From: Leptolyngbya boryana PCC 6306
GTDB taxonomy: Bacteria > Cyanobacteriota > Cyanobacteriia > Leptolyngbyales > Leptolyngbyaceae
Assembly: GCF_000353285.1 (NCBI RefSeq)
Contig: NZ_KB731324.1
Span: forward strand, 514,577-578,576
Direction of reading: 5' to 3'
Length of the DNA stretch: 64,000 bases
Below the pieces are notes generated by a model. The model did no database searches. It saw only the letters and a program-made list of their open reading frames with translations, and was not told where the DNA came from. Positions 1-64,000 of this stretch are shown here, piece by piece; within the stretch, counting starts at the first letter, position 1; the number at the start of each line of letters is the position of its first letter. The translations under genes were made by a program, and so were the position numbers.

Positions 1-882
1 AGTGATCTGGTGAAGCAGTTGAGTAAAAACCTGCTGATTCAACTGATCGCGATAATAGCGATCGATCATGTTCTGAACGCTCGTTTCTCCCTGACCCCAG
101 AGCACTGTATAGCCGGACGAAGTAAATCCTGGCTGAAAATTCTCAGCTTCAAGCGATTTCAACCAAAATTGCCAACATTCAAATAATCGTTGCCATTCAC
201 CGTCAGACATTTCATCAGTTAAGCGATCTGGCTGAATTTCTGCCGCTTTAACCATCGATAAAACCAGCGAAGAACTTAATCCTCGATAAGCTTTGACCAG
301 ATTTTTCCGAATTGCACCTGGAACAAGAGCAATTCTCGATTTCCAACGTTCAAAATCTTCTGCCAAACTCGGAGCCGGATCGAGTCGAGCAGGCGGCAAC
401 TCATACGGCTGCCCTGTCTGAATCGGACGCACACTCGATTGATTGGAACTCACCTGATGAGCTGCTGTAACAATTGCATTTTCCTGATTCACCAAGATGG
501 CATTGCTATACTGACCCATAATTTCAATATAGAGATGCCATAGCGCAGGCTCCCCAGGACGATGAGCGAACTGCAAATCGATCGCTCTTTCCCAAGGAGA
601 AACAGGCTCGATCGCGACCAAGGCTAATCCACCTAGCTGATGCCGCAATTGCTGACTAAATGTGAATGTATCCGGATCGCGAGGCGGCGGCTCACTCATA
701 TGCATCCGGGCTGCCTGCGGATGCCAGGATAGAGTTAACCATCCCCGCTGCTTTAGCGTTCGCAACGCCAATAAAACTGTAAAGCGATCGCGCTGATACG
801 CCTGTTCAAATCTGGCTGGAAGCCACTGCGATCGCAATTCCGCACAGACCGCCATTAGCGTTGTGAAATCAACTGGTTGCAT
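1..882 (-). CDS. NFACT/Rqc2-family protein, N-terminal half (cut by the window edge)
   Basis: An open frame of 294 codons with no stop runs off the left edge; it starts at the ATG whose complement is 880-882. The product resembles the NFACT-N (fibronectin-binding protein A/Rqc2) domain, including the sequence LYIEIMGQYSNAILVN and the following region ending in QPYELPPA. In other bacteria this family acts in ribosome-associated quality control: it binds stalled 50S subunits carrying peptidyl-tRNA and recruits tRNA-Ala for alanine tailing. The gene is divergent from remA, sharing a 60-bp intergenic region. In Bacillus the family member yloA lies close to remA and gmk, so the context fits. The C-terminal part lies outside the window, so the coiled-coil and NFACT-R domains cannot be checked. 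Confidence 0.85.
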   Translation of the reverse strand, partial: MQPVDFTTLMAVCAELRSQWLPARFEQAYQRDRFTVLLALRTLKQRGWLTLSWHPQAARMHMSEPPPRDPDTFTFSQQLRHQLGGLALVAIEPVSPWERAIDLQFAHRPGEPALWHLYIEIMGQYSNAILVNQENAIVTAAHQVSSNQSSVRPIQTGQPYELPPARLDPAPSLAEDFERWKSRIALVPGAIRKNLVKAYRGLSSSLVLSMVKAAEIQPDRLTDEMSDGEWQRLFECWQFWLKSLEAENFQPGFTSSGYTVLWGQGETSVQNMIDRYYRDQLNQQVFTQLLHQIT

Positions 883-942
883 TTTCTACCCCCTCTTATT
901 TTTTCAGTATTGTGAAAAAACAAGTTCTCTCAATTTTTTCTC

Positions 943-1188
943 ATGACGGAGATCAAACTCATTAACATCGGCTTTGGCAACATCGTCTCCGCCAGCCGAG
1001 TCATCGCGATCGTCAGTCCCGAATCCGCACCCATTAAGCGTATCATCAGCGACGCCCGTACAGGGGAGAAGCTGATCGATGCCACCTATGGACGCAGAAC
1101 CCGCGCTGTCATTGTCATGGACTCCGGTCACGTCGTCCTTTCAGCGATCCAACCTGAGACAGTTGCGCATCGTTTTTTAGAAGGGTAG
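943..1188 (+). CDS. remA: RemA-family (DUF370) DNA-binding regulator
   Basis: This 81-residue protein matches the DUF370/RemA family along its whole length: an [10 protein letters not shown] start, the central [15 protein letters not shown] block with clustered arginines (residues 50-54), and a short C-terminal helix. In Bacillus, RemA is a ring-forming DNA-binding protein that activates biofilm-matrix and osmoprotection operons, using its conserved arginines to contact DNA. The gene lies upstream of gmk on the same strand with a gap of 135 bases, the same order as in Firmicutes. The family call is firm. A role in a cyanobacterium is inference. Confidence 0.92.
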
Positions 1189-1323
1189 AACTAAGAAAAC
1201 CGTAATTTCCGAGAAAATTTTATTTTTTCCGCCGAATCCTTCATCCTATCAACGAGCGTTGCAAGCTATACTCACAGAATCAGAAAACTGGGAACACTAG
1301 CGCATCAAATTAATTAGGCAGCC

Positions 1324-1896
1324 ATGAGCAAGGGTAGACTAATTGTTTTAACAGGGCCAAGCGGAGTCGGAAAAGGAACCTTGCTAAAGTCGCTTCTTCA
1401 GCGCCACAAGGACGATCTATTTCTCTCTGTCTCGGCAACCACTCGATCCCCCCGCCCCGGAGAAGTCGATGGCAAAAATTATCACTTTGTCACCCGACCA
1501 CAATTTGAGCGTATGGTCGCCCAAGGGGAATTTCTCGAATGGGCTGAATTTGCTGGGAATTGTTACGGCACTCCTCGCAAGCCCGTCGAAGAAAAAATCC
1601 GATCCGGAAAATGGGTCATTCTCGAAATCGAACTCGATGGCGCTCGCCAAATTCGGCGATCGTTCCCGAGCGCTCTGCAAATCTTCATCGCTCCGCCTTC
1701 CATGGTAGAACTCGAAGCTCGCATTCGAGGACGCGCCCAAGATCCTGAAGCCGCAATTTTGCGTCGGCTCCAGAGAGCTTGGGAAGAGATAGAAGCAGCA
1801 GGGGAATTTGACATTCAGATTGTCAATGACGATTTAGAGCGGGCGCTGGGCGAAATTGAAATCGCTTTATTCGAGCCAGTTGCAGCTGTCTGCTGA
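1324..1896 (+). CDS. gmk: Guanylate kinase
   Basis: The 190-residue product has the P-loop GPSGVGKGT at residues 11-19, followed by the GMP-binding segment beginning [20 protein letters not shown]. It ends near residue 190, a normal length for bacterial guanylate kinases. The cytosolic enzyme phosphorylates GMP or dGMP with ATP, feeding GTP and dGTP synthesis and recycling GMP from cyclic-di-GMP. It follows remA on the same strand, an arrangement also seen in Bacillus. The start ATG at 1324 is the only good choice because the P-loop begins 10 residues later. A convergent hairpin separates it from psaL downstream. Confidence 0.97.
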
Positions 1897-1951
1897 GTCA
1901 ATTTAGCGCAGCAATTTGTCTCGTGCAGTCAAGTTGACTACACACTACAAC

Positions 1952-1979
1952 AAGTGGGCGATCTTTATGATGCCCACTT
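1952..1979. terminator. Bidirectional hairpin between gmk and psaL
   Basis: AAGTGGGC (1952-1959) pairs perfectly with GCCCACTT (1972-1979). The stem can continue inward as ATC/GAT past one bulged base. It lies between the convergent gmk and psaL genes, 21 bases beyond the psaL stop. There is no long U-tract, so it is a probable rather than certain intrinsic terminator. Confidence 0.6.
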
Positions 1980-2000
1980 AGTTTAACGGGTTAACAGAGT

Positions 2001-2525
2001 TTACAGACCCGTCCCAAAGTGCTGGAATAAGGCTGTATTGGACAATAAGAAGTAGGTCAGAACCGCGCCGAGAACCCCGCCAAGCAGAAATCCACCTGCG
2101 TACTCATTCCAACCGTGCCCAGTTGCGAGTTCTTGGGGCGGGTTAGGAGTAGTAATCGTTGCAGTAGGAGCGGGGGGATTGGTTGCGCCGTAGAGTGAGA
2201 TGCTCAGGGCTGAAATCAAGAGCAACCCAAATCCGGAGAGCAAGCCAGAGAGCGCTGCCATTGGAGTGTCGCGTAAAGGACCTAGCAAGGTAAAGGGAAG
2301 AATAATCCACAGCCCGTGGAAAAAGCCGACTTCTAAGCCGCGACGTTGAGGAGAAAGACCTTGGCGGTAAGCAGGCAGCGCTGAAAGATAGGATTTGACG
2401 AGCGGAGAAGAATTGATTGGCGTAGATAGGTTGCCGTCATAAATATCAGCACCGGGAGAAACGACCTCATTATTGCGGGGATCTCTGGGGTCATTCGTTG
2501 CTTCAGGATGTCTGAGAACTTGCAT
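2001..2525 (-). CDS. psaL: Photosystem I reaction centre subunit XI (PsaL)
   Basis: The 174-residue product matches PsaL: a soluble N-terminus with NGDxxxPxNSSPLVKSYLSALPAYR-like sequence (residues 30-54), then the segment beginning RRGLEVGFFHGLWIILPF, and two further hydrophobic helices ending near residue 165. PsaL is the thylakoid membrane subunit that holds PSI trimers or tetramers together. It is somewhat longer than the approximately 157-residue Synechocystis protein, mainly from the loop between helices. I found no psaI-like short hydrophobic frame next to it, although psaI often neighbours psaL in cyanobacteria. The start ATG (complement of 2523-2525) is the first in frame; the Shine-Dalgarno match is poor. 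Confidence 0.96.
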   Translation of the reverse strand: MQVLRHPEATNDPRDPRNNEVVSPGADIYDGNLSTPINSSPLVKSYLSALPAYRQGLSPQRRGLEVGFFHGLWIILPFTLLGPLRDTPMAALSGLLSGFGLLLISALSISLYGATNPPAPTATITTPNPPQELATGHGWNEYAGGFLLGGVLGAVLTYFLLSNTALFQHFGTGL

Positions 2526-2898
2526 AAGAAATAGATCCAGTTTTATAGGGTTCTAGAAGCGATCTTAGAAATGCACCAAGCCAGCTTCATCAGCCTTTAG
2601 AAGTGAGGAAAAATCTTTCTTTTGTTAGACCAGTTTCGGACGCTGCGATCGCCGGATATCGATATGTTGCGATCGCTGGAAATCAACTGCAAGATTTGGA
2701 ATGTAAGGGTTTATAAACCTGTAGCCCGATTTACAGCTTGATTTTTAGCCCCAGTGCAATAATCATTGCAATCTAGTTCACCAAGTTTCTTTATAAAGAT
2801 TTAAGATTTAGCAACAACTCGCCCCAAACCTAGAAATCCCCCGTATTGTTAGAAGAGTTCAACCTGTTCATTCAAGTTCGTTTCATTGAGGTGAATCT
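2526..2898. promoter_or_regulatory. Divergent intergenic region between psaL and the 2899 gene
   Basis: This 373-base AT-rich region must hold the psaL promoter (leftward) and the promoter of the membrane protein gene (rightward). It contains two GCGATCGC HIP1-type motifs and a perfect 12-base palindrome GGTTTATAAACC at 2708-2719. A clear Shine-Dalgarno GAGGTGA lies at 2888-2894, four bases before the ATG at 2899. I looked for the tandem TTACA repeats of the HLR1/RpaB site that precedes many PSI genes and found only isolated half-matches. Confidence 0.45.
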
Positions 2899-3207
2899 AT
2901 GTCATTTGGCATCACCATCAGTTATCTAAGGTCGCTATTGCTCGCGGTGTTGCTCAGCTTTCTTACACCGATCGCGTTAATTGGCAGTGCAATCATCATT
3001 CTGCTCTGCATTGGATCTGTACCGGGATTGATGTTGTTCGGGCAAGCCTGCGCGACTCAATTGCTCTATTTCCTTGCAACCTTTGGCAATGGCAGTGCTT
3101 GGGAAGGTGTCATTGTTATTGGATGCGCGTGTGCTGTGGTCGGTGGTTTGTTTGATACGTACATCTTTACAGTTACGACTTCAACGGATAAGTTCGACGC
3201 AAAATAG
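2899..3207 (+). CDS. Small hydrophobic membrane protein, unknown function
   Basis: A 102-residue, strongly hydrophobic protein with about three predicted membrane segments (roughly residues 10-42, 44-62 and 72-94). It has a tiny soluble C-terminus, TTSTDKFDAK. A good Shine-Dalgarno (GAGGTGA, 2888-2894) supports the ATG at 2899, so I regard it as a real gene. I do not recognise the family and see no catalytic motif. It sits alone between psaL (divergent) and the M16 peptidase pair, 55 bases before the latter, so cotranscription with the peptidases is possible. Confidence 0.65.
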   Translation: MSFGITISYLRSLLLAVLLSFLTPIALIGSAIIILLCIGSVPGLMLFGQACATQLLYFLATFGNGSAWEGVIVIGCACAVVGGLFDTYIFTVTTSTDKFDAK

Positions 3208-3262
3208 GTCAATTTTGACGAAACTCTCTAGGATAGAGAACGTGCCTTAAGGGTTTCGTGGA

Positions 3263-4789
3263 ATGAAAAGAATAAGTCGAGCGATCCTGAGCTTTGGATT
3301 AGTTTTTCTGTTGAGTTGGCAAAGTGCGCCAGGAATCGGATGGGCGAGAACTCTGCCTCAGACTCAATCGATTCAGCCTTATCTCGATCGAGTCATTCAG
3401 AATATTACCGAGTTTAAGTTAGAGAATGGCTTGAAGTTTATTGTTTTGGAGCGGCATCAAGCGCCAGTGGTTTCGTTTCTCACTTATGCCGATGTCGGTG
3501 GAGCGGATGAGCCAGAAGGAAAAACTGGCGTTGCCCACTTTTTAGAGCATTTGGCATTTAAAGGAACAACTCGGATTGGAACAAGTGATTACAAAGCCGA
3601 GCAGCCACTCCTAGAAAAATTAGATCAGCTAGCAGCAGAGATTAAAGCTGCAAAAGATCAAAAGAAAGATGTCACAGCCCTCCAAGCAGAATTTACTCGC
3701 ATTGAAGCTGAAGCCACACGGCTAGGGCGACAGAACGAATTAGGGCGAATTGTTGAGCAGGCGGGTGGAGTTGGCTTAAATGCAAATACGTCCGCAGATG
3801 CGACTCGCTATTTTTACAGTTTTCCGTCGAATAAGTTAGAGCTTTGGATGTCCTTGGAATCTGAGCGCTTCTTAGACCCAGTGTTTCGAGAGTTTTATCA
3901 GGAGAAATCTGTCATCCTCGAAGAAAGACGGCTAAGAACTGAGAATTCTCCGATCGGGCAATTGATCGAAGCCTTCACAGGAAAAGCGTTTACAGTTCAT
4001 CCTTATCGCCGCCCAGTGATTGGCTATTCACAAGATTTGGTCAATCTGACTCGCCAGGATGTAACGGACTTTTTTAACACGCATTACACTCCGAATAATT
4101 TGACGATCGCAATTGTCGGCGATGTCAATCCCACCGAAGTCAAACGTCTCGCTCAAATTTATTTCGGTCGATATAAAGCAAAACCTGCACCGCCAGAAGT
4201 CCTTGCAGTCGAGCCACCGCAGACGCAGCAGAAAGAAGTTACCCTCAAGCTGCAATCTCAGCCTTGGTATTTGGAAGGCTATCATCGTCCGGCATTGAAC
4301 CATCCAGATAATGCCGTCTATGAAACGCTGACATCGATTCTCAGCGACGGACGGACTTCTCGACTCTACAAATCGCTGGTCGAAGAGAAAAAATTAGCAT
4401 TAGCCGCACAGGGACTAAATGGATTCCCCGGAGATAAATTCCCGAATTTGATTTTGTTCTATGCGTTGACGGCTCCCGGTCGATCGCTCGAAGAAGTGGC
4501 ATCTGCACTGAGAGCAGAAATTGAGCGCTTAAAAACTCAGCCAGTTTCAGCACAAGAACTCGATCGCGTTAAAACTCAAGCTAGAGCCGGATTACTGCGA
4601 TCGCTCGATTCTAATATGGGCATGGCTCAGGCATTGTTGGAATACGAGGTGAAAACGGGAAGCTGGCGGAATTTGTTTCAGCAAGTTGATGCGATCGAGA
4701 AAATTACTCCTGCGGATATTCAGCGAGTTGCCACCGCAACTTTTACTGATCAAAACCGCACCATTGGTCGAATTTTGCCGCAAGGATAA
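3263..4789 (+). CDS. Secreted M16-family zinc peptidase, catalytic subunit
   Basis: The 508-residue product begins with a signal peptide (hydrophobic residues 7-28) and carries the inverted zinc motif HFLEH at residues 92-96. The third zinc ligand is probably the glutamate in EKSVILEERR (about residue 214). Between them is a charged, probably coiled insertion (about residues 108-160). The second M16 lobe follows, with the typical YHRPAL segment. M16 enzymes degrade or process peptides inside a clamshell formed by two lobes or two subunits. The next gene, five bases downstream, encodes a motif-less partner, so the pair probably forms a periplasmic heterodimer. The substrate is unknown. Confidence 0.92.
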   Translation: MKRISRAILSFGLVFLLSWQSAPGIGWARTLPQTQSIQPYLDRVIQNITEFKLENGLKFIVLERHQAPVVSFLTYADVGGADEPEGKTGVAHFLEHLAFKGTTRIGTSDYKAEQPLLEKLDQLAAEIKAAKDQKKDVTALQAEFTRIEAEATRLGRQNELGRIVEQAGGVGLNANTSADATRYFYSFPSNKLELWMSLESERFLDPVFREFYQEKSVILEERRLRTENSPIGQLIEAFTGKAFTVHPYRRPVIGYSQDLVNLTRQDVTDFFNTHYTPNNLTIAIVGDVNPTEVKRLAQIYFGRYKAKPAPPEVLAVEPPQTQQKEVTLKLQSQPWYLEGYHRPALNHPDNAVYETLTSILSDGRTSRLYKSLVEEKKLALAAQGLNGFPGDKFPNLILFYALTAPGRSLEEVASALRAEIERLKTQPVSAQELDRVKTQARAGLLRSLDSNMGMAQALLEYEVKTGSWRNLFQQVDAIEKITPADIQRVATATFTDQNRTIGRILPQG

Positions 4790-4794
4790 GCACG

Positions 4795-6261
4795 ATGAAA
4801 TTATTCCGACTCTCAAGTTTATTTGTTCTTGCCTGTCTGGTTGTTTTGCTGCGGGTTCATCCCGCCGTGGCAGATACGCCCAAGCATTATACAGATCTCA
4901 AATTCTCGTCCCCTCCAGAGGTCAAAGTCCCCGACTATACTCAGTTCAAGCTCAAAAATGGCTTAACCGTGTATTTGATGGAAGACCACGAATTGCCTTT
5001 AGTGAGTGGAACTGCGATCGTCCGAACTGGGGATCGATTTGAACCTGCAAATCAAGTTGGACTCGGTGAACTGACAGGAATAGTGATGCGCTCTGGCGGC
5101 ACTCAGAAACGCAGTGCCAATCAGGTGAATCAATTCCTAGAACAACGTGCCGCCAGCATTGAAACGAGTATTTCAACCACGGCTGGAAATGCGAGCTTCA
5201 ATACGCTGACCGAAGATTTGCCAGAAGTTTTTGATCTGTTTGCAGAAGTGATTCAACAACCTGCTTTTGCAGACAATCAAGTCACGATCGCGAAAGTTCA
5301 AGCCCAGGGCGGAATTGCTCGACGCAATGATGACCCGAATAGTATTGCAGGACGAGAGTTTCAGAAATTGATCTACGGTGCTGAGAGTCCTTATGCTCGA
5401 ATCACTGAGTTTTCAACACTTGCAAACATTACTCGCCAGGATTTAGTCAATTTCTATCAGCGATCGTTCCGCCCGGATCAGATGCTCCTTGGAATAGTGG
5501 GAGACTTTGATCCGAAACAAATGCGATCGCTAATCGAAGCAAAGTTTGGAACCTGGAAACCGACAGGTCAAGCGATGCCTCGTCAGCTTCCACAGGTCAC
5601 TCAAGCCAAGCAAGGCGGCATTTTCTTTGTCAATCAGCCTCAATTGAATCAGAGCTATCTGCAAATTGGACATTTAGGCGGATCGTTGAACAGTCCTGAC
5701 TATCCGGCTTTAAGCGTGATGGAAGATGTGCTAAGTGGGTTTGGGCGGCGATTGTTTAATGAAGTGCGATCGCGTCAAGGCTTAGCTTACTCAGTGTATG
5801 CAAGTTGGGGGGCGCAGTTTGATCATCCGGGTGTGTTTTTAGCAGCGGGAGAAACGCGATCGCAGGCAACCGTGCCATTCATTCAAGCTGTGAAAAAAGA
5901 GATTGAACGGATTCGCAAAGAGCCGATTTCACAAGAGGAGCTAGGATTTGCGAAAGATACAGTTTTGAATTCGTTTATCTTTAATTTCCAAGATCCAGCA
6001 CAGACGCTTTCTCGATTGTTGCGGTATGAGTACTATGGCTATCCCAAGGATTTCATTTTCCAGTACCGTAAAGGCGTAGAAGCGACGACAGTTGCAGATG
6101 TACAAAGGGTTGCACAGAAATATTTACAGCCTGAAAAGTTAGTCACGATCGTGGTCGGGAATGAGAAGGAAATTAATCCACCGTTATCGACTTTAGGACA
6201 ACCTGTAACAGCGGTAGATATTACGATTCCAAAGCCAAATCAGCCTGCGGCAGGTCGATAA
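4795..6261 (+). CDS. Secreted M16-family peptidase homologue, non-catalytic partner
   Basis: A 488-residue M16 protein with an N-terminal signal peptide (residues 1-27, ending VHPAVADT). At the position of the HxxEH zinc motif it reads GLGELT (residues 89-94), so the zinc site is missing. The C-terminal lobe keeps the typical R-x-x-Q/G-L-A-Y-S-V segment (RSRQGLAYSVYA), which contacts substrate in active partners. This catalytic plus degenerate arrangement is a common M16B design, as in the mitochondrial processing peptidase alpha and beta subunits. It lies five bases after the catalytic gene and is surely cotranscribed. It is followed by an imperfect hairpin at 6274-6298. Confidence 0.9.
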   Translation: MKLFRLSSLFVLACLVVLLRVHPAVADTPKHYTDLKFSSPPEVKVPDYTQFKLKNGLTVYLMEDHELPLVSGTAIVRTGDRFEPANQVGLGELTGIVMRSGGTQKRSANQVNQFLEQRAASIETSISTTAGNASFNTLTEDLPEVFDLFAEVIQQPAFADNQVTIAKVQAQGGIARRNDDPNSIAGREFQKLIYGAESPYARITEFSTLANITRQDLVNFYQRSFRPDQMLLGIVGDFDPKQMRSLIEAKFGTWKPTGQAMPRQLPQVTQAKQGGIFFVNQPQLNQSYLQIGHLGGSLNSPDYPALSVMEDVLSGFGRRLFNEVRSRQGLAYSVYASWGAQFDHPGVFLAAGETRSQATVPFIQAVKKEIERIRKEPISQEELGFAKDTVLNSFIFNFQDPAQTLSRLLRYEYYGYPKDFIFQYRKGVEATTVADVQRVAQKYLQPEKLVTIVVGNEKEINPPLSTLGQPVTAVDITIPKPNQPAAGR

Positions 6262-6273
6262 AAGTCTGACTGC

Positions 6274-6298
6274 GGTTTTAGAAAGTGGTTCTAAAGCC
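6274..6298 (+). terminator. Possible terminator hairpin after the M16 pair
   Basis: GGTTTTAGAA (6274-6283) pairs with TTCTAAAGCC (6289-6298) through ten positions, one of them a G-U wobble, with a five-base loop. It lies 12 bases after the M16 stop codon. There is no U-tract, so termination efficiency is uncertain. Confidence 0.4.
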
Positions 6299-6390
6299 TC
6301 CCACTCCAAGGTAGTAGTTCATCACAACCAAGCTGATAGGGAGATAGGGGAAAGGTCTGAAATCATAGTTATGGTTACATCACCTCATCT

Positions 6391-6406
6391 CCCCACTCCC
6401 CACTCC
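6391..6406. repeat. Heptad repeat (CCCCACT)n, locus 1 of 5
   Basis: Two perfect tandem CCCCACT heptads plus CC lie just downstream of the hepT stop. The same heptad, in either orientation, recurs at four other intergenic sites (30497-30600, 32342-32378, 48219-48234, 56972-56997). Short tandem heptad repeats of this kind are common between cyanobacterial genes. Confidence 0.8.
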
Positions 6407-6411
6407 GCTCG

Positions 6412-6765
6412 TTACTGGCTCTCTTCGGGCGGTTCTAGTAGGGGTTCGAGGCGGGTGAGTAAATCAGGGATGCTGGTCTGTGTAATGATCCAAATTGTCT
6501 CTAAGTCCACACGATCGTACTGGTGAGCGGCAATATCTCGAAGACCAGCCATGTCGCGCCAAGGAATATCGGGGAACTGCGATCGCAGTTCTGTAGAAAC
6601 GCGCTTCGTTGCTTCGCCAATGATGATGTAAAAGTAGAGGACTGCCGCTTGCTTTTCTCGATCAGACTGAAACGCTTCAAGGGTCAAAGCCCGCACGGCA
6701 CGCTGAATTTGTTGAGCAGCATCTACAATATCTAAAATCGCTTCTGCATCGCGATTAGTTGCCAT
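6412..6765 (-). CDS. hepT: HepT-like toxin (DUF86/HEPN)
   Basis: The 117-residue helical protein has the HEPN nuclease signature R-x4-H-x-Y: R76, H81 and Y83 in RDIAAHQYD. This matches the HepT (DUF86) family, whose members are ribonuclease-like toxins held inactive when the partner nucleotidyltransferase AMPylates the signature tyrosine. Its start overlaps the end of the upstream mntA-like gene by 11 bases, so the two are translationally coupled. It acts in the cytoplasm. The family and pairing are seen directly; toxicity in this host is inference. Confidence 0.9.
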   Translation of the reverse strand: MATNRDAEAILDIVDAAQQIQRAVRALTLEAFQSDREKQAAVLYFYIIIGEATKRVSTELRSQFPDIPWRDMAGLRDIAAHQYDRVDLETIWIITQTSIPDLLTRLEPLLEPPEESQ

Positions 6766-7099
6766 AGATTACCTGTGCCGATTCCAAGATGTTGCGTTTC
6801 CGAATCCAGTTTCGGCTTTCCTGAATTGCCTTCTTACTAACGAGATCCACTTTACGTTGAAGCAGGGCTTCGAGTTCATCTTGCATATCTAGCCATTCCG
6901 TTAGCCCTTGTTTTGCCGTTGGATGAAACGCTACCAGCACATCGACATCACTTGTATGCGGTTGAAAATCGTCGCGCAGGATAGAGCCAAATAGAGCAAA
7001 CTCCAGGACATGCCAACGCTGACAGAATTCAGCAATTTGGTCAGGAGAAACGTGCAGCCGCTCACCTAAAATTTTGTCAAAAGCCAGGTTAGAACTCAT
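6755..7099 (-). CDS. mntA: MntA-like minimal nucleotidyltransferase (antitoxin of HepT)
   Basis: The 114-residue protein has the minimal nucleotidyltransferase motif: GS at residues 38-39 followed by DVD at residues 51-53, inside ALFGSILRDD...SDVDVLVAF. The spacing is 11 residues rather than the more usual 10, because of one extra residue in the loop. MntA antitoxins transfer AMP from ATP onto the tyrosine of their HepT partner. The gene is first in a two-gene operon with hepT. The pair is flanked by unrelated chromosomal genes, as expected for a mobile stabilisation or defence module. Confidence 0.9.
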   Translation of the reverse strand: MSSNLAFDKILGERLHVSPDQIAEFCQRWHVLEFALFGSILRDDFQPHTSDVDVLVAFHPTAKQGLTEWLDMQDELEALLQRKVDLVSKKAIQESRNWIRKRNILESAQVIYGN

Positions 7100-7284
7100 T
7101 GCGATGATGGGGTGTCTGATAGTTTTGGTCGATTCCCAAGCAGGTCGCCTAGTCTTTTATTTCTAGCATTATATGCTCATAGTACATTTTAACCTCTACT
7201 TCTCAAACTCTATTGCAAGGTATTGATCATCAGCCGAATGTGAGAGCTAGCTAGAATATATTTGATGCGTTCAAAGCGAGGCTC

Positions 7285-8157
7285 ATGCTGCAATTTCAGC
7301 CCCCAGGATTTAGACAGAAGAATACTCAAACTAGCTTAGGAACGATCGCTTACTACACTCAAACTGAAGTGGTAGAAAGATCTCCCATCGTCTTTCTCCA
7401 TAGCTTCGGTGGCGGTTCCTCGGCTTATGAATGGTCAAAAGTCTATCCAGTATTTGCAAGACAGCATCAAATCATTGCGCCGGATCTTTTAGGTTGGGGA
7501 GAGTCAAGTCATCCCGCACGAGATTACCGAGCGGAAGATTATGTATCATCAATCGCTGAATTTCTCCCAAAAGTAACCCGTGAACCTGCAATATTAGTGG
7601 CTTCTTCATTGAGTGGTGCATTAGCGATTCGCGTCGCAATTCAGCATCCTGACTTAGTGAAGTCACTGTTTCTGGTGTGTCCATCTGGATTTGATGATTT
7701 TGGCGAGGGAGCAGGCAGACGAATTCCCAGAGAGATTATTAATACACCGATTTTAGATCGCGTGATTTATGCGATCGGAGCCACGAATGAATTCGCCGTT
7801 CGGAATTTCTTAGAGAATTTCTTGTTTGTGAATCGCGATCGCATTACTCCAGAGATGGTAAATGCCTATCTTGCATCTGCGCGTCAGCCCAATGCAGAGT
7901 ATGCAGCGTTGGCATTTTTAAGAGGAGATTTGTATTTTGATTTGTCGCGGTACTTGCCGCAATTGACAACGCCAACTGCGATCGTTTGGGGAGAAGAAGC
8001 GCAGTTTACCGATGTACGATTAGGACAACAGTTGTCGGACTTGAATGAAAGAGTGCAATCGTTTGAAGTCGTGCCAGACTCAGGCGTATTAGTCGCGTTA
8101 GAGCAACCTGCGATCGTGGCTGGACTATTACAAGAATTTTTGAGTGCAGAGAAGTAG
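7285..8157 (+). CDS. Alpha/beta-hydrolase-fold protein with degraded catalytic triad
   Basis: The 290-residue protein has the alpha/beta-hydrolase layout: an oxyanion-region FLHSFGGG (37-44), DLLGWGESSHP (67-77), and the nucleophile elbow ASSLSG (106-111) with Ser108. The other triad positions look lost. Where an Asp is expected after VWGEE the sequence is AQFTD (Ala239), and the usual GH motif near the C-terminus is SGVLVALEQP with Val268. It may therefore be a non-hydrolytic member, or use displaced residues. I recall similar sequences in other cyanobacteria, which would argue against a recent mutation, but could not check this. It stands alone, followed by a hairpin shared with ndhS. Confidence 0.85.
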   Translation: MLQFQPPGFRQKNTQTSLGTIAYYTQTEVVERSPIVFLHSFGGGSSAYEWSKVYPVFARQHQIIAPDLLGWGESSHPARDYRAEDYVSSIAEFLPKVTREPAILVASSLSGALAIRVAIQHPDLVKSLFLVCPSGFDDFGEGAGRRIPREIINTPILDRVIYAIGATNEFAVRNFLENFLFVNRDRITPEMVNAYLASARQPNAEYAALAFLRGDLYFDLSRYLPQLTTPTAIVWGEEAQFTDVRLGQQLSDLNERVQSFEVVPDSGVLVALEQPAIVAGLLQEFLSAEK

Positions 8158-8197
8158 GAACTGCACTTTTTCCTGTTGGGAAGCTGCATATTGCAAA

Positions 8198-8226
8198 AAC
8201 TCCAAGTTTTCAGAAAACCTGGAGTT
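8198..8226. terminator. Bidirectional hairpin between the hydrolase-fold gene and ndhS
   Basis: AACTCCAAGTT (8198-8208) pairs with AACCTGGAGTT (8216-8226) with one mismatch. It lies 41 bases past the hydrolase stop and 29 bases past the ndhS stop on the other strand. The genes are convergent, so the hairpin can serve both. Confidence 0.6.
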
Positions 8227-8254
8227 CTAAAGAATCTTCAAAAAATTGAGCAGA

Positions 8255-8449
8255 TTACTTTCCTGCCTTTTTCTTCCCAGTTTCAACCACTTCAAGTTCC
8301 GACATTCTAAACGTGATTAGTTTATCCCAGTTGCCCCCTTCAAACAGGACTGCAACTTTCCCATCGCTAATCCGCTGTACGAGTCCTTGGAACCCGTAGT
8401 AAATATCGTTAACATTCGTCACGCGAACGGCTGAACCTGGTAAAAACAT
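8255..8449 (-). CDS. ndhS: NDH-1 subunit S (ferredoxin-binding)
   Basis: The 64-residue protein matches the cyanobacterial NdhS family (DUF3252, related to plant CRR31): [19 protein letters not shown], then the near-invariant [11 protein letters not shown]. NdhS is a small SH3-like subunit on the cytoplasmic side of the photosynthetic NDH-1 complex, where it helps ferredoxin dock for cyclic electron flow and respiration. It ends in a lysine-rich tail (TGKKKAGK). It lies 97 bases downstream of rodA on the same strand; whether they share a transcript is unclear. Confidence 0.93.
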
Positions 8450-8546
8450 AATTCTGCTTCAATACGTTTCACTATCAGTTTACCGTGGCTCTCGGCTTCC
8501 CTGATATTGATTCTCGTCGATGCGATGATCGCACTTTTCCAATTGA

Positions 8547-9833
8547 TTAGAATTTTGACTTCTGTCGAGAGTTCGCCACTGATTCGACTAACCCGATCGC
8601 CAAAAAATTCATCAGCAATGCCGCATTCCCGTGGCTTAACCAAGGCAGCGGAATTCCCGTAACAGGCGCAAGATTAATCGTCATGCCGATATTGATCGAC
8701 ACTTGGAAAATAATCATTGAGAACACACCCACGGCAATCAGTGAACCAAACTCATCCTTTGCACTTTGAGCAATAATCAGCAGACGATAACAGATCAGCA
8801 GATAAGCGCCCAACACAAAAATCGAACCGACAAAGCCTAATTCCTCACCGATCGCAGTAAAAATAAAGTCTGTATGCTGTTCAGGGACAAACTCTAGCTG
8901 GGTTTGAGTGCCATGAAACAATCCTCGTCCGAAAGTTTCTCCAGCCCCGATCGCAATTCGTGACTGAATGACATGATACCCAGCCCCCTGCGGATCTTGA
9001 TCTGGATCAATCAGCGTCAGAATCCGAGCTTTCTGATAGTCATGCAGCACAAATTGCCACAGCACTTGACCAAGCCCGCCCGCGACCGTATTAATCACAA
9101 CGGGTACTAAAATCCCGTAAGTCTTCCACGGCAAAGTTCTCCAGGCAACCACCCCAACGAAAGCAATCCACAGTCCTAGCCCCACAATCCCGATCGCGCC
9201 TTTTGCCACCAACGTTGTGAACAAAATCGCAGAAATGACTGGAGAAATCAGCAACAATAGCCAGCCCGGATTCGCATTTCCCCAATACAATATCCCGAAT
9301 GTAATGGCACCAAATACCAGCGATGTGCCTAAGTTAGGCTGTAAAAAGATTAACGCCCAAGGCAAAGCAGCGATCGCCAAAACTTTCAGCATTTGAGGCA
9401 ACGTCGATGCCGATCGCTGATGCAAAATCGCAGCTAGCGTAATAATAGCGCCCAACTTCGCAAACTCAGACGGCTGAATCCCGAACCCAAAGACATTTAG
9501 CCATCGCTGTGCCCCTTTTTCCTCGACTCCCACGACCATTACCAGCAGCAGTGCTACATTGGTCAGACCATAAATCCACCATTTCCAAGCCAGCAGCGCG
9601 TCATAACGCAGCCGAGAGATGACGAAGATCAAACAGGTGCCCACACTCCCAATCAGAGCGTGAAACATCCAGTCCCGTCGCTCCGTATGATTCAGTTGCA
9701 CACTGTGAATCATCAACCCTCCTAAAATAGTCAATGCTAGGACTGCGCCTAACAAAAACCAGTCCATATCTTGCCAGGGTTGAAGCCAAGGTCGGAGCGT
9801 AGACGGAATCGGAGACTTTTTCTTGCGAAACAT
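8547..9833 (-). CDS. rodA: Peptidoglycan glycosyltransferase RodA (SEDS family)
   Basis: The 428-residue polytopic protein belongs to the SEDS family and fits RodA rather than FtsW by its overall pattern. It carries FGFGIQPSEFAKLG (about residues 115-128), FLQPNLGTSLVF (about 161-172) and the C-terminal APVTGIPLPWLSHGNAALL. RodA polymerises lipid II into glycan strands with a class B PBP during side-wall growth in the inner membrane. The usual C-terminal motif ends in SYGGS-like sequence; here SHGNAA replaces it, which appears in some RodA proteins. It lies 12 bases downstream of mrp and is probably cotranscribed with it. Confidence 0.93.
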   Translation of the reverse strand: MFRKKKSPIPSTLRPWLQPWQDMDWFLLGAVLALTILGGLMIHSVQLNHTERRDWMFHALIGSVGTCLIFVISRLRYDALLAWKWWIYGLTNVALLLVMVVGVEEKGAQRWLNVFGFGIQPSEFAKLGAIITLAAILHQRSASTLPQMLKVLAIAALPWALIFLQPNLGTSLVFGAITFGILYWGNANPGWLLLLISPVISAILFTTLVAKGAIGIVGLGLWIAFVGVVAWRTLPWKTYGILVPVVINTVAGGLGQVLWQFVLHDYQKARILTLIDPDQDPQGAGYHVIQSRIAIGAGETFGRGLFHGTQTQLEFVPEQHTDFIFTAIGEELGFVGSIFVLGAYLLICYRLLIIAQSAKDEFGSLIAVGVFSMIIFQVSINIGMTINLAPVTGIPLPWLSHGNAALLMNFLAIGLVESVANSRQKSKF

Positions 9834-9845
9834 AGAAATTTGAGC

Positions 9846-10916
9846 TTATGCGAGTGCTGCAACGGATACTTTAGCAGCAATTTGCTGAGCAATCTGTGTC
9901 AATGCTTTTGCCGAAGCAGAATCGGGATCGCCAACGACGATCGGAATTCCCTTGTCTCCGCCCTGACGCAGCGGGATTTCCAACGGTACACAGCCCAACA
10001 AAGGCACATTTAGCTCCGCCGCAGTCTTTTCGCCTCCGGCTGAACCGAAAATGTCATACTGTCGATCGGGCATGTCCGGCGGAATAAAATAACTCATATT
10101 CTCAACGATGCCTAACACTGGGACGTTCAATTGTTGAAACATCTTCAACCCGCGCCGAGAATCCAGTAGCGCAACCGTTTGAGGAGTTGTAACAATCACT
10201 GCCCCCGCCATCGGAACCGCTTGCGCCATCGTCAATTGAGCATCTCCAGTTCCCGGAGGCATATCGACGATTAAATAATCGAGATCACCCCACCGAACTT
10301 GATAGAGAAACTGACGAATGACACCATTCAACATCGGACCTCGCCAGATCACAGGCTGATCCTTGTCGATCAGAAACCCCATCGAAACTAATTTGACTCC
10401 GTGATTGAAGGCAGGTTCGAGAATTTCACCTTGTTCTGTTTGCGTAACTGCAACACCCGATCCTTCAAGCCCTAACATTGTCGGAGCATTCGGTCCATAA
10501 ATATCGGCATCGATTAACCCGACTTTAGCGCCAGCTTGCGCCAATGCCACTGCAACGTTAACGGCAACTGAGCTTTTCCCAACGCCACCTTTACCACTGG
10601 AAATCGCAATAATATTTTTCACACCCTCGATCCCAGTACGATCGGGTAAAGATTTTTGCTGTGGTGTCTCAGCGGTCACTTCGACTTCGACAGATGTCAC
10701 ACCGGGTAAAGTTTTAATCGCCCGCTCACAGTCTTCGACAATAAACTGACGTAACGGACAGGCAGGAGTCGTTAAGACTAATGTGAATCGAACCTTGCCA
10801 TCGTCGATCGACACATTGCGAATCATGTTCAACGCCACCAAACTTTTTTGGAGTTCAGGGTCTTGAACTGGTTTAAGCACTTCTAAAACGGATTCTGCAC
10901 TAAGAGTTTCTAGCAT
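9846..10916 (-). CDS. mrp: Mrp/ApbC-family Fe-S cluster carrier ATPase
   Basis: The 356-residue protein has an N-terminal MIP18/DUF59 domain (about residues 5-85, including TTPACPL) and a P-loop ATPase domain with the deviant Walker A GKGGVGKSS (108-116), then LIDADIYGPNAPTMLG. Mrp/ApbC proteins bind and transfer Fe-S clusters in the cytoplasm. The CxxC usually found after ENMS is absent: the sequence reads ENMSYFIPPDMPDRQYDIFG. The bridging cluster ligands may therefore differ, perhaps involving the DUF59 cysteine. It precedes rodA by 12 bases. Confidence 0.93.
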   Translation of the reverse strand: MLETLSAESVLEVLKPVQDPELQKSLVALNMIRNVSIDDGKVRFTLVLTTPACPLRQFIVEDCERAIKTLPGVTSVEVEVTAETPQQKSLPDRTGIEGVKNIIAISSGKGGVGKSSVAVNVAVALAQAGAKVGLIDADIYGPNAPTMLGLEGSGVAVTQTEQGEILEPAFNHGVKLVSMGFLIDKDQPVIWRGPMLNGVIRQFLYQVRWGDLDYLIVDMPPGTGDAQLTMAQAVPMAGAVIVTTPQTVALLDSRRGLKMFQQLNVPVLGIVENMSYFIPPDMPDRQYDIFGSAGGEKTAAELNVPLLGCVPLEIPLRQGGDKGIPIVVGDPDSASAKALTQIAQQIAAKVSVAALA

Positions 10917-10966
10917 GGAGAGATCGAGTCAGGGTTTGATTCGATCTTACCGTTCTACGGATCTCG

Positions 10967-11473
10967 TTAGAAGTCTAAACAACTGCGTTGATTCGATCGC
11001 GGTAATTCTGGCTGTTCCGCCGCATGTGCCAAATCCTCAGCCACTCGTGCCGCATAGGGCTTAATAATTGACCAAATCAATGGCGACAACCACCCCTGCA
11101 ATGTCACCGAATACGCAATACTCGTGCCCGAAACGGTTGATTTCACTTCGTACTGAATCCGTTCCTCAAGCCCAGGAATTGCCATAATTCTCACACTCAA
11201 CAATTCTCGCGGATCAACCCGCTCGACAAAAATCCGAATCGGAAACGGTCCCAATCGCGTCACCGCTTCATAAATCAATCCCGGCTTTGCCACCTGCCCT
11301 CGCGGAACATTCGTGTGCGAAATCATCGGATGCCACGAGACATCCGCTAAATCGATGACTTTTTTCCAGAGATCATCGACCGACGCTGAACTAATCGCTT
11401 GGTACGATCGCGCTAATGTCATTTCGACACGTCGCCGCTTGCGGTAGAAGAATGTCCAAGGAAAGTTCAGCAT
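10967..11473 (-). CDS. SRPBCC-fold (START-like) protein
   Basis: I place the start at the ATG complementary to 11471-11473, giving 168 residues, because TAGAGGAG lies nine bases upstream. The longer open frame to 11611 has no such signal. The protein opens with a basic segment (FYRKRRRVE) and then shows the polyketide cyclase/SRPBCC pattern: SVDDLWKKVIDLADVSWHP, a central beta-rich region, and a long C-terminal helix (about residues 125-150). These proteins form a hydrophobic pocket for lipids or other ligands; the ligand is unknown. It lies just downstream of hemF's divergent promoter region and just upstream of mrp on the same strand. Confidence 0.75.
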   Translation of the reverse strand: MLNFPWTFFYRKRRRVEMTLARSYQAISSASVDDLWKKVIDLADVSWHPMISHTNVPRGQVAKPGLIYEAVTRLGPFPIRIFVERVDPRELLSVRIMAIPGLEERIQYEVKSTVSGTSIAYSVTLQGWLSPLIWSIIKPYAARVAEDLAHAAEQPELPRSNQRSCLDF

Positions 11474-11801
11474 AATATTCATCTCCTCTAAGGCGAACCT
11501 GTACGCTAAAGCCGGGGTGATTGATCTTAGCCAAATTGAGTCCCCGATCGTCATCCTTCTCAAGATGCTGACCGACTTCTTGGGGCAGAAGTCACAGAAC
11601 GTTATAAACATTTACGATCTCTACTTTCCGCACAGGATGCGCGATTCGCACCTTGTAAATCGGCTCAACTGTTTAGACAGGAACCGTTTCGCGATAGTCT
11701 AATTGAACCGTCTAGATTGAGCAATCCTGCTGCTCGAACCTAACGGAACCTTTAAACTTCTTCACCGATAGTAAAGCGATTCGTTCCAGGAACCGACGTT
11801 T
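11474..11801. promoter_or_regulatory. Divergent intergenic region between the SRPBCC gene and hemF
   Basis: This region of 328 bases separates divergent genes and must contain both promoters. I see no tRNA, terminator hairpin or strong palindrome. A short open frame extends the SRPBCC gene upstream to 11611 but has no ribosome binding site and no family similarity, so I treat that part as untranslated. Confidence 0.4.
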
Positions 11802-12863
11802 ATGACTGCCTTCTCCACTTCCGACAAGACCGAAACGACTCAAGCGCTACCGCCTCAAGATTCAAGAGAGCGGGTGAGCCAATGGATGAAATCTTTCCAG
11901 GATCAAGTTTGTAAAGGCTTAGAAGCCGTTGATGGTGAAGCGACGTTTCGCGAAGATAGTTGGACGAGACCCGAAGGCGGTGGCGGACGATCGCGAGTCA
12001 TGCGCGAAGGTCGTGTGTTTGAACAAGGCGGAGTCAATTTTTCCGAAGTTTGGGGCAAGGATTTGCCACCCTCGATTTTAGTGCAGCGTCCCGAAGCGAA
12101 AGGTCATAGCTTCTATGCGACGGGGACTTCGATGGTACTGCATCCCCGGAATCCTTACATTCCAACCGTGCATCTGAACTATCGTTACTTTGAAGCAGGT
12201 CCCGTTTGGTGGTTTGGCGGTGGTATTGATTTAACGCCTTACTATCCCTTTGAAGAAGATGTTATCCATTTTCATCAAACACTAAAACAAGCATGTGACC
12301 AGCATCATTCCGAATACTATCCCACCTTCAAACTCTGGTGTGATGAGTACTTCTATTTGAAGCATCGCAATGAAACTCGTGGAGTTGGCGGTATCTTCTT
12401 TGACTATCAGGACACTCAAGGCGTTTTGTATCCGATTTTCTATCCAGGTTCGCAAATGGACACCCCTGCCGCACAATACAGTCAACAAGTGGGTGCAGTG
12501 CAAGGTCGGACTTGGGAAGATCTGTTTGCGTTTATTCAATCTTGCGGAAATGCGTTTCTGCCTGCATATACGCCGATCGCTGAAAAACGCAAAAATACCG
12601 AATATGGCGATCGCGAACGCCAGTTCCAACTCTATCGCCGGGGACGGTACGTCGAGTTTAATCTGGTCTACGATCGCGGCACAATTTTTGGCTTACAGAC
12701 CAATGGACGCACAGAATCGATTCTGATGTCACTGCCTCCGATGGTGCGGTGGGAATATGGGTATGAACCAGAAGCTGGAAGTCCAGAAGCTCGGTTGTAT
12801 GACATTTTCTTGAAGCCACAAGATTGGATCAATTGGTCACAAAACGGGGCACACTCAGCTTAA
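11802..12863 (+). CDS. hemF: Oxygen-dependent coproporphyrinogen III oxidase
   Basis: The 353-residue product matches HemF throughout: the N-terminal helix ending [11 protein letters not shown], then [17 protein letters not shown], the signature [27 protein letters not shown] (about residues 123-150), and [21 protein letters not shown] near the C-terminus. It converts coproporphyrinogen III to protoporphyrinogen IX with O2 in the haem and chlorophyll pathway. Cyanobacteria use it under oxic conditions alongside the radical enzyme HemN. It stands alone and ends in a strong intrinsic terminator (12907-12940). Confidence 0.98.
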
Positions 12864-12906
12864 TGGTAATTAGCCATTAACATCCATTTGTTAAGCCTTG
12901 CATGTC

Positions 12907-12940
12907 GAGGGAAGCGTTTTTCTAGCGCTTCCCTCTTTTT
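12907..12940 (+). terminator. Intrinsic terminator of hemF
   Basis: GAGGGAAGCG (12907-12916) pairs perfectly with CGCTTCCCTC (12926-12935) and is followed by five T residues (12936-12940). It lies 43 bases after the hemF stop codon. This is a textbook Rho-independent terminator. Confidence 0.9.
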
Positions 12941-13034
12941 GCAGAAGGTAATGGTGTTAGCATTTTCCCTGATTTGGGCATAACTGACCTAGAGAATCCC
13001 CCCAATCGCTTGCACGAAGCAAGTCCTGATTAAT

Positions 13035-13415
13035 ATGGAGCAGAAGTCGATCCTCATGGAGCAAAGAGTATTTAGTACCCCGGATGGCAATACGATCGTC
13101 GTATTTAATCCGAGCGGGCGCTTAGATATCACAACAGCGTGGCAGTTCCGCACCAAGCTACAGGACTGTATTGCGAAACAAACAAATCATATTATTGTCA
13201 ACTTAGGTCAGGTAAATTTTATTGATAGTTCTGGGCTGACTTCGCTAGTAGCAGGGATGCGGGATGCAGATAAAGCACGCGGCAGCTTTAAGCTCTGCAA
13301 TGTGCATCCAGAGGCAAAACTGGTCTTTGAAGTCACGATGATGGATTCAGTATTTGAGATTTTTGAGAGTGAAGAGGAAGCTCTGGGAACTGCGCCGCAA
13401 AAGTTGGCAAGTTAA
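13035..13415 (+). CDS. STAS-domain anti-sigma-factor antagonist
   Basis: The 126-residue protein is a single STAS domain. It contains the conserved VNFIDSSGLTSLVAGM segment (about residues 61-76), whose first serine is the usual site of regulatory phosphorylation in SpoIIAA-like proteins, and ends with the typical MMDSVFEIFESEEEAL. Such proteins release a partner sigma factor or response regulator when dephosphorylated. No kinase or phosphatase gene is adjacent, so its partner is elsewhere. A second in-frame ATG at 13056 is an equally plausible start. It is convergent with the helicase gene, 72 bases away. Confidence 0.9.
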   Translation: MEQKSILMEQRVFSTPDGNTIVVFNPSGRLDITTAWQFRTKLQDCIAKQTNHIIVNLGQVNFIDSSGLTSLVAGMRDADKARGSFKLCNVHPEAKLVFEVTMMDSVFEIFESEEEALGTAPQKLAS

Positions 13416-13487
13416 CCCAAGTTAAACGATGACAGATTTTCCGATCAAGGGCTTTCATCTTCAACTCTGCTTTGGTGAAATTGAGTA

Positions 13488-15680
13488 TTACCACTTGGCG
13501 ATCGCCGTCGTGAGTTCTCCTAGATCCAAATAATCGCTCATGAAGCTTTTTCTGAGCAATTCTGATGGAATGTAAGGATCAAACTTTTGCAGCTTTGGAA
13601 TCTCATCATCAGGCAGGAGCATATTCGCTTCTAAGCGGCGATTGGCTAACGATCGAATCTCGTGATCCAAAGTCTCTAGCTTGCATTTTCCCAATCGAAC
13701 GATGAGAAAATAAGGCGATCGCCCTTTAATACTTTTCAAGCCCAAAGCATCTTTCGCATAAAATCGCAAAAATCGCTCTAATGTCCGAAATGGAATCGTT
13801 CCTATCCAGGGCAGAATACAGCAAACATCCTCTTCAATCAGTTGGATCGGCTGATGTAAAAAGCCTTTGTATTGCGCTAGCTCTCTTGCTTCTTGGAGTC
13901 GCCGTTTCGCACCGGGTTGCAAATAAGGATACATCGTTGACTCTTGCAGCACTTTTCTCATGCGCCGCAACACTCGAGTATGAATCTCGCCCATACTGCC
14001 GCGCCATGAGCTAGAAGTCACGGATTTTGTACTAGGAATCACAACGATCGTTTTCTTCTTCGCATTGACCTCAATCACTTCCCAAGTTTTGCCCGCCAGT
14101 GAAAAGCGATCACCCTCCAGTGGCGGAACGATGATACTGCCAACTGCTTTGCCATCATGCTTAACGAGATACTCCTCGGTATCCGGGAAAATTGCATAGA
14201 ACTTGAAATTATTAATGATTTTTTCGGCTGTAATGCCAATGATCAAGCCTCCAGTCGGGGTTTGTTCTAAATGATCAATGTCGATTAAATGCCGTAAGAA
14301 CAAGCGAAAATCATCTTGAGTGACCGACTGAAAGGGGGGCAATTTGAGAACATTTTGCGCGATCGCACTTGGCGACAATTCTCCTAGCGCTGCCAACGTA
14401 CTCATTGTTTGGTGATAGAGCAAGCTGAATGGATACTGCATTTCCCGTGCAGGTTCAATCCATTTTTCCTCAATGTAAAGTTGAATAATCGCGATCGCTT
14501 GCAACAACTGCCAAGGAATCTGCTCAGGTAAAATTTCCTCGCCGGTCGGCTTGTCTTCTGCACAGACAAATCGCATCTCGGCGGTATCGCCTCTTCGCCC
14601 TGATCGACCCAAGCGTTGCAGAAAGCTAGCAACCGAAGCAGGTGCTTCAAGTTGCAAAACGCGATCGAGATGTCCTAAATCGATTCCCATTTCAAACGTC
14701 ACGGTTGCTGCCGTCACTGCGAGCTTCTCCCCATCCCGCATGGCTTCTTCAGCCGTCTCTCGCAATGCTGCCGAGATACTGCCGTGATGAACGTGATAAA
14801 TATCCGGTGCGCCTTTCGCCTGGGCAATTTCTCGCAATGCCGCGATCGCTTCTTCGGTTGCAGTCCGCCCATTCGCAAAAATCAGGCTCTTGCGTCCTTC
14901 TGTCTGTTGAAACAAATACAAATGATACGGATTAAAGACGCGATCGCGGGTATCTCCTTTTGCCCGGACAACTAAACCCGGATCATAGAAATGTTCGATC
15001 GACAACTGAATTTTTCTCGCGGCTCCTTCAATTTTTGGGGTGGTGACAGATGGAGAAGTGTCTGCCCGCAGCCACGCTTCTGCTAAAGAATAATCGCCCA
15101 GAGTTGCAGACAGTCCAATTCGACGCGGTTGGTTACCTGTCAGCTTCGCAAGGCGCGAAAGTTGACACAAGATTTGGCAACCGCGATCGCTGCCAATAAA
15201 TGCGTGAACTTCGTCAATAATCACAAACCGAAGGTCGCCAAATATACGATCGATGTCAGAACTTTTATTGATCAGCAAACTCTCCAAGGATTCAGGCGTA
15301 ATTTGCAGAATGCCACGCGGATTTGCAAGTAGCTTTTTCTTCCGGCTTTGAGACACATCTCCATGCCATGCCCACACAGGTAAATCCGCGAACCGTAAGA
15401 GATCCGTTAATCGATCGAACTGATCATTGATCAAAGCTTTAATCGGACTAATGTAAATTGCACCAACGCTGCGAGATGGATTTTCATGCAGTAACGTCAA
15501 CGCTGGAAGAAATGCAGCCTCAGTTTTCCCGGATGCTGTACCTGCGGCGATCAGAAGATGCTGATCGGTATCGAATAAAACTCGACATGCTTCTGCTTGA
15601 ATTGGGCGTAAACTGCTCCAACCTTGTGCGTAAATATACTCCTGAATGAAAGGCGCTAGCCGATAATACGGGTCTTGCAT
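13488..15680 (-). CDS. Large DEAD/DEAH-box (Lhr-like) helicase
   Basis: The 730-residue superfamily 2 helicase has the Q-like motif SLRPIQAEA, Walker A AGTASGKTE (about 47-55), an IIDEVHAF DExH box, SATLGD motif III, and motif VI QRLGRSGRRGD. The last 300 residues form an accessory region unlike the core, with conserved segments such as GDRFSLAGKTWEVIEV. This resembles Lhr/COG1201-type helicases, linked to DNA repair or RNA metabolism; the exact substrate is unknown. I chose the ATG complementary to 15678-15680, preceded by GAGGGA, over a GTG 18 bases upstream. It stands alone between a STAS gene and a cell-envelope gene. Confidence 0.88.
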   Translation of the reverse strand: MQDPYYRLAPFIQEYIYAQGWSSLRPIQAEACRVLFDTDQHLLIAAGTASGKTEAAFLPALTLLHENPSRSVGAIYISPIKALINDQFDRLTDLLRFADLPVWAWHGDVSQSRKKKLLANPRGILQITPESLESLLINKSSDIDRIFGDLRFVIIDEVHAFIGSDRGCQILCQLSRLAKLTGNQPRRIGLSATLGDYSLAEAWLRADTSPSVTTPKIEGAARKIQLSIEHFYDPGLVVRAKGDTRDRVFNPYHLYLFQQTEGRKSLIFANGRTATEEAIAALREIAQAKGAPDIYHVHHGSISAALRETAEEAMRDGEKLAVTAATVTFEMGIDLGHLDRVLQLEAPASVASFLQRLGRSGRRGDTAEMRFVCAEDKPTGEEILPEQIPWQLLQAIAIIQLYIEEKWIEPAREMQYPFSLLYHQTMSTLAALGELSPSAIAQNVLKLPPFQSVTQDDFRLFLRHLIDIDHLEQTPTGGLIIGITAEKIINNFKFYAIFPDTEEYLVKHDGKAVGSIIVPPLEGDRFSLAGKTWEVIEVNAKKKTIVVIPSTKSVTSSSWRGSMGEIHTRVLRRMRKVLQESTMYPYLQPGAKRRLQEARELAQYKGFLHQPIQLIEEDVCCILPWIGTIPFRTLERFLRFYAKDALGLKSIKGRSPYFLIVRLGKCKLETLDHEIRSLANRRLEANMLLPDDEIPKLQKFDPYIPSELLRKSFMSDYLDLGELTTAIAKW

Positions 15681-15972
15681 GCTCGATTCCCTCAACACAC
15701 TACTGAGCCTACTGCACAGCCTACTTTAGCGCCGAATTTCGCCTTTAAGACCTTGATTTTGCATCTTTGTATCCTAACCCTGTGCCAATCTATTATCTGT
15801 CTCCCGATTGGTTGAGCCATTTACACATCCTTCGGTACGGTTCGCTTAGTCTGCCGCTTTCCAATTCATGCGGACATTGCTCGACCTCTAGATGTCAGCT
15901 GTGTGAATCATCCAGGTGCGTCCTGAATACGAAAGAAGATTTAGCCCCTCTAGCAAATTTCGGAGATCTAAC

Positions 15973-16980
15973 GTGAGCAAACGGAAACAGATTGCTGCTT
16001 TTGGTATAGCTGCTGCTGTCTTAGCAGGGTATGCGGTTCCAACGATCGCTGAATCGGTGAAGAAGCCTTCTAACACTGAGTCTGCAACTCCTACGGTAAA
16101 CCAGACCAGCACGCCTTCAATGACTCCGATCGCAAAGCCGGAAATGCCTTCGATGCCGTCAATCAGTACCACTCCTGCTAATCCAGGTTCAACCCCAGTT
16201 ATGCCGACCTCGGCTCCTTCGACGATGACTCCTGCATCGACTCCGACCTCCATGCCAACGATGCCAACAACAGAGAAGCCATCTGAGAGTAAGCCGACGC
16301 TACCCACAGTCGAGAAGCCTGCTGAATCTGCAACCCCCGCGACCACACCTGTCAGCCCAACTTCAATTCCCTCGACTCCTGGCGCAACGACAACGCCTTC
16401 GACTCCGGATACAACAACGCCTGCTCCTGATTCATCGACAACGCCTGCTTCTCCAACAAGCGCTCCGATGACTCCGAGTACGCCTTCGACCACACCGGAA
16501 TCGACAACTACACCGGATACTACGGTTCCCACTATCCCTTCGACCACACCGGATACCACGGTTCCCACTACCCCTTCGACCACACCGGAATCGACAACTA
16601 CGCCTACTCAGCCAACTGCTCCGGCTGAACAGTCTTCAACTCCTAGCACGCAACCCATGGCAACGACAACTGTGCTAGAAAGCGAAACGATCACGGGTGT
16701 GCAGCAAGTGACTTTACCTGAGAGTGCTAACACAGCAGCGAAGTTTACCTTACCGATCCAAATTGCTGTTGTTCAGGAAGCGAGTGTTACTAGCGATACC
16801 CCGATTACTGATAAAATGGCGAAAGATTTGCCAGCTTGGGGCGCAGCCGTGAGTGCTTGCCTGAAAGATAAGCCTGCATTCGTGCGTGTGGTTGATGATC
16901 AGACTGCACCGTTTATGGTGGGTGGGTCAGAAGGTAAGATTCGCTTGAATGCGAACAATAAGCCTATCTGTGCTAGCTAG
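15973..16980 (+). CDS. Exported Ser/Thr/Pro-rich repeat protein
   Basis: The chosen start is the GTG at 15973, with GGAG seven bases upstream. It gives an immediate signal peptide (basic SKRKQ then a hydrophobic run, cleavage near TIAES). About 200 residues of low-complexity Ser/Thr/Pro sequence follow, including two perfect copies of a 12-residue unit encoded at 16513-16584. After that comes a compact C-terminal domain of about 100 residues with two cysteines. The spacer resembles flexible, perhaps glycosylated, cell-surface linkers. The C-terminal domain is not recognised. An antisense open frame on the minus strand here is a composition artefact. Confidence 0.75.
   Translation: MSKRKQIAAFGIAAAVLAGYAVPTIAESVKKPSNTESATPTVNQTSTPSMTPIAKPEMPSMPSISTTPANPGSTPVMPTSAPSTMTPASTPTSMPTMPTTEKPSESKPTLPTVEKPAESATPATTPVSPTSIPSTPGATTTPSTPDTTTPAPDSSTTPASPTSAPMTPSTPSTTPESTTTPDTTVPTIPSTTPDTTVPTTPSTTPESTTTPTQPTAPAEQSSTPSTQPMATTTVLESETITGVQQVTLPESANTAAKFTLPIQIAVVQEASVTSDTPITDKMAKDLPAWGAAVSACLKDKPAFVRVVDDQTAPFMVGGSEGKIRLNANNKPICAS
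16513..16584 (+). repeat. Two 36-bp tandem units in the Pro/Thr linker
   Basis: Two adjacent 36-base units (16513-16548 and 16549-16584) differ by two synonymous or near-synonymous changes. They encode the 12-residue repeats PDTTVPTIPSTT and PDTTVPTTPSTT. The surrounding sequence is a more degraded version of the same pattern, so the linker length probably varies between strains. Confidence 0.85.
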
Positions 16981-17072
16981 TACAATTTTCGGATTTTAGA
17001 GTTTGGCGTGTTCAGTCAATCTGTTCACTTTGAAAGCTGACTCGGTATTCATTTGTCTCCGCTAAGACGTTT

Positions 17073-17101
17073 TGAGGTTCTACTTGATCAGTAGAACCTC
17101 A
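17073..17101. terminator. Hairpin between convergent genes
   Basis: TGAGGTTCTAC (17073-17083) pairs perfectly with GTAGAACCTCA (17091-17101) around a seven-base loop. It lies between the stop of the exported repeat protein and the stop of the S9 peptidase, which are convergent. The perfect 11-bp stem suggests a shared terminator, though the U-tract is weak. Confidence 0.65.
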
Positions 17102-17153
17102 TTTCAGTTTGAAATCAGGGTGCAATCCATCTAAGGCTTGGAAACGTTGAACT

Positions 17154-19076
17154 TTAGAGGTTGTGAATTGCAACAGGTTCGATCGTATCCGCAGGCGTAT
17201 AGCCAAATACTCGCGAATAGAAGTAAAACTCGCCATCTAATGCGCGTTTGATATTCTCTGCTTTGCGGAATCCATGTTGTTCTCCTTCAAATAGAACATA
17301 CGCAACAGGTAAGCCTTTCGCTTTCAAAGCATCGACCATCATTTCAGCTTGATTTGGCGGCACAATCCGATCTTCGTCACCTTGGAAAAAGATGACTGGG
17401 CAAGACAAGCGATCGACAGCAGTGATCGGAGAGCGATCGTGATACAAATCAGCCCGTTCTGGATAAGCTCCAATCAAGCCATCTAAATACCGTGATTCAA
17501 ATTTGTGCGTATCTTCTGCAAGCGCTTTGAGATCGCTTACGCCATAGTAACTTGCACCTGCTTTGAAAGTATTGCGGAAAGTTAGAGCACACAGCGTTGT
17601 ATAACCGCCTGCACTTCCGCCTGCAATCACTAAGCGATCGCCATCGACTTTACCTTGTTCTGCGAGATACTTTGCTCCATTTGCACAGTCAGCCACATCG
17701 ACAATTCCCCAAGTCCCTTTGAGTCTTTCTCGATAAGCTCGACCATATCCAGTACTGCCTCCATAGTTCACATCAAGGACAGCAAACCCACGGCTCGTCC
17801 AGTACTGAATGCCCAAGTTGAATGAAGCAGAAGTTGCAGCCGTTGGGCCTCCATGACTTTTAACTAACATCGGAGGAAGCTCGCCTTCGGGAGCTTGAAA
17901 GTCTTTGTTCTTCGGCGCATAGTAAAGCGCATGAGCCGTGAGATTGTTCTCCGTGGGAAACTCGATCGCTTCTGGAATGGACAAATAGCCTGGATCAATC
18001 CTGAGTTCACTGGCTCGTCTGAGAGTTTCAAACTGTTGAGTGTTGAAATCGTATTTGACGATCGCGCTCGGTGCAGTCGATGATCCGCCAACAAAAACCG
18101 CATGATCTGGACAAACCTGAACACCTGCAATGCTGGTATAGGGAGATTCAAGATTTTTAAGCTCAAGTGTGTTGAGATCCAGACTCGCCAATCTGCTCAT
18201 CCCATTCTCGGTATAAGCACAAATAATGTTGTTGCCTGCAAATCCATAGGTAGACATGCCAAACACCCAAAGCGGCAATCCAAATTCAGCAGCTTTTTCG
18301 CACAGGGCTTCTACAGTTTGAGTCGTTGGATTCCAGCGGTAAAAATTCCACCAGCCTGTACGATCGCTGACGAAAATCAGATTTCCATCCGGCGACCATT
18401 CCGGCTGAAAAATCGCTTCTTCTCGTCCCCCTGCAATTTTTTCAGGCGTTGCTAATGTGCCATCCTCTTGAATTTTCGCTGTCCATAACTCGGTTCCATC
18501 CCAAGGCATATCAGGATGATGCCAGCAAATCCAACTCAATCGAGATCCATCCGGACTTAATCGAGGAAACATGTAGAAATCAGATCCCGCGACTAAGGTA
18601 GTTTGAGAGTGATCCTTGAGAGAGATGCTCGCGATCGTATTTTCTGCTTCTCGATCTGCATTTTGATGATCCTCTCGAATGCAAATTAAGCGATCGCGTT
18701 TTTTGTCTAAAATCACATCTGCGTAGCGAATCGCAGCTTCGGGAGTTAACGCGATCGGTTCCTCTCCAACCCTCTGCTGATACAAGCGCTGGTCAGCAAA
18801 ATTTGAGAAATAAACTGTCTCATCAATGATTGTGAACGCCCCACCTCCATATTCATGCACTCGGGTACGAGCGTTAAACGCAGTAGGTGTGACCTCGACT
18901 GTCTGACCGTTCTCTGAACGTCGAATAATCACATTCCTTCCGCCCTCGGTCGGGCGCGATTCGCTCCAATAGATTGTTTTTCCATCGAGCTTGATTTGAC
19001 CTAGCCCAATCGCGCCCGCCACAATCAAATCTGAGCTAATCGGGGACTTCCACGCCCCATAAGATGCAACAGCCAT
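17154..19076 (-). CDS. S9-family serine peptidase (prolyl oligopeptidase type)
   Basis: I place the start at the ATG complementary to 19074-19076, six bases after GGAG, giving 640 residues; the longer frame adds 16 residues without support. The N-terminal 380 residues form a beta-propeller with WD-like blades such as [14 protein letters not shown]. The C-terminal alpha/beta hydrolase domain has GGSAGGYT (nucleophile serine), [11 protein letters not shown] (Asp) and GEQHGFR (His). S9C-type enzymes release dipeptides or acyl-amino acids from short peptides. There is no signal peptide, so it is probably cytoplasmic. It stands alone. Confidence 0.92.
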
Positions 19077-19312
19077 AGCCATCTCCGCGACAACATCGAA
19101 ACTTCTCAAGTGTAATTGAATCAAACGGTCTGCAATAAAGATTCGTGTTACAGTGAGTAATGAGAGGTATTTAGCTCGGCTGATTCAGTTTGTTTTTCCT
19201 AGACAGTGACTCGTTCGTTTTCCATTAAAACTTGCAAGTTTGTTAGCGCTAAAGCAGGCACACCCTCCGATACGATTGCCTCGTTCATTTCTGGTTCTGG
19301 AGAATTCTTTCA

Positions 19313-19633
19313 ATGTCGATTTATGTAGGTAACCTGTCCTATGAGGTTACACGCGAGGATTTAACTGAGATCTTCGCAGAATACGGATCTGTTAAGCGCG
19401 TTCAGCTTCCCGTTGATCGTGAAACTGGACGGATGCGTGGGTTCGGGTTTGTCGAAATGTCTTCGGATGCCGAAGAGGACGCAGCGATCGAGGCACTCGA
19501 TGGTGCGGAATGGATGGGTCGCGACATGCGCGTCAACAAGGCGAAGCCCCGTGAAGAATCGGGTAGCGGCGGCGGTGGTCGCAGTGGCGGCGGTCGTGGC
19601 GGTCGTAGCGGTGGATTCTCGCAGCGCTATTAA
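19313..19633 (+). CDS. RRM RNA-binding protein with glycine-rich tail
   Basis: The 106-residue protein has one RNA recognition motif with RNP2 IYVGNL (residues 3-8) and RNP1 RGFGFVEM (42-49), followed by a Gly/Arg/Ser-rich tail ending SQRY. This is the cyanobacterial Rbp type, comparable with cold-inducible RbpA proteins, which bind U-rich RNA and help place photosynthetic mRNAs near thylakoids. The region upstream (19125-19312) is long and could hold a cold-responsive leader, but I see no defined element. The gene ends in a strong terminator at 19655-19690. Confidence 0.95.
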   Translation: MSIYVGNLSYEVTREDLTEIFAEYGSVKRVQLPVDRETGRMRGFGFVEMSSDAEEDAAIEALDGAEWMGRDMRVNKAKPREESGSGGGGRSGGGRGGRSGGFSQRY

Positions 19634-19654
19634 TTTGATTCGCTAAAATTTAGG

Positions 19655-19690
19655 TTCCCCTAATGTGTGTGCATTAGGGGAATTTCTTTT
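19655..19690 (+). terminator. Intrinsic terminator of the RRM gene
   Basis: TTCCCCTAATG (19655-19665) pairs perfectly with CATTAGGGGAA (19672-19682) around a six-base loop, followed by TTTCTTTT (19683-19690). It lies 21 bases past the stop codon. The open frame that starts at the GTG inside this hairpin (19665) is therefore unlikely to begin there. Confidence 0.92.
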
Positions 19691-19703
19691 GGATTCAAGA
19701 CAG

Positions 19704-20006
19704 ATGAGAGCAAGAATTGAGTCGGATATTTTGTATCTGCATCACGAAGATGTCCCGCCCTTCAAAAAAGGTGGGTCAATCGTCCGGAATAGTTACTTTT
19801 GGGCATTAAAGTCGATCGCAGGTCGAGCCAAACGAGGACGCGACTGGGAATTTGAGCCGGAAGTTTGGTTTGCATTACAACGAATGCTGTTATCGTTCGC
19901 AGAATCCGGATACTTAGGATTGTCTGAGACGCTGTTGGAATTTCCAGAAGTCAGTGAAATTCCAGACGAATTGCGATCGATTTCAACGCGCCTATCAGTG
20001 GATTGA
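19704..20006 (+). CDS. Conserved-looking small protein, unknown function
   Basis: The reading frame of 100 residues starts at the ATG at 19704, because the earlier GTG lies inside the RRM gene terminator. The protein has no signal peptide or membrane segment and carries a basic centre (SIAGRAKRGRDWEFEP) and an acidic C-terminal half. It contains LHHEDVPPFKKGGS and WFALQRMLLSFAESGYLG, which look like conserved blocks. I do not recognise the family. It is on the strand of the RRM gene, but the terminator between them suggests separate expression. The start has only a weak ribosome binding site. Confidence 0.6.
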   Translation: MRARIESDILYLHHEDVPPFKKGGSIVRNSYFWALKSIAGRAKRGRDWEFEPEVWFALQRMLLSFAESGYLGLSETLLEFPEVSEIPDELRSISTRLSVD

Positions 20007-20141
20007 ATGAAATTTCCAGATTGTGTTGTTGATACATAACGACGGACAAGATCCCGTGTAATAATGATGTGTCCAGAAAATCTAGAAGTATCTAGGGGAT
20101 CGATAATCGCGGACTTCTAAACGAAGCGCAAAGGAGAAAAA

Positions 20142-21341
20142 ATGGCACGAGTGATGGTCGTTGGCGCAGGCGGGGTTGGCAGAGTAGTGGCTCACAAACT
20201 TGCTGCACTGGAAGAATTCGAGGAAATTCTGCTTACCAGCCGAACGGTAGAAAGGTGTAACCAGATTGCAGAAAGTATTTCCAGTAGGCATGTCCAAACC
20301 GCGCAAGTCGATGCGGATGATGTCTCTCAAACTGTGGCTCTTTTGAAGTCGTTCCGTCCAGATGTCTTGGTGAATGTGGCATTGCCCTATCAAGATCTGG
20401 CGTTGATGGATGCTTGCCTGAATGCAGGTGTGCATTATCTTGACACGGCAAATTACGAGCCTCCAGACAATCCGAAATTCGAGTATAGCTGGCAGTGGGC
20501 TTATCAAGACCGCTTTTATGATGCCGGACTAACTGCGATTCTAGGCTGTGGCTTTGATCCAGGTGTGACCGGCATTTTTACTGCTCACGCTCTGAAACAT
20601 CATTTTGATGAGATTCACGAGCTAGATATCGTCGATTGCAATGCCGGTAGCCATGGCAGAGCATTTGCAACGAATTTCAATCCAGAGATTAATATTCGCG
20701 AGATTACTCAGCCGGGACGCTATTTTGAAAAAGGCGAATGGATCACGGTTCCGCCTTTATCAATTCATCGCCCTGTTGATTATCCCCATATCGGCGATCG
20801 CGAATCTTACTTGCTCTATCACGAAGAACTCGAATCGCTGGTGAAGCACATTCCGACTTTGAAGCGAGCACGGTTCTGGATGACCTTTTCACAGAGCTAT
20901 ATCAACTACCTTCAGGTGCTAGAAACGCTCGGATTAACCCGAATTGATCCGATCGACTATGAAGGGACACCCGTTGTGCCTCTGAAAATGTTGAAGAAGC
21001 TGCTTCCTGATCCAGCTTCTCTAGCAGCAACTTATACCGGACAAACCTCGATCGGATGTCACATTCGCGGCATCAAAGATGGTCAAGAAAAGACCTACTA
21101 CATCTACAACAATTGCGATCATGCTGCGGCTTATCAAGAAGTCGGGGCACAGGCAATTTCCTACACCACAGGCGTTCCGGCAGCGCTAGGTGCTCTCATG
21201 GTGGCGAATGGAACTTGGCAAAAGCCAGGTGTGTTCAACGTTGAACAGCTAGATCCTGATCCATTCTTAGCAAAGTTGGGTGACATGGGACTGCCTTGGC
21301 ATGAAGTCATCGGTCAACCTTCTCCCTTTGAGGCGATCTAA
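20142..21341 (+). CDS. Carboxy(nor)spermidine dehydrogenase (saccharopine dehydrogenase family)
   Basis: The 399-residue protein has an N-terminal Rossmann motif GAGGVGRVVA (8-17) and the family segments DTANYEPPDN and LGCGFDPGVTGIFTAHAL. It matches carboxy(nor)spermidine synthase/dehydrogenase, which condenses aspartate semialdehyde with putrescine or diaminopropane and reduces the product with NADPH. The gene directly after it, three bases away, is the matching decarboxylase. The two therefore form the alternative polyamine route that replaces S-adenosylmethionine decarboxylase. Whether the product is spermidine or norspermidine cannot be read from sequence alone. A ribosome binding site (AAGGAG) precedes the ATG. 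Confidence 0.9.
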   Translation: MARVMVVGAGGVGRVVAHKLAALEEFEEILLTSRTVERCNQIAESISSRHVQTAQVDADDVSQTVALLKSFRPDVLVNVALPYQDLALMDACLNAGVHYLDTANYEPPDNPKFEYSWQWAYQDRFYDAGLTAILGCGFDPGVTGIFTAHALKHHFDEIHELDIVDCNAGSHGRAFATNFNPEINIREITQPGRYFEKGEWITVPPLSIHRPVDYPHIGDRESYLLYHEELESLVKHIPTLKRARFWMTFSQSYINYLQVLETLGLTRIDPIDYEGTPVVPLKMLKKLLPDPASLAATYTGQTSIGCHIRGIKDGQEKTYYIYNNCDHAAAYQEVGAQAISYTTGVPAALGALMVANGTWQKPGVFNVEQLDPDPFLAKLGDMGLPWHEVIGQPSPFEAI

Positions 21342-21344
21342 CTG

Positions 21345-22484
21345 ATGGAACAAGTCAATGAGGTCTTGGCGAATATTCCTTCGCCCTGCTTTGTGCTGGA
21401 AGAGGCAAAGCTGAGACGCAACCTGCAAATTTTCGAGCGGGTTCAGCGAGATGCGCCTGTGAAAGTGTTACTGGCACTGAAAGGCTTTGCGCTGTTTCAT
21501 AGCTTTCCGATGATTCGCGAAAGTCTATATGGAGCTTCTGCAAGTTCATTGTGGGAAGCGCAACTGGCATCGGAGTTTTTCGGGGGTGCGCTGTGTGTGT
21601 ACTCGCCTGCTTATCGGGACGAGGACTTACCGGAGTTACTCGCGTCTGCTTCGCATTTGACGTTCAATTCTTTGAGTCAGTGGGAGCGATCGCTCAAATT
21701 CCCGCGCAATGCTTCGATCGGGATTCGGATCAATCCGCTCTTTTCTCCTGTGAAAACTGCGCTCTACAATCCTTGTGTGCCAGGATCACGCTTGGGGGTA
21801 CTACCTGAGCAATTGGGCGATCGCTTACCGGATGGAATTGAGGGGTTTCTCTCGCATAACCTCTGTGAAAGTGATTCGTTTGCTTTGGAGAAAACGCTGC
21901 TCAACATTGAGGAACACTATGGTCATTTACTGCCTCAGTTGAAATGGCTCAATCTTGGGGGCGGACATCTGATGACGCATGAAACCTACGATGTCGATCA
22001 TGCGATCGCAGTTCTGAAAGCTTTCCATGAGAAGTATCCGAACTTGCAATTGATGCTAGAGCCGGGTTCAGCGATCGCTTGGCAGACAGGCTTTTTACTA
22101 AGCTCAGTCTTGGATCTGATTCCAATGCCGAACATGACGCATGTGATGTTAGATGTTTCATTCACAGCACATATGCCAGATTGCTTAGAGATGCCTTATC
22201 AGCCAGAGATTACTGGAGCCTCTGTGTTGCCAGAAGGACAAACTGGGTATCGCTTAGGTGGTGCTAGCTGTTTGGCTGGAGATTTCTTGGGAGATTATCA
22301 GTTTGATCGACCTTTAGAGGTTGGAGATCGCTTATTGTTCCAGGACATGATGCACTACACCATGGTTAAAACAACAATGTTTAACGGGGTAACGCATCCA
22401 TCGATCGGTTGTCTCAAACAAGATGGTTCGTTTGAATTGTGGCGAACGTTTGGGTATGAGGACTATCGATCTCGAATGGGCTAG
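21345..22484 (+). CDS. nspC: Carboxy(nor)spermidine decarboxylase
   Basis: The 379-residue protein belongs to the PLP-dependent alanine-racemase-fold decarboxylases of the NspC group. The PLP lysine is probably K46 in VLLALKGFALFHSF, a conserved NspC-type context. Glycine-rich WLNLGGGHL (phosphate binding) and LEPGSAIAWQTGFL follow, and a C-terminal GDRLLFQDMMHYTMVK block completes the active site. It removes CO2 from carboxyspermidine or carboxynorspermidine. The 3-base gap to the dehydrogenase indicates one operon, ended by the terminator at 22511-22545. Confidence 0.93.
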   Translation: MEQVNEVLANIPSPCFVLEEAKLRRNLQIFERVQRDAPVKVLLALKGFALFHSFPMIRESLYGASASSLWEAQLASEFFGGALCVYSPAYRDEDLPELLASASHLTFNSLSQWERSLKFPRNASIGIRINPLFSPVKTALYNPCVPGSRLGVLPEQLGDRLPDGIEGFLSHNLCESDSFALEKTLLNIEEHYGHLLPQLKWLNLGGGHLMTHETYDVDHAIAVLKAFHEKYPNLQLMLEPGSAIAWQTGFLLSSVLDLIPMPNMTHVMLDVSFTAHMPDCLEMPYQPEITGASVLPEGQTGYRLGGASCLAGDFLGDYQFDRPLEVGDRLLFQDMMHYTMVKTTMFNGVTHPSIGCLKQDGSFELWRTFGYEDYRSRMG

Positions 22485-22510
22485 TTCATAATTAGGTTAG
22501 TTCATAAGAT

Positions 22511-22550
22511 AAGCACTCCAAGTTTTTGAAAGACTTGGAGTGCTTTTGTT
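22511..22550 (+). terminator. Intrinsic terminator of the polyamine operon
   Basis: AAGCACTCCAAGT (22511-22523) pairs perfectly with ACTTGGAGTGCTT (22533-22545), followed by TTGTT. It is 26 bases after the nspC stop. The 13-bp perfect stem makes this a confident Rho-independent terminator. Confidence 0.88.
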
Positions 22551-22845
22551 AGTAAGCGAGAGGCAATCTTAGCAATCTACTAGTTTTTTGTGAGAGCGCT
22601 AAACTTCCGCCGATCGCATGACTTGTTGCAGGGATGAAGCTCCCCAATATTTCATTCATTCTGAGACAGACGAACTTTTTTGAGCGCTAAGCGCTTCGAG
22701 AAGAAATCCTTAAATTGTCTGTCTAATCGGCTGTCGAAAGGTATGATTCGGAACAATCGTTCGTCTGTACAAGTTGGGTAAATCTATCGTAAATAGTAAA
22801 CAAAAATAATATCTGAGCGCGACTTTTGAGTTTTAGGAGAACAGC
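22551..22845. other. Intergenic region upstream of the methyltransferase, with repeat copy A
   Basis: About 295 bases lie between the nspC terminator and the methyltransferase start. They contain copy A of a 79-bp repeated element (22602-22680), a palindromic AGCGCT-rich segment just after it, and AT-rich sequence that should hold the methyltransferase promoter. TTTTAGGAG precedes the ATG at 22846 as a ribosome binding site. I see no tRNA or coding frame. Confidence 0.5.
22602..22680. repeat. 79-bp intergenic element, copy A
   Basis: The 79 bases match copy B (26648-26726) without any gap at 65 of 79 positions (82%). The element begins AACTTCCGCC and ends CTTTTT. A perfect 9-base direct repeat GAGCGCTAA brackets this copy (22594-22602 and 22682-22690), which could be a target duplication or coincidence. 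It is not an obvious part of either neighbouring gene. Confidence 0.8.
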
Positions 22846-23859
22846 ATGAGTGAACAACCAAGTCCAGAGAAAATCTTGCAAACAGGGCTAGCTTTCTGGG
22901 CATCAAAGACGCTGTTGAGTGCTATCGAAATCGACCTATTTACTAAACTGGCAGATGGTGCCAAGCCATTTGACGTAATCAGAGATCTGGTAGGGTTGCA
23001 CCCACGCTCGGCGCGTGACTTCCTCGATGCGTTAGTCGCGCTTGGCTTCCTGGAACGCACAGGCGATCTCTACTCGAATACGATCGAGACCAATCTATTC
23101 CTCGATCGAACCAAGCCATCCTACGTCGGAGGGATACTAGAGATGGCGAATCACCGCTTGTATCCCTTCTGGGGTCATCTAACTGACGCCCTTCGCACTG
23201 GGCAACCGCAAAACGAATATCGGACAGGTGATCCTAGCCTGTTTGAAACCCTCTATGCCGACCCAGACCGCTTGAAGGAATTTCTTTCTGCGATGACAGG
23301 AGTGAGCCGGGGTTCCAATGTAGCGATCGCACAACGCTTTCCCTGGAAAGACTACCGCACCTTCGTAGATGTAGGCACAGCCCAAGGTGATTTAGCAGTT
23401 CAGATCGCAAAAGCAAACCCGCATTTACAGGGTTTCGGATTCGACTTGCCCCAGGTTGCTCCTTTCTTTGAAGAGTACAGCACGACATCAGGGGTAGCAG
23501 ACCGTTTGTCGTTTGTGCCAGGTGATTTTTTCCAGCACGATCTGCCCAAAGCTGACGTAGTACTGATGGGGCATATTCTGCACGACTGGGATCTACCGAC
23601 GAAGAAAATGCTGATTGCAAAAGCATTCGATGCTGTTCCATCTGGAGGTGCTCTCGTCGTATATGAAGCACTCATTGATGACGATCGCTCAAAGAATGCC
23701 TTTGGTTTGATGATGAGCCTGAACATGCTAATCGAAACACCGGGTGGCTTCGACTACACAGGTGCTAACTGCTCTGGATGGATGAAAGAAGCTGGTTTTT
23801 CTCAGATCCGGGTTGAGCATTTAGTTGGCCCAGATTCGATGGTGATTGGGATTAAATAG
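22846..23859 (+). CDS. SAM-dependent O-methyltransferase (acetylserotonin/hydroxyneurosporene type)
   Basis: The 337-residue protein has an N-terminal winged-helix dimerisation domain (about 10-90, with [15 protein letters not shown]) and a class I methyltransferase domain with [16 protein letters not shown] as motif I and [16 protein letters not shown] as the later motif. This is the O-methyltransferase family 2 pattern found in natural-product, carotenoid and ubiquinone-like methylation. The histidine in ILHDW is the probable general base. The substrate is unknown. It is convergent with the TetR gene and near a glycosyltransferase, suggesting a small tailoring cluster. The ribosome binding site is TAGGAG. 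Confidence 0.88.
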
Positions 23860-23928
23860 CAGAAAATGGCTGCCCAATACTTTTATGTTAAAAGCCATCT
23901 GTTGAAGCAAATCTTGAATCTACTCTGG

Positions 23929-24543
23929 TCAACTTTTGACTAAATATGCTGACAACATCAGCGTTAGTTCTTGTTCCAATTCCCCAGTTTTGAGCAACTC
24001 AGGATGATCGATCATCGCCCCATAAATCAAGGCTCGGATCGTGCGCTCGACCATAAAAACTGCTAACTCTAGATTCTTGGGTCGAAGCTGATCAGAGCGT
24101 TGTGCGAGAAATGATTGCAGCAGATTTTCTATCTTTGCCTGATCTAAGCGTTTCATCACTTCACTGTGGGGAATCTGTTCATGCAAAACGCGATGAAGCT
24201 TAGGGTTCACAGCATGAGCCGCCAATGCTGCTTTAATAATTTGTCGCAGCACTTCTGGAATTGTGCGATCGCTGAGTCCTTCTAAATGCTGCTTTGCTAA
24301 TTGCACCATTTCATTAGCATGCTGCTCCGCTAAAGCAAAAATCAAAGCTTCCTTATTCGGAAAGTATTGGTACAGCGAGCCGATACTCACACCAGCCCGT
24401 TCAGCCACCCGATTCGTCGTCAGTTGGTTATACCCGTTTTCCGTCAAAATGTGAGCCGTTGCCGAGAGAATCGCTTCAACAGTGACTTGCGATCGCTCTT
24501 GTTTGGGTTGTTTACGTGGGGTTGCAGGAGGCTTAGGAGACAT
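23929..24543 (-). CDS. TetR-family transcriptional repressor
   Basis: The 204-residue protein has an N-terminal TetR helix-turn-helix with TNRVAERAGVSIGSLYQYFPNKEAL (residues about 42-66) and a variable ligand-binding C-terminal domain. TetR proteins repress divergent genes until a small ligand binds. It is divergent from the glycosyltransferase at 24660, and the 116-base gap holds a perfect 14-base palindrome (24600-24613), the likely operator. The N-terminus is basic (PPATPRKQPKQERS). The ligand is unknown, but the target gene suggests a lipid or other hydrophobic acceptor, or a xenobiotic. Confidence 0.93.
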   Translation of the reverse strand: MSPKPPATPRKQPKQERSQVTVEAILSATAHILTENGYNQLTTNRVAERAGVSIGSLYQYFPNKEALIFALAEQHANEMVQLAKQHLEGLSDRTIPEVLRQIIKAALAAHAVNPKLHRVLHEQIPHSEVMKRLDQAKIENLLQSFLAQRSDQLRPKNLELAVFMVERTIRALIYGAMIDHPELLKTGELEQELTLMLSAYLVKS

Positions 24544-24599
24544 CGGTAGGGCTTCTCGAAATGCGAGTTGTCAGAGGAGTGCGATCGCCCATAAAATTA

Positions 24600-24613
24600 T
24601 GAGTAATTACTCA
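24600..24613. promoter_or_regulatory. Perfect 14-bp palindrome, probable TetR operator
   Basis: TGAGTAATTACTCA is an exact inverted repeat between the divergent tetR and glycosyltransferase genes. It lies 57 bases before the tetR start and 46 bases before the glycosyltransferase ATG. Symmetry, position and neighbour make it the best candidate operator for autoregulation and repression of the glycosyltransferase. Binding itself has not been shown. Confidence 0.75.
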
Positions 24614-24659
24614 CATTTTACAAGCAAGTTCTACAGCAAGCAATGAAAAGAGAGAGTCA

Positions 24660-25937
24660 ATGATGCGAATTATGATTATGGCGATGGGAAGTCGAGGCGA
24701 TGTTCAGCCCTACGTTGCTTTGGGCAAGGGGCTGAAAACCGCAGGACACAGCGTTCGACTTGCCACGCATGAAAACTTTGAATCGTTAGTCAATTCATAT
24801 GAGCTAGAGTTCTATCCGCTTAAGGGCAACGTCCAAGCTTTTCTAGAAGACCCCGCGAACCGTCAGTTGCTAGAAAGCGGGAATTTTCTGGCGATTAATG
24901 CACGTACAGCGAAAGCTTCTCAACGAGCCGCGATCGATTGGGCAGAGGGCGGATTGGTCGCGGCTCAGGGAATGGATCTGCTAGTTGCAGGCGTAGGCGG
25001 ACTCTTCCTCGGTGTTTCCCTTGCTGAGAAGCTGAAGATCCCGTTGCTTCAGGCATACATCTTTCCTTTTACGCCGACTCAAGCCTTTCCCGCTGTTTTG
25101 TTTCCTCAATCTATTGCTAAATTTGGCGGAACTGTCAATCGACTGTCGCATCATGTCTTTCGACAGATCATGTGGCAGGGAGCGCGGACAGGGGATGGAT
25201 TAGCACGACAACAAGTGCTAGAGTTGCCCGCTGCCCCATTTTGGGGAAATTATCATTCGGTTCATCTTCAGCGTTATCCCATCCTGTATGGGTTAAGTCC
25301 ATCTGTGATTGCGAAACCCTCGGATTGGCAGAATACTCATATGACTGGCTATTGGTTCTTAGATGAGCCTCCCAATTGGTCTCCACCTCTCGCTTTACTA
25401 GAGTTTCTGCAAAATGGTTCTCCCCCTGTGTTTATTGGATTTGGGAGTATGGTGAGTCGAAATCCAGAAGAAACAGCAGATCTAGTCTTACAAGCGATCG
25501 CACTTACGGGACAACGTGCTATCTTGCAATCGGGTTGGCGGGGTCTGGGTAAGCGTGATTTGCCAGATACGGTTTTTATGGTGGATTCAATTCCCCATTC
25601 TTGGCTTTTTCCACGTGTCGCGGCTGTCGTTCATCATGGGGGGGCGGGAACAACAGCCGCTGGACTCAGAGCAGGGATTCCGACCATTGTGATTCCGTTC
25701 TTTGGCGATCAGCCTTTTTGGGGGCATCGCATTGCAGAATTAGGCATAGGGACAGCACCGATTCCTCGTAAAGACCTCACTGCTGAAAGATTGGCAAAAG
25801 TAATTCAGCAGGTTATGAGTGATTCAGCAATGCGCCAACGTGCTGCCGATCTAGGAGCAAAGATTCAAGCTGAAGATGGAGTTGCTCATGCAGTCGCGAT
25901 CGTACAAGAGCTAGAAAAGTGTGGAGCTTTTCTATGA
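24660..25937 (+). CDS. UDP-sugar-dependent glycosyltransferase (sterol-glucosyltransferase-like GT1)
   Basis: The 425-residue GT-B enzyme opens with MRIMIMAMGSRGDVQPYVALG, the acceptor-domain signature of sterol and macrolide glucosyltransferases. It carries FIGFGSMVSR and the donor-binding motif VVHHGGAGTTAAGLRAGIP followed by PFFGDQPFWG. It transfers a hexose from a nucleotide sugar to a hydrophobic acceptor, possibly a sterol-like, hopanoid or polyketide compound. It is divergent from a TetR gene with a palindromic operator. Its stop codon overlaps an ATG (ATGA), which opens a 14-codon stub of a lost downstream gene. Two ATGs in tandem at the start make the exact first residue uncertain by one. 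Confidence 0.9.
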   Translation: MMRIMIMAMGSRGDVQPYVALGKGLKTAGHSVRLATHENFESLVNSYELEFYPLKGNVQAFLEDPANRQLLESGNFLAINARTAKASQRAAIDWAEGGLVAAQGMDLLVAGVGGLFLGVSLAEKLKIPLLQAYIFPFTPTQAFPAVLFPQSIAKFGGTVNRLSHHVFRQIMWQGARTGDGLARQQVLELPAAPFWGNYHSVHLQRYPILYGLSPSVIAKPSDWQNTHMTGYWFLDEPPNWSPPLALLEFLQNGSPPVFIGFGSMVSRNPEETADLVLQAIALTGQRAILQSGWRGLGKRDLPDTVFMVDSIPHSWLFPRVAAVVHHGGAGTTAAGLRAGIPTIVIPFFGDQPFWGHRIAELGIGTAPIPRKDLTAERLAKVIQQVMSDSAMRQRAADLGAKIQAEDGVAHAVAIVQELEKCGAFL

Positions 25938-25978
25938 CGACGACACTGGAGAAACCTAGCGCTGAAATTCTGAGTTGA
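25934..25978 (+). pseudogene. 14-codon stub coupled to the glycosyltransferase
   Basis: An ATG overlapping the glycosyltransferase stop as ATGA opens a frame encoding MTTTLEKPSAEILS before a TGA. The ATGA overlap and plausible N-terminal sequence look like the start of a former second gene in the operon, cut short. The stop falls inside TGAGTTGAGTCTG (25971-25983), which is repeated exactly at 26011-26023; a deletion between repeats could explain the loss. It is too short to assign to a family. Confidence 0.4.
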
Positions 25979-26023
25979 GTCTGCACTGCCCTTGCCTATC
26001 TAGTAAGCTGTGAGTTGAGTCTG
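25971..26023 (+). repeat. Pair of 13-bp direct repeats
   Basis: TGAGTTGAGTCTG occurs at 25971-25983 and again at 26011-26023, with starts 40 bases apart, in the gap between the glycosyltransferase and the GNAT gene. Direct repeats like these can mark deletion or slippage endpoints. Confidence 0.7.
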
Positions 26024-26040
26024 GAACTTGGGCATGTGCT

Positions 26041-26574
26041 ATGAAACCACCACAAACTCTAGAAACGAAGCGATTATGCTTGAGACAGCCAATACCTGAA
26101 GATGCAGGATTGATATTTGAGCAATACGCACAAGACCCAGAGGTAACGAAGTATCTGAGTTGGCAACCTCATCAGTCTATTAGAGAGACCGATGAGTTCA
26201 TCGATCGATGTATTTCGGTTTGGGCGAATCACTCTGCATTTCCTTATGTACTGATCTGCAAGCAAGATGCCCAACTGATTGGGATGATAGAAATTCGCAT
26301 TAATCAGTACAAAGCAGATTTAGGATATGTTCTTGCAAGGTCAGAATGGGGTAAAGGGTATACAACAGAAGCGATGCAAGCACTGACGAATTGGGCATTA
26401 GCACAGAATGAGATCTATCGAGTCTGGGCTTTCTGTGATGTTGAAAATCCTGCATCGGCACGAGTGATGGAGAAAGTTGGAATGCAGAGAGAAGGGGTTT
26501 TGAAGCGATGGTTCATTCACCCAAATGTTTCTAAAGAGCCACGAGACTGTTATTGCTATGCAATTAGTAAGTAA
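26041..26574 (+). CDS. GNAT acetyltransferase (RimJ/RimL-like)
   Basis: The 177-residue protein has the RimJ/RimL-type GNAT pattern: ETKRLCLRQPIPEDAGLIF at the N-terminus, then the acetyl-CoA-binding segment RSEWGKGYTTEAMQALTNWA and NPASARVMEKVGMQREG near the end. Such enzymes acetylate N-terminal amino groups of proteins or small molecules. The specific substrate is not predictable. The gene stands alone after the TetR-controlled glycosyltransferase and has its own start ATG. The following 325 bases hold repeat copy B. Confidence 0.9.
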   Translation: MKPPQTLETKRLCLRQPIPEDAGLIFEQYAQDPEVTKYLSWQPHQSIRETDEFIDRCISVWANHSAFPYVLICKQDAQLIGMIEIRINQYKADLGYVLARSEWGKGYTTEAMQALTNWALAQNEIYRVWAFCDVENPASARVMEKVGMQREGVLKRWFIHPNVSKEPRDCYCYAISK

Positions 26575-26899
26575 GTTCCAAAAGAAAATGGTGAACGATC
26601 GTAGTAATTGATCAGCAATGCTTTTACAGCGATCTCTGAACTCAGAGAACTTCCGCCAGTCGAATGACTTGTCGCAGGGGTGAAGCGCCCTAATATCTCA
26701 TTCACTTTGGAGCAGACAAACTTTTTTCTTGAATTTGATGTCTGTTGTACTGTTCCAAGCTATAGTTTGAAGCTAAGCCGAAATCTTTATCGCTAGCTAA
26801 CAGAACTGTTAGCGCAACAAATAGAGTCTCCTCACTTCGTTGATAGTTCTCTCATCGCTACATAGCAAACGCTAATCTATAAAATTGCCCTCAGGTCAA
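26575..26899. other. Intergenic region with repeat copy B upstream of the DUF6602 gene
   Basis: This 325-base region holds copy B of the 79-bp element (26648-26726). The remainder is AT-rich and should contain the promoter of the DUF6602 gene. I see no tRNA, no convincing small gene and no strong terminator. Confidence 0.5.
26648..26726. repeat. 79-bp intergenic element, copy B
   Basis: The second copy of the element at 22602-22680 has exactly the same length and 14 substitutions but no indel. It begins AACTTCCGCC and ends in a T run. No exact flanking direct repeat is visible here, unlike copy A. In the frame that is open through copy A, copy B has a stop codon, so protein coding is unlikely for at least this copy. 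Confidence 0.8.
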
Positions 26900-27574
26900 A
26901 TGCACTCAGTTCTTTATTCTCGTTTACAAGCAATACGACAGGCGTTGGTAGCTGCCCATCAAGATGGAGGTCCAAGTGCTATTTCGGGATACGTTCGTGA
27001 GCAAACCATTAGACAACTAATCCTTCCAAGTCTACCTATCAAATATCGCAGCACAACCGGACAGATTATCGATCAATATGGAGGAAAGACTGGACAACTT
27101 GATGTGATTATCGAAAACAGTATGTTTCCAAGCATTGCAGCACCTTCCATTGCCGATGTGAGGCTTGTGCTAGCAGAAGGTGTCAGTTCTGTTATCGAGA
27201 TCAAGTCAACTTTACCCTCGCAATGGGAACAGGTTTTGTCCACAAGAGACAAGCTATACCCCATACAGCGGAGATATCGAGTGGAAAGCATCGCGCGAGG
27301 TCAAGTACCTGAGCGGATTCCGTTATTCATCATTGCGTACCAAGGATGGAACCAGTTAGAAACACTGAGATCCAAAATTAATGAGGAGGGCATTGATGGT
27401 ATCCTCGTACTCCAACCACTGCCTCTGTTTGCAGGACGCTTATATGATGACGTTTGTACCGCAACTGAGGAAAATGCCCTTTGGGCTTTCATCTGTGCGC
27501 TACACTTTCGCGCTACACAAATACTTGATGCTACTTGTGACCTTTTTGCGTATGGTCGCGGGATCACGGAATAG
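26900..27574 (+). CDS. DUF6602 protein, nuclease-like (PD-(D/E)XK pattern)
   Basis: The ATG at 26900 (AGG six bases upstream) gives 224 residues. The order of features fits DUF6602: a helical N-terminus, the block RSTTGQIIDQYGGKTGQLDVII (D68), then VSSVIEIKSTLPS with E100 and K102. That D...ExK spacing is the PD-(D/E)XK nuclease pattern. DUF6602 proteins are often near phage-defence genes but have no established function that I know. Here it stands alone, without a partner gene. It lies in an accessory stretch bordered by a repeat copy upstream and coding debris downstream. Family assignment is fairly sure; nuclease activity is inference. Confidence 0.75.
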   Translation: MHSVLYSRLQAIRQALVAAHQDGGPSAISGYVREQTIRQLILPSLPIKYRSTTGQIIDQYGGKTGQLDVIIENSMFPSIAAPSIADVRLVLAEGVSSVIEIKSTLPSQWEQVLSTRDKLYPIQRRYRVESIARGQVPERIPLFIIAYQGWNQLETLRSKINEEGIDGILVLQPLPLFAGRLYDDVCTATEENALWAFICALHFRATQILDATCDLFAYGRGITE

Positions 27575-27670
27575 CAAGACTGATGGAAGGTGTTACTTGA
27601 AGCTTTCAATTTGTTCAGCAGCTATTTCTGCTCTTTTCACTAAATCTATGCGGTCAAATTGCTGGTTCCT

Positions 27671-27742
27671 ATGACAACGAATGACGCTGAGTTACAAGCT
27701 AAAGCTCGAAATATTCTAGATAGGATCGCCTTTACTCCCTGA
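27671..27742 (+). pseudogene. Short coding remnant (23 codons), unknown
   Basis: ATG at 27671 opens a 23-residue frame, MTTNDAELQAKARNILDRIA plus FTP, before a TGA. Its composition is like a real N-terminus, and it lies in a 283-base gap between the DUF6602 gene and coaX. It may be the stub of a deleted gene. The evidence is limited to composition and position. Confidence 0.25.
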
Positions 27743-27857
27743 GTAGTACCAACCATTAAGCTGTAAGTTTATTAGTCTTCCTGCATATTCAGGTATTTAT
27801 GCGATCCGGTACAAAATAGATGGGTTGCTCTGTATCGGTAAGGACAAACCGCATTCT

Positions 27858-28640
27858 CTAAAGCATTTTCTGATGATTCCGAAGCGATCGCATTCCCCAA
27901 AACACCAAATCTAAATCAACCTGAACCTGTTCCAACTCCAAGAATTGAGCAATCAAATTTGCATCTCCTCCCGTTAACACGATCGCGCTTTCTCCCACCT
28001 GTCGATGCCAATCGGCAATAAAATCTCGGATACCTGCTAAGAGAATGTGCAAAATCCCACTCTCGATCGCGCAAACTGTATTGGTTGCCCAACGATTCGG
28101 CAACGTTGCAACTTGCTCGATCGTAGGTAATGCTGCTGTGTGATTTCCTAACGCTTGAAATTGCAACCGCACGCCAGGCGCGATCGCACCTCCAACCAAT
28201 TGATTGTTCTCATTCGCCCCTGTAAAGGTCAGCGCTGTCCCGCAATCGATTACCAGCACTGGACTCCCATAAACTTGAATTGCACCCCAAAGCGCTAAAG
28301 CTCGATCGATACCCAAAGTTGGATAAAGCTGCTGAATCGGAACATCTTGCAATTGAATTGAATACAGTTGAGGATAATCAGACCAGTAATTGGATTGCTT
28401 CGCAACAACAGACGCGATCCATAGCTCGCAGTCAATATCATTCCGTGGCTTTGATTGATTAGTAAAATTAATCAGATGTGATATACGATTAGAAGGAAAA
28501 TAAGGCAATAAATCCTGTGTTTTCTCGACAATATGCGGGGTATCCCATTTTGCTTGAATCTGATCATTTTTGAATACAGCCCAGTGCAGCCGGGAATTGC
28601 CGATATTGAGCGCAAGCCATTCACGATCGATTAGATTCAT
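27858..28640 (-). CDS. coaX: Type III pantothenate kinase
   Basis: The 260-residue ASKHA-fold enzyme has the N-terminal phosphate motif LALNIGNSRLHWAVF, GIDRALALWGA with the probable catalytic aspartate, and DCGTALTFTGANENNQLVGGAI (about 130-151). It phosphorylates pantothenate in the first step of coenzyme A synthesis and is typical of cyanobacteria. The first motif has Asn where most CoaX proteins have Asp (DxGNT); I believe this substitution is common in cyanobacteria but could not check it. The gene stands alone, divergent from flv3. Confidence 0.93.
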   Translation of the reverse strand: MNLIDREWLALNIGNSRLHWAVFKNDQIQAKWDTPHIVEKTQDLLPYFPSNRISHLINFTNQSKPRNDIDCELWIASVVAKQSNYWSDYPQLYSIQLQDVPIQQLYPTLGIDRALALWGAIQVYGSPVLVIDCGTALTFTGANENNQLVGGAIAPGVRLQFQALGNHTAALPTIEQVATLPNRWATNTVCAIESGILHILLAGIRDFIADWHRQVGESAIVLTGGDANLIAQFLELEQVQVDLDLVFWGMRSLRNHQKML

Positions 28641-28755
28641 TTATAGGTATCCTTGCTTATTAAAACTTTACAAACTGAGTTATAACGAGAGAGAATTGAA
28701 ACAGATTAAGAAAATTGTTTTACCGTTAACATATTGTTCGTAGGGAGATTGGTAT

Positions 28756-30492
28756 ATGGTCGCTTCTGCTTCTCGCCCCGCTCGATCAAGAGTGCGCCTC
28801 ACAACTGAAATCGCTGAAATTGCTCCTGAGACAACGACGATCCGCTGTTTAGACTGGGATCGCGATCGCTTCGACATCGAATTCTCACTCGAAAACGGTA
28901 CAACCTACAACTCTTTTCTGATTAAAGGTGAGAAAGTCGCGCTCGTTGATACCTCTCACGCCAAATTTCAAGAACTCTATTTAGACGCACTGAATGAGTT
29001 GATCGATCCGAAGGAAATTGATTATCTCATCATCAGCCACACTGAACCGGATCACAGCGGCTTAGTCCGCGATGTCTTAGCGCTCAACCCTGAGATTACG
29101 GTGATTGGGGCAAAGGTGGCGATTCAGTTTTTAGAAGGACTCGTGCATCAGTCTTTCAAGAGCAAGATTGTTAAAAGTGGCGATCGCTTAGATCTCGGCA
29201 ACGGTCACGAACTCGAATTCGTCTCTGCTCCGAATCTGCATTGGCCTGACACCATTTTTACTTACGACCACAAAACCCAGACGCTTTTTACCTGTGATGC
29301 ATTTGGGATGCACTTCTGCGACGATCACACCTACGACGAAGATTTAGAAATTCTCGAAGCTGAATTTCGTCTGTACTACGATTGCTTGATGGCTCCGAAC
29401 GCTCGATCGGTACTTGGTGCCATCAAACGCATCAGCGAATTGCCAGAATTCACCACGATCGCGACTGGTCACGGCCCGCTGCTGCGCTACAACATTGCAG
29501 AATTAGTTGGACGCTACAAAGATTGGAGTCAGAGCCAAGCGAAAGCAACCACAACCGTTGGGTTGTTTTATGTTTCCGGGTATGGGTATGGCGATCGCAT
29601 TGCCCAAGCGATCGCAGCCGGAATCACGAAAACAGGCGTTGCGGTTGAAATGATGGATCTGCGAGTTGCAGAACCTCAAGACGTGCGGGAATTGGTTGAA
29701 TTATCCAGCGCGGTCGTGCTAGGCATGGCTCCTCAAGTGGGCGAAATTGCAGAAAACGCGCAGGCAGCACTGGGAACTATTCTGGCAGCGGCGAACTCCA
29801 AACAGAACTTTGGATTATTTGAAGTCGGGGGCGGAAACGATGAAGCCGTTTACCCGATTCGCAACCAGTTCCGTGAAATTGGATTAACTGAGAAGTTCGA
29901 GCCGATCAAGATTGAAGTCGAACCCACCGAAGCAATTTATCAGCTTTGCGAAGAATCTGGAACCGACTTAGGACAATGGCTAACGCGCGATCGCACCGTC
30001 AAACAGATGAAAGCGCTCGATACCGAGTTAGATAAAGCCCTCGGTCGGATTAGCGGCGGTTTGTACATCATCACGGCGAAAAAGGGCGACATCTCTAGTG
30101 CGATGTTGGCTTCTTGGGTTGCTCAAGCGAGTTCTGAGCCGTTAGGAGTCTCGATCGCGGTTGCCAAAGATCGAGCAATTGAATCGTTCCTGCATGTCGG
30201 CGATCGCTTTGTGCTGAATGCGCTCGAAGAGGGCAAGTATCAGACCTTGATGAAGCATTTCCTAAAGCGATTTGCCCCAGGAGCCGATCGCTTTGCTGAT
30301 GTCGCAAACTATCCCGCGACCAATGGTTCACCAATTCTTGCGGATGCCTTGGCATACATGGAATGCGAAGTCGTCAGCCGAATGGAATGTAGCGATCACT
30401 GGATTGTTTACAGTACCGTGACTGCTGGACGAGTTGCGAAAGCAGATTCGCTGACAGCGGTTCATCATCGGAAAGTTGGAAACCACTATTAA
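28756..30492 (+). CDS. flv3: Flavodiiron protein Flv3
   Basis: The 578-residue protein has the three-domain cyanobacterial layout: a metallo-beta-lactamase diiron domain, a flavodoxin domain (about 265-410) and a C-terminal flavin reductase domain. The diiron ligands are canonical: HTEPDH at residues 95-100 and further His/Asp residues at CDAFGMHFCDDH. Sequence along its length agrees with Synechocystis Flv3 as I remember it, including LDWDRDRFDIEF. Flv3 with Flv1 reduces O2 to water using photosystem I electrons, protecting cells under fluctuating light. AGGGAG lies nine bases before the ATG. The Flv1 gene follows after 126 bases. Confidence 0.94.
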   Translation: MVASASRPARSRVRLTTEIAEIAPETTTIRCLDWDRDRFDIEFSLENGTTYNSFLIKGEKVALVDTSHAKFQELYLDALNELIDPKEIDYLIISHTEPDHSGLVRDVLALNPEITVIGAKVAIQFLEGLVHQSFKSKIVKSGDRLDLGNGHELEFVSAPNLHWPDTIFTYDHKTQTLFTCDAFGMHFCDDHTYDEDLEILEAEFRLYYDCLMAPNARSVLGAIKRISELPEFTTIATGHGPLLRYNIAELVGRYKDWSQSQAKATTTVGLFYVSGYGYGDRIAQAIAAGITKTGVAVEMMDLRVAEPQDVRELVELSSAVVLGMAPQVGEIAENAQAALGTILAAANSKQNFGLFEVGGGNDEAVYPIRNQFREIGLTEKFEPIKIEVEPTEAIYQLCEESGTDLGQWLTRDRTVKQMKALDTELDKALGRISGGLYIITAKKGDISSAMLASWVAQASSEPLGVSIAVAKDRAIESFLHVGDRFVLNALEEGKYQTLMKHFLKRFAPGADRFADVANYPATNGSPILADALAYMECEVVSRMECSDHWIVYSTVTAGRVAKADSLTAVHHRKVGNHY

Positions 30493-30496
30493 TTTT

Positions 30497-30600
30497 AGTG
30501 GGGAGTGGGGAGTAGGGAGTAAGTTAGTTTGCGCCTCAGGGTTCAAAGAACAAAAAATTCTTATCGTCTCCCCACTCCCTACCCCCCACTCCCTACCCCC
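30497..30600. repeat. Heptad repeat hairpin between flv3 and flv1, locus 2 of 5
   Basis: GGGGAGT-type heptads at 30497-30520 and ACTCCCC-type heptads at 30568-30600 face each other across 47 bases, so the transcript could fold into a long GC-rich hairpin between the two flavodiiron genes. The same heptad occurs at four other intergenic sites in the window. Confidence 0.85.
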
Positions 30601-30618
30601 TAACCCTTGATTTGTCCT

Positions 30619-32340
30619 ATGGTTCAACCTCGATCGCGAGATGTCCAAGTTGCCGAAATTGCCCAAAATACGCGCGTCTTACGATCTCGCACTTGGGATC
30701 GTCTCAAGTTTGAAGTCGAATACGCGCGACAAAAAGGCACAACCGCGAATAGCTATCTCATTCAGGCTGAGAAAAGTGCCCTGATTGATCCGCCCGGAGA
30801 ATCCTTCACCGATATTTTTCTGAAAGAACTCCACGATCATCAATACTTTCAAAAGCTGGATTACGTGATTCTCGGTCACGTGAACTCCAATCGGATTGAG
30901 ACTATCAAGCGACTGCTGGAAATTGCGCCACAGATTACGATCGTGTGCTCTAAACCTGCGGTCAATACTCTGAAAGCGGCGTTTCCCAATCAAGAACTCA
31001 ACCTCTACGCAGTTCGAGGGGAAGAAGTGCTCGATCTCGGAAAAGGGCATGAATTGCAGTTTGCATTTACACCCACTCCACGCTGGGTCGATGGAATCTG
31101 CACCTACGATCCAGCGACTCGAATTCTCTATACAGACAAGTTCTTTGGCGCTCACGTTTGCGATGATCCGATCTTCGATGAGAACTGGAAAAAACTCGAT
31201 GACGATCGACATTACTACTTCGATTGTCTACATGCAGCTCAGTCCAAACAAGTTGAAGATGCGATCGACAAACTCTCCCGCTTTCGTCCCAAATGGTATG
31301 GAGTCGGTCATGGCCCGATTGTTCGCTACAGCCAAAGCCGCCTAAAACTTGAATATCTCGAATGGTGCGAGCAGCAAGAAACTCAAGAACTCTCTGTCGC
31401 CCTGCTTTACACTTCCGCCTATGGCAATACCGCAACGGTCGCTCACGCGATCGCGAAAGGCTTAACCGATACTGAAATCAACGTCGAATCGATCAATTGT
31501 GAACTCGCTGATCCAGCAGAGATTACAGCCGCGATCGAGCAATGTGATGGCTTTGTCATCGGCTCTCCAACCCTCGGCGGACATGCCCCCACTCAAATGC
31601 AAACTGCATTAGGTTTAGTCCTTTCTACTGCTTCTAAGACCAAGATTGCGGGCGTATTTGGGTCGTATGGTTGGAGTGGAGAAGCGATCGACTTACTCGA
31701 AAGCAAACTTCAAGATGCTGGATTTGCCTTTGGATTTGACACCATTCGCGTCAAGTTCAAGCCGACTGAGGAAGACTTACAGCACTGTGAAAAGGCAGGG
31801 ACAGAATTCGCTCAGGCATTGAAGAAAGCGAAAAAAGCGCGTGCGCCTCGTCAAGTTGTTGCAGAAGTTCAAAGCGATCGTACTGAGCAAGCTTTAGGTC
31901 GTGTCATTGGGTCATTATGCGTCATTACCGCAAATCAGGGAGAAACGCCGTTTGGAATTCTCACTTCTTGGGTTTCGCAAGCGACTTTTACACCACCTGG
32001 TGTGACGATCGCGGTTCCGAAAGGTCGGGCTGAGGGTGTGCTCGATCAAGCTGAAACGCCGTTTGTTCTGAACATTCTGAGAGAAGGTCGAAATGTCAGA
32101 CGGAATTTCATCAAGATGACTGCCCCCGGAGAAGATCGCTTTGCTGAATTAAGTACGGAAACTGCGGCAAACGGCTGTGTCGTGTTACTCGATGCACTCG
32201 CCTATCTAGAGTGCAAGATCCAAAACCGAATGGACTGCGGCGATCATTGGTTACTGTACGCGACTGTCGAGAATGGCAAAGTCCTCGAAACGACGGGAAT
32301 GACTGCGATTCAGCATCGTAAGTCTGCGACTGCCTATTAA
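30619..32340 (+). CDS. flv1: Flavodiiron protein Flv1 (non-canonical metal site)
   Basis: I use the ATG at 30619, giving 573 residues; a TTG four codons earlier is not supported. The layout matches Flv3, but where the diiron motif HxExDH should be the protein reads GHVNSNR (residues 86-92), so several ligands are replaced. This ligand loss is characteristic of cyanobacterial Flv1, and TANSYLIQAEKSALIDPPGESF also matches Flv1 as remembered. The C-terminal flavodoxin and flavin reductase domains are intact. Flv1 works as a heterooligomer with Flv3 in O2 photoreduction. The gene follows flv3 across a heptad-repeat hairpin. Confidence 0.92.
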   Translation: MVQPRSRDVQVAEIAQNTRVLRSRTWDRLKFEVEYARQKGTTANSYLIQAEKSALIDPPGESFTDIFLKELHDHQYFQKLDYVILGHVNSNRIETIKRLLEIAPQITIVCSKPAVNTLKAAFPNQELNLYAVRGEEVLDLGKGHELQFAFTPTPRWVDGICTYDPATRILYTDKFFGAHVCDDPIFDENWKKLDDDRHYYFDCLHAAQSKQVEDAIDKLSRFRPKWYGVGHGPIVRYSQSRLKLEYLEWCEQQETQELSVALLYTSAYGNTATVAHAIAKGLTDTEINVESINCELADPAEITAAIEQCDGFVIGSPTLGGHAPTQMQTALGLVLSTASKTKIAGVFGSYGWSGEAIDLLESKLQDAGFAFGFDTIRVKFKPTEEDLQHCEKAGTEFAQALKKAKKARAPRQVVAEVQSDRTEQALGRVIGSLCVITANQGETPFGILTSWVSQATFTPPGVTIAVPKGRAEGVLDQAETPFVLNILREGRNVRRNFIKMTAPGEDRFAELSTETAANGCVVLLDALAYLECKIQNRMDCGDHWLLYATVENGKVLETTGMTAIQHRKSATAY

Positions 32341-32341
32341 G

Positions 32342-32378
32342 GTGGGGAAGTAGGGGAATGGGAAGTCCCCACTCCCTC
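32342..32378. repeat. Heptad-like repeat after flv1, locus 3 of 5
   Basis: A short purine-rich arm (GTGGGGAAGTAGGGGAATGGG) is followed by AGTCCCCACTCCCTC, able to fold back on itself. It lies directly after the flv1 stop and may help end the transcript. It belongs to the same GGGGAGT heptad class as the other loci. Confidence 0.7.
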
Positions 32379-32434
32379 TGATATTCACGCCCCGATCGTG
32401 TCCATATTGAATGGGAACCCACCTCCCTTTCGAT

Positions 32435-33382
32435 ATGCCCAAAATTAGCATCTGTATTCCCACCTATAATCGCGCCCACCTTTTGCCGGATGCGATCGAC
32501 AGTGTTTTTGCACAAACGATTGCCGATTGGGAGTTGATCATCTGTGACGATGGCTCAAAAGATGCCACGCCAGAAGTGTTATCGCGCTATCACGACCCCC
32601 GAATTCGATACATCCGGCATTCTCGCAATGTTGGCAAAAGTAACAACATGCGATCGGGCTTTGAAATCGCAACCGGAACGTATTTTATTAAATTCGACGA
32701 TGACGATCGCTTAACGCCTGAGTTCTTAGAGAAAACAAGTGAAATTCTCGATCGCAATTCAACGATCGATTTTGTCGGAACTGACCATTGGATCATCGAT
32801 TCCAAAGGGCAGAGAGACCATGCTTTTAGCGATCAGAACTCTCACAAATGGGGCAGAACAGAACTATCCGAAGGCATTCCCGATAACCTACTCGCAACAG
32901 TCTTCGTCAAACAAAGTTTTCAAATTGGGGCAACGCTGTTTAGAACACAAGCATTGCATGAGGTAGACTACATGCGCCCCAACATTCAAAACTGCGAAGA
33001 TAATGATTTGTTCGTCAGATTAGCCTTAGAGGGAAAGCAAGGATACTACTTACCTCAACGCCTCATGGAATACCGTGTTCATGCGGAACAGCAAGGCATC
33101 GATCGCGCCATTCCTTATCTCAAAGACAAGCTTACCTATCTCAACAATTTTGAATTCCCTGATTCAGGTTTAGAGAAAATTCGGCGATCGCGGCTCGCTG
33201 AAACTCAATTGCTGCTTGGATTGCGTCTGATCGAAGTCGGCGAAACCGCAACCGGACGAAACTTAGTGCGATCGGGCAAGTTCGCTTCAATTTCTAAAGC
33301 CTATACGGGTTTAGCCCTATCGCTCTTGCCCAAATCGCTGCGACAAACTGCCTTCCAAGGACTGCGCAAACTTAAGCCCTAA
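32435..33382 (+). CDS. Family 2 glycosyltransferase
   Basis: I prefer the ATG at 32435, giving 315 residues, because the family pattern starts immediately (MPKISICIPTYNRAHLL). An upstream ATG at 32411 is in frame but adds eight residues with no family match. The GT-A domain has ICDDGSKDATPE, the DxD-type FDDDDRLTP, and ED/ND motifs later (NCEDNDLFVRL). It transfers a sugar from a nucleotide donor, probably to an exopolysaccharide, glycan or lipid acceptor. The acceptor is not predictable. It follows flv1 and is convergent with the DUF3143 gene, four bases from overlap. Confidence 0.88.
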   Translation: MPKISICIPTYNRAHLLPDAIDSVFAQTIADWELIICDDGSKDATPEVLSRYHDPRIRYIRHSRNVGKSNNMRSGFEIATGTYFIKFDDDDRLTPEFLEKTSEILDRNSTIDFVGTDHWIIDSKGQRDHAFSDQNSHKWGRTELSEGIPDNLLATVFVKQSFQIGATLFRTQALHEVDYMRPNIQNCEDNDLFVRLALEGKQGYYLPQRLMEYRVHAEQQGIDRAIPYLKDKLTYLNNFEFPDSGLEKIRRSRLAETQLLLGLRLIEVGETATGRNLVRSGKFASISKAYTGLALSLLPKSLRQTAFQGLRKLKP

Positions 33383-33645
33383 GGACCACCAAATACCGCA
33401 TCCTCAACATCTTGACGACTGAGCGAATATTTGAACGATCGCTGAATATCACGCCCCTCAATGTTGAGATATCGCACGCTCAGTTGATCGACATCTAACA
33501 TCAGTTCAGCCTGCCATTTTGGGCGTTCGATCGTCCAGCAGTGAAGTTCCTGGCTATCTTGTTCGCAGCCCATATCAGACAGCCATTCTTCGATCGCAGG
33601 CAGCGGATGATTGTAAAGCGGAGTGTCGGCAGAAGGTAAAGCCAT
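33379..33645 (-). CDS. DUF3143 protein
   Basis: The 88-residue protein fits the cyanobacterial DUF3143 family: SADTPLYNHPLPAIEEWL at the N-terminus and RDIQRSFKYSLSRQDVEDAVF at the end. The function is unknown. Its 3' end overlaps the GT2 stop by four bases on the opposite strand. The J-domain gene upstream on the same strand, 87 bases away, is a neighbour I associate with DUF3143 in other cyanobacteria, suggesting a shared chaperone-linked role; that is inference. Confidence 0.82.
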   Translation of the reverse strand: MALPSADTPLYNHPLPAIEEWLSDMGCEQDSQELHCWTIERPKWQAELMLDVDQLSVRYLNIEGRDIQRSFKYSLSRQDVEDAVFGGP

Positions 33646-33732
33646 AGCTAGAGTAATTTCACCTGTAAGGATTTGGGGTATATCTCATTTCTATCAACGA
33701 TTGGCTCATTCCTCAATTCAAAGCCAAGTTCT

Positions 33733-34380
33733 CTAAGACACTGGCGGATTGGATGGCTCAGTCTTTTGCTCAATCTCTGTGGTCAATGCAGAGTTCAATG
33801 CAGAATTTTCAGATGCAGTCTCCGGCGACGGTAGAAGTTCTTGTGCAGGTGTCTCTTGAACTGGCTGCACTTCTTCTACAATTTCTTTCACTGTGAAATG
33901 TTGAGCCGTGAGTGGCTGAAATGCTTGATCACCGCGAGTAATGCCGATCATAATCGCCAAAATCAAACATCCAACAAACGTTACACCCAGGATGAATAGC
34001 GCAAACAATTCGCCCGGAGATAAAGGTCGATCCGTTGCATCCAAATACGCTGAAGACTTTGGTTCAGGCTGATTCGGTTTGTGCAGGCTCGGCAACGGGC
34101 GCACCACAACTACCCGCGAATATCCAATTGCGCGATCGTATGCTGTACGACGCTCCGGATTGCTCAAGGTCGCGTATGCTTCATTTAAGCGCTGAAACTT
34201 CCTCGTTGCGATCGCGGTCGGCAGTTCCGTCGTATCCGGATGATAAAGCTTACTCAGTTCCCGATACGCCTGACGAATCTCCCGCACCGAAGTCGAAGGA
34301 TGCAGCCCTAACAACGCATAATGATTTGGCTCGTTTCCTGAATCAGATCGTTTTTCCTCTGCCACTGGCTCGTCCTTCAA
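33733..34380 (-). CDS. J-domain protein with one membrane segment
   Basis: The 215-residue protein has an N-terminal J domain (residues about 19-84) with the essential HPD motif at 47-49 in KLYHPDTTE, so it can stimulate an Hsp70. There is no Gly/Phe or zinc-finger region, so it is a type III DnaJ protein. A linker leads to one membrane segment (ELFALFILGVTFVGCLILAI, about residues 130-150). The C-terminal part is acidic and Glu/Pro-rich, probably disordered. It may tether Hsp70 to a membrane. It precedes DUF3143 in the same direction. Confidence 0.88.
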   Translation of the reverse strand: MKDEPVAEEKRSDSGNEPNHYALLGLHPSTSVREIRQAYRELSKLYHPDTTELPTAIATRKFQRLNEAYATLSNPERRTAYDRAIGYSRVVVVRPLPSLHKPNQPEPKSSAYLDATDRPLSPGELFALFILGVTFVGCLILAIMIGITRGDQAFQPLTAQHFTVKEIVEEVQPVQETPAQELLPSPETASENSALNSALTTEIEQKTEPSNPPVS

Positions 34381-34539
34381 AGCATTAGGACTATTATTGT
34401 CGCCCTAGCAAAACTCTGCAAGACTTTCGCGGTTTTGGAGTGTGCTGCAAATCTTAACCCAATCCAAACCCAGGGATTACCTGCCCTTGATCTTCAAAGA
34501 CTACAGTGAATGGCGGGCTTTCAAGATGGAGCAGAGTTC

Positions 34540-35160
34540 ATGATTCAATCGTTCGCACCACCACAGATTGAGCTACCCGATTCAAGACGACTTTTAGAAC
34601 AACTTTACCGAGAACGAACCCTTCAACCCTTCCGAAGCGGTCAGAGAATTCCATTGCGCCCTGATCAGATTTGGGTGACTTGTCGCGGTGTGGTCGTGAT
34701 CAACACCTTGCATCCGACAGGCGATGAAGCACTCCTCAGTATCGTGACTCCTTCGATGCCCTTTGGATTACCGCTGACCTGGATTACACCCTATCAAGCG
34801 ATCGCATTAACCGATGTCGATCTGCTGCCCTTGACGATCGCAGAAGTCGAACGCTCTCCTGCACTCTGTCAAGGACTGTTTCGCCATCTCAGCCGCCGAC
34901 TTCAACAATCAGAAGCTTTTTTGGCGCTATCGGGCTGCCGTCGCGTTGAAGAACGCCTGAAACAGTTACTGATTCTGCTCCAGCATGAAATCGGGCAGCC
35001 GACTCAACGCGGCACCCGATTCACAATTCGCCTGACGCATCAGCAATTAGCCAACGCGATCGGCACAACTCGTGTGACCGTTACTCGATTACTCGGTCAA
35101 TTGAAACAAGCTGGCTGGCTCTCGATCGACACCAAGCGCCACATCATTTTGCATCAATAG
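34540..35160 (+). CDS. Crp/Fnr-family transcriptional regulator
   Basis: The ATG at 34540 is preceded by GGAG at eight bases, so I prefer it to an in-frame ATG at 34510; it yields 206 residues. The N-terminal cNMP-like domain (about 20-110) is divergent and lacks a clear cyclic-nucleotide phosphate-binding cassette. The C-terminal winged helix-turn-helix contains HQQLANAIGTTRVTVTRLLG, close to that of NtcA. It could therefore respond to something other than cAMP. The gene is 121 bases or more from its upstream neighbour. Its stop overlaps the stop of the convergent rlpA-like gene by seven bases. Confidence 0.88.
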   Translation: MIQSFAPPQIELPDSRRLLEQLYRERTLQPFRSGQRIPLRPDQIWVTCRGVVVINTLHPTGDEALLSIVTPSMPFGLPLTWITPYQAIALTDVDLLPLTIAEVERSPALCQGLFRHLSRRLQQSEAFLALSGCRRVEERLKQLLILLQHEIGQPTQRGTRFTIRLTHQQLANAIGTTRVTVTRLLGQLKQAGWLSIDTKRHIILHQ

Positions 35161-36350
35161 CCTGTCACCAAGCGCGCCACCTGCTGCGGGGGTTTGTTGA
35201 TGGGAGTCCGAGCGACGACCGCCGACTGCATGACTACCGCTTCGATCGGGACAACGCCCCGCTCTTCGCCATTGATGATGGCAGCAGCGCGCTTCGACAA
35301 ATCGAGAACGCGATTGTCAAAATACGGACCGCGATCGTTGACCCGCACGACAATGCTCTTGCCGTTGAGTTGATTCGTCACTTTGAGAAATGTCCCCAAA
35401 GGCAAGGTCGGATGTGCCGCCGTCAGATCGTTTTGATCGAAAATTTCCCCATTTGCCGTCTGGCGACCGTGAAAATAGGGTCCATACCAGGATGCCATGC
35501 CATCGATAAACTGCTGGGTTGGCTCTAATCCATACATCTGGGCTTGGGCATCTGCTAAAGCCAAGCTAGGTTGCCCCAGTGCGATGCGGAGATTGTTTGC
35601 CCATTCGATCGCGATCATTTCCGCTGGACGACCAGTTTGGGCAGCAATCTGATCCGTAATCGTCAAGAGGCTGCGATCGCCGAACTTCAACCTTGGCTGA
35701 CCCAATTCCATTGCAGCCCGCACCTTTGAAGCATCGAAATTCGGAGTCGTCATCATTCGACGTAACTCTTTTCTAAACAGTTCTGCGGTCGAACGATCGC
35801 GAACCGTTGCAATTTGGCAGCCCTTGAGCCAGATTTGATAGCCTCCAATCGAATCAGACGAGCCAATTTGCCAGGTTGGACATTGCCAAAATCCCAGTTT
35901 CGGGAGAATAGGAGGATTTTCGCCGAGCAGCGCTCCGTCATAGCCCACTTCAACGATCGCAATCGCTCTGTCCATCTGTTTCGAGTCAGCCACGACTGGC
36001 AACTGATCAAACACAGACTGCATTGCATCGATAAACTGCGTTACCGGATGAATCGTATTGAGATTTGGAGCAATTTCTGAATTAAAGACGAGTGTCTCGA
36101 CTGTGCTCAACCAGGTTTGGGAAGTGGAAGTTTCTGAGCGATCGAGCGAGACAGAAGAAGTAGCAGAAGAAGTAGGGGATGTTCCGAGTACCAGCGGTTG
36201 AAGCGAAGAAGAAGGTAGCACGGTAGAATGGCACGCGCGGCTGTTACACAGAACATGGGTGAGAAATTTGGGCGTTTCTAGTAGCTTCGTCCCAAAACTC
36301 GGGATTCCACTAAACCATGAAGCGACCCACATAAGTCCGAGTATCAACAT
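35154..36350 (-). CDS. rlpA: RlpA-like septal/cell-wall lytic protein
   Basis: The 398-residue protein has an N-terminal membrane anchor or signal (residues 2-20), a long Ser/Thr-rich and poorly conserved middle, and a C-terminal double-psi beta-barrel (about 285-375) with GMASWYGPYFHGRQTANGE and VVRVNDRGPYFDNRVLDLS, the RlpA hallmark. RlpA proteins cleave peptidoglycan glycan strands lacking stem peptides, often at division sites in the periplasm. The long middle region is characteristic of cyanobacterial versions. No SPOR domain is visible. It is convergent with the Crp gene and overlaps it by seven bases. Confidence 0.9.
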   Translation of the reverse strand: MLILGLMWVASWFSGIPSFGTKLLETPKFLTHVLCNSRACHSTVLPSSSLQPLVLGTSPTSSATSSVSLDRSETSTSQTWLSTVETLVFNSEIAPNLNTIHPVTQFIDAMQSVFDQLPVVADSKQMDRAIAIVEVGYDGALLGENPPILPKLGFWQCPTWQIGSSDSIGGYQIWLKGCQIATVRDRSTAELFRKELRRMMTTPNFDASKVRAAMELGQPRLKFGDRSLLTITDQIAAQTGRPAEMIAIEWANNLRIALGQPSLALADAQAQMYGLEPTQQFIDGMASWYGPYFHGRQTANGEIFDQNDLTAAHPTLPLGTFLKVTNQLNGKSIVVRVNDRGPYFDNRVLDLSKRAAAIINGEERGVVPIEAVVMQSAVVARTPINKPPQQVARLVTGY

Positions 36351-36531
36351 TTTTGGTTATTTGTGATGAGGTTAAATCTCAAGATTGTATTTAGCAATAC
36401 ACTTTTACCAAGGGTTATTATAAAGTTCTCGCGACACAAAATGGATTATCCCCAAGGCGTAATTTCACTAGGCTAGCTGCCTTTTTTGGCTTAATCGTGT
36501 ACCTTTTGGCACATTCCCATAACTTAAAACT

Positions 36532-37416
36532 ATGCCATTACCGTTCTATATCGTAGATGTATTTGCTGAACACAAATTTGCAGGCAATCAACTTGCTGTT
36601 TTTCGAGCTAGTACCCAACTCACTACCGAGGAAATGCAGGCGATTGCAAAGGAAATGAACTATTCTGAAACGACCTTTATTCTGTCTGAAAGTCCGCAAT
36701 CAGAAGGCTATAACGTGAGGATTTTTACACCAGAGCAGGAGTTGCCATTTGCGGGGCATCCCACGCTTGGCACTGCGTTCGTTTTGCAACAGATGATTAT
36801 CCAAGATTCAGTATCAATCGTGAGATTAAATTTGCAAGTTGGGCAGATTCCAGTGACGATCGAGTATGCCGATCAGTCCATTGACATGCTTTGGATGCAG
36901 CAGAATCAACCTACGTTTGGTATGGGTCTAGATCGTGCTGAAGTTGCATCTATCCTAGGACTGAGTTTAGATCAAATTGACGATCGGTTTGCGATCGAAA
37001 CCGTCTCGACTGGCGTTCCATTCTTGATCGTGCCGCTGAAAACTCAAGACGCTTTGCAACAGGCGAAAGTGAACAAAGATTTATTTTTCCAACGCATCAA
37101 GACGATGGACGCGAAAGCAATCCTTGTATTTTGCCCTGAGCCACTCAATGCAGCCAATCAACTGAGCGTACGCGTCTTTGCCGATGGGTTAGGCATTCCT
37201 GAAGATCCGGCAACAGGCAGTGCGAATGGATGCCTTGCCGCATATTTAGTCCAACATGCCTACTTTGGGCAAACGGAGATTGATATTCGAGTCGAACAAG
37301 GGTATATGATCGGACGACCTTCAGTGTTGTTCTTACGAGCTAGCCAGGAAAATCAGACCTTTGATATTTCTGTGGGCGGCAAAACAATTTTGGTCGCAAA
37401 AGGTGAATTTGTTTAA
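36532..37416 (+). CDS. PhzF-family isomerase/epimerase-like protein
   Basis: The 294-residue protein has the PhzF/DapF-fold pattern: VDVFAEHKFAGNQLAVF at the N-terminus, FTPEQELPFAGHPTLGTAF, and the C-terminal DPATGSANGCLAAYL. Family members isomerise or cyclise metabolites using a conserved Glu (here probably the one in NYSETTFI). PhzF itself is in phenazine synthesis, but most relatives have unknown substrates, and no phenazine genes are present. It stands alone after the rlpA-like gene (divergent), so it is probably expressed from its own promoter. Confidence 0.9.
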   Translation: MPLPFYIVDVFAEHKFAGNQLAVFRASTQLTTEEMQAIAKEMNYSETTFILSESPQSEGYNVRIFTPEQELPFAGHPTLGTAFVLQQMIIQDSVSIVRLNLQVGQIPVTIEYADQSIDMLWMQQNQPTFGMGLDRAEVASILGLSLDQIDDRFAIETVSTGVPFLIVPLKTQDALQQAKVNKDLFFQRIKTMDAKAILVFCPEPLNAANQLSVRVFADGLGIPEDPATGSANGCLAAYLVQHAYFGQTEIDIRVEQGYMIGRPSVLFLRASQENQTFDISVGGKTILVAKGEFV

Positions 37417-37467
37417 ATTGCCCGTTTCTCGATACCCTAGAAAGAGCCTGAATCCTACTGATGTAAT

Positions 37468-37938
37468 ATGGATAAACCTCTAGATCCAGACCAATCGATC
37501 GAGCTTGCGACTCGCATCAAGAGTAAAGCCAAATCAAGTTTTCAAAATGCCTCGAAAGCAGTTTCAGTCGTCGATGGCGCATTGTATGTGCAGGGCTTTG
37601 TAGCTTGTGTTGGTGCGCCCTATAAACCGATCGAGCATGGCTGGTTAGAGTTAAGCGATCGCATTCTCGATCCGTCTTTGCCACATCTCAACCGCAAGCC
37701 TGAACACATTCACTACTATCCTGCTCAAAAATTAACAGCTAAACAGTTGAGAAAAGCTTTAGAAGAAGCGCAAGAGGACTATCCAGAAGATGATCCACTG
37801 CCGATTTATGGATCAACCCCGTATGAATATTACGGAGATTTGATGCTAGGTGGCAAAGAGTACACTCAAGCCTACGAAGCTGCCGTTGCAAAATGTGCAG
37901 AACTGAATCCACGCAAAAATCAAAACGCTCAAAACTAG
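37468..37938 (+). CDS. Hypothetical soluble protein (156 residues)
   Basis: No signal peptide, membrane helix or known catalytic motif is visible. The protein opens with a charged helix (LDPDQSIELATRIKSK) and contains VDGALYVQGFVACVGAPYKPIEHGWLEL, which reads like a conserved domain core. It then has an acidic helix ending DYPEDDPLPIYGSTPYEYYG. It lies in a PhzF-crcB stretch with gaps of 51 and 31 bases, so the three may share a transcript. I do not recognise the family. Confidence 0.65.
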   Translation: MDKPLDPDQSIELATRIKSKAKSSFQNASKAVSVVDGALYVQGFVACVGAPYKPIEHGWLELSDRILDPSLPHLNRKPEHIHYYPAQKLTAKQLRKALEEAQEDYPEDDPLPIYGSTPYEYYGDLMLGGKEYTQAYEAAVAKCAELNPRKNQNAQN

Positions 37939-37969
37939 CTCGCAGTCCATCATCTACAAATCTATAATC

Positions 37970-38353
37970 GTGAACGTTTCTTCTGCGATCGCTATTAGTC
38001 TGGGTGCAATTCCAGGTGCGCTCAGCCGTTACTATCTCACCTTATGGTTTGGGCGGGTGTTTGGGGTGCAATTTCCCTATGGAACCTTTTTCATCAACAT
38101 TACTGGGGCAATGCTGATGGGATTTTTTGTGGCGTATTTTCTCGATCGTGGCATCGGTACACCAGAGCTAAGGCTATTTTTTGCGGTCGGATTTCTCGGC
38201 TCTTACACGACATTTTCGACTTACGCACTCGAAACCTCAGTGCTGGTCAAATCTGGCAATCATAGCCTTGCTTTACTGTACTGGCTAGGAAGCGCCGCAA
38301 TTGGCTATCTCGGGTTAGAGTTCGGCAGCTTCCTGGCACGTAGACTAAGCTAA
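37970..38353 (+). CDS. crcB: CrcB/FluC fluoride channel
   Basis: The 127-residue four-helix protein matches FluC: GAIPGALSRYYLT, YGTFFINITGAMLMGF, and the signature GFLGSYTTFSTYALE (about residues 71-85). FluC forms a dimeric channel that exports fluoride. The start is a GTG at 37970; no clear ribosome binding site is visible, so the start could be slightly different. Its stop overlaps the convergent ferritin-like gene by nine bases. No fluoride riboswitch is evident in the short upstream gap. Confidence 0.93.
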   Translation: MNVSSAIAISLGAIPGALSRYYLTLWFGRVFGVQFPYGTFFINITGAMLMGFFVAYFLDRGIGTPELRLFFAVGFLGSYTTFSTYALETSVLVKSGNHSLALLYWLGSAAIGYLGLEFGSFLARRLS

Positions 38354-38794
38354 ATTCGGATGAAAATCGCGCAGCATCTTCTTCAATTCCATGCCGTGCA
38401 ATTCTTCCTGTCCAATCATTCCGCGTGTAAATTCTTCTAAATAAATGCTGGCATCCTCAACAACATCCAGCAGTTGTTTGTATAGATTCAAGGCATTCGT
38501 TTCATGGTTCAAACTTTCCAGCAAAATATCATAGACCGAGTGCTTATCGGTTTCTTCGATCGTGGCAATTCGCAAACTCGGATGTCCCTCTAATCCCGTC
38601 AGAATCTCCCCAACTTGCTGAGCATGTAGCAGGGATTCACTCGCTTGGGCTTTTAGAAATTGCACGATCGGAATCCGATTGGGTCCTGTCACCATGAGAG
38701 CATAGTGCGTATACCGAACAACTCCCGCCAATTCTGCTTCCATAATGGAATTGAGTAAGTAAGTTGTTTTGTCGAGATCAAGATCTTTCATCAT
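38345..38794 (-). CDS. Ferritin-like (bacterioferritin-type) protein
   Basis: The 149-residue four-helix protein has ferritin-like ligand segments: MEAELAGVVRYTH (helix A), ASESLLHAQQVGEIL (helix B) and MIGQEELHGMEL (helix D). In helix B, the ExxH of classical bacterioferritins is replaced by ESLLH, one residue longer. This suggests a distinct bacterioferritin-related branch, also seen in other cyanobacteria as I recall. It could oxidise and store iron. The methionine that ligates haem in Bfr is not clearly placed. It overlaps crcB by nine bases and stands alone otherwise. Confidence 0.85.
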   Translation of the reverse strand: MMKDLDLDKTTYLLNSIMEAELAGVVRYTHYALMVTGPNRIPIVQFLKAQASESLLHAQQVGEILTGLEGHPSLRIATIEETDKHSVYDILLESLNHETNALNLYKQLLDVVEDASIYLEEFTRGMIGQEELHGMELKKMLRDFHPNLA

Positions 38795-38930
38795 GGACGA
38801 ACTCTGTAAAAGATTAGGATCTCACACCTTAACAGCAATTCTGATTCATTTAGGCATTTTTAATCTCTAAGGTTGTCTTTGGTTGTTTTGCAAAGTAACC
38901 CTCTCCTAAATGATCAAAGGCTGTACTTTA

Positions 38931-40313
38931 TTAAGACCCTTGCAAAAGCACATGAATTGGGACACCTAAACCCAATGAGTATCGCAGCAAAAGCAAGAGA
39001 GAAAGCGTCGTTACAAAGAAAGCCGTACAATAAACATCCTGCGTCGTACACGATAGCTTTTCTTGCTTCAACCCGTAAAGATTCACCACATACAACGGAA
39101 AATCACTCATCGCCACAACCACGATCGCACCGAGTTCACCAAATTGAGAAAATGCTAACGGCATCCCTAAGCCCACGATGCTCAGTCGAGCAAAATTACT
39201 TTGCGCCGAATACATCGGCTTGTTAATTGCCACTAAAGTCGGGCTAGTCGTATAGAACAGAATCGAAAACCAAATTCCAGAACACAGAATTGGCATCATC
39301 CAAGTTGCATCCTGGTATTGCTCCCAATGCTTATTTCGCCCTTGATACAGCAGCATAATGAACCAATCGCTGCACACCGTCAATCCGGCTAGAAAGACTG
39401 CTGTACCCACCAAAAGTAACCATCTTTGTTTCACAATTTTGGCGCGAAGCTGCAATCGCGACAAATCCAACTGCTTCGAGATGGTGGGAAAGATCACCTT
39501 TACACTCAATTCTTGAATCACACTCCGCGGAATACTCGCTAACGTGTAAGCGATCGTATATACCCCCAACCTCTCAAACGAGAGGAGCTTTGCCAAAATA
39601 AAGCGATCGGCTTGATCCGCTAAAAACATCATCGACGATGCCACCGCAATCCATTTTCCAAAATTCTGAATTTCTTTGAGAATCTCTTTATCAAACCGAA
39701 AGCGATTGTGATGTTTACGATTGACGAAATGGCTCGCCACCATGTTAATTGCCGAGCTAGCAACACCTCCGATTGCCAATGACCAGACAGACGGATGCCA
39801 CCAACACAGCAAGACCAAAATCAGAAGCGTCACGATAGTAATGCTCATGTCATAGAGCATGATCTTCTTGATTTCGATATGGCGCTCCCAAGTCAGCACC
39901 GCGGTCGAAGCTGCCCCCTCTAAGACCGCTGTAAAGCCGGTAATGGGCAACAGAAACAGGAGTTGCCCCTGCGGATCTTGGGCTTGATAAAGTTGAGCGA
40001 TTGGGTAGGCGAGCAAAATACTAATCGCCCAAATTTGAAAGCCGCGAATCACTTTCAATGACCAAGCAGTATCAAGAAACAGGGGGTCATCACCGCGCTT
40101 ATTGCTAATAATGCTCTGCGTAATCCCATAGTCGGAAAATAGCTCGATTCCGATTCTGATCGTGTTGACCAGAGCCATAAGACCAAAATACTCTGGCACC
40201 AATAAGCGCGTCAGAATCAGATTGCTGCCTAGCCTGAGAATTTGTTGACTACCGTAACCCGCAATTGTCCAGAATGCTCCCCTGAGCGCCACTTTCTTGA
40301 GTGAGTTGGTCAT
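38931..40313 (-). CDS. Polysaccharide flippase (MOP/Wzx-like)
   Basis: The 460-residue protein has roughly 12 predicted membrane helices and the N-terminal MOP pattern (VALRGAFWTIAGYGSQQILRL). Such proteins flip undecaprenyl-linked oligosaccharides across the inner membrane for polysaccharide or glycolipid assembly. Between helices there is a loop with RKHHNRFRFDKEILKEIQNFG. It lies nine bases downstream of a GH9 lipoprotein gene on the same strand, so the two are probably an operon. This is the core of the 38.9-45.2 kb cell-surface region. Confidence 0.92.
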   Translation of the reverse strand: MTNSLKKVALRGAFWTIAGYGSQQILRLGSNLILTRLLVPEYFGLMALVNTIRIGIELFSDYGITQSIISNKRGDDPLFLDTAWSLKVIRGFQIWAISILLAYPIAQLYQAQDPQGQLLFLLPITGFTAVLEGAASTAVLTWERHIEIKKIMLYDMSITIVTLLILVLLCWWHPSVWSLAIGGVASSAINMVASHFVNRKHHNRFRFDKEILKEIQNFGKWIAVASSMMFLADQADRFILAKLLSFERLGVYTIAYTLASIPRSVIQELSVKVIFPTISKQLDLSRLQLRAKIVKQRWLLLVGTAVFLAGLTVCSDWFIMLLYQGRNKHWEQYQDATWMMPILCSGIWFSILFYTTSPTLVAINKPMYSAQSNFARLSIVGLGMPLAFSQFGELGAIVVVAMSDFPLYVVNLYGLKQEKLSCTTQDVYCTAFFVTTLSLLLLLRYSLGLGVPIHVLLQGS

Positions 40314-40322
40314 ATGTTTGCT

Positions 40323-42692
40323 CTAGTCGTTCCTAGCAGTATGGGCAGCTAAATAGCCCCAGAGATAAGCGGTCGGAGAAATGGACTGCATCACCGTAAA
40401 TTCTGTCGCCATCGGAAACAGAAAAATATCAAAATACGATTCAGTGGCGGGCCAGTCCATCGGGGCAGGGAACAGAACATCTTTGAATAGGTCGATCGTC
40501 CAGGTCTTACTATAAAACACTGGGTCATACGGACCGTATACGGTAATGCCAGGCGGCGGTTCAATGCCCCGCACGCGCTGGTCAATGAGCAACGGATTGC
40601 GCGGAGTGCGGTATCCGACTCCTGTCGTGTAGGACATGTTATCGGGATTTGCGCCCAGTGAAAACTGAGTTGCGAGCACGCTCGATCGTAGATATTTCGG
40701 ATTTTGACTTAAGTAATGAGCGCGAACCAAAGACACTGCTTTCGGCGCACCAAGACCATTTCCCCACCCGATCGGATGCATCGGCATTTCTTTTGACCAT
40801 TTGAAAGCAGTTTGCTCGCCCACGGCTAATGCAGTATCCGCATCCCGCACTAGGGCATTATTCGCATTTTTCTGAACGGTTGCATCGACTAATTCTCTCG
40901 GCATTCGCGCATACAAGAACGCCGCATCGCGCTGATCATGTTCATCCCAGACGATCACATCCTGGGCGGGATCTTTGAAGACGGTCGTTTGTAGAAAGAT
41001 CTGATGCCAGGAGCCACTGCCTGTTAGTTGATAAAGTTCTAGCGCGGCTAAGTTACGACTGTCACGAACGGGTTTCGGCATTGAAGTTCCACTTGAAACC
41101 CGTTCTGCATATGCCATCGCTCGCAGGGCACTCTCTTGATAAGTTTTTGCGAGTTGGGCATCTCTAGACTTGAGCCAGTGCGCGGCTCGCGCGGCAACGC
41201 CTGCATAGAGGTAGCTTGACCAGGCATCCGGAGCATAGGCATAAATTTTGTAAGACTCTTGCCAGCTTCCTTCCCCTAAACGCGGATCGCGCTGGGATTG
41301 GATGCCGCCGCGAATTCCACCGTCAGGCGTTTGGAGGCGGCGGAAGAAGTCGATCGTCCAAAGGGCTTCATTGACCACATCGGGTAAGCGGTCTTTGGAT
41401 TCTGGGATGTTGAGCGAGACGCGATCGAAGTAGTTCGGAAAGAGTTCTGCCAATTCAAGCATGTGCCGCGAGACTTCGACATGTTGAATCCGGCGATCCC
41501 AATCGCCCGCATCAAAATAGCCGCCCCAAGCATCCGGGACAGTTTGCTTCGTTTCACCTGCCGCGAGTGCTTTGGGATATTCTGCGGTGCCGATGCCTTG
41601 ATCAACTTGAGAAATTGGCGTTTTGGATTGATACACAACCGTGCCGTCTTGCGGATGGAACGCCCGCGGGCGCGTCCATTGGGTATAGGGTGCTGTTAAG
41701 GCAATGCCGCTGCGTTGATGATAAAGTCCACGGGCTGAGGTGGAGAAGGCGTTTTTCCAAACATCGGGTCGAATCTCAAAAGAACCAGAACACCCGATCG
41801 CTTCGACGCAAACTCGATATTTCCCAGGAGTTTGCAGAGCGGTGAAATCCATCATGTACACGTTGGTATTCGTGTAATTGCGCGATCGCGGATCTTCATT
41901 TTCCTGACTCGTGCGCGAGAGTTGAGTCTTCCCGGTAAAGGCTTTGCGATTCGTCTGCTCATCAATCACAGCAAAGGGCAGACCTGCACCATATTCCAGC
42001 CGTCCCCCATTTCCGAGCCAAGTTGAGAGAAACGCCACCTTGGCGGTTTCTTTCGGAGTGAATCCGACGTGTGAAACATGCACCGCTTCACTTCGCGTCC
42101 GATTTGGCTCAAATTTAAACGAGACAGTTTCAACACTGCTGCCTGGAAAGTTGATCTGATAAGTCTTTCCAGCTTTCAGCGCGCTCGGAAGTTTCAGATA
42201 CATCGTATGCAGCATCGGAAATTCAAATTTCCATTGACCGACGCGTGCCATGTCGGTTGGTTTAGATTTGCGATAGACCGCGGTTGGATTAAGATTTGCC
42301 GAATAGGTGGAGTCTTCTTGGGAAGTAATCCGGTAGCTGGTCATGCGATCCGCCCATTGGGAATCAAACGGAGACGGGACAAATTGATCAAATGGATATA
42401 AGATGTTGCGCTGTTTGCCCACTAAAGACCCGATCGCTTTACCGTTGCGAATCACCCAATCTTCGTCCACCGGACGAGGTTGCTCAATGCGATCGCCCGC
42501 TTGGGGTTTGTAGGGAGTCTGTTGAGCGTGAATGATCTTTCCGGTTTCAATCCGAATTGCCAAAAGGTCAGGCTTGACTAAGTAAGCCTGATTCACTTTA
42601 ATCTGAGGGCGGTTGCCTGCATCGACACCCGAAACATTACAGCCGGTCAACGCTAGACCTAACCCTAGTGGAATCAAGGATTGAAGCTTCAT
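40323..42692 (-). CDS. Family 9 glycoside hydrolase, lipoprotein
   Basis: The start I prefer (complement of 42690-42692) gives 789 residues, because it opens directly with a lipoprotein signal ending LTGC (mature N-terminal Cys18). The longer frame to 42785 has no such feature. An N-terminal Ig-like (CelD-type) domain spans roughly residues 200-310. The GH9 catalytic domain follows with GGYFDAGDWDR (Asp394/Asp397 region) and ends in ATEFTVMQSISPTAYLWGYL, where the Glu fits the usual acid residue. GH9 enzymes cleave beta-1,4-glucans. It is on the same strand as, and nine bases from, a polysaccharide flippase. The substrate in this cyanobacterium is unknown. Confidence 0.9.
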   Translation of the reverse strand: MKLQSLIPLGLGLALTGCNVSGVDAGNRPQIKVNQAYLVKPDLLAIRIETGKIIHAQQTPYKPQAGDRIEQPRPVDEDWVIRNGKAIGSLVGKQRNILYPFDQFVPSPFDSQWADRMTSYRITSQEDSTYSANLNPTAVYRKSKPTDMARVGQWKFEFPMLHTMYLKLPSALKAGKTYQINFPGSSVETVSFKFEPNRTRSEAVHVSHVGFTPKETAKVAFLSTWLGNGGRLEYGAGLPFAVIDEQTNRKAFTGKTQLSRTSQENEDPRSRNYTNTNVYMMDFTALQTPGKYRVCVEAIGCSGSFEIRPDVWKNAFSTSARGLYHQRSGIALTAPYTQWTRPRAFHPQDGTVVYQSKTPISQVDQGIGTAEYPKALAAGETKQTVPDAWGGYFDAGDWDRRIQHVEVSRHMLELAELFPNYFDRVSLNIPESKDRLPDVVNEALWTIDFFRRLQTPDGGIRGGIQSQRDPRLGEGSWQESYKIYAYAPDAWSSYLYAGVAARAAHWLKSRDAQLAKTYQESALRAMAYAERVSSGTSMPKPVRDSRNLAALELYQLTGSGSWHQIFLQTTVFKDPAQDVIVWDEHDQRDAAFLYARMPRELVDATVQKNANNALVRDADTALAVGEQTAFKWSKEMPMHPIGWGNGLGAPKAVSLVRAHYLSQNPKYLRSSVLATQFSLGANPDNMSYTTGVGYRTPRNPLLIDQRVRGIEPPPGITVYGPYDPVFYSKTWTIDLFKDVLFPAPMDWPATESYFDIFLFPMATEFTVMQSISPTAYLWGYLAAHTARND

Positions 42693-43093
42693 AAAATTAC
42701 GCTTTCCGCAAATCTCCCTATCTATTCTGCAATCCAATCTCACCCAGAACCGTAAGTTTATGGAAACCTTGCGGAATTTGATCAAGTGTTTAAAGAAACA
42801 ATTTTCTCTCGCCCGATTTAAGCAATTTTCACTAGGCAGGACACTAGAATTTAATTGGATTTCAGGAGAATAAGAAGACGCTTCACAATTGTGTTGTTTC
42901 TATGAAGCTCTCCTGCACAAAGGTTCAGTAGTTATACTTATTGACTGTTGCAGACCATAGAATTGCGGAGCAATTTAGCCAAAAGTCCGGGTTCACCCAC
43001 CTTTTGACATAATTTGTTCACAGTTTGTTCACAAATGCAATTCGCTACTTGACCCAATTCTTGACTTTATTGTAGGCAGGGGATTTTTACGCT
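42693..43093. promoter_or_regulatory. Divergent intergenic region with tandem TTTGTTCACA repeats
   Basis: The region separates the GH9 gene from the divergent GT4-like gene and should hold both promoters. It has a perfect palindrome CACAATTGTG (42884-42893). Two TTTGTTCACA units (43013-43022 and 43024-43033) are spaced 11 bases start to start, about one helical turn, which suits binding of an OmpR-type response regulator dimer. A TTGACA-like sequence lies just upstream (43004-43009). Confidence 0.5.
43013..43033 (+). promoter_or_regulatory. Tandem 10-bp direct repeat, possible response-regulator site
   Basis: TTTGTTCACA is repeated exactly after one spacer base (G43023), with an 11-base period. 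The position, 60-80 bases before the GT4-like start, fits an activator or repressor site for the rightward promoter. It does not match the consensus of PhoB or RpaB closely. Confidence 0.4.
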
Positions 43094-44368
43094 ATGGATA
43101 CTAGTTTGTTACTCGTCGTTCCCGTTCCGTTCCGAGTCGTGGACGGACGCTATGGGTTGGATGAGCAAACTTGTGACGGCTTGATTCGGTGGGTTGAGCA
43201 TTTTGGTCGTGTTGTGATGGCAGCGCCAGTTTTGCCAGAGGCAGAAGCACAGGAACTTTCTAAAACCGAAACTTGGAGAGCGATCGAGGATTTGCCTTGT
43301 GCCGACCAGATTGAATTAGTGCCTTTACCATTTGCCTATAAACCAATTATTTACGTGCGTCAGTATCGGAAGATCCGTAATCTCCTGCGAGAAAAGATTC
43401 AAGAATGCCAACTGCTCTGCTTTGCGCCTGCGGTTTGGATTGGAGATTGGGCAACGGTCGCCTGCCAGGAGGCAGTTCGGCTCAATCGGTCTTATGCCGT
43501 GTGGGCAGATCGGGTCGAGTATGAAGTGACCCGACGACTGCTGAAAGAAGAAACGCTGAAGATCAGAGTCAAGGAAACGCTAACCTTGCCGTTGACGCAG
43601 AAATATGTGCAGCAGGCAATTCGACAGGCGGAGATTGGATTGTTTCAAGGACAAGACTGTTTTACCGCTTATTCTCCTTTAAATCCGAATTCCTATTGCG
43701 TCTATGACATTCACACGCAGAAATCCGATCAGATTAGCGCAGCGCAATTAGCAGAAAAGCTCGATCGACTCAAGCGCAATCAACCGCTAAAAATTTGCTA
43801 TGTCGGTCGTGCGGTCGAGATGAAAGGGGCATTTGATTGGGTGACGATCATTCACCAGTTGCATCAGCGGGGGCTGCAGCTTGAAGCAACTTGGCTTGGT
43901 GATGGGCATTTGCTCGATCAGATGAAGCAGATGGCGATCGAGTTAGGCATCGCCGATCTGATCACGTTTGGTGGATTTGTCAGCGATCGCGCTCAGATGT
44001 TAGAAACCATGCATCAGAATGATGTGTTTATGTTCTGCCACAAAACGCCGGAATCGCCGCGCTGTCTGGTAGAAGCGTTAGTTTCTGGCTTGCCGATTGT
44101 TGGGTATGACAGTCCTTATCCACGCGGCTTGGTCGCTCAATACGGCGGCGGGATTTTCACCCCATTGAATAATCCAACCGCCTTAGCTGATCAGATTGTG
44201 GCATTGGATCGCGATCGCGAAAAGCTCTGTGAACTTGTTCAGCAAGCGGCAAAATCTGGAACCCTTTACGATGAGGCAACGGTCTTTGAGCATCGCAGTA
44301 ATTTGATCAAGCAGTATGTGGTTCCGGGCAGTTTAGCAACGAAGCGAGAGGTTGCAACTGTGGGTTGA
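43094..44368 (+). CDS. GT4-like glycosyltransferase
   Basis: The 424-residue protein has a GT-B layout. Its C-terminal half has ICYVGRAVEMKGAFDWV (start of the donor domain), LGDGHLLDQM, and CLVEALVSGLPIVGYDSPYPRGLV, which includes the E-x7-E-like donor motif of GT4. It transfers a sugar from a nucleotide donor to a growing polysaccharide or glycolipid. The N-terminal acceptor half is divergent, so the acceptor cannot be guessed. It is divergent from the GH9-flippase pair and leads towards a SAM methyltransferase gene 75 bases downstream. Confidence 0.88.
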   Translation: MDTSLLLVVPVPFRVVDGRYGLDEQTCDGLIRWVEHFGRVVMAAPVLPEAEAQELSKTETWRAIEDLPCADQIELVPLPFAYKPIIYVRQYRKIRNLLREKIQECQLLCFAPAVWIGDWATVACQEAVRLNRSYAVWADRVEYEVTRRLLKEETLKIRVKETLTLPLTQKYVQQAIRQAEIGLFQGQDCFTAYSPLNPNSYCVYDIHTQKSDQISAAQLAEKLDRLKRNQPLKICYVGRAVEMKGAFDWVTIIHQLHQRGLQLEATWLGDGHLLDQMKQMAIELGIADLITFGGFVSDRAQMLETMHQNDVFMFCHKTPESPRCLVEALVSGLPIVGYDSPYPRGLVAQYGGGIFTPLNNPTALADQIVALDRDREKLCELVQQAAKSGTLYDEATVFEHRSNLIKQYVVPGSLATKREVATVG

Positions 44369-44443
44369 ATCTTCCCGCAATCGTAAAGCGGCGATCTCAT
44401 TCCCGCCACAGTACAATAAAGCGAACTTCATCGCTTGGCATTC

Positions 44444-45244
44444 ATGAAGGAAGATTTCTTAAGTCGAGAACAGGAATTTCACGATCAGTGGGCAAGTACG
44501 ATCGATGTCGATGGCATTCGAGTTTCGGACTATTTCGAGGCATGTACGGCTCCTGAAAATCGCTTTATTCTCAGAAAGCTTGGGGATGTACGCGGGAAGT
44601 TGCTGCTCGATCTTGGCTGTGGCGCAGGTGAGAATAGCGTGTATTTTGCCAAACTGGGAGCGCGGTGTGTTGCCGCAGATTATTCGCCGGGAATGGTGGA
44701 TGTGGCGCTGCAATTGGCTGAGAAAAATGGCGTGAAAATTGAAGGGCGCGTCGTGAATGCAATGGCGATCGATTTTCCTGACAATACCTTCGATATTGTT
44801 TATGCCTCGAATCTCTTACATCACATTCCCGATCCGAAAATTACCCTGCGAGAAATGCATCGAATTCTCAAACCTGGCGGCAAGGCTTGTTTTTGGGATC
44901 CGCTGCGGCATAATCCGGTGATTAATGTCTATCGTCGCATGGCAACAGAAGTGCGGACAGAGGACGAAACACCTTTAGATATTGGCATTGTCAACTTTAT
45001 TCGATCGCTTTATGCCAAAACCGATTTCGACACCTTTTGGATTGCAACGCTCTGGATTTTCTTGCAGTTTTATCTGATCGAACGCGTGAATCCCAATCAA
45101 GAACGGTATTGGAAGAAAATTATTCTCGAACAAGCTCGATTAGAGAAAACCTACTTGCGATTGGAAAAATTAGACAAGATTCTGAAAAAATTGCCGTTGA
45201 TGAAGCGGATGGCTTGGAATTTAGCAGTGGTGGCAACGAAGTAA
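44444..45244 (+). CDS. SAM-dependent class I methyltransferase
   Basis: The 266-residue protein starts at the ATG at 44444, as the upstream TTG (44435) has no support. Motif I is LLDLGCGAGENSVYFAK (about 49-65), followed by ADYSPGMVDVALQL and the motif IV/V region ASNLLHHIPDPKITLREMHRILKPGG, typical of methyltransferase type 11/25. The C-terminal part is basic with an aromatic patch (FWIATLWIFLQFYLIERVNP), possibly membrane-associated. In this location, methylation of a sugar or lipid is a reasonable guess, but the substrate is unknown. It follows the GT4-like gene. Confidence 0.85.
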   Translation: MKEDFLSREQEFHDQWASTIDVDGIRVSDYFEACTAPENRFILRKLGDVRGKLLLDLGCGAGENSVYFAKLGARCVAADYSPGMVDVALQLAEKNGVKIEGRVVNAMAIDFPDNTFDIVYASNLLHHIPDPKITLREMHRILKPGGKACFWDPLRHNPVINVYRRMATEVRTEDETPLDIGIVNFIRSLYAKTDFDTFWIATLWIFLQFYLIERVNPNQERYWKKIILEQARLEKTYLRLEKLDKILKKLPLMKRMAWNLAVVATK

Positions 45245-45277
45245 TATAAAATCGACGATCAGTTTGCGGGGGAACTT

Positions 45278-46099
45278 ATGCGGATTGGTCGATCGATATT
45301 AACCTACGGATTATTAAGCGCGATCGCAGTTCTGATGCTGATTCCGCTCGTTTGGCTCATCAGCACAGCGTTCAAGTCTCCGACTGAAGATATTTTTCAA
45401 TTTCCGCCGCGCTTTATTCCGGTCAAACCGACGCTTGAGAATTTCGTTACCGTTTGGAATAGTAATCCATTCGGACGATATCTGTTCAATAGCACGTTGG
45501 TTTCTGTGTTGACGGTTGGATTGAATTTACTATTCTGCTCATTGGCAGCTTATCCATTAGCACGATTGAATTTTGCTGGACGAGAAGTGATTTTCAGCGC
45601 GATCGTCGCAACGATTCTGATTCCATTTCAGATTGTGATGATTCCGCTGTATGTTTTAGCCGTCAATTTAGAGCTGAGAAATACTTATCTCGGCATTATT
45701 TTTCCGGCGATCGCGTCTGCATTCGGAATTTTTCTATTACGTCAGGCTTTTCAAGGTGTGCCTAAAGAACTCGAAGAAGCCGCGCGCATGGATGGCTGCT
45801 CAGAATTAGGAATTTGGTGGCATGTGATGATTCCCTCGATTCGTCCGGCTTTAGTCACGTTGGCGATTTTTGTCTTTATCGGATCGTGGAGTGATTTCTT
45901 GTGGCCGCTGTTGATCCTCGATCGACCTGAATTTTTCACGCTGCCACTGGGAGTCTCAAATCTTGCGGGAACGTTCACACTCGACTGGCGCTTAATTGCC
46001 GCAGGATCCGTCATCTCGATTTTGCCGATTCTGATTTTCTTCTTGGTGATGCAGCGCTATATCGTTCCGACGGAAGCCGGAAGCGGGGTGAAAGGATAG
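45278..46099 (+). CDS. Carbohydrate ABC transporter permease (MalG-type), apparently orphan
   Basis: The 273-residue permease has six predicted membrane helices and the EAA motif EEAARMDGCSELGIWWHVMIP (about 168-188) that docks the ATPase. It belongs to the CUT1 sugar-transporter permease family (MalG/GgtD-like). No partner permease, binding protein or ATPase is in the window, so its partners must be elsewhere. GGGGGAA lies just before the ATG. It sits in the 38.9-46 kb region of surface-glycan genes, 33 bases after the methyltransferase, so cotranscription with it is possible. Confidence 0.88.
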   Translation: MRIGRSILTYGLLSAIAVLMLIPLVWLISTAFKSPTEDIFQFPPRFIPVKPTLENFVTVWNSNPFGRYLFNSTLVSVLTVGLNLLFCSLAAYPLARLNFAGREVIFSAIVATILIPFQIVMIPLYVLAVNLELRNTYLGIIFPAIASAFGIFLLRQAFQGVPKELEEAARMDGCSELGIWWHVMIPSIRPALVTLAIFVFIGSWSDFLWPLLILDRPEFFTLPLGVSNLAGTFTLDWRLIAAGSVISILPILIFFLVMQRYIVPTEAGSGVKG

Positions 46100-46155
46100 T
46101 TCTAATTAAAACAGTTTGATGTAAAATAGTAACTGAACCCTGATAAAGCATTGCT

Positions 46156-46608
46156 GTGAACGTTGAGCTTGATTCTAAAACCGCTGCAAAACAGCCCTTC
46201 TACCCTACTGTGCGCGAACTCGCAACCACTTACCAGACCTTCTGTGCCTACGACGAAGCCCATATCCGAGAAACAGGACTGACCCCACCTCAGTTCGATG
46301 TGATTTGCACGCTCGGCAATACATCCGGCATGTTCATGAATCAGTTAGCTGAGAAAACTTTAGTCACAAAAGGCACCTTAACCGGAATCGTCGATCGCTT
46401 AGAACAAAAAGGACTGGTTCGGCGAGAAGTTCCACCGGAAAATCGGCGCTGTTTTTTGATTGTGCTAACTCCAGAAGGCGAGCAATTATTTGAGCAGATT
46501 TTTCCGCAACATACGCTTTATCTAAAAGAACGATTCGATCGCTTAAGTCCTAGCGAATTGAAAGAGATCCAAACTGCTCTCAGTCGTCTGAAGTCAATTT
46601 TTCAGTAA
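46156..46608 (+). CDS. MarR-family transcriptional regulator
   Basis: The 150-residue protein has the MarR winged-helix pattern: LTPPQFDVICTLG, NQLAEKTLVTKGTLTGIVDRLEQKGLVRREVPPENRRCFLIVLT (about 58-101). MarR dimers usually repress neighbours and respond to small phenolic or oxidative signals. The start is a GTG at 46156; I see no clear palindromic operator in the 56-base gap upstream. It is convergent with cpcT, 15 bases away. The target is unknown. Confidence 0.9.
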   Translation: MNVELDSKTAAKQPFYPTVRELATTYQTFCAYDEAHIRETGLTPPQFDVICTLGNTSGMFMNQLAEKTLVTKGTLTGIVDRLEQKGLVRREVPPENRRCFLIVLTPEGEQLFEQIFPQHTLYLKERFDRLSPSELKEIQTALSRLKSIFQ

Positions 46609-46623
46609 TTGCGAGGTGAGTGT

Positions 46624-47184
46624 TCATTCATACGATCGCAGTTTTTCAAACTCATATGCGCCCATTAATGCCCCCCAAATCGCCTGTTGCGTTTCGGGAT
46701 TAATGCCTTTGTCGTAGCTCAAAAAGCGATCGCGCATCGCTTCAAATCCCAAGGAAACTTGAATCACAGTGCCCTGTAGCGAAAACTTGCAGCAAGTGTC
46801 AGGCGGTGCCGCCGCAACAAAACGTCCCGCTGATTCACTCACCTGCAAAACGCACCCGGGAAGTCGTTCGATCTCCGATTCGCTCAAGCCTTCGAGAAGT
46901 TCCGGGTGTTGTCCGGCTCCTCGCACTAAACTTGGATCTTTAAATTGATAATACTGAACCGTGATTGCACCTGCGGTTTCTTGCAGTCTCAACAATCGCT
47001 GTCGATAAGGCTGATCCAATTTCAAAACGTTCGCTTGTTCTGCAAAAATCGTGACGCTATCTTCGGTAAAAAGCTTGACCGGACGCTGCCATAGTCGCAA
47101 ATGCACAAACCAGATTGGACTTTCAATCGCCTGAGCACGATTGTCAAATTCTCCTGCAAGGTACTCTGCCAGCGTTGAAAGCAC
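46624..47184 (-). CDS. cpcT: CpcT/CpeT-type phycobiliprotein lyase
   Basis: The open frame runs to 47244, but the GTG at 47182-47184 (complement) is preceded by CAGGAAATTAAC, a better ribosome binding site, and gives 186 residues starting MLSTLAEYLAGEF, as in CpcT proteins. Conserved segments include SPIWFVHLRLWQRPV, LFTEDSVTIFAEQANVLKLDQPYRQRLLRL and VQYYQFKDP, then LPGCVLQV. The enzyme attaches phycocyanobilin to Cys153 of C-phycocyanin beta. This shows the organism makes phycobilisomes. It lies divergent from the M48 peptidase gene and convergent with MarR. Confidence 0.94.
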   Translation of the reverse strand: MLSTLAEYLAGEFDNRAQAIESPIWFVHLRLWQRPVKLFTEDSVTIFAEQANVLKLDQPYRQRLLRLQETAGAITVQYYQFKDPSLVRGAGQHPELLEGLSESEIERLPGCVLQVSESAGRFVAAAPPDTCCKFSLQGTVIQVSLGFEAMRDRFLSYDKGINPETQQAIWGALMGAYEFEKLRSYE

Positions 47185-47251
47185 GTTAATTTCCTGGTTT
47201 CTCTCTCGATCGATTTCGCTACGATAAATACGATCGCTTAGCACAGTTATT

Positions 47252-48211
47252 ATGCCAAACTATCCCGGAATTTCGAGTGAAGCCTTTCGTCATCCGCTCG
47301 ATCGCCAAGCTGAAGATGCCTTGAGACGTGTCCCCGGTTTCGATCTCGTCGCTCGTAAATTTGTTGAATTTATCTATGAACGTCCTCGCTACATCTATTT
47401 GATGGGAAATTCGATTCAAGTCGGAGCGAGACAATTCTCTTCGGTCTACCAAATCTTTCGCGAATGCCTGCAAAGTTTAGACATTTCACCAGAACCCGCT
47501 TTGTTCGTCTCGCAATCGCCCGTCGTCAACGCCTATGCCTTGGGACAAGAACGCCCTTGTGTCGTGTTGAATTCTGAATTGCTGGATTTATTGAGTGAGA
47601 CAGAATTGCGATCGGTGATCGCTCACGAATTAGGGCACTTAAAATGCGGACACACCACCCTGATGCAAATGGCAACCTGGGCATATTTTGCGATCGCGGG
47701 TCTGTCTGAATTGACCTTTGGACTGAGCAGTCTGATTAGCACAGGCTTACTGATGGCATTTTATGAATGGTTGAGAAAAGCAGAACTTTCTGCCGATCGT
47801 GCGTCTCTTCTCGTCATGGACGATTTGAACCTGACTCTCACAGGCATGATGCGTCTAGCAGGCGGCTCTAAAAAATATGCGCACGAAATGAACCTCGATG
47901 AATTGATCAAACAGAGCGATCGCTATCAAGCCTTAGACGAGGATCAACTGAACCAATTCTATAAATTTTCGCTCTATAACGATTTATCAAGCGGCGTATT
48001 TCAATCACATCCATTCACGATCGAGCGGATTCGCTTTTTGCAAGAGTGGGCAACTTCTTCCGAATTCCAAAATATCCGTCAAGGCAATTATGTGCGAGTG
48101 GGCGCAGAAGGTTCAGTCGAAACAGAACCCCGAACCGAAGAAGCCGACCGTCTGAAACGCGAAATCGAAGAATTACAAAGAGAAATCGATCGCTTGAAGC
48201 GACCAGACTAA
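47252..48211 (+). CDS. M48-family zinc metallopeptidase
   Basis: The 319-residue protein has the zinc motif HELGH (residues 125-129) in SVIAHELGHLKCGH, and the third ligand in the ELSADRASLLVM segment (Glu/Asp). Membrane-like hydrophobic stretches (about 144-172) follow the active site. The C-terminus is a charged coiled coil (RLKREIEELQREIDRLK, about 297-316). M48 peptidases of this type (Htpx-like) handle membrane or envelope proteins. It starts 67 bases from the cpcT GTG on the other strand. Confidence 0.9.
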   Translation: MPNYPGISSEAFRHPLDRQAEDALRRVPGFDLVARKFVEFIYERPRYIYLMGNSIQVGARQFSSVYQIFRECLQSLDISPEPALFVSQSPVVNAYALGQERPCVVLNSELLDLLSETELRSVIAHELGHLKCGHTTLMQMATWAYFAIAGLSELTFGLSSLISTGLLMAFYEWLRKAELSADRASLLVMDDLNLTLTGMMRLAGGSKKYAHEMNLDELIKQSDRYQALDEDQLNQFYKFSLYNDLSSGVFQSHPFTIERIRFLQEWATSSEFQNIRQGNYVRVGAEGSVETEPRTEEADRLKREIEELQREIDRLKRPD

Positions 48212-48218
48212 AAAATTC

Positions 48219-48234
48219 TCTCCCCCACTCCCCA
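48219..48234. repeat. Heptad-like repeat, locus 4 of 5
   Basis: CTCCCCCACTCCCCA lies just after the M48 stop codon and is of the same CCCCACT class as at the other loci. It is a single copy with one degraded unit. Confidence 0.65.
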
Positions 48235-48323
48235 ATTTTCCTTAAATCTTCCCTATCGTCTACTCCTGACCACCCCACCCCTTATAAACTAATCATCAGA
48301 GCTACAAATTGAGGGCTACGGGT

Positions 48324-49910
48324 ATGACTGCTTCTGCACTTTGGCAACGCTATCAAGACTGGCTGTATTATCACGAGGGGTTAGACTTCTATCTCGATAT
48401 CAGCCGAATGCGGTTTGACGATCGCTTTGTAGAAACGATGCTGCCAAAATTCGAGCACGCTTTTGCTCAGATGAAAGACCTCGAAGCAGGCGCGATCGCG
48501 AATCCAGACGAAAATCGTATGGTCGGACATTACTGGCTGAGAAATTCCGACCTTGCCCCGAATGCGGATCTGAAAAAAGATATCGTCGAAACGATTCAGC
48601 AAATCGAATCGTTCACGCACGATGTTCATTCTGGTGCAATCCATCCCCCGAGTGCCACCAAATTTACCGATGTCTTATCGATCGGGATTGGGGGATCAGC
48701 GCTCGGTCCTCAATTTGTAGCCGAAGCCTTGAGTGCGGATGCGCCTGCAATGGCAATCCATTTTATCGATAACACTGATCCCGCCGGAATCGATCGCGTC
48801 TTAGCCAAATTGGGCGATCGCTTAAGCACGACTCTGGTCGTTGTGATTTCTAAATCCGGTGGCACTCCAGAGCCTCGGAACGGCATGCTAGAAGTTCAGA
48901 ACGCCTTCCAAGAAAAAGGGTTGGATTTTAGCAAGCAAGCGATCGCAATCACCGGAACAGGCAGCAATCTCGACCAATTAGCAAAATCCGAAGGCTGGAT
49001 CACTACCTTCCCGATGCACGATTGGGTGGGCGGTCGAACATCAGAACTCTCAGCCGTTGGACTGGTTCCCGCAGCCCTGCAAGGCATCAACATTCACGAA
49101 ATGCTAGAAGGCGCGAAAGAAATGGATATCGCCACGCGCATTCCTGATCTCAAATCCAATCCAGCGGCACTGCTCGCGCTTTGCTGGTACTTTTCCGGCG
49201 ATGGCAAAGGCAAAAAAGATATGGTGGTCTTGCCGTACAAAGACAGCTTGCTCTTGTTCAGCCGCTATCTTCAGCAGCTAGTCATGGAATCCTTGGGCAA
49301 AGAAAAGGATCTCGATGGCAATGTGGTGCATCAAGGCATCGCAGTCTATGGCAACAAAGGCACAACCGATCAGCACGCTTATGTTCAACAACTGCGGGAG
49401 GGTGTGCCGAATTTCTTTCTCACCTTTATTGAAGTTTTGAAAGATCGATCGAGTGCTTCGATCGAAGTTGAACCTGGTGTTACTTCGGGCGATTATCTTT
49501 CTGGATTGCTCCAAGGAACTCGTAAAGCTTTGTATGAAAATGAACGGGATTCCATCACTTTAACGATTCCAGAAGTGACCCCGCGAATGGTTGGAGCTTT
49601 GATTGCGTTATACGATCGGGCTGTGGGTCTATACGGATTTTTAGTCAATATCAATTCATACCATCAACCAGGTGTAGAAGCAGGTAAGAAAGCTGCTGCG
49701 GTTGTTTTGGATGTTCAAAGCAAGGTGATGGAAGCCCTCAAAAAAGAGAACACACCAATTCCACTTGCAACTTTGGCACTCAATGCAGGTGTGCCAGATG
49801 ATGTTGAATCCGTTTACAAAATTGTGCGACATTTAGCGGCGAACAATCGTGGCATCACTCTTCATGGTGATCCTGCGAAACCGGGAAGCCTAACGGTCAG
49901 CGCTACCTAA
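48324..49910 (+). CDS. pgi: Glucose-6-phosphate isomerase
   Basis: The ATG at 48324 is preceded by GAGGG at about eight bases; an upstream TTG (48309) adds five residues without support. The 528-residue protein matches phosphoglucose isomerases of the cyanobacterial type: [33 protein letters not shown], and [19 protein letters not shown]. It interconverts glucose-6-phosphate and fructose-6-phosphate, linking glycogen, the oxidative pentose phosphate pathway and glycolysis. It is convergent with the CsaB-like gene, overlapping it by 21 bases. Confidence 0.97.
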
Positions 49911-50939
49911 CACTTCTTCAAGAATAGTTTGATGAAAGAAAGCTCGATCGACTAAGGAATGAATTTGATTCTCTGAGAGTGAGTCGCCATTGGCATAAAG
50001 CTCGAGCCATAGGTGACTCAACTCATTTGGATCTGTTGGCAAACCTGCGATCGCACATCCTGCCATCTCTAGATCGCTCATGAGTTGAGTCACTTTCGGG
50101 TCGTAGCTTAGTCCAAAACAGCGACAGCCTTCTGACGCTGCCATGATCAAGGCATGTAGTCGCATCGCGATCGTCATTTCCACGCCTCGAAACACGCCTT
50201 TTAATTCTTGCGGGTGTTTGATCTGCAAAATATGACTAACTTCGGGAAGTGCTTCATGCAGCGATTGAGCGAGGGCAAAATCTTGGCTCGCTTGAAACGG
50301 CAGAAGTAATAGACACGTCTGCGTCGCTTTTTGAAAATCAATCAATGCACGGGTGAAAACTGCAATTCGCTCTGGCGTGAGATGTTTGTGCGATCGCAAA
50401 TTCACTGCTACTCGCGGCGCAGGTAAATTCCATAAGCCCTCAACTGGAGTCGATTCCATTGCCCAAACGGGATCAGGCGCAAGAGTGAAAGGAATTTGCC
50501 ACTGATTCAATAAAGCAGCCGAAGCCTGATCTCGAACGCTGACTTTTGTGCAACGTTGAAACGTCGATTTTGTAAAACCTTTGACCCACGATCGCTGAAG
50601 CGGCCCAATTCCCTGTGCCCAAGCGATCGTTTTCAACCCCATGAACTGCGCTAAGCGCATCAAACCACCGTAATAGATGGGATTCATTGCACTGGTGGAA
50701 TCCTGCATCAAACTGCCGCCGCCCCAGATAAAGGCTTGCGATCGTCGTAATGCGCTGAATACTTCTGGAAAAGATTTGCGATGACAGCTTTCGACACCGT
50801 AGCGATCGCGCGTCTGAGCCGGATCGCCGGAAAGCACGATCGGCTCAACCTGTTTCGGGAGAAGTTGCAGAAGCGAAGCGAGCAAGGCTTCATCCCCAGC
50901 ATTTCCCATGCCATAGTAGCCGCATAAAACAACACGCAT
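49890..50939 (-). CDS. csaB: Polysaccharide pyruvyl transferase (CsaB-like)
   Basis: The 349-residue protein opens with [23 protein letters not shown] and has [17 protein letters not shown] and [25 protein letters not shown], matching the CsaB/WcaK pyruvyl transferase family. CsaB adds pyruvate ketals to cell-wall polysaccharides, which anchors SLH-domain proteins. This fits a cyanobacterium with an S-layer or SLH-containing outer-membrane porins. Its 3' end overlaps pgi by 21 bases on the opposite strand. The start ATG is clear. Confidence 0.9.
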
Positions 50940-50956
50940 ATTCGGAGCCTAAGAGC

Positions 50957-51022
50957 TTCTAGAATTAGACAGGATCACTTTACGACTTTTATGACGGCTC
51001 TCTCAATTCCCACCTAGATTAT
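50957..51022. repeat. Duplicated 5' end of the Ycf49 gene (upstream copy)
   Basis: A segment with ATGACGGCTCTCTCAATTCCCAC (about 50992-51014) nearly repeats the start of the gene at 51629 for about 30 bases, and a TCTAGAATT precedes both copies by about 26-35 bases. In this copy the frame soon hits a stop (ACCTAG). It lies directly before a truncated Uma2 gene. It looks like a decayed partial duplication. Confidence 0.7.
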
Positions 51023-51130
51023 TTGGATGATTCATCTCTCAAGCCCAATCAAGTCGTTTTCTACACCATCAAAAAGTCGTTGCGCTCGCGGAAATGATGC
51101 AGTGAAGCGATCGACCCGTTCATTCCTGAG

Positions 51131-51577
51131 TTGGCGATCGTCGGAATCGCTATGATGATGCAATATTCCAAATCATCAGCACGTTGGGGAATTGACCTTC
51201 CAGAACTGCGCTGCACCTTTGGAGACCGCTCAATCGTGCCTGATATTGCAGTCTTTACTTGGAATCGAATTCCTTTAGATGAGGAGGGAGATATTGCGAA
51301 CACGTTCAATGCTGCTCCTGATTGGACAATTGAGATTCTTTCTCCCGACCAAAATCAATCGAAGGTCACAGCAAATAGTTTGCACTGTCTGAAGTTTGGC
51401 TGCCAAATGGGCTGGCTCATTGATCCCAAATTGAAATCAGTTTTTGCCTATCCATCCGGTCAACAACCCGACTTTCTTCAGGAACCAGAACATTTGCTAC
51501 CCGTTCCTGCTTTTATGTCAAACTTGCAGCTAACTGTCGGCGATTTGTTTAGCTGGCTGAAACTCGCAATTTCTTAA
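51131..51577 (+). pseudogene. N-terminally truncated Uma2-family protein
   Basis: The 148-residue frame matches the C-terminal two-thirds of Uma2/DUF820 proteins, with LPELRCTFGDRSIVPDIAVF and DWTIEILSPDQNQSKV. Full-length members have about 60-70 more residues at the N-terminus with conserved residues; none are found here, and an in-frame TGA at 51095-51097 blocks extension. The available start is TTG at 51131 or ATG at 51152. Uma2 proteins have a PD-(D/E)XK-like fold; their role is unclear, and they are often multicopy in cyanobacteria. Truncation suggests it is not functional, though a short protein could be made. Confidence 0.75.
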
Positions 51578-51628
51578 ATTAGCGAGGCTCGAAACCTCTA
51601 GAATTGAACGAGTGTCTCTCACTCTACT

Positions 51629-51934
51629 ATGACGGCTCTCTCAATTCCCACTTGGATTATTCACGTTTCCAGCGTCATCGAATGGATTGCAGCAATTTGG
51701 CTGATTTGGCGATATGCCGAAGTAAGTGGCGATTTGGTTTGGCGATCGCTCTCTTTTGGAATGTTGCCTGCACTCGTCAGCGCAATGTGCGCTTGTACCT
51801 GGCATTTCTTTGACAATCCACCTGCGCTCGATTGGCTCGTTACCCTTCAAGCAGCGATGACCGTCGTTGGAAACTGTACCTGTTGTGCAGCGGGCTGGTG
51901 GATTTGGCGCTCTACTCAAAATTCGGAATCATGA
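51629..51934 (+). CDS. Ycf49-family (DUF2499) membrane protein
   Basis: The 101-residue protein has three probable membrane segments and fits the Ycf49/DUF2499 family: SIPTWIIHVSSVIEWIAAIWL and CTWHFFDNPPALDWLVTLQAAMT. The family occurs in cyanobacteria and red-algal plastids, and its function is not known. The stop overlaps the ATG of the next gene as ATGA, so the two are translationally coupled. The 5' end is duplicated upstream, at about 50992. Confidence 0.85.
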   Translation: MTALSIPTWIIHVSSVIEWIAAIWLIWRYAEVSGDLVWRSLSFGMLPALVSAMCACTWHFFDNPPALDWLVTLQAAMTVVGNCTCCAAGWWIWRSTQNSES

Positions 51935-52239
51935 TTTCTAAAGAAACGCTTTTTGCAATGTCGCTGTTTCCCTACTTGGGGTTTTTGTGGTTTTTAACGC
52001 GATCGGGTAAAACGCCTCGACTCGCCCTGATTGGCTTTTACATGACACTTGTATTTGTTGCGATCACAATTCCAGCGGGAATTTATGCCAAGATTCATTA
52101 CGGCAAGCAGCTTGCAGATGTAGATTGGCTACATGGCAGTGCAGAGTCTTTTCTCACGTTGTCAAACATTTTAGTGGTTTTGGGATTTCGCCAAGCTTTG
52201 ATTGCGAAAAAGCCACCCGTTCAAGAAGAGTCGAATTAA
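51931..52239 (+). CDS. DUF3593 membrane protein
   Basis: The ATG at 51931 overlaps the stop of the Ycf49 gene; an upstream in-frame start inside that gene is unlikely. The 102-residue protein matches DUF3593: TLFAMSLFPYLGFLWFLTRSGKTP at the N-terminus and AESFLTLSNILVVLGFRQAL near the C-terminus, with three membrane helices. DUF2499 and DUF3593 genes occur together here and, as I recall, in other cyanobacteria, so they may form a complex. Function is unknown. Confidence 0.82.
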   Translation: MISKETLFAMSLFPYLGFLWFLTRSGKTPRLALIGFYMTLVFVAITIPAGIYAKIHYGKQLADVDWLHGSAESFLTLSNILVVLGFRQALIAKKPPVQEESN

Positions 52240-52369
52240 AACCAGTTCGTAGGCATGAGGTTCTGACTTCGCTCAACCTACGAAAGCTACTGAAGCCGAA
52301 CATTCTTTACTGAAGCGAGTGTGGAACGAAGTCGCAACGCATTCTCTCGATTGATCCATCCCTTCCCTT

Positions 52370-52969
52370 ATGCCAAACTTTGCCCTTGCAATTCATACCA
52401 GTAGTCCTGATTTAGGACTCGCGATCGCTTCTCTCTCAGGTGAATCTCGATTGTCGGTTCAACCCCTAGGACGCGACCTATCAAGTCTATTACACACCCA
52501 TCTAGTCGAATTTCTCGCCCCTCAAACCTGGCAAGATTTAGCCTTTATTGCCGTGGCGATCGGGCCGGGAGGCTTTACGGGAACTCGAATCGGTGTAGTG
52601 CTAGCTCGCACTTTAGCCCAACAGTTAGAAATTCCCCTGTTCGGGGTTTCGAGTTTGGCAGCCGTTGCATCAGGTCACACAGGCACGATCGCGCTACAGA
52701 TGCCTGCTCAGCGAGGTGAACTCCACACAGCAATCTACCGAAATGGCGAAGCAATTCAATCGGATGCCGTGATGACAACTGAGCAATGGAGAGATGCTCT
52801 GGATCAGCATTCCATCGATCGCCGAATTGAGGTCGGTTCAGAACAAGGGCAGTATGTTGAGGGAATCTTAGAGATCGCGCTGCAACAGTGGCAAAAAGGG
52901 GAGCGCCCCCATTGGTCAGAAGCGCTCCCCTACTACGGTCAACATCCAGTTGCAATCAAAGCAAATTAG
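52370..52969 (+). CDS. tsaB: tRNA threonylcarbamoyladenosine biosynthesis protein TsaB
   Basis: The 199-residue protein has the TsaB pattern: LAIHTSSPDLGLAIAS and AVAIGPGGFTGTRIGVVLARTLAQQL (about 61-87). TsaB scaffolds the TsaD-TsaE complex that adds the threonylcarbamoyl group to A37 of ANN-decoding tRNAs. It is shorter than E. coli TsaB (231 residues), mostly at the C-terminus. Its end overlaps the convergent secreted protein gene by four bases. The gene is otherwise free-standing. Confidence 0.93.
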   Translation: MPNFALAIHTSSPDLGLAIASLSGESRLSVQPLGRDLSSLLHTHLVEFLAPQTWQDLAFIAVAIGPGGFTGTRIGVVLARTLAQQLEIPLFGVSSLAAVASGHTGTIALQMPAQRGELHTAIYRNGEAIQSDAVMTTEQWRDALDQHSIDRRIEVGSEQGQYVEGILEIALQQWQKGERPHWSEALPYYGQHPVAIKAN

Positions 52970-53406
52970 TTCGAGCGATCGAGACTCTCTTGCAATGCAT
53001 CGCCACTGCGCTCTGCCGTATCCGGATACACTTGTCCGAAATCTTTCACGGCTTCCTTCGTTTCCTCAGCAATCCGCTTCACCCGTTGTCCAAGATTACC
53101 CTCAGTTTCACGAGCTTCGCGATTCCATTCACCCGTCGTTTTAGGACGATCGCTGTTATTGCTATCCAAGTCGCGATTGATCTTCTGCATCATTTGCTTT
53201 GCGCCCGGTTGAGCCTCAGCACTCGATGCTCCTTTCCCTTCATAGATCGTTCTTTGCTTAGCACTGGGGCTATCCGGCGCACCTGGAGAATAGGATGGAT
53301 CGGCTGCATGAGCTGCCTGCATCGGTGCAATTACAGCAATTCCTACAATAAAAATCACCAATACAATTCGGCGAATTTCGCGCACAACTCGGTTTAATCT
53401 ATTCAT
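52966..53406 (-). CDS. Small exported protein with signal peptide, unknown function
   Basis: The 146-residue protein has a basic N-terminus and hydrophobic signal (residues about 8-36, cleavage near AHAAD). The mature part is polar, rich in Ser, Gly, Glu and Lys, with a central acidic/basic helix (EWNREARETEGNLGQRVKRI, then EETKEAVKDFG). No known domain is visible. It is likely periplasmic. It lies tail to tail with tsaB, overlapping by four bases. Confidence 0.65.
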   Translation of the reverse strand: MNRLNRVVREIRRIVLVIFIVGIAVIAPMQAAHAADPSYSPGAPDSPSAKQRTIYEGKGASSAEAQPGAKQMMQKINRDLDSNNSDRPKTTGEWNREARETEGNLGQRVKRIAEETKEAVKDFGQVYPDTAERSGDALQESLDRSN

Positions 53407-53510
53407 CAGTCATATCCTCAACATTGACGACGTATGAATCCTAGAAGGAATGAATTCCCTCGATCGTCAATCCCAAGAAAGGTTCACCATAAACCGTTGG
53501 AAAGAGATCA

Positions 53511-53981
53511 ATGCAGCTTCAAGCAAATCTGATTACCCCTGAAAGCTTCCGCCCCTTTGGACAAGTGATTCAAGCCTCTGTCGATGGCAAAACTTTCGAT
53601 CGAGAAGATGCCCAACTTCACCTGCAAAATGGCATCCCCCGGTTCTACATTATGCGATTGCAGCATCGGGGGAGAACGTTTCATAAAATCACCCGTCATC
53701 AGCAATGCACGCAGTGTCTCGGCGCTTTAGAAGGCAGAGAATGGCTAATCGCCGTCGCACCTCCATCTGAAGCCGCTGCACCCGCGATCGCAGATCTGAC
53801 TGCCTTCCGAATTCCCGGCAATTGTTTCATCAAGCTCGATCTCGGAACCTGGCATGCCGGACCTTACTTCGATAGCGATGTCGTTGACTTTTACAATCTC
53901 GAACTTAGCGACACCAATCTCGTCGATCACGACACCTGCGATTTGAAATCGACCTATGGAACTGAATTTGAGATTATTTGA
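53511..53981 (+). CDS. allA: Ureidoglycolate lyase
   Basis: The 156-residue cupin-fold protein matches AllA: LITPESFRPFGQVIQA, YIMRLQHRGRTFHKITRHQQCTQCLGALEG (residues about 48-77, metal-binding region) and LDLGTWHAGPYF. It cleaves ureidoglycolate to glyoxylate and urea in allantoin breakdown. No other allantoin or urease genes are in the window, so the rest of the pathway must be elsewhere. Its 3' end overlaps the next gene (minus strand) by eight bases. Confidence 0.9.
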   Translation: MQLQANLITPESFRPFGQVIQASVDGKTFDREDAQLHLQNGIPRFYIMRLQHRGRTFHKITRHQQCTQCLGALEGREWLIAVAPPSEAAAPAIADLTAFRIPGNCFIKLDLGTWHAGPYFDSDVVDFYNLELSDTNLVDHDTCDLKSTYGTEFEII

Positions 53982-54246
53982 GCCGAATTCCGGTCGTTTC
54001 AACCCCGATCGCGCCCTCGGCTCGCAGAGCAATCCAGACCAATCTCGCCAGCATGTGATCGTCTGCCACACTCCCGAGCAGAACCACAATCTTGCCGCGT
54101 TGCGTGACTCTGACACCTTCTAGCTCCTCAGAAGAAAATTCAGCTTGAAAAGCCTGTAAAACTCGTTTTGCTAAACCACTGTGGTCATATTCGCCAGTCA
54201 GACCGACTCGCTCAGGTGGAATTTTACTTAAAAGGGAGGATGTCAT
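53974..54246 (-). CDS. Small BON-like protein
   Basis: I use the ATG complementary to 54244-54246, giving 90 residues. The longer open frame to 54483 carries an N-terminal extension with no clear domain. The product contains a BON-like helix-strand pattern: GLAKRVLQAFQAEFSSEELEGVRVTQRGKIVVLLGSV and ARLVWIALRAEGAIGVETTGIRL. BON domains bind phospholipid membranes or other proteins. The family call is moderate. The ribosome binding site is weak. Confidence 0.6.
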   Translation of the reverse strand: MTSSLLSKIPPERVGLTGEYDHSGLAKRVLQAFQAEFSSEELEGVRVTQRGKIVVLLGSVADDHMLARLVWIALRAEGAIGVETTGIRLK

Positions 54247-54660
54247 AGTTTCACAAAAAAATTGGGAATCACACGATTCGGACAAGGTGTCGATCGACAA
54301 AAATGATTGAACTTGCGCCCTGATCTTAGTCATCTCAGTCTGGTAGTAGGGGAGAGCCAGTGTTTTCACACTTGACAACATTAAAGGTTTCACAAAGTTT
54401 TTAGACAATCTACCTTCAGGTAGAGGTTTTTCTACTGAAATAATAATTAAAAACGCCTGAAATTGAGCCAATTTCAGATTCAAATGGCAATTTCTCTACA
54501 CAATTGACTAAATCGCCAATAGATGAAATTTATCTGTCCGTATTTCTTCGGAGCTATCCAATTCAAGATTCGTGAAGCTGAAATGAGCATGGACGCGATC
54601 CCCGAACACTTCGGAACATCCTGCTCTTGCGATCGATCCTCCTTTCAGCCTATGAAAATT

Positions 54661-56928
54661 TCACCGTACAACTTGTCGCATGTAATCGCCCCAGAGTTTT
54701 GCCGCTAAGCCACTATTTCCGTCAGTCGGCTTATTATCGTCGTTTCCGAGCCAAACCCCCGTGACAATCTTCTGACTGGGGACATAGCCAATAAACCAGA
54801 GATCTTTGTTGTCGTTGGTGGTTCCCGTTTTGCCCACTTCGCCAAGCCCGATCGCCGCACTGCGCCCCGTGCCTGATTGCACAACCCCACGCAGCAATGT
54901 TGTCATCGTATTGGCGACTTCAGGCTGGATCACTTGTGCATTATTCTCACTATCTTGATCCGCCTGATAAATCACTCGACACGTCGAGATATCTTGACGA
55001 TTTTGACAATCCCCACTATCGATAATGCGTTTAATCGTATGCGGACGATTCCGAACGCCTTCGTTTGCCAAGACTCCAAACGCGCTGGTCATTTCCAAAG
55101 GAGTCGTTTCACTCTGTCCTAAGACTAAACCCGGAACGGCTTTCAAGGTGGATTGCACGCCCATGCGCTGTGCCATCTGCACCACTTTATCTAAGCCCAC
55201 ATCTTGAGCCACTCGCAGCGCAACAACATTCAACGATTGAGCCATACCCGTATAGAAATCCCCACCGCCTGAACATCCCGCAAAAGTCTGTCCTCCCCAG
55301 TTTAGAGGCGCACAAGAGTAGGTGGTTCCGGGAGAAATGCCTTGTTCTAGGGCAGCGGCGTAAGCAAAAATTTTGAAGGTTGATCCGGGTTGACGTAGGG
55401 CTTGAGTCACGCGGTTAAATTGACTTTCTTGATAATCCACACCGCCGACCAGTGCCAGGACTGCTCCGGTTTTCGCATCGATCGTCACCACTGCGCCTTG
55501 AGAATATCCAGCACTCGCTCCGTTCGTTTCAACGCTATTTTTTAGACTGCGCTCAGCAGCGGCTTGCATTTTACGATCGAGTCCTGTTTCAACAATGAAA
55601 TTCCCCTCTCTCGCCAATCTCCCGCCGAGCAAAGAATCCAGTTCATCAAACACTGCACTGTAGAAATAAGGCGCAATTGATCCCTGCAATTCTTGCCGTG
55701 CTTTTGGACTAATTTCGATCCGCGATCGACGAGCACGATCGGCTTCTTCTTGAGACACCATGCCTTGTTGTGCCATCCGTTCCAACACGCGATCGCGATA
55801 TTCAACTGCCGCTTTGTAGTTGGTCACTGGGTTAAAACTGTTCGGCGCAGGCAAAATTCCCACCAGTGTGGCGGCTTCGGATAACGTTAAATCTTTAGAC
55901 GCTTTACCAAAGTAGAACTGAGCCGCATCTTCAAATCCGTAAATCCCGCTGCCCAGATAAACTCGGTTCAAATACATTCTGAGCAGAAAGTTTTTGCTAT
56001 AAACGGTTTCGAGTTTGAGTGAGACGATCGCTTCTCGAATCTTCCGAGCCGCCGAATCTTGCCGTCCCACGTAATCTGGAAAAACACTTCTCGCAAGTTG
56101 CTGAGTGATCGTACTTCCGCCTTCTCGAATCTCGCCGCCTCGAACGTTCGTAACGACCGCGCGAAGTGTCCCGATCGGATCGACCCCAAAATGCCAGTAA
56201 TAGCGAGAATCTTCAGACGCCATAACGGCTCTCGGCAAGTAGGGCGAAAACTCCGAGAGATTTTGAATTTCAATATGTCGATCGGTTCTTGGTGTCCGCA
56301 AAGGTTGACCATCTCGCGAATTCACCACGACTGGTCCTTGAACCGATTCGGGCAACGGATAGACAGAAAATCTTTGCCACTCAAAGGCGATCGCTAACGT
56401 TGCGATCGCGCTCAACCCACTTATCCCAAACAATCCATATCGAACTGCTTTTAGATACCAGGGCAAGGGGTCTTTATATTGGACTCGAACGGCTGCCGCA
56501 AGTTCAGGCGGCCCAAGCGTAATAATGTCTCCGTTGTAAAGAATCGTCGATTTCAGCTTGCGTTTGCCGCGATACATGCCATTCGTTGACCCTTCATCGC
56601 GAATCACAAATCTCGATCGTGTAGGCAATCCTAAAAATTTCCGTTTGCGATCGCGCTTAATCACCGCATGAACTTGGCTGACCACGGGATTGCGCACCAC
56701 AATATCGCAAGACTTAGAACTGCGCCCCACCGTATAGCGATCGCCCAAAAGCGGAAAAACTTGTGCTTTTGGAGCGTCAGCATCTTGAATCAACAGCTCT
56801 GGCACTCGCGCATTTGGCTTCAACTTCAGCTTAGAAAAGTCGATCCGCGTGAAGGTGGTCTTCACAGCTTGAGTGAGCGTGCCGAGGACGGTTTGGGAAC
56901 GGCGAGGGGGCAGAGGCGGTTGAGTCAT
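54661..56928 (-). CDS. FHA-domain class A penicillin-binding protein (PBP1A type)
   Basis: The 755-residue protein joins four parts. An N-terminal FHA domain (about 45-150) has YTVGRSSKSCDIVV and DEGSTNGMYRGKR. A single membrane anchor follows (about 165-183). The GT51 transglycosylase domain has EDSRYYWHFGVD (239-250) and EGGSTITQQLAR (269-280). The transpeptidase domain has STFK (516-519, catalytic serine) and KTGTT near 700. It polymerises and crosslinks peptidoglycan. The FHA domain binds phosphothreonine peptides, so Ser/Thr kinase signalling may control this synthase. FHA fusions to PBPs are unusual outside cyanobacteria, as far as I know. Confidence 0.93.
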   Translation of the reverse strand: MTQPPLPPRRSQTVLGTLTQAVKTTFTRIDFSKLKLKPNARVPELLIQDADAPKAQVFPLLGDRYTVGRSSKSCDIVVRNPVVSQVHAVIKRDRKRKFLGLPTRSRFVIRDEGSTNGMYRGKRKLKSTILYNGDIITLGPPELAAAVRVQYKDPLPWYLKAVRYGLFGISGLSAIATLAIAFEWQRFSVYPLPESVQGPVVVNSRDGQPLRTPRTDRHIEIQNLSEFSPYLPRAVMASEDSRYYWHFGVDPIGTLRAVVTNVRGGEIREGGSTITQQLARSVFPDYVGRQDSAARKIREAIVSLKLETVYSKNFLLRMYLNRVYLGSGIYGFEDAAQFYFGKASKDLTLSEAATLVGILPAPNSFNPVTNYKAAVEYRDRVLERMAQQGMVSQEEADRARRSRIEISPKARQELQGSIAPYFYSAVFDELDSLLGGRLAREGNFIVETGLDRKMQAAAERSLKNSVETNGASAGYSQGAVVTIDAKTGAVLALVGGVDYQESQFNRVTQALRQPGSTFKIFAYAAALEQGISPGTTYSCAPLNWGGQTFAGCSGGGDFYTGMAQSLNVVALRVAQDVGLDKVVQMAQRMGVQSTLKAVPGLVLGQSETTPLEMTSAFGVLANEGVRNRPHTIKRIIDSGDCQNRQDISTCRVIYQADQDSENNAQVIQPEVANTMTTLLRGVVQSGTGRSAAIGLGEVGKTGTTNDNKDLWFIGYVPSQKIVTGVWLGNDDNKPTDGNSGLAAKLWGDYMRQVVR

Positions 56929-56971
56929 GCGGGGCGGGATCGGTAAGAACTGACAATATTCTAGTCAAAGT

Positions 56972-56997
56972 AGGGAGTGGGGAGTGGGGAGTGGGGG
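56972..56997. repeat. Heptad repeat (GGGGAGT)n, locus 5 of 5
   Basis: AGGGAGTGGGGAGTGGGGAG plus TGGGGG contains three or four tandem heptads in the opposite orientation to loci 1 and 4. It lies upstream of the FHA-PBP1A gene and downstream of the YiaA-like gene, both on the minus strand. Confidence 0.8.
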
Positions 56998-57045
56998 AAA
57001 ACTGCCTCCCACTTTTCCAACTCTCTTCCTCTATTTCCTACTTAA

Positions 57046-57333
57046 CTACTTATTGAAGGGATCGTGTTCCGCTAACATTCGTTCTAATTTCGCTTCATCG
57101 ACTCGTGAAATGATTCGTTTCGCTTCGTGCATATCGCGAGTCGTCTTTGCCACGCTAAAGGTAGATGCCACTGTGAAAATCGTTCCCATGCCGATGTAAC
57201 CTTTCACCCAGCCATCAACCGGGAGATAACAAATCCCGATCGTCGTCGCTGACAGTGAAATCACAAACGATGCCCAAGACTGAAAAATCCAAGCGCTGCT
57301 GTGAGCTTGAGTGGAACTATCATACTTTTGCAT
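57046..57333 (-). CDS. YiaA/YiaB-family membrane protein
   Basis: The ATG complementary to 57331-57333 is preceded by GAGG five bases upstream and gives 95 residues. The protein has two membrane helices and the YiaAB pattern: SSAWIFQSWASFVISL, IGICYLPVDGWVKGYIGMGTIFTV, and a C-terminal RDMHEAKRIISRVDEAKLE. The function is unknown in all bacteria. It lies upstream of the FHA-PBP1A gene on the same strand, with a heptad repeat between them. Confidence 0.88.
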   Translation of the reverse strand: MQKYDSSTQAHSSAWIFQSWASFVISLSATTIGICYLPVDGWVKGYIGMGTIFTVASTFSVAKTTRDMHEAKRIISRVDEAKLERMLAEHDPFNK

Positions 57334-57717
57334 GGTGACCTCTAAATTCAAGAACGGTTTTGATGTCTCTAACGGTAGTGTTTAATTCGGATACGTAGGA
57401 TAAAAAATAGGACACTCTCTAATTCGTCCTGTTTCGCCTTAAGAAGTCCGTAGAAGATGAAAGAAGCGACTCGAATCATCAAGACATTGTGACGAAATAG
57501 TAAAATATCCCAATTTCAGTTACAATTTGTCACAAATTTACGAACGGGCTAATTACACTTGAGTAGAGATCGGGCATTTTTGAACGAGGAGCGAGGGACA
57601 GCGATCGATGAGTTAGACACACGTTTTTATTACGGATTTTTGGCTCTTCGGATTGTTTCTGCCGTTCAGAGTGCGCTTTACGTAACTGCCTTCCCACATC
57701 AGCATTGTTGACAACCT
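57334..57717. promoter_or_regulatory. Divergent intergenic region between the YiaA-like gene and NDH-2
   Basis: This 384-base region should hold promoters for the YiaA-like gene and NDH-2. It contains widely separated ATTGTGAC (57486-57493) and GTCACAAAT (57529-57537), too far apart for one site. I see no small gene, hairpin terminator or tRNA. Confidence 0.4.
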
Positions 57718-59058
57718 ATGGAACCTGTGACAACACCGCCCAAGCATCGTGTGGTTATTATCGGGGGTGGATTTGGGGGCTTATATGCCGCTCAAAGCCT
57801 CAACCGCGCCGATGTTGAAGTAACGCTCATTGATAAACGCAATTTTCATCTGTTCCAACCGCTCCTCTATCAAGTTGCGACTGGGACACTTTCGCCAGCG
57901 GACATTTCTTCACCGCTGCGCTCTGTGCTCAGCCGTCAGAAAAATGCTCGCGTTTTGATGGAAGAAGCGATCGATATTGATCCTGAGAATCATCAAGTTG
58001 TGACTCGACGTGGCACGATTCCTTACGACAGCTTAATCGTGGCAACGGGTGCAAGCCATCACTACTTTGGCAATGACCAATGGAAAGACGATGCACCGGG
58101 TCTGAAGACGGTCGAAGATGCAGTCGAAATGCGTCGCCGGATTTTCTCGGCATTTGAAGCAGCCGAGAAAGAGACTGATCCCGAAAAGCGCCGATCGCTG
58201 CTGACCTTTATGGTCGTGGGTGCGGGTCCAACCGGAGTTGAGATTGCAGGCGCGATCGCAGAACTTGCAAAAGAAACGCTGAAGAATGATTTTCGGAGCA
58301 TCGATACGACAGAAGCTCAAATTCTGCTCGTTGAAGGCTTGGATCGAGTTTTGCCTCCGTATCCGGCTGATTTGTCGGTCAAAGCGGCTGAATCCCTTGA
58401 AAAACTAGGGGTAACGGTGCGGACGAAGACCAAGGTGATCAACATCGATGGCGAAACCGTGACGTTGGAATACAACGACGAGCGGGAAGTAATTTCTGCC
58501 AAGACGATCATTTGGGCGGCTGGGGTGAAAGCCTCAGGCGTAGGTCGAGTGATTTCTGATCGGACTGGGGCATCACTCGATCGCGCTGGTCGGGTGATGG
58601 TTGAGCCGGATATGAGTGTTCCGAATCATCCAAATATCTTCGTGATTGGCGATTTAGCACACTGGGCAGATTCAGAAGGCAAACCGTTGCCTGGGATTGC
58701 CCCCGTCGCAATGCAAGCAGGAAAATTTGTTGCCAAATTGATCAAGGCGCGAGTCGAGAATAAAACACTACCCGTGTTTAAATACCAAGACTTGGGCAGC
58801 CTTGCAGTCATTGCACAAAATAAAGCCGTTGCGAATGTCGGCGGATTCCACCTGTCGGGATTCATCGCCTGGTTTATTTGGATTGTGGCACACGTTTACT
58901 TCCTGATCGAGTTTGATAATAAGCTCGTCGTGATGATTCAGTGGGCGTGGAACTATATCACTCGGGCACGCGGGGCGCGGATTATTACAGGAGGGGTTCC
59001 AACACCTATAGAAGCTCCACCTGCAAGACCCAGACAAGAAACTCCGGTCGAGGTGTAA
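57718..59058 (+). CDS. Type II NAD(P)H dehydrogenase (NDH-2)
   Basis: The 446-residue flavoprotein has the N-terminal FAD motif RVVIIGGGFGGLYAAQSL (residues about 11-28), the NAD motif TFMVVGAGPTGVEIAGAIAEL (about 163-183) and the FAD segment NIFVIGDLAHW. A C-terminal amphipathic region (LSGFIAWFIWIVAHVYFLIE) should bind the membrane. NDH-2 oxidises NADH (or NADPH) and passes electrons to plastoquinone without pumping protons. It ends in a strong intrinsic terminator. The cyanobacterial paralogue type (NdbA, B or C) cannot be told from this sequence alone. Confidence 0.93.
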   Translation: MEPVTTPPKHRVVIIGGGFGGLYAAQSLNRADVEVTLIDKRNFHLFQPLLYQVATGTLSPADISSPLRSVLSRQKNARVLMEEAIDIDPENHQVVTRRGTIPYDSLIVATGASHHYFGNDQWKDDAPGLKTVEDAVEMRRRIFSAFEAAEKETDPEKRRSLLTFMVVGAGPTGVEIAGAIAELAKETLKNDFRSIDTTEAQILLVEGLDRVLPPYPADLSVKAAESLEKLGVTVRTKTKVINIDGETVTLEYNDEREVISAKTIIWAAGVKASGVGRVISDRTGASLDRAGRVMVEPDMSVPNHPNIFVIGDLAHWADSEGKPLPGIAPVAMQAGKFVAKLIKARVENKTLPVFKYQDLGSLAVIAQNKAVANVGGFHLSGFIAWFIWIVAHVYFLIEFDNKLVVMIQWAWNYITRARGARIITGGVPTPIEAPPARPRQETPVEV

Positions 59059-59075
59059 CCCGATCGATTGATAAT

Positions 59076-59113
59076 AAACAGGCACTCGGTTTTAACCCTG
59101 TGCCTGTTTTTTT
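59076..59113 (+). terminator. Intrinsic terminator of NDH-2
   Basis: AAACAGGCAC (59076-59085) pairs perfectly with GTGCCTGTTT (59100-59109), followed by a T run to 59113. It lies 18 bases after the NDH-2 stop codon. Confidence 0.9.
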
Positions 59114-59125
59114 GTGTTTGTTCAG

Positions 59126-59839
59126 ATGTCCCAACTCCAAAGGCTAGTGATTGTTGAATCTCAGGTCAAAGGTTCAATCGTTGCTTTATCTTCAGAACAG
59201 CAGCATTATCTTCAACGCGTGTTGAGATTGAAAAATGGCGATCGCTTTATTGCACTCGATGGCAAAGGTCAAACTTGGGCTGCCATTCTAGAATCAGATC
59301 AAGCCACATTGATTGAATCAATTCACGCATCATCAGAGCTAACAGTCTCGGTCACGTTGATGTTAGCGCTGCCGAAAACCGGATTTGATGACGTAGTTCG
59401 ACAAGTAACCGAACTCGGTGTCAGTTGTATCGTGCCCGTGATCAGCGATCGCACGTTACTCAATCCCAGTGGTAATAAACTCGATCGCTGGCGGCGCATT
59501 GCTCAAGAAGCTGCTGAACAATCCGAGCGGCAAATTGTGCCCACGATTTTAGAACCGTTGCCCTTCAAAACTGCATTAGATCTGCAAGCTGATTCAAAAT
59601 ATCTCTGTGCCGAGCGCGGCTCCTCTCAGCATTTACTCAATTGTGAGTTGGGCAAATCGGTCATGATCGCGATCGGCTGTGAAGGCGGTTGGACAGCGCA
59701 AGAAATTGAACTGGCGATCGCAAAACAATATCAGCCTGTCACATTAGGAAAACGCATTTTAAGAGCAGTCACGGCTCCGGTCACAGCCCTTTCTCTGATT
59801 GCCGGAATGGTAGAAAGCCGCGCTGCGAGTGAAGACTAG
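59126..59839 (+). CDS. rsmE: 16S rRNA m3U1498 methyltransferase RsmE
   Basis: The start ATG at 59126 follows the NDH-2 terminator; an upstream GTG at 59114 abuts the T run and is unlikely. The 237-residue protein has the RsmE SPOUT pattern: an N-terminal PUA-like part with HYLQRVLRLKNGDRF, LMLALPKTGFDDVVRQVTELGV, and the SAM-binding knot GCEGGWTAQEIELA ... LGKRILRAVTAPVTALSLI. It methylates U1498 in 16S rRNA. It precedes the TPR protein gene by 24 bases on the same strand. Confidence 0.95.
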   Translation: MSQLQRLVIVESQVKGSIVALSSEQQHYLQRVLRLKNGDRFIALDGKGQTWAAILESDQATLIESIHASSELTVSVTLMLALPKTGFDDVVRQVTELGVSCIVPVISDRTLLNPSGNKLDRWRRIAQEAAEQSERQIVPTILEPLPFKTALDLQADSKYLCAERGSSQHLLNCELGKSVMIAIGCEGGWTAQEIELAIAKQYQPVTLGKRILRAVTAPVTALSLIAGMVESRAASED

Positions 59840-59863
59840 AAGAGCAGATTTTCGCATTAATGT

Positions 59864-60961
59864 ATGTCGCTGGATCAAATTGCTGCGGCGTTCGATCGTC
59901 GAGATTACAATCTTGCCGCTCGTTTGCTAAAAGAATTCCTCAAAGAATCACCTCAAAACCCTTGGGGGCATATCTACAAAGCGCGTTTGTACGAAGTGTC
60001 AGAACATTTTGAAAATGCAACAGCAATCTACCAGCAACTGTTGAAAAGTGTCACACATCCGAAAATTGTGTCTCACGCGCGGCAAGGACTGCAACGCATT
60101 GAAGCGCGATTACAAGTCAAACGTCAACAAGCGATCGCGGCCGCCAAATCTGATCCTCAAAATACAGAACCGGGCTTATTGATTCTTGAAGCGATCGCGC
60201 CGGAAATTCGTGCTCAAGCGGCAAAAGCTCTGGCTCAAATCATGAATTTGGATGTGTACACGGCTCGATTGCACCTACCAAATCGCGGTTGGAAGATTTA
60301 TCGCTTAGGTGCGATCGGAGAAATGAATCTCTACACCGAACAACTCAGAACCGCGAATATTCCGGCATTCTGCGTAACTGAGGTCGATTTACAACAGGTT
60401 TCAGTCTTTGAAGTGCAGTATTTTGAAGACTATGCGCCTCAAGCGATCGTGGTTTGTCAAAATCAGCAAGGACAACTAGGCTCACTGAGCTTTGATTGGT
60501 CAGAAGTGAGTCAGCGAGTTGAGGGACAGTTACCGATTCTAGAAAATGTAACCGATGTCATCCTAGGCAGAGAAGTTAAACGACGCAGTAAAGCAGAAAC
60601 GTTGGACTATCTGCAAGTGTATGATCTGCATCTACCAAAGCGTCGTTGTATTCTGCGCATGTGTGATTGGCGCTATCAGTTTGATCAAGGGATTGAATTT
60701 GGCGCAATGGGAGATGCCACGATCGAACTTGATCAAGCGATGAATCGCCAGCACTGGAATAGCTTGAAAAACTTCCTAAATGAGCAGCTTCTCAAACAGC
60801 CGTTATGGGCAGATTTTAGTAGCTTTGGAGAAACCGCGATCGAGTTTCCAATGTTGCTCGAAAGGTTGCCTGCTCATGTGCAAGAGTACGATCACGCCCT
60901 TTGGAGTTCCGCCTTTCATCTCTATAGCAGTCTTGCTTTTAATCGTGATGCTCACCGATAG
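59864..60961 (+). CDS. Tetratricopeptide-repeat protein, unknown function
   Basis: The 365-residue protein starts with about two TPR-like helical hairpins (AFDRRDYNLAARLLKEFLKESPQNPWGHIYKARLYEVSEHFENATAIY, residues 9-55) and a basic helix. The remainder is a mixed alpha/beta domain with no motif I recognise, including a cysteine in ILRMCDWRYQFDQG and a conserved-looking ILEAIAPEIRAQAAKALAQIMNLD. No signal peptide or membrane segment is visible. It follows rsmE in the same direction, so they could share a transcript. Confidence 0.7.
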   Translation: MSLDQIAAAFDRRDYNLAARLLKEFLKESPQNPWGHIYKARLYEVSEHFENATAIYQQLLKSVTHPKIVSHARQGLQRIEARLQVKRQQAIAAAKSDPQNTEPGLLILEAIAPEIRAQAAKALAQIMNLDVYTARLHLPNRGWKIYRLGAIGEMNLYTEQLRTANIPAFCVTEVDLQQVSVFEVQYFEDYAPQAIVVCQNQQGQLGSLSFDWSEVSQRVEGQLPILENVTDVILGREVKRRSKAETLDYLQVYDLHLPKRRCILRMCDWRYQFDQGIEFGAMGDATIELDQAMNRQHWNSLKNFLNEQLLKQPLWADFSSFGETAIEFPMLLERLPAHVQEYDHALWSSAFHLYSSLAFNRDAHR

Positions 60962-61015
60962 AGTGTGTGACAAAACTCAAAGCTAAGATAATGATGAACC
61001 ATTGCGGTGCTTCCC

Positions 61016-61156
61016 ATAAAGTTAGATCGTATTACCAGTAATCCGAAGCGGATGAATGGACAACCCTGCATTCGTAATCTCCGCCTTACTGTTCGTCGGG
61101 TAATCGAGCTACTGGCAATTTATCCCGATCGAGAAGAACTCAACATTAACCATTAA
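61016..61156 (+). pseudogene. DUF433 antitoxin-like remnant
   Basis: A 46-codon frame reads LDRITSNPKRMNGQPCIRNL and then a helix (RLTVRRVIELLAIYPDREEL) before a TAA. This matches the N-terminal half of DUF433 proteins. The expected ATG is ATA in this copy (61016-61018), the C-terminal half is missing, and there is no DUF5615-type toxin gene downstream. The first available ATG (61051) would start inside the domain. It is a decayed toxin-antitoxin remnant. The rest of the 290-base gap holds nothing else I can identify. Confidence 0.75.
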
Positions 61157-61251
61157 CACCTACTGTCTAGCTCTCTATAACAAAGACTGGGATTACGTTA
61201 TAGAAAAACGTAATGAGGGAATTTTGAGGAAATCATGCAGAAACTGCGATT

Positions 61252-62688
61252 ATGAATTCCCAATCCAACCTGACAGCACTTGCCCAACAAGGTGATACAA
61301 CTACGGCAATTGCAACTCTGATCAATCAGCATCTTCACCCACAACAGATTGAAGCAAAGACAGTATTGAAAGATCGTTGTTTAAAGATTGTCCTTGAAGG
61401 CGCACAGACTCCTGATCAGCAGACATCAGTAGAATTCATTCGTCAAGAGATTGCCAAATTGCAGAATTCTGAGATTGCGATCGTCAAAGTTTTTGGCAAG
61501 CAAGCAGACGAAGAGTTTCCTGACTGGCAGGAAGAATTTCAGATCGCTTCAAAACCAAGCACTTCAATGTTTGGATCAATGTTTGGCGCGATCGCAAGTG
61601 CAGCAAGTGCTGTCACTGAAACAGCGACCCAAGTCGGAGGAAGCGTAACTGGAGCAGTGGTTGGAACCGCAGGGGCGATTGGGAATGCGGCAACTCAAAC
61701 CGGGCAAGCGATAGCAACTGGCGCAGTTGGGGCAGGTGGCGCAATCGCCAATACAGTCATGCAAGCTCCAGCAAGTGTGGGCTATCTCGTTGATGTCGTG
61801 AGTGATAGCCCTTTGCTGAAAGAAGCAACCAAAGTGTTAAAGATGGATTTGGTGCTGGCATCCATTAGCCAAGTCGATGTTGTCCGAGCAGAGGCGCACG
61901 TTGCACATCTCAAAGAGAAATATCCAAACGAAAAGCCTTACAACATTGCTCATCGAATCATAGTAGAGAAATCAATCTACGCTGGGGGCACAGGCTTAGC
62001 CAGTAGCTTAGTACCTGGAGCCGCAGCTGCGGTCTTTGTTGTCGATTTAGCAGCAACCATGGCTTTGCAAGCGGAGATGGTCTATCAGATAGCCTGTGCA
62101 TATGGAATGGATCTGAAAGCATCGGAACGGAAAGGTGAAGTTGTAACGATTTTCGGGTTAGCACTTGGTGGACAACATGCGATTAAAGCTGGATTAGGTT
62201 TGCTGCGGAATGTACCCGTTGCGGGAGCAGCGATCGGAGCAAGCAGCAATGCCGTGATGCTTTATGCGTTAGGTCATGCAGCCTGTCAGTTTTATGAGGC
62301 AAAAATTAGTCAAACAGCCCTGCCACCAACATTAGAAGACTTTCAATCCGCAGGTGAAGCATATCTAAAAGAAGGGATGGCTCAAGAAGTCATCATGGAT
62401 CAGATTTTGGTGCATCTAATGGTTGCTGGGCAGCCGAACACAACCTGGCAACAGATTTTTCCAGACCTGAAGCAAATGAATTTTAGTCCCGCTTCTAACG
62501 AAGCGATCGCAGCCAATTTACACTCTCCACCTTCTCTAGAGACTTTGCTTGATCAAGTCAATCAGGATTTTGCTGTTTCTCTGCTCGCGCAATGTCAGAA
62601 AATTGCTCAGCTAGACGGTGTGGTCACTGCTGAAGAGGCAGAAATTATTGATCGAATCAATGAGAAATTCAAAGCTGAACTCTTCTAA
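61252..62688 (+). CDS. EcsC/DUF697-like protein with N-terminal cyanobacterial domain
   Basis: The 478-residue protein has several parts. The N-terminus (1-85) has ALAQQGDTTTAIATLINQHL and resembles a short domain shared by many cyanobacterial proteins. A Gly/Ala/Thr-rich, weakly amphipathic segment follows (about 105-170). A hydrophobic helical domain (about 195-340) has VPGAAAAVFVVDLAATMALQ and looks like EcsC or DUF697. The C-terminal part (about 425-475) has a TerB-like helix pair, ACQKIAQLDGVVTAEEAEII. It may attach to membranes. The function is unknown. It ends with a hairpin at 62722-62755. Confidence 0.7.
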   Translation: MNSQSNLTALAQQGDTTTAIATLINQHLHPQQIEAKTVLKDRCLKIVLEGAQTPDQQTSVEFIRQEIAKLQNSEIAIVKVFGKQADEEFPDWQEEFQIASKPSTSMFGSMFGAIASAASAVTETATQVGGSVTGAVVGTAGAIGNAATQTGQAIATGAVGAGGAIANTVMQAPASVGYLVDVVSDSPLLKEATKVLKMDLVLASISQVDVVRAEAHVAHLKEKYPNEKPYNIAHRIIVEKSIYAGGTGLASSLVPGAAAAVFVVDLAATMALQAEMVYQIACAYGMDLKASERKGEVVTIFGLALGGQHAIKAGLGLLRNVPVAGAAIGASSNAVMLYALGHAACQFYEAKISQTALPPTLEDFQSAGEAYLKEGMAQEVIMDQILVHLMVAGQPNTTWQQIFPDLKQMNFSPASNEAIAANLHSPPSLETLLDQVNQDFAVSLLAQCQKIAQLDGVVTAEEAEIIDRINEKFKAELF

Positions 62689-62721
62689 ATTTGCGAAGTA
62701 TAAGTCTTGACTTCTTTGCTA

Positions 62722-62755
62722 AACGCCTCTACTCCCTAATGGTGATAGAGGCGTT
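62722..62755 (+). terminator. Hairpin after the EcsC/DUF697-like gene
   Basis: AACGCCTCTA (62722-62731) pairs perfectly with TAGAGGCGTT (62746-62755) around a 14-base loop, 33 bases past the stop codon. The downstream U-tract is weak (TCTC). It probably ends the transcript before the IS element. Confidence 0.7.
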
Positions 62756-62853
62756 CTCAGTTGTATATCTGCAAACAGCGATTCACTTACAGCGGTTTCT
62801 GATTGGGTCTGCCACAGAATGGGCACCTTAGCAGCAGTCATGAGGAATGAGCA

Positions 62854-63213
62854 ATGCCTGCTGCCTACTCGGTCGATTTACGCCAACGCATTCTGGATGC
62901 TTACGAGGCGAAAGAAGGAAGTCAACGCCAACTGGCAAAACGGTTCAAGGTCAGCTTGTCGTTTGTGCGAGACTTGATGCGCCACTACCGAGAGCAGAAG
63001 ACGGTGCAACCTAAACCGCATGGGGGTGGAGCCGTCGCAAAAATCGGTGTGAAGGAGCAAGCCCTGATTGCCGACTGGTTGAAACAGCAACCTGACCTTG
63101 TGTTGTGGGAATTGTGTGAGCGACTCGAACAAGAATGTGCTGTTCAAGTCGGCATCTCGACGATGTGGCGAGTGCTGGAGCAGATGAACCTGAGCGTCAA
63201 AAAAAACATTTAG
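62854..63213 (+). CDS. IS630 transposase, N-terminal frame
   Basis: This 119-residue frame has the N-terminal helix-turn-helix of IS630 transposases, with SQRQLAKRFKVSLSFVRDLM (about 23-42) and a second wHTH in the region ending VGISTMWRVLEQM. It ends at TAG soon after an A8 run (63199-63206). The catalytic part lies in the +1 frame, starting after the run. A one-base shift within or near the A8 run would fuse the two. It is either programmed slippage or a frameshift mutation; sequence alone cannot decide. Confidence 0.9.
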   Translation: MPAAYSVDLRQRILDAYEAKEGSQRQLAKRFKVSLSFVRDLMRHYREQKTVQPKPHGGGAVAKIGVKEQALIADWLKQQPDLVLWELCERLEQECAVQVGISTMWRVLEQMNLSVKKNI

Positions 63214-63238
63214 GGCAACTGAAGCCGAAACAAAGCGA

Positions 63239-63805
63239 GTGCAAGCGCTACGTTTTGCATTCCGACATTGGAGCTTCAGCATTGACCTTCGCAATCTGGT
63301 CTTTGTCGATGAAGCAGGCATTCATTTGGGCATGACCCAAATGAATGGTCGTGCTGCGAAGGGAGAGCGAGTGCATGATGTCCGTCCACGCAATGTTGGA
63401 CAAAACATCTCGTTGACTGGTGCCATTGGACTAGAAGGACTCATTGCGACAATGACGATTCTGGGTAGTGTCAATACCGAGGTCTTTGTCGTCTACTTGC
63501 TCGAAGTGTTGATCCCGCAACTTTGGGTCGGAGCAATTGTGGTCATGGATAATCTTCCTGTGCATCATGCTCAACGAGTTCGGCAAGCGATTGAATCTGC
63601 TGGCGCACAACTTGTCTTCCTGCCACCTTATTCTCCAGACTTATCTCCGATTGAGTGGTGTTGGTCGAAACTCAAGCAGTTACTACGCTCTGCTAAAGCC
63701 CGATCTTTGGAAGCTCTCAATCAAGCTTTGACTGAGATTGTGACTGAAAAAATCTCGGAGGAGGATGCAATCGCTTGGTTCGCTCATTGTGGCTTATTCA
63801 TTTAG
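63239..63805 (+). CDS. IS630 transposase, catalytic frame (DDE)
   Basis: The frame opens without a stop as far back as the A8 run, and protein similarity continues upstream of the first GTG (63239) as TFRATEAETKRV, so the natural product is likely a frameshift fusion with the N-terminal frame. The 188-residue part has the catalytic triad: FVDEAGIHLG (Asp), MDNLPVHH (Asp) and PYSPDLSPIEWCWSKLK (Glu). There are exactly 34 residues between the second Asp and the Glu (DD34E). The stop codon overlaps the right inverted end. Confidence 0.9.
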   Translation: MQALRFAFRHWSFSIDLRNLVFVDEAGIHLGMTQMNGRAAKGERVHDVRPRNVGQNISLTGAIGLEGLIATMTILGSVNTEVFVVYLLEVLIPQLWVGAIVVMDNLPVHHAQRVRQAIESAGAQLVFLPPYSPDLSPIEWCWSKLKQLLRSAKARSLEALNQALTEIVTEKISEEDAIAWFAHCGLFI

Positions 63806-63815
63806 AAACCGCTGT

Positions 63816-63847
63816 AAAAAAAGCCTAATCTTCAGAGATTAGGCTTT
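63816..63847 (-). terminator. Intrinsic terminator of the TpsB gene
   Basis: Read on the minus strand, AAAGCCTAATC (63847 to 63837) pairs perfectly with GATTAGGCTTT (63830 to 63820) and is followed by a T run down to 63816. It is eight bases past the TpsB stop codon. The IS inserted right at its T-tract, leaving it intact. Confidence 0.9.
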
Positions 63848-63855
63848 GAGGCAAA

Positions 63856-64000
63856 TTAGAACGGAGTATAGTTAACTGAGAAGTAGAGTCCTTTCTCTTG
63901 TAGCGATCGCTTATCGCCCCCAGAAGACGTAATTGGAATCCCCCAATCCAGTCGAACCGACATACGATCGCTCTGTCGCCAAATCAATCCTAGCCCTGCA
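63856..64000 (-). CDS. TpsB/FhaC-type outer-membrane secretion protein, C-terminus (cut by the window edge)
   Basis: The open frame enters from the right edge and ends at TAA (complement of 63856-63858). It encodes the last 47 residues, including VRLDWGIPITSSGGDK and GLYFSVNYTPF, a terminal beta-strand pattern ending in Phe as in outer-membrane beta-barrels. It matches the ends of ShlB/FhaC/HecB-type two-partner secretion transporters (TpsB, Omp85 superfamily), which export large TpsA proteins. The POTRA domains and most of the barrel lie outside the window. The call rests on this short end, so moderate confidence. Confidence 0.72.
   Translation of the reverse strand, partial: AGLGLIWRQSDRMSVRLDWGIPITSSGGDKRSLQEKGLYFSVNYTPF

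Follow-up and report, generated by a model that had tools for sequence, protein, structure and literature searches.

A GH9 lipoprotein gene beside a Wzx-type flippase in Leptolyngbya boryana points to a probable split EPS pathway

The window analysed here is a stretch of 64,000 nt from the genome of Leptolyngbya boryana PCC 6306, and five of its genes are considered. Two lie on the minus strand. One encodes a Wzx-type MOP flippase of 460 aa (38931–40313), which matches PF13440 (150 bits) and PF01943 (92 bits), both above cut-off. The other encodes a GH9 lipoprotein of 789 aa (40323–42692, with its ATG at 42692), which matches PF00759 (83.5 bits, gathering score 27.7) and PF02927 (40.2 bits), likewise above cut-off. 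Divergent from GH9, on the plus strand, are the genes for a GT4-type glycosyltransferase (43094–44368; PF00534, 70 bits, above cut-off), here termed GT4a (cluster c15), a methyltransferase ending at 45244 (PF08241, 96 bits) and a sugar-type ABC permease (45278–46099; PF00528, 70 bits). An ORF check of the window found all five open at, or very near, the positions that an earlier sequence-only reading had assigned to them, and each has its Pfam match. That reading also described the lipoprotein and flippase genes as nine bases apart on the same strand, and 9 nt do separate the GH9 stop from the flippase start, and the pair is predicted to be transcribed as an operon. ORFs were picked as the longest, so starts are approximate (for the window's GH9, the called ORF begins 93 nt before the ATG adopted here), and small genes can be overlooked, chiefly in G+C-rich loci. 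The interval between GH9 and GT4a (42693–43093) had been called a promoter region. The divergent layout holds, but a consensus scan of 42500–43200 found no promoter-like site, so the term derives from that layout.

The GH9 protein consists of a signal sequence with lipobox (Cys18), an N-terminal Ig-like domain without a name, a CelD_N Ig-like domain and the GH9 catalytic domain. Read in the translation, the lipobox is LTGC at residues 15–18, at the end of the signal sequence; the one other sequence from the window's genus and the one from Myxacorys in our GH9 alignment have a Cys like it, which is absent from the GH9 of L038 in the same alignment. The N-terminal domain (residues 30–204; 42081–42605, minus strand) is conserved in the family, as judged from an alignment of 55 sequences, and Pfam gives it no name at E ≤ 0.1. 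In the structure model this domain (pLDDT 93.1) has an Ig-like core with an insertion, and it aligns best with an Ig-like domain from a Bacillus S-layer (Z 10.4 over 90 residues); Foldseek returned no match for it at E ≤ 0.001.

The catalytic domain looks intact. D394 and D397 of the DAGD motif (41502–41513, minus strand), which we take to be the catalytic aspartates of GH9, and E764 (40401–40403, minus strand), presumably the catalytic acid, are invariant in 64 aligned sequences including the window's, so catalysis by the usual GH9 residues is expected. The model of the whole protein (pLDDT 93.7) has a CelD-type fold from residue 193 on (4cj0, Z 31.4; 1clc, Z 31.0; rmsd 2.4, 505 residues). 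Its PF00759 score, the Asp pair and Glu, and a CelD-type fold with an Ig-like domain ahead of it all place the protein in family 9, for which slr0897 may be a cyanobacterial precedent. The same GH9 fold is seen in the xyloglucanase BoGH9A (6dht, Z 30.6) and the xanthanase PspXan9 (6fhn, Z 26.4), in alignments that start at model residue 199–201 and hence leave residues 30–198 of the window enzyme unmatched. These two are degradative enzymes, and to our knowledge neither is encoded with synthesis genes.

GH9 is single-copy in the window's genome. We searched 388 genomes of the class for it and found relatives in 44; one genome, G064, with 27% identity over part of GH9, was left out, giving a GH9-positive set of 43. 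Among named genomes of bacteria and archaea, 479 relatives were confirmed, of which the best 80 were kept, 36 with cyanobacterial titles and 44 others; two of these 80 named loci (L100, L127) gave no GH9 ORF under longest-ORF picking. Genes were clustered for the window and 40 stretches from whole genomes. The long-flank reading left out some GH9 matches of the class survey, for example G243:C528, G367:C253, G169:C112 and G082:C96.

At all seven loci examined from the window's genus (g1) and Myxacorys (g3), the flippase gene comes immediately after GH9 in the same orientation. The two ORFs are −52 to +9 nt apart, and the overlaps are probably due to ORF starts called too far upstream. PF13440 has only six matches, two of them weak, in the 7.26 Mb of the window's genome, so adjacency at all seven loci goes beyond chance. 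At six of the seven, the window's included, GT4a is found upstream of GH9 in divergent orientation, with 308–530 nt between the called ORFs; at the seventh (L035) the contig ends. In an eighth genome (G265) GH9 is split over two contigs, with the flippase gene after one piece and GT4a beside the other. In Myxacorys the region continues with genes for Wzy (PF04932), GT4b, an epimerase, a Gfo/Idh/MocA protein and GT2, and then a WecG-type transferase and Wzc.

Many of these families, always including Wzx, Wzy, Wzc and GT4b, also surround GH9 in Alkalinema RU_4_3 (L041), a Pseudanabaenaceae MAG (L050, also L095), Synechococcales CRU_2_2 (L104) and MS008 (L071), the last with a Poly_export gene as well. 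In a further genome, G057, GH9 is flanked by Wzy on one side and, on the other, by a series of genes that includes three sulfotransferases and Wzc; a Wzx lies ∼15 kb off. Overall, GH9 is linked to at least one profiled EPS family in 8 of 15 GH9-bearing cyanobacterial genera (g1, g3, g11, g15, g29, g52, g54 and g58). This number becomes seven if the locus common to G237 and G059 is counted once; GH9 is identical in the two (L041/L043, also L078/L096), which might mean that one of these MAGs is mis-binned.

The remaining seven genera (g27, g31, g47, g53, g92, g103 and g140) have GH9 without linkage to the EPS families profiled. In Nodosilinea and kin (g92), GH9 lies away from EPS genes at all 13 loci and adjoins a gene for N-acetylmuramoyl-L-alanine amidase, with a GTP cyclohydrolase gene at most of them; in Leptothoe and kin (g103), the recurrent neighbours encode a glycine-cleavage-type protein, a NUDIX protein and a racemase. 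These loci contradict the idea that every GH9 relative sits in an EPS cluster, which we do not favour. In a quick GH9 tree of 61 rows, which came with long-branch warnings, the linked state changes 6 times, compared with a mean of 15 after shuffling, and it appears on several deep cyanobacterial branches. One caveat here is that linkage was labelled from cyanobacterial profiles only, and hence proteobacterial loci with other flippases were counted as unlinked.

The neighbourhood comparison that the sequence-only reading had proposed thus shows GH9 and the flippase as a conserved unit, tied to a surface-polysaccharide pathway. It does not uphold the methyltransferase and permease as members of the set. 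Neither gene clusters with any gene in the 40 other neighbourhoods; a more sensitive comparison with the GH9 neighbourhoods L032–L151 gave nothing for the permease at E ≤ 1e-5 and, for the methyltransferase, just three weak matches at domain level (27–31% over at most 136 aa). On these results we rejected both as pathway members. Conserved gene order indicates that flippase, GH9 and GT4a belong together and that the other two do not. Random placement in relatives with no co-occurrence had been named as evidence against the grouping; such placement is found in g92 and g103, but in g92 GH9 still co-occurs with Wzy, as described below.

PF04932 has six matches in the window's genome. One of these proteins scores 576.5 to 577.6 bits with the Wzy profile built from GH9-linked clusters, whose own neighbourhood matches score 593–706 bits, except for three at 276–383. 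A region ∼2.7 Mb from the window's trio, which lies at 0.55 Mb, holds Wzy together with proteins that score highly with the profiles for GT2 (572.7 bits), GT4b (545.6), a hexapeptide acyltransferase (322) and Wzc (935), as well as a WecG-family transferase. This region, which we call block 2 (L174, G000:C1:3278001-3298000), contains no PF13440 flippase and no GH9. Of the components of a Wzx/Wzy pathway, a Wzx flippase is in the window and orthologs of Wzy and a Wzc-type co-polymerase, which would work with it, are in block 2; the outer-membrane exporter OPX (PF02563) has four matches in the genome, none of them in the window or block 2. The sequence-only reading, which took in the locus genes only, missed this distant remainder.

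In the other five GH9-positive genomes of the genus (L194–L198), Wzy likewise lies with GT4b. An acyltransferase is found near it in four of the five, WecG in three, Wzc in two, a MocA protein and an epimerase in four, and GT2 in one; two of these stretches are on contigs under 8 kb, and the counts hold as far as the stretches reach. No flippase or GH9 was detected by profile in any of the five, and in G204 and G244 Wzy lies 0.4–0.5 Mb from GH9 on the same contig. The split thus characterises the genus, in contrast to Myxacorys, where the parts remain together. Taken together, the layouts suggest that the trio is a detached half of a slime-polysaccharide pathway, with its other genes elsewhere in the genome. 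The genome also has another cluster (L175), at 3.41 Mb and hence ∼0.12 Mb from block 2, that looks complete and includes a flippase, a Wzy and a Wzc; block 2 might use this flippase instead.

A different possibility is that the trio assembles and trims a cell-anchored glycan, such as an O-antigen, sheath or S-layer glycan, and not free EPS. PF04932 spans both Wzy and O-antigen ligases, and a gene for a CsaB-type pyruvyl transferase lies ∼5.5 kb from GT4a. However, the clusters repeatedly include a Wzc-type co-polymerase, as does block 2, a better fit to EPS or capsule export, and no counterpart of CsaB was detected at E ≤ 1e-5 in L032–L151, the other GH9 neighbourhoods. We consider an anchored glycan unlikely.

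Of the eight sampled genomes of the window's genus, six carry GH9, Wzx, GT4a and Wzy; in the remaining two (G170 and G258) none of the four was detected at the thresholds applied. Among the 26 genomes of g92, 13 carry GH9. Wzy at ≥225 bits is found in 10/13 GH9-positive genomes and 0/13 GH9-negative ones; at a laxer threshold (≥200 bits) the counts are 11/13 and 0/13, and four of the GH9-negative genomes have weaker matches of 155–182 bits. Among five g92 loci with Wzy at ≥225 bits that were read, four have a Wzc nearby, and a Poly_export gene was confirmed at L186, the one such locus tested for it. Across the 388 genomes, Wzy at ≥225 bits occurs in 29/43 GH9-positive genomes versus 8/345 others, and GH9 occurs in 13/16 genomes with Wzx at ≥435 bits versus 30/372 others (Fisher tests, which ignore phylogeny).

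The class-wide numbers are difficult to interpret, as is evident for cellulose synthase. BcsA is also associated with GH9 across the class (33/43 GH9-positive versus 76/345 GH9-negative genomes; Fisher test, ignoring phylogeny), which shows how far shared ancestry alone can reach; the within-genus contrasts hence carry the weight, even though they control phylogeny only in part and in g92 all GH9-positive genomes might belong to a single clade. Unlike Wzy, BcsA fails to track GH9 inside genera: it is present in 9/13 GH9-positive and 10/13 GH9-negative genomes of g92, and in 6/6 and 1/2, respectively, of g1. These comparisons bear on the idea that GH9 trims the cell's own cellulose and stands beside the flippase incidentally. 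BcsZ is the GH8 hydrolase of bacterial cellulose synthase operons and likewise accompanies the synthesis of a β-1,4-linked polymer, and the window's genome does have such an operon. Nonetheless, BcsZ belongs to a synthase-dependent pathway, and the operon, which includes BcsA and lies at 6.12 Mb, well apart from GH9 at 0.55 Mb, has a GH8 gene of its own between those for BcsB and a TPR protein, so cellulose synthesis already has its hydrolase. In addition, Myxacorys californica (G034) carries GH9 and no BcsA match at E ≤ 1e-150. The window enzyme, a GH9 encoded outside the bcs operon, is not a BcsZ, and cellulose trimming as the main reading was rejected on the separate GH8-bearing operon and the failure of BcsA to follow GH9 within genera; we consider it very improbable.

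Equally hard to sustain is the view that GH9 is a scavenging cellulase that feeds the cell on environmental or plant β-glucans: relatives with solved structures, found by sequence, are mostly cellulases, GH9 stands apart from EPS genes in g92 and g103, and the sugar-type permease ∼2.6 kb away could serve uptake, but the enzyme is single-copy, has a lipobox in place of plain secretion, shows no cellulose-binding module among its Pfam matches and is coupled to Wzx in the window's own lineage, and the permease lacks counterparts in L032–L151.

These data favour a role for GH9 in EPS synthesis, in a pathway to which it need not be essential. Eight genomes have Wzy at ≥225 bits and no GH9, four of them (G129, G252, G313 and G380) above 300 bits. 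G129 and G252 have large clusters with glycosyltransferases, Wzy and Wzx, and in G129 also Wzc, all without GH9, which makes GH9 an optional part of the pathway.

We put at about two in three the probability that GT4a, GH9 and Wzx form one half of a split Wzx/Wzy-dependent EPS pathway whose polymer GH9 trims or releases. The other half would be the set ∼2.7 Mb away, namely Wzy, Wzc, GT2, GT4b, the WecG-type transferase and the hexapeptide acyltransferase. According to this model, the glycosyltransferases would make a lipid-linked repeat unit, which would be flipped over the inner membrane by the window's Wzx and then polymerised and exported by Wzy and Wzc of the distant set. Anchored to the outer surface or to one that faces the periplasm, the GH9 lipoprotein would then hydrolyse β-1,4-glycosidic bonds of that polymer, and its cutting could serve chain-length control, the clearing of misplaced chains or polymer release. 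The product is most likely a Wzx/Wzy EPS with a β-1,4-linked backbone, trimmed or released by GH9; the sequence-only reading's "glucan-like polymer" is plausible, by analogy with the specificity of GH9 enzymes.

Outside the cyanobacteria, GH9 relatives occur in records titled proteobacteria, planctomycetes, verrucomicrobia, armatimonads, Poribacteria and others. Among the 44 non-cyanobacterial loci from the best 80 of the 479 relatives, six (L110, L120, L123, L141, L142 and L148) include a flippase of the MOP type in the sequence fetched, all under proteobacterial titles in the older, wide sense, with Pfam support for the flippase at L110, L120 and L142. A Wzy-type gene is present as well at L141 (by Pfam) and L148, and a short piece of one at L142. 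The cyanobacterial Wzx profile matches only L110 (104 bits) and L148 (34 bits) among these loci, so the pairing recurs with distant flippases. In the other 38 loci, many of which are short contigs, no flippase was found in the fetched stretch.

A broader proposal, which we regard as doubtful, is that the GH9 subfamily marked by the DAGDWDRR motif and a characteristic N-terminal Ig-like domain serves specifically to edit EPS, as the hydrolase of Wzx/Wzy polymers whose backbone is cellulose-like, and stays functionally tied to its polymerase even when the two genes are megabases apart. According to a review, PspXan9 cuts β-1,4 linkages of the lyase-treated xanthan backbone (PMC10881899, excerpt), and if the proposal is true, such polymers would be the cyanobacterial counterpart of xanthan.

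Hydrolases encoded with EPS synthesis genes are known from other systems, among them PslG (GH39) and PelA (PMC10485009, excerpt). PslG, from the Psl operon of Pseudomonas aeruginosa, is a glycoside hydrolase of the periplasm whose gene accompanies those of a Wzx/Wzy EPS pathway (PMC10485009, excerpt). The window enzyme resembles it in being encoded with EPS genes, inside EPS clusters in several lineages and next to Wzx here, and may by analogy resemble it in action; but PslG belongs to GH39 and to one operon, and the window enzyme, a GH9 from a split locus, is not a PslG proper. In the wps-1 cluster of Actinoplanes missouriensis, an actinomycete, the hydrolase WpsE (GH26) occurs in an EPS cluster with a WecG-family transferase, as here, and with two predicted sulfotransferases (PMC13390465, excerpt); none was seen in the window's trio or among the block 2 genes scanned. 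The synechan (xss) genes of Synechocystis 6803, also a cyanobacterium, form a Wzx/Wzy EPS cluster, and one component of the system (OPX) is encoded at another place in the genome; they differ in including sulfotransferases, and the excerpt of that paper names no hydrolase (PMC8205485). Among the matches listed in a search of open-licence PMC papers, none described GH9 with Wzx/Wzy or a flippase in its title or the opening of its abstract. The layout of hydrolase and EPS genes resembles known cases, then, and what differs is the use of a GH9.

Cyanobacterial EPS genes are described as dispersed through the genome, singly or in small groups (PMC4594306, excerpt), so that it is difficult to see which flippase, polymerase and hydrolase act as partners. 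That scatter is already in print, and what our analysis adds is an indication of which of these genes are likely to belong together. The clusters of relatives and co-absence within genera point to the partners of a split pathway, so that one Wzx, one Wzy, one Wzc and one hydrolase can be named as a testable set. If GH9 does edit the polymer, it would offer a handle on the chain length and release of cyanobacterial slime, for which a β-1,4-linked backbone is predicted.

The lipobox GH9 protein of the window carries an N-terminal Ig-like domain (42081-42605, minus strand), which is conserved in the family and which Pfam left unnamed in this protein. In three other loci the family GH9 is enclosed in a far longer ORF, of 1702 aa in L052 (genome G355), 1509 aa in L181 (G008) and 1063 aa in L047 (G243), and in these it is probably fused to additional domains.

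Directly downstream of the Wzx-type flippase gene lies a ferritin-like gene (38345-38794, minus strand), close homologs of which are likewise found near the flippase in Myxacorys californica (L036/L073; 84%) and Leptolyngbya sp. Prado105 (L076; 96%). A CsaB-type polysaccharide pyruvyl transferase (49890-50939; TIGR03609, 377 bits, over the cut-off) is encoded about 5.5 kb from the GT4-type glycosyltransferase gene that diverges from GH9, and had no counterpart among the other GH9 neighbourhoods compared (L032-L151, E≤1e-5). Elsewhere in the window's genome lies a bcs operon (L204:8911-17590), in which BcsA-PilZ and BcsB are accompanied by a GH8 hydrolase and by a TPR protein.

The MAGs Alkalinema RU_4_3 and Synechococcales CRU_2_2 share an identical GH9 (L041/L043, L078/L096), and one of these two loci has probably been mis-binned. 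GH9 of the window type is also borne by L116, titled Candidatus Thermoplasmatota archaeon, where mis-binning or transfer may account for its presence.

In genome G057 (L038, L178), GH9 adjoins genes for the polymerase Wzy, three sulfotransferases and the co-polymerase Wzc, with Wzx and more glycosyltransferases ∼15 kb farther along. Judging from its gene content, this locus looks like a sulfated EPS cluster with GH9 inside it.
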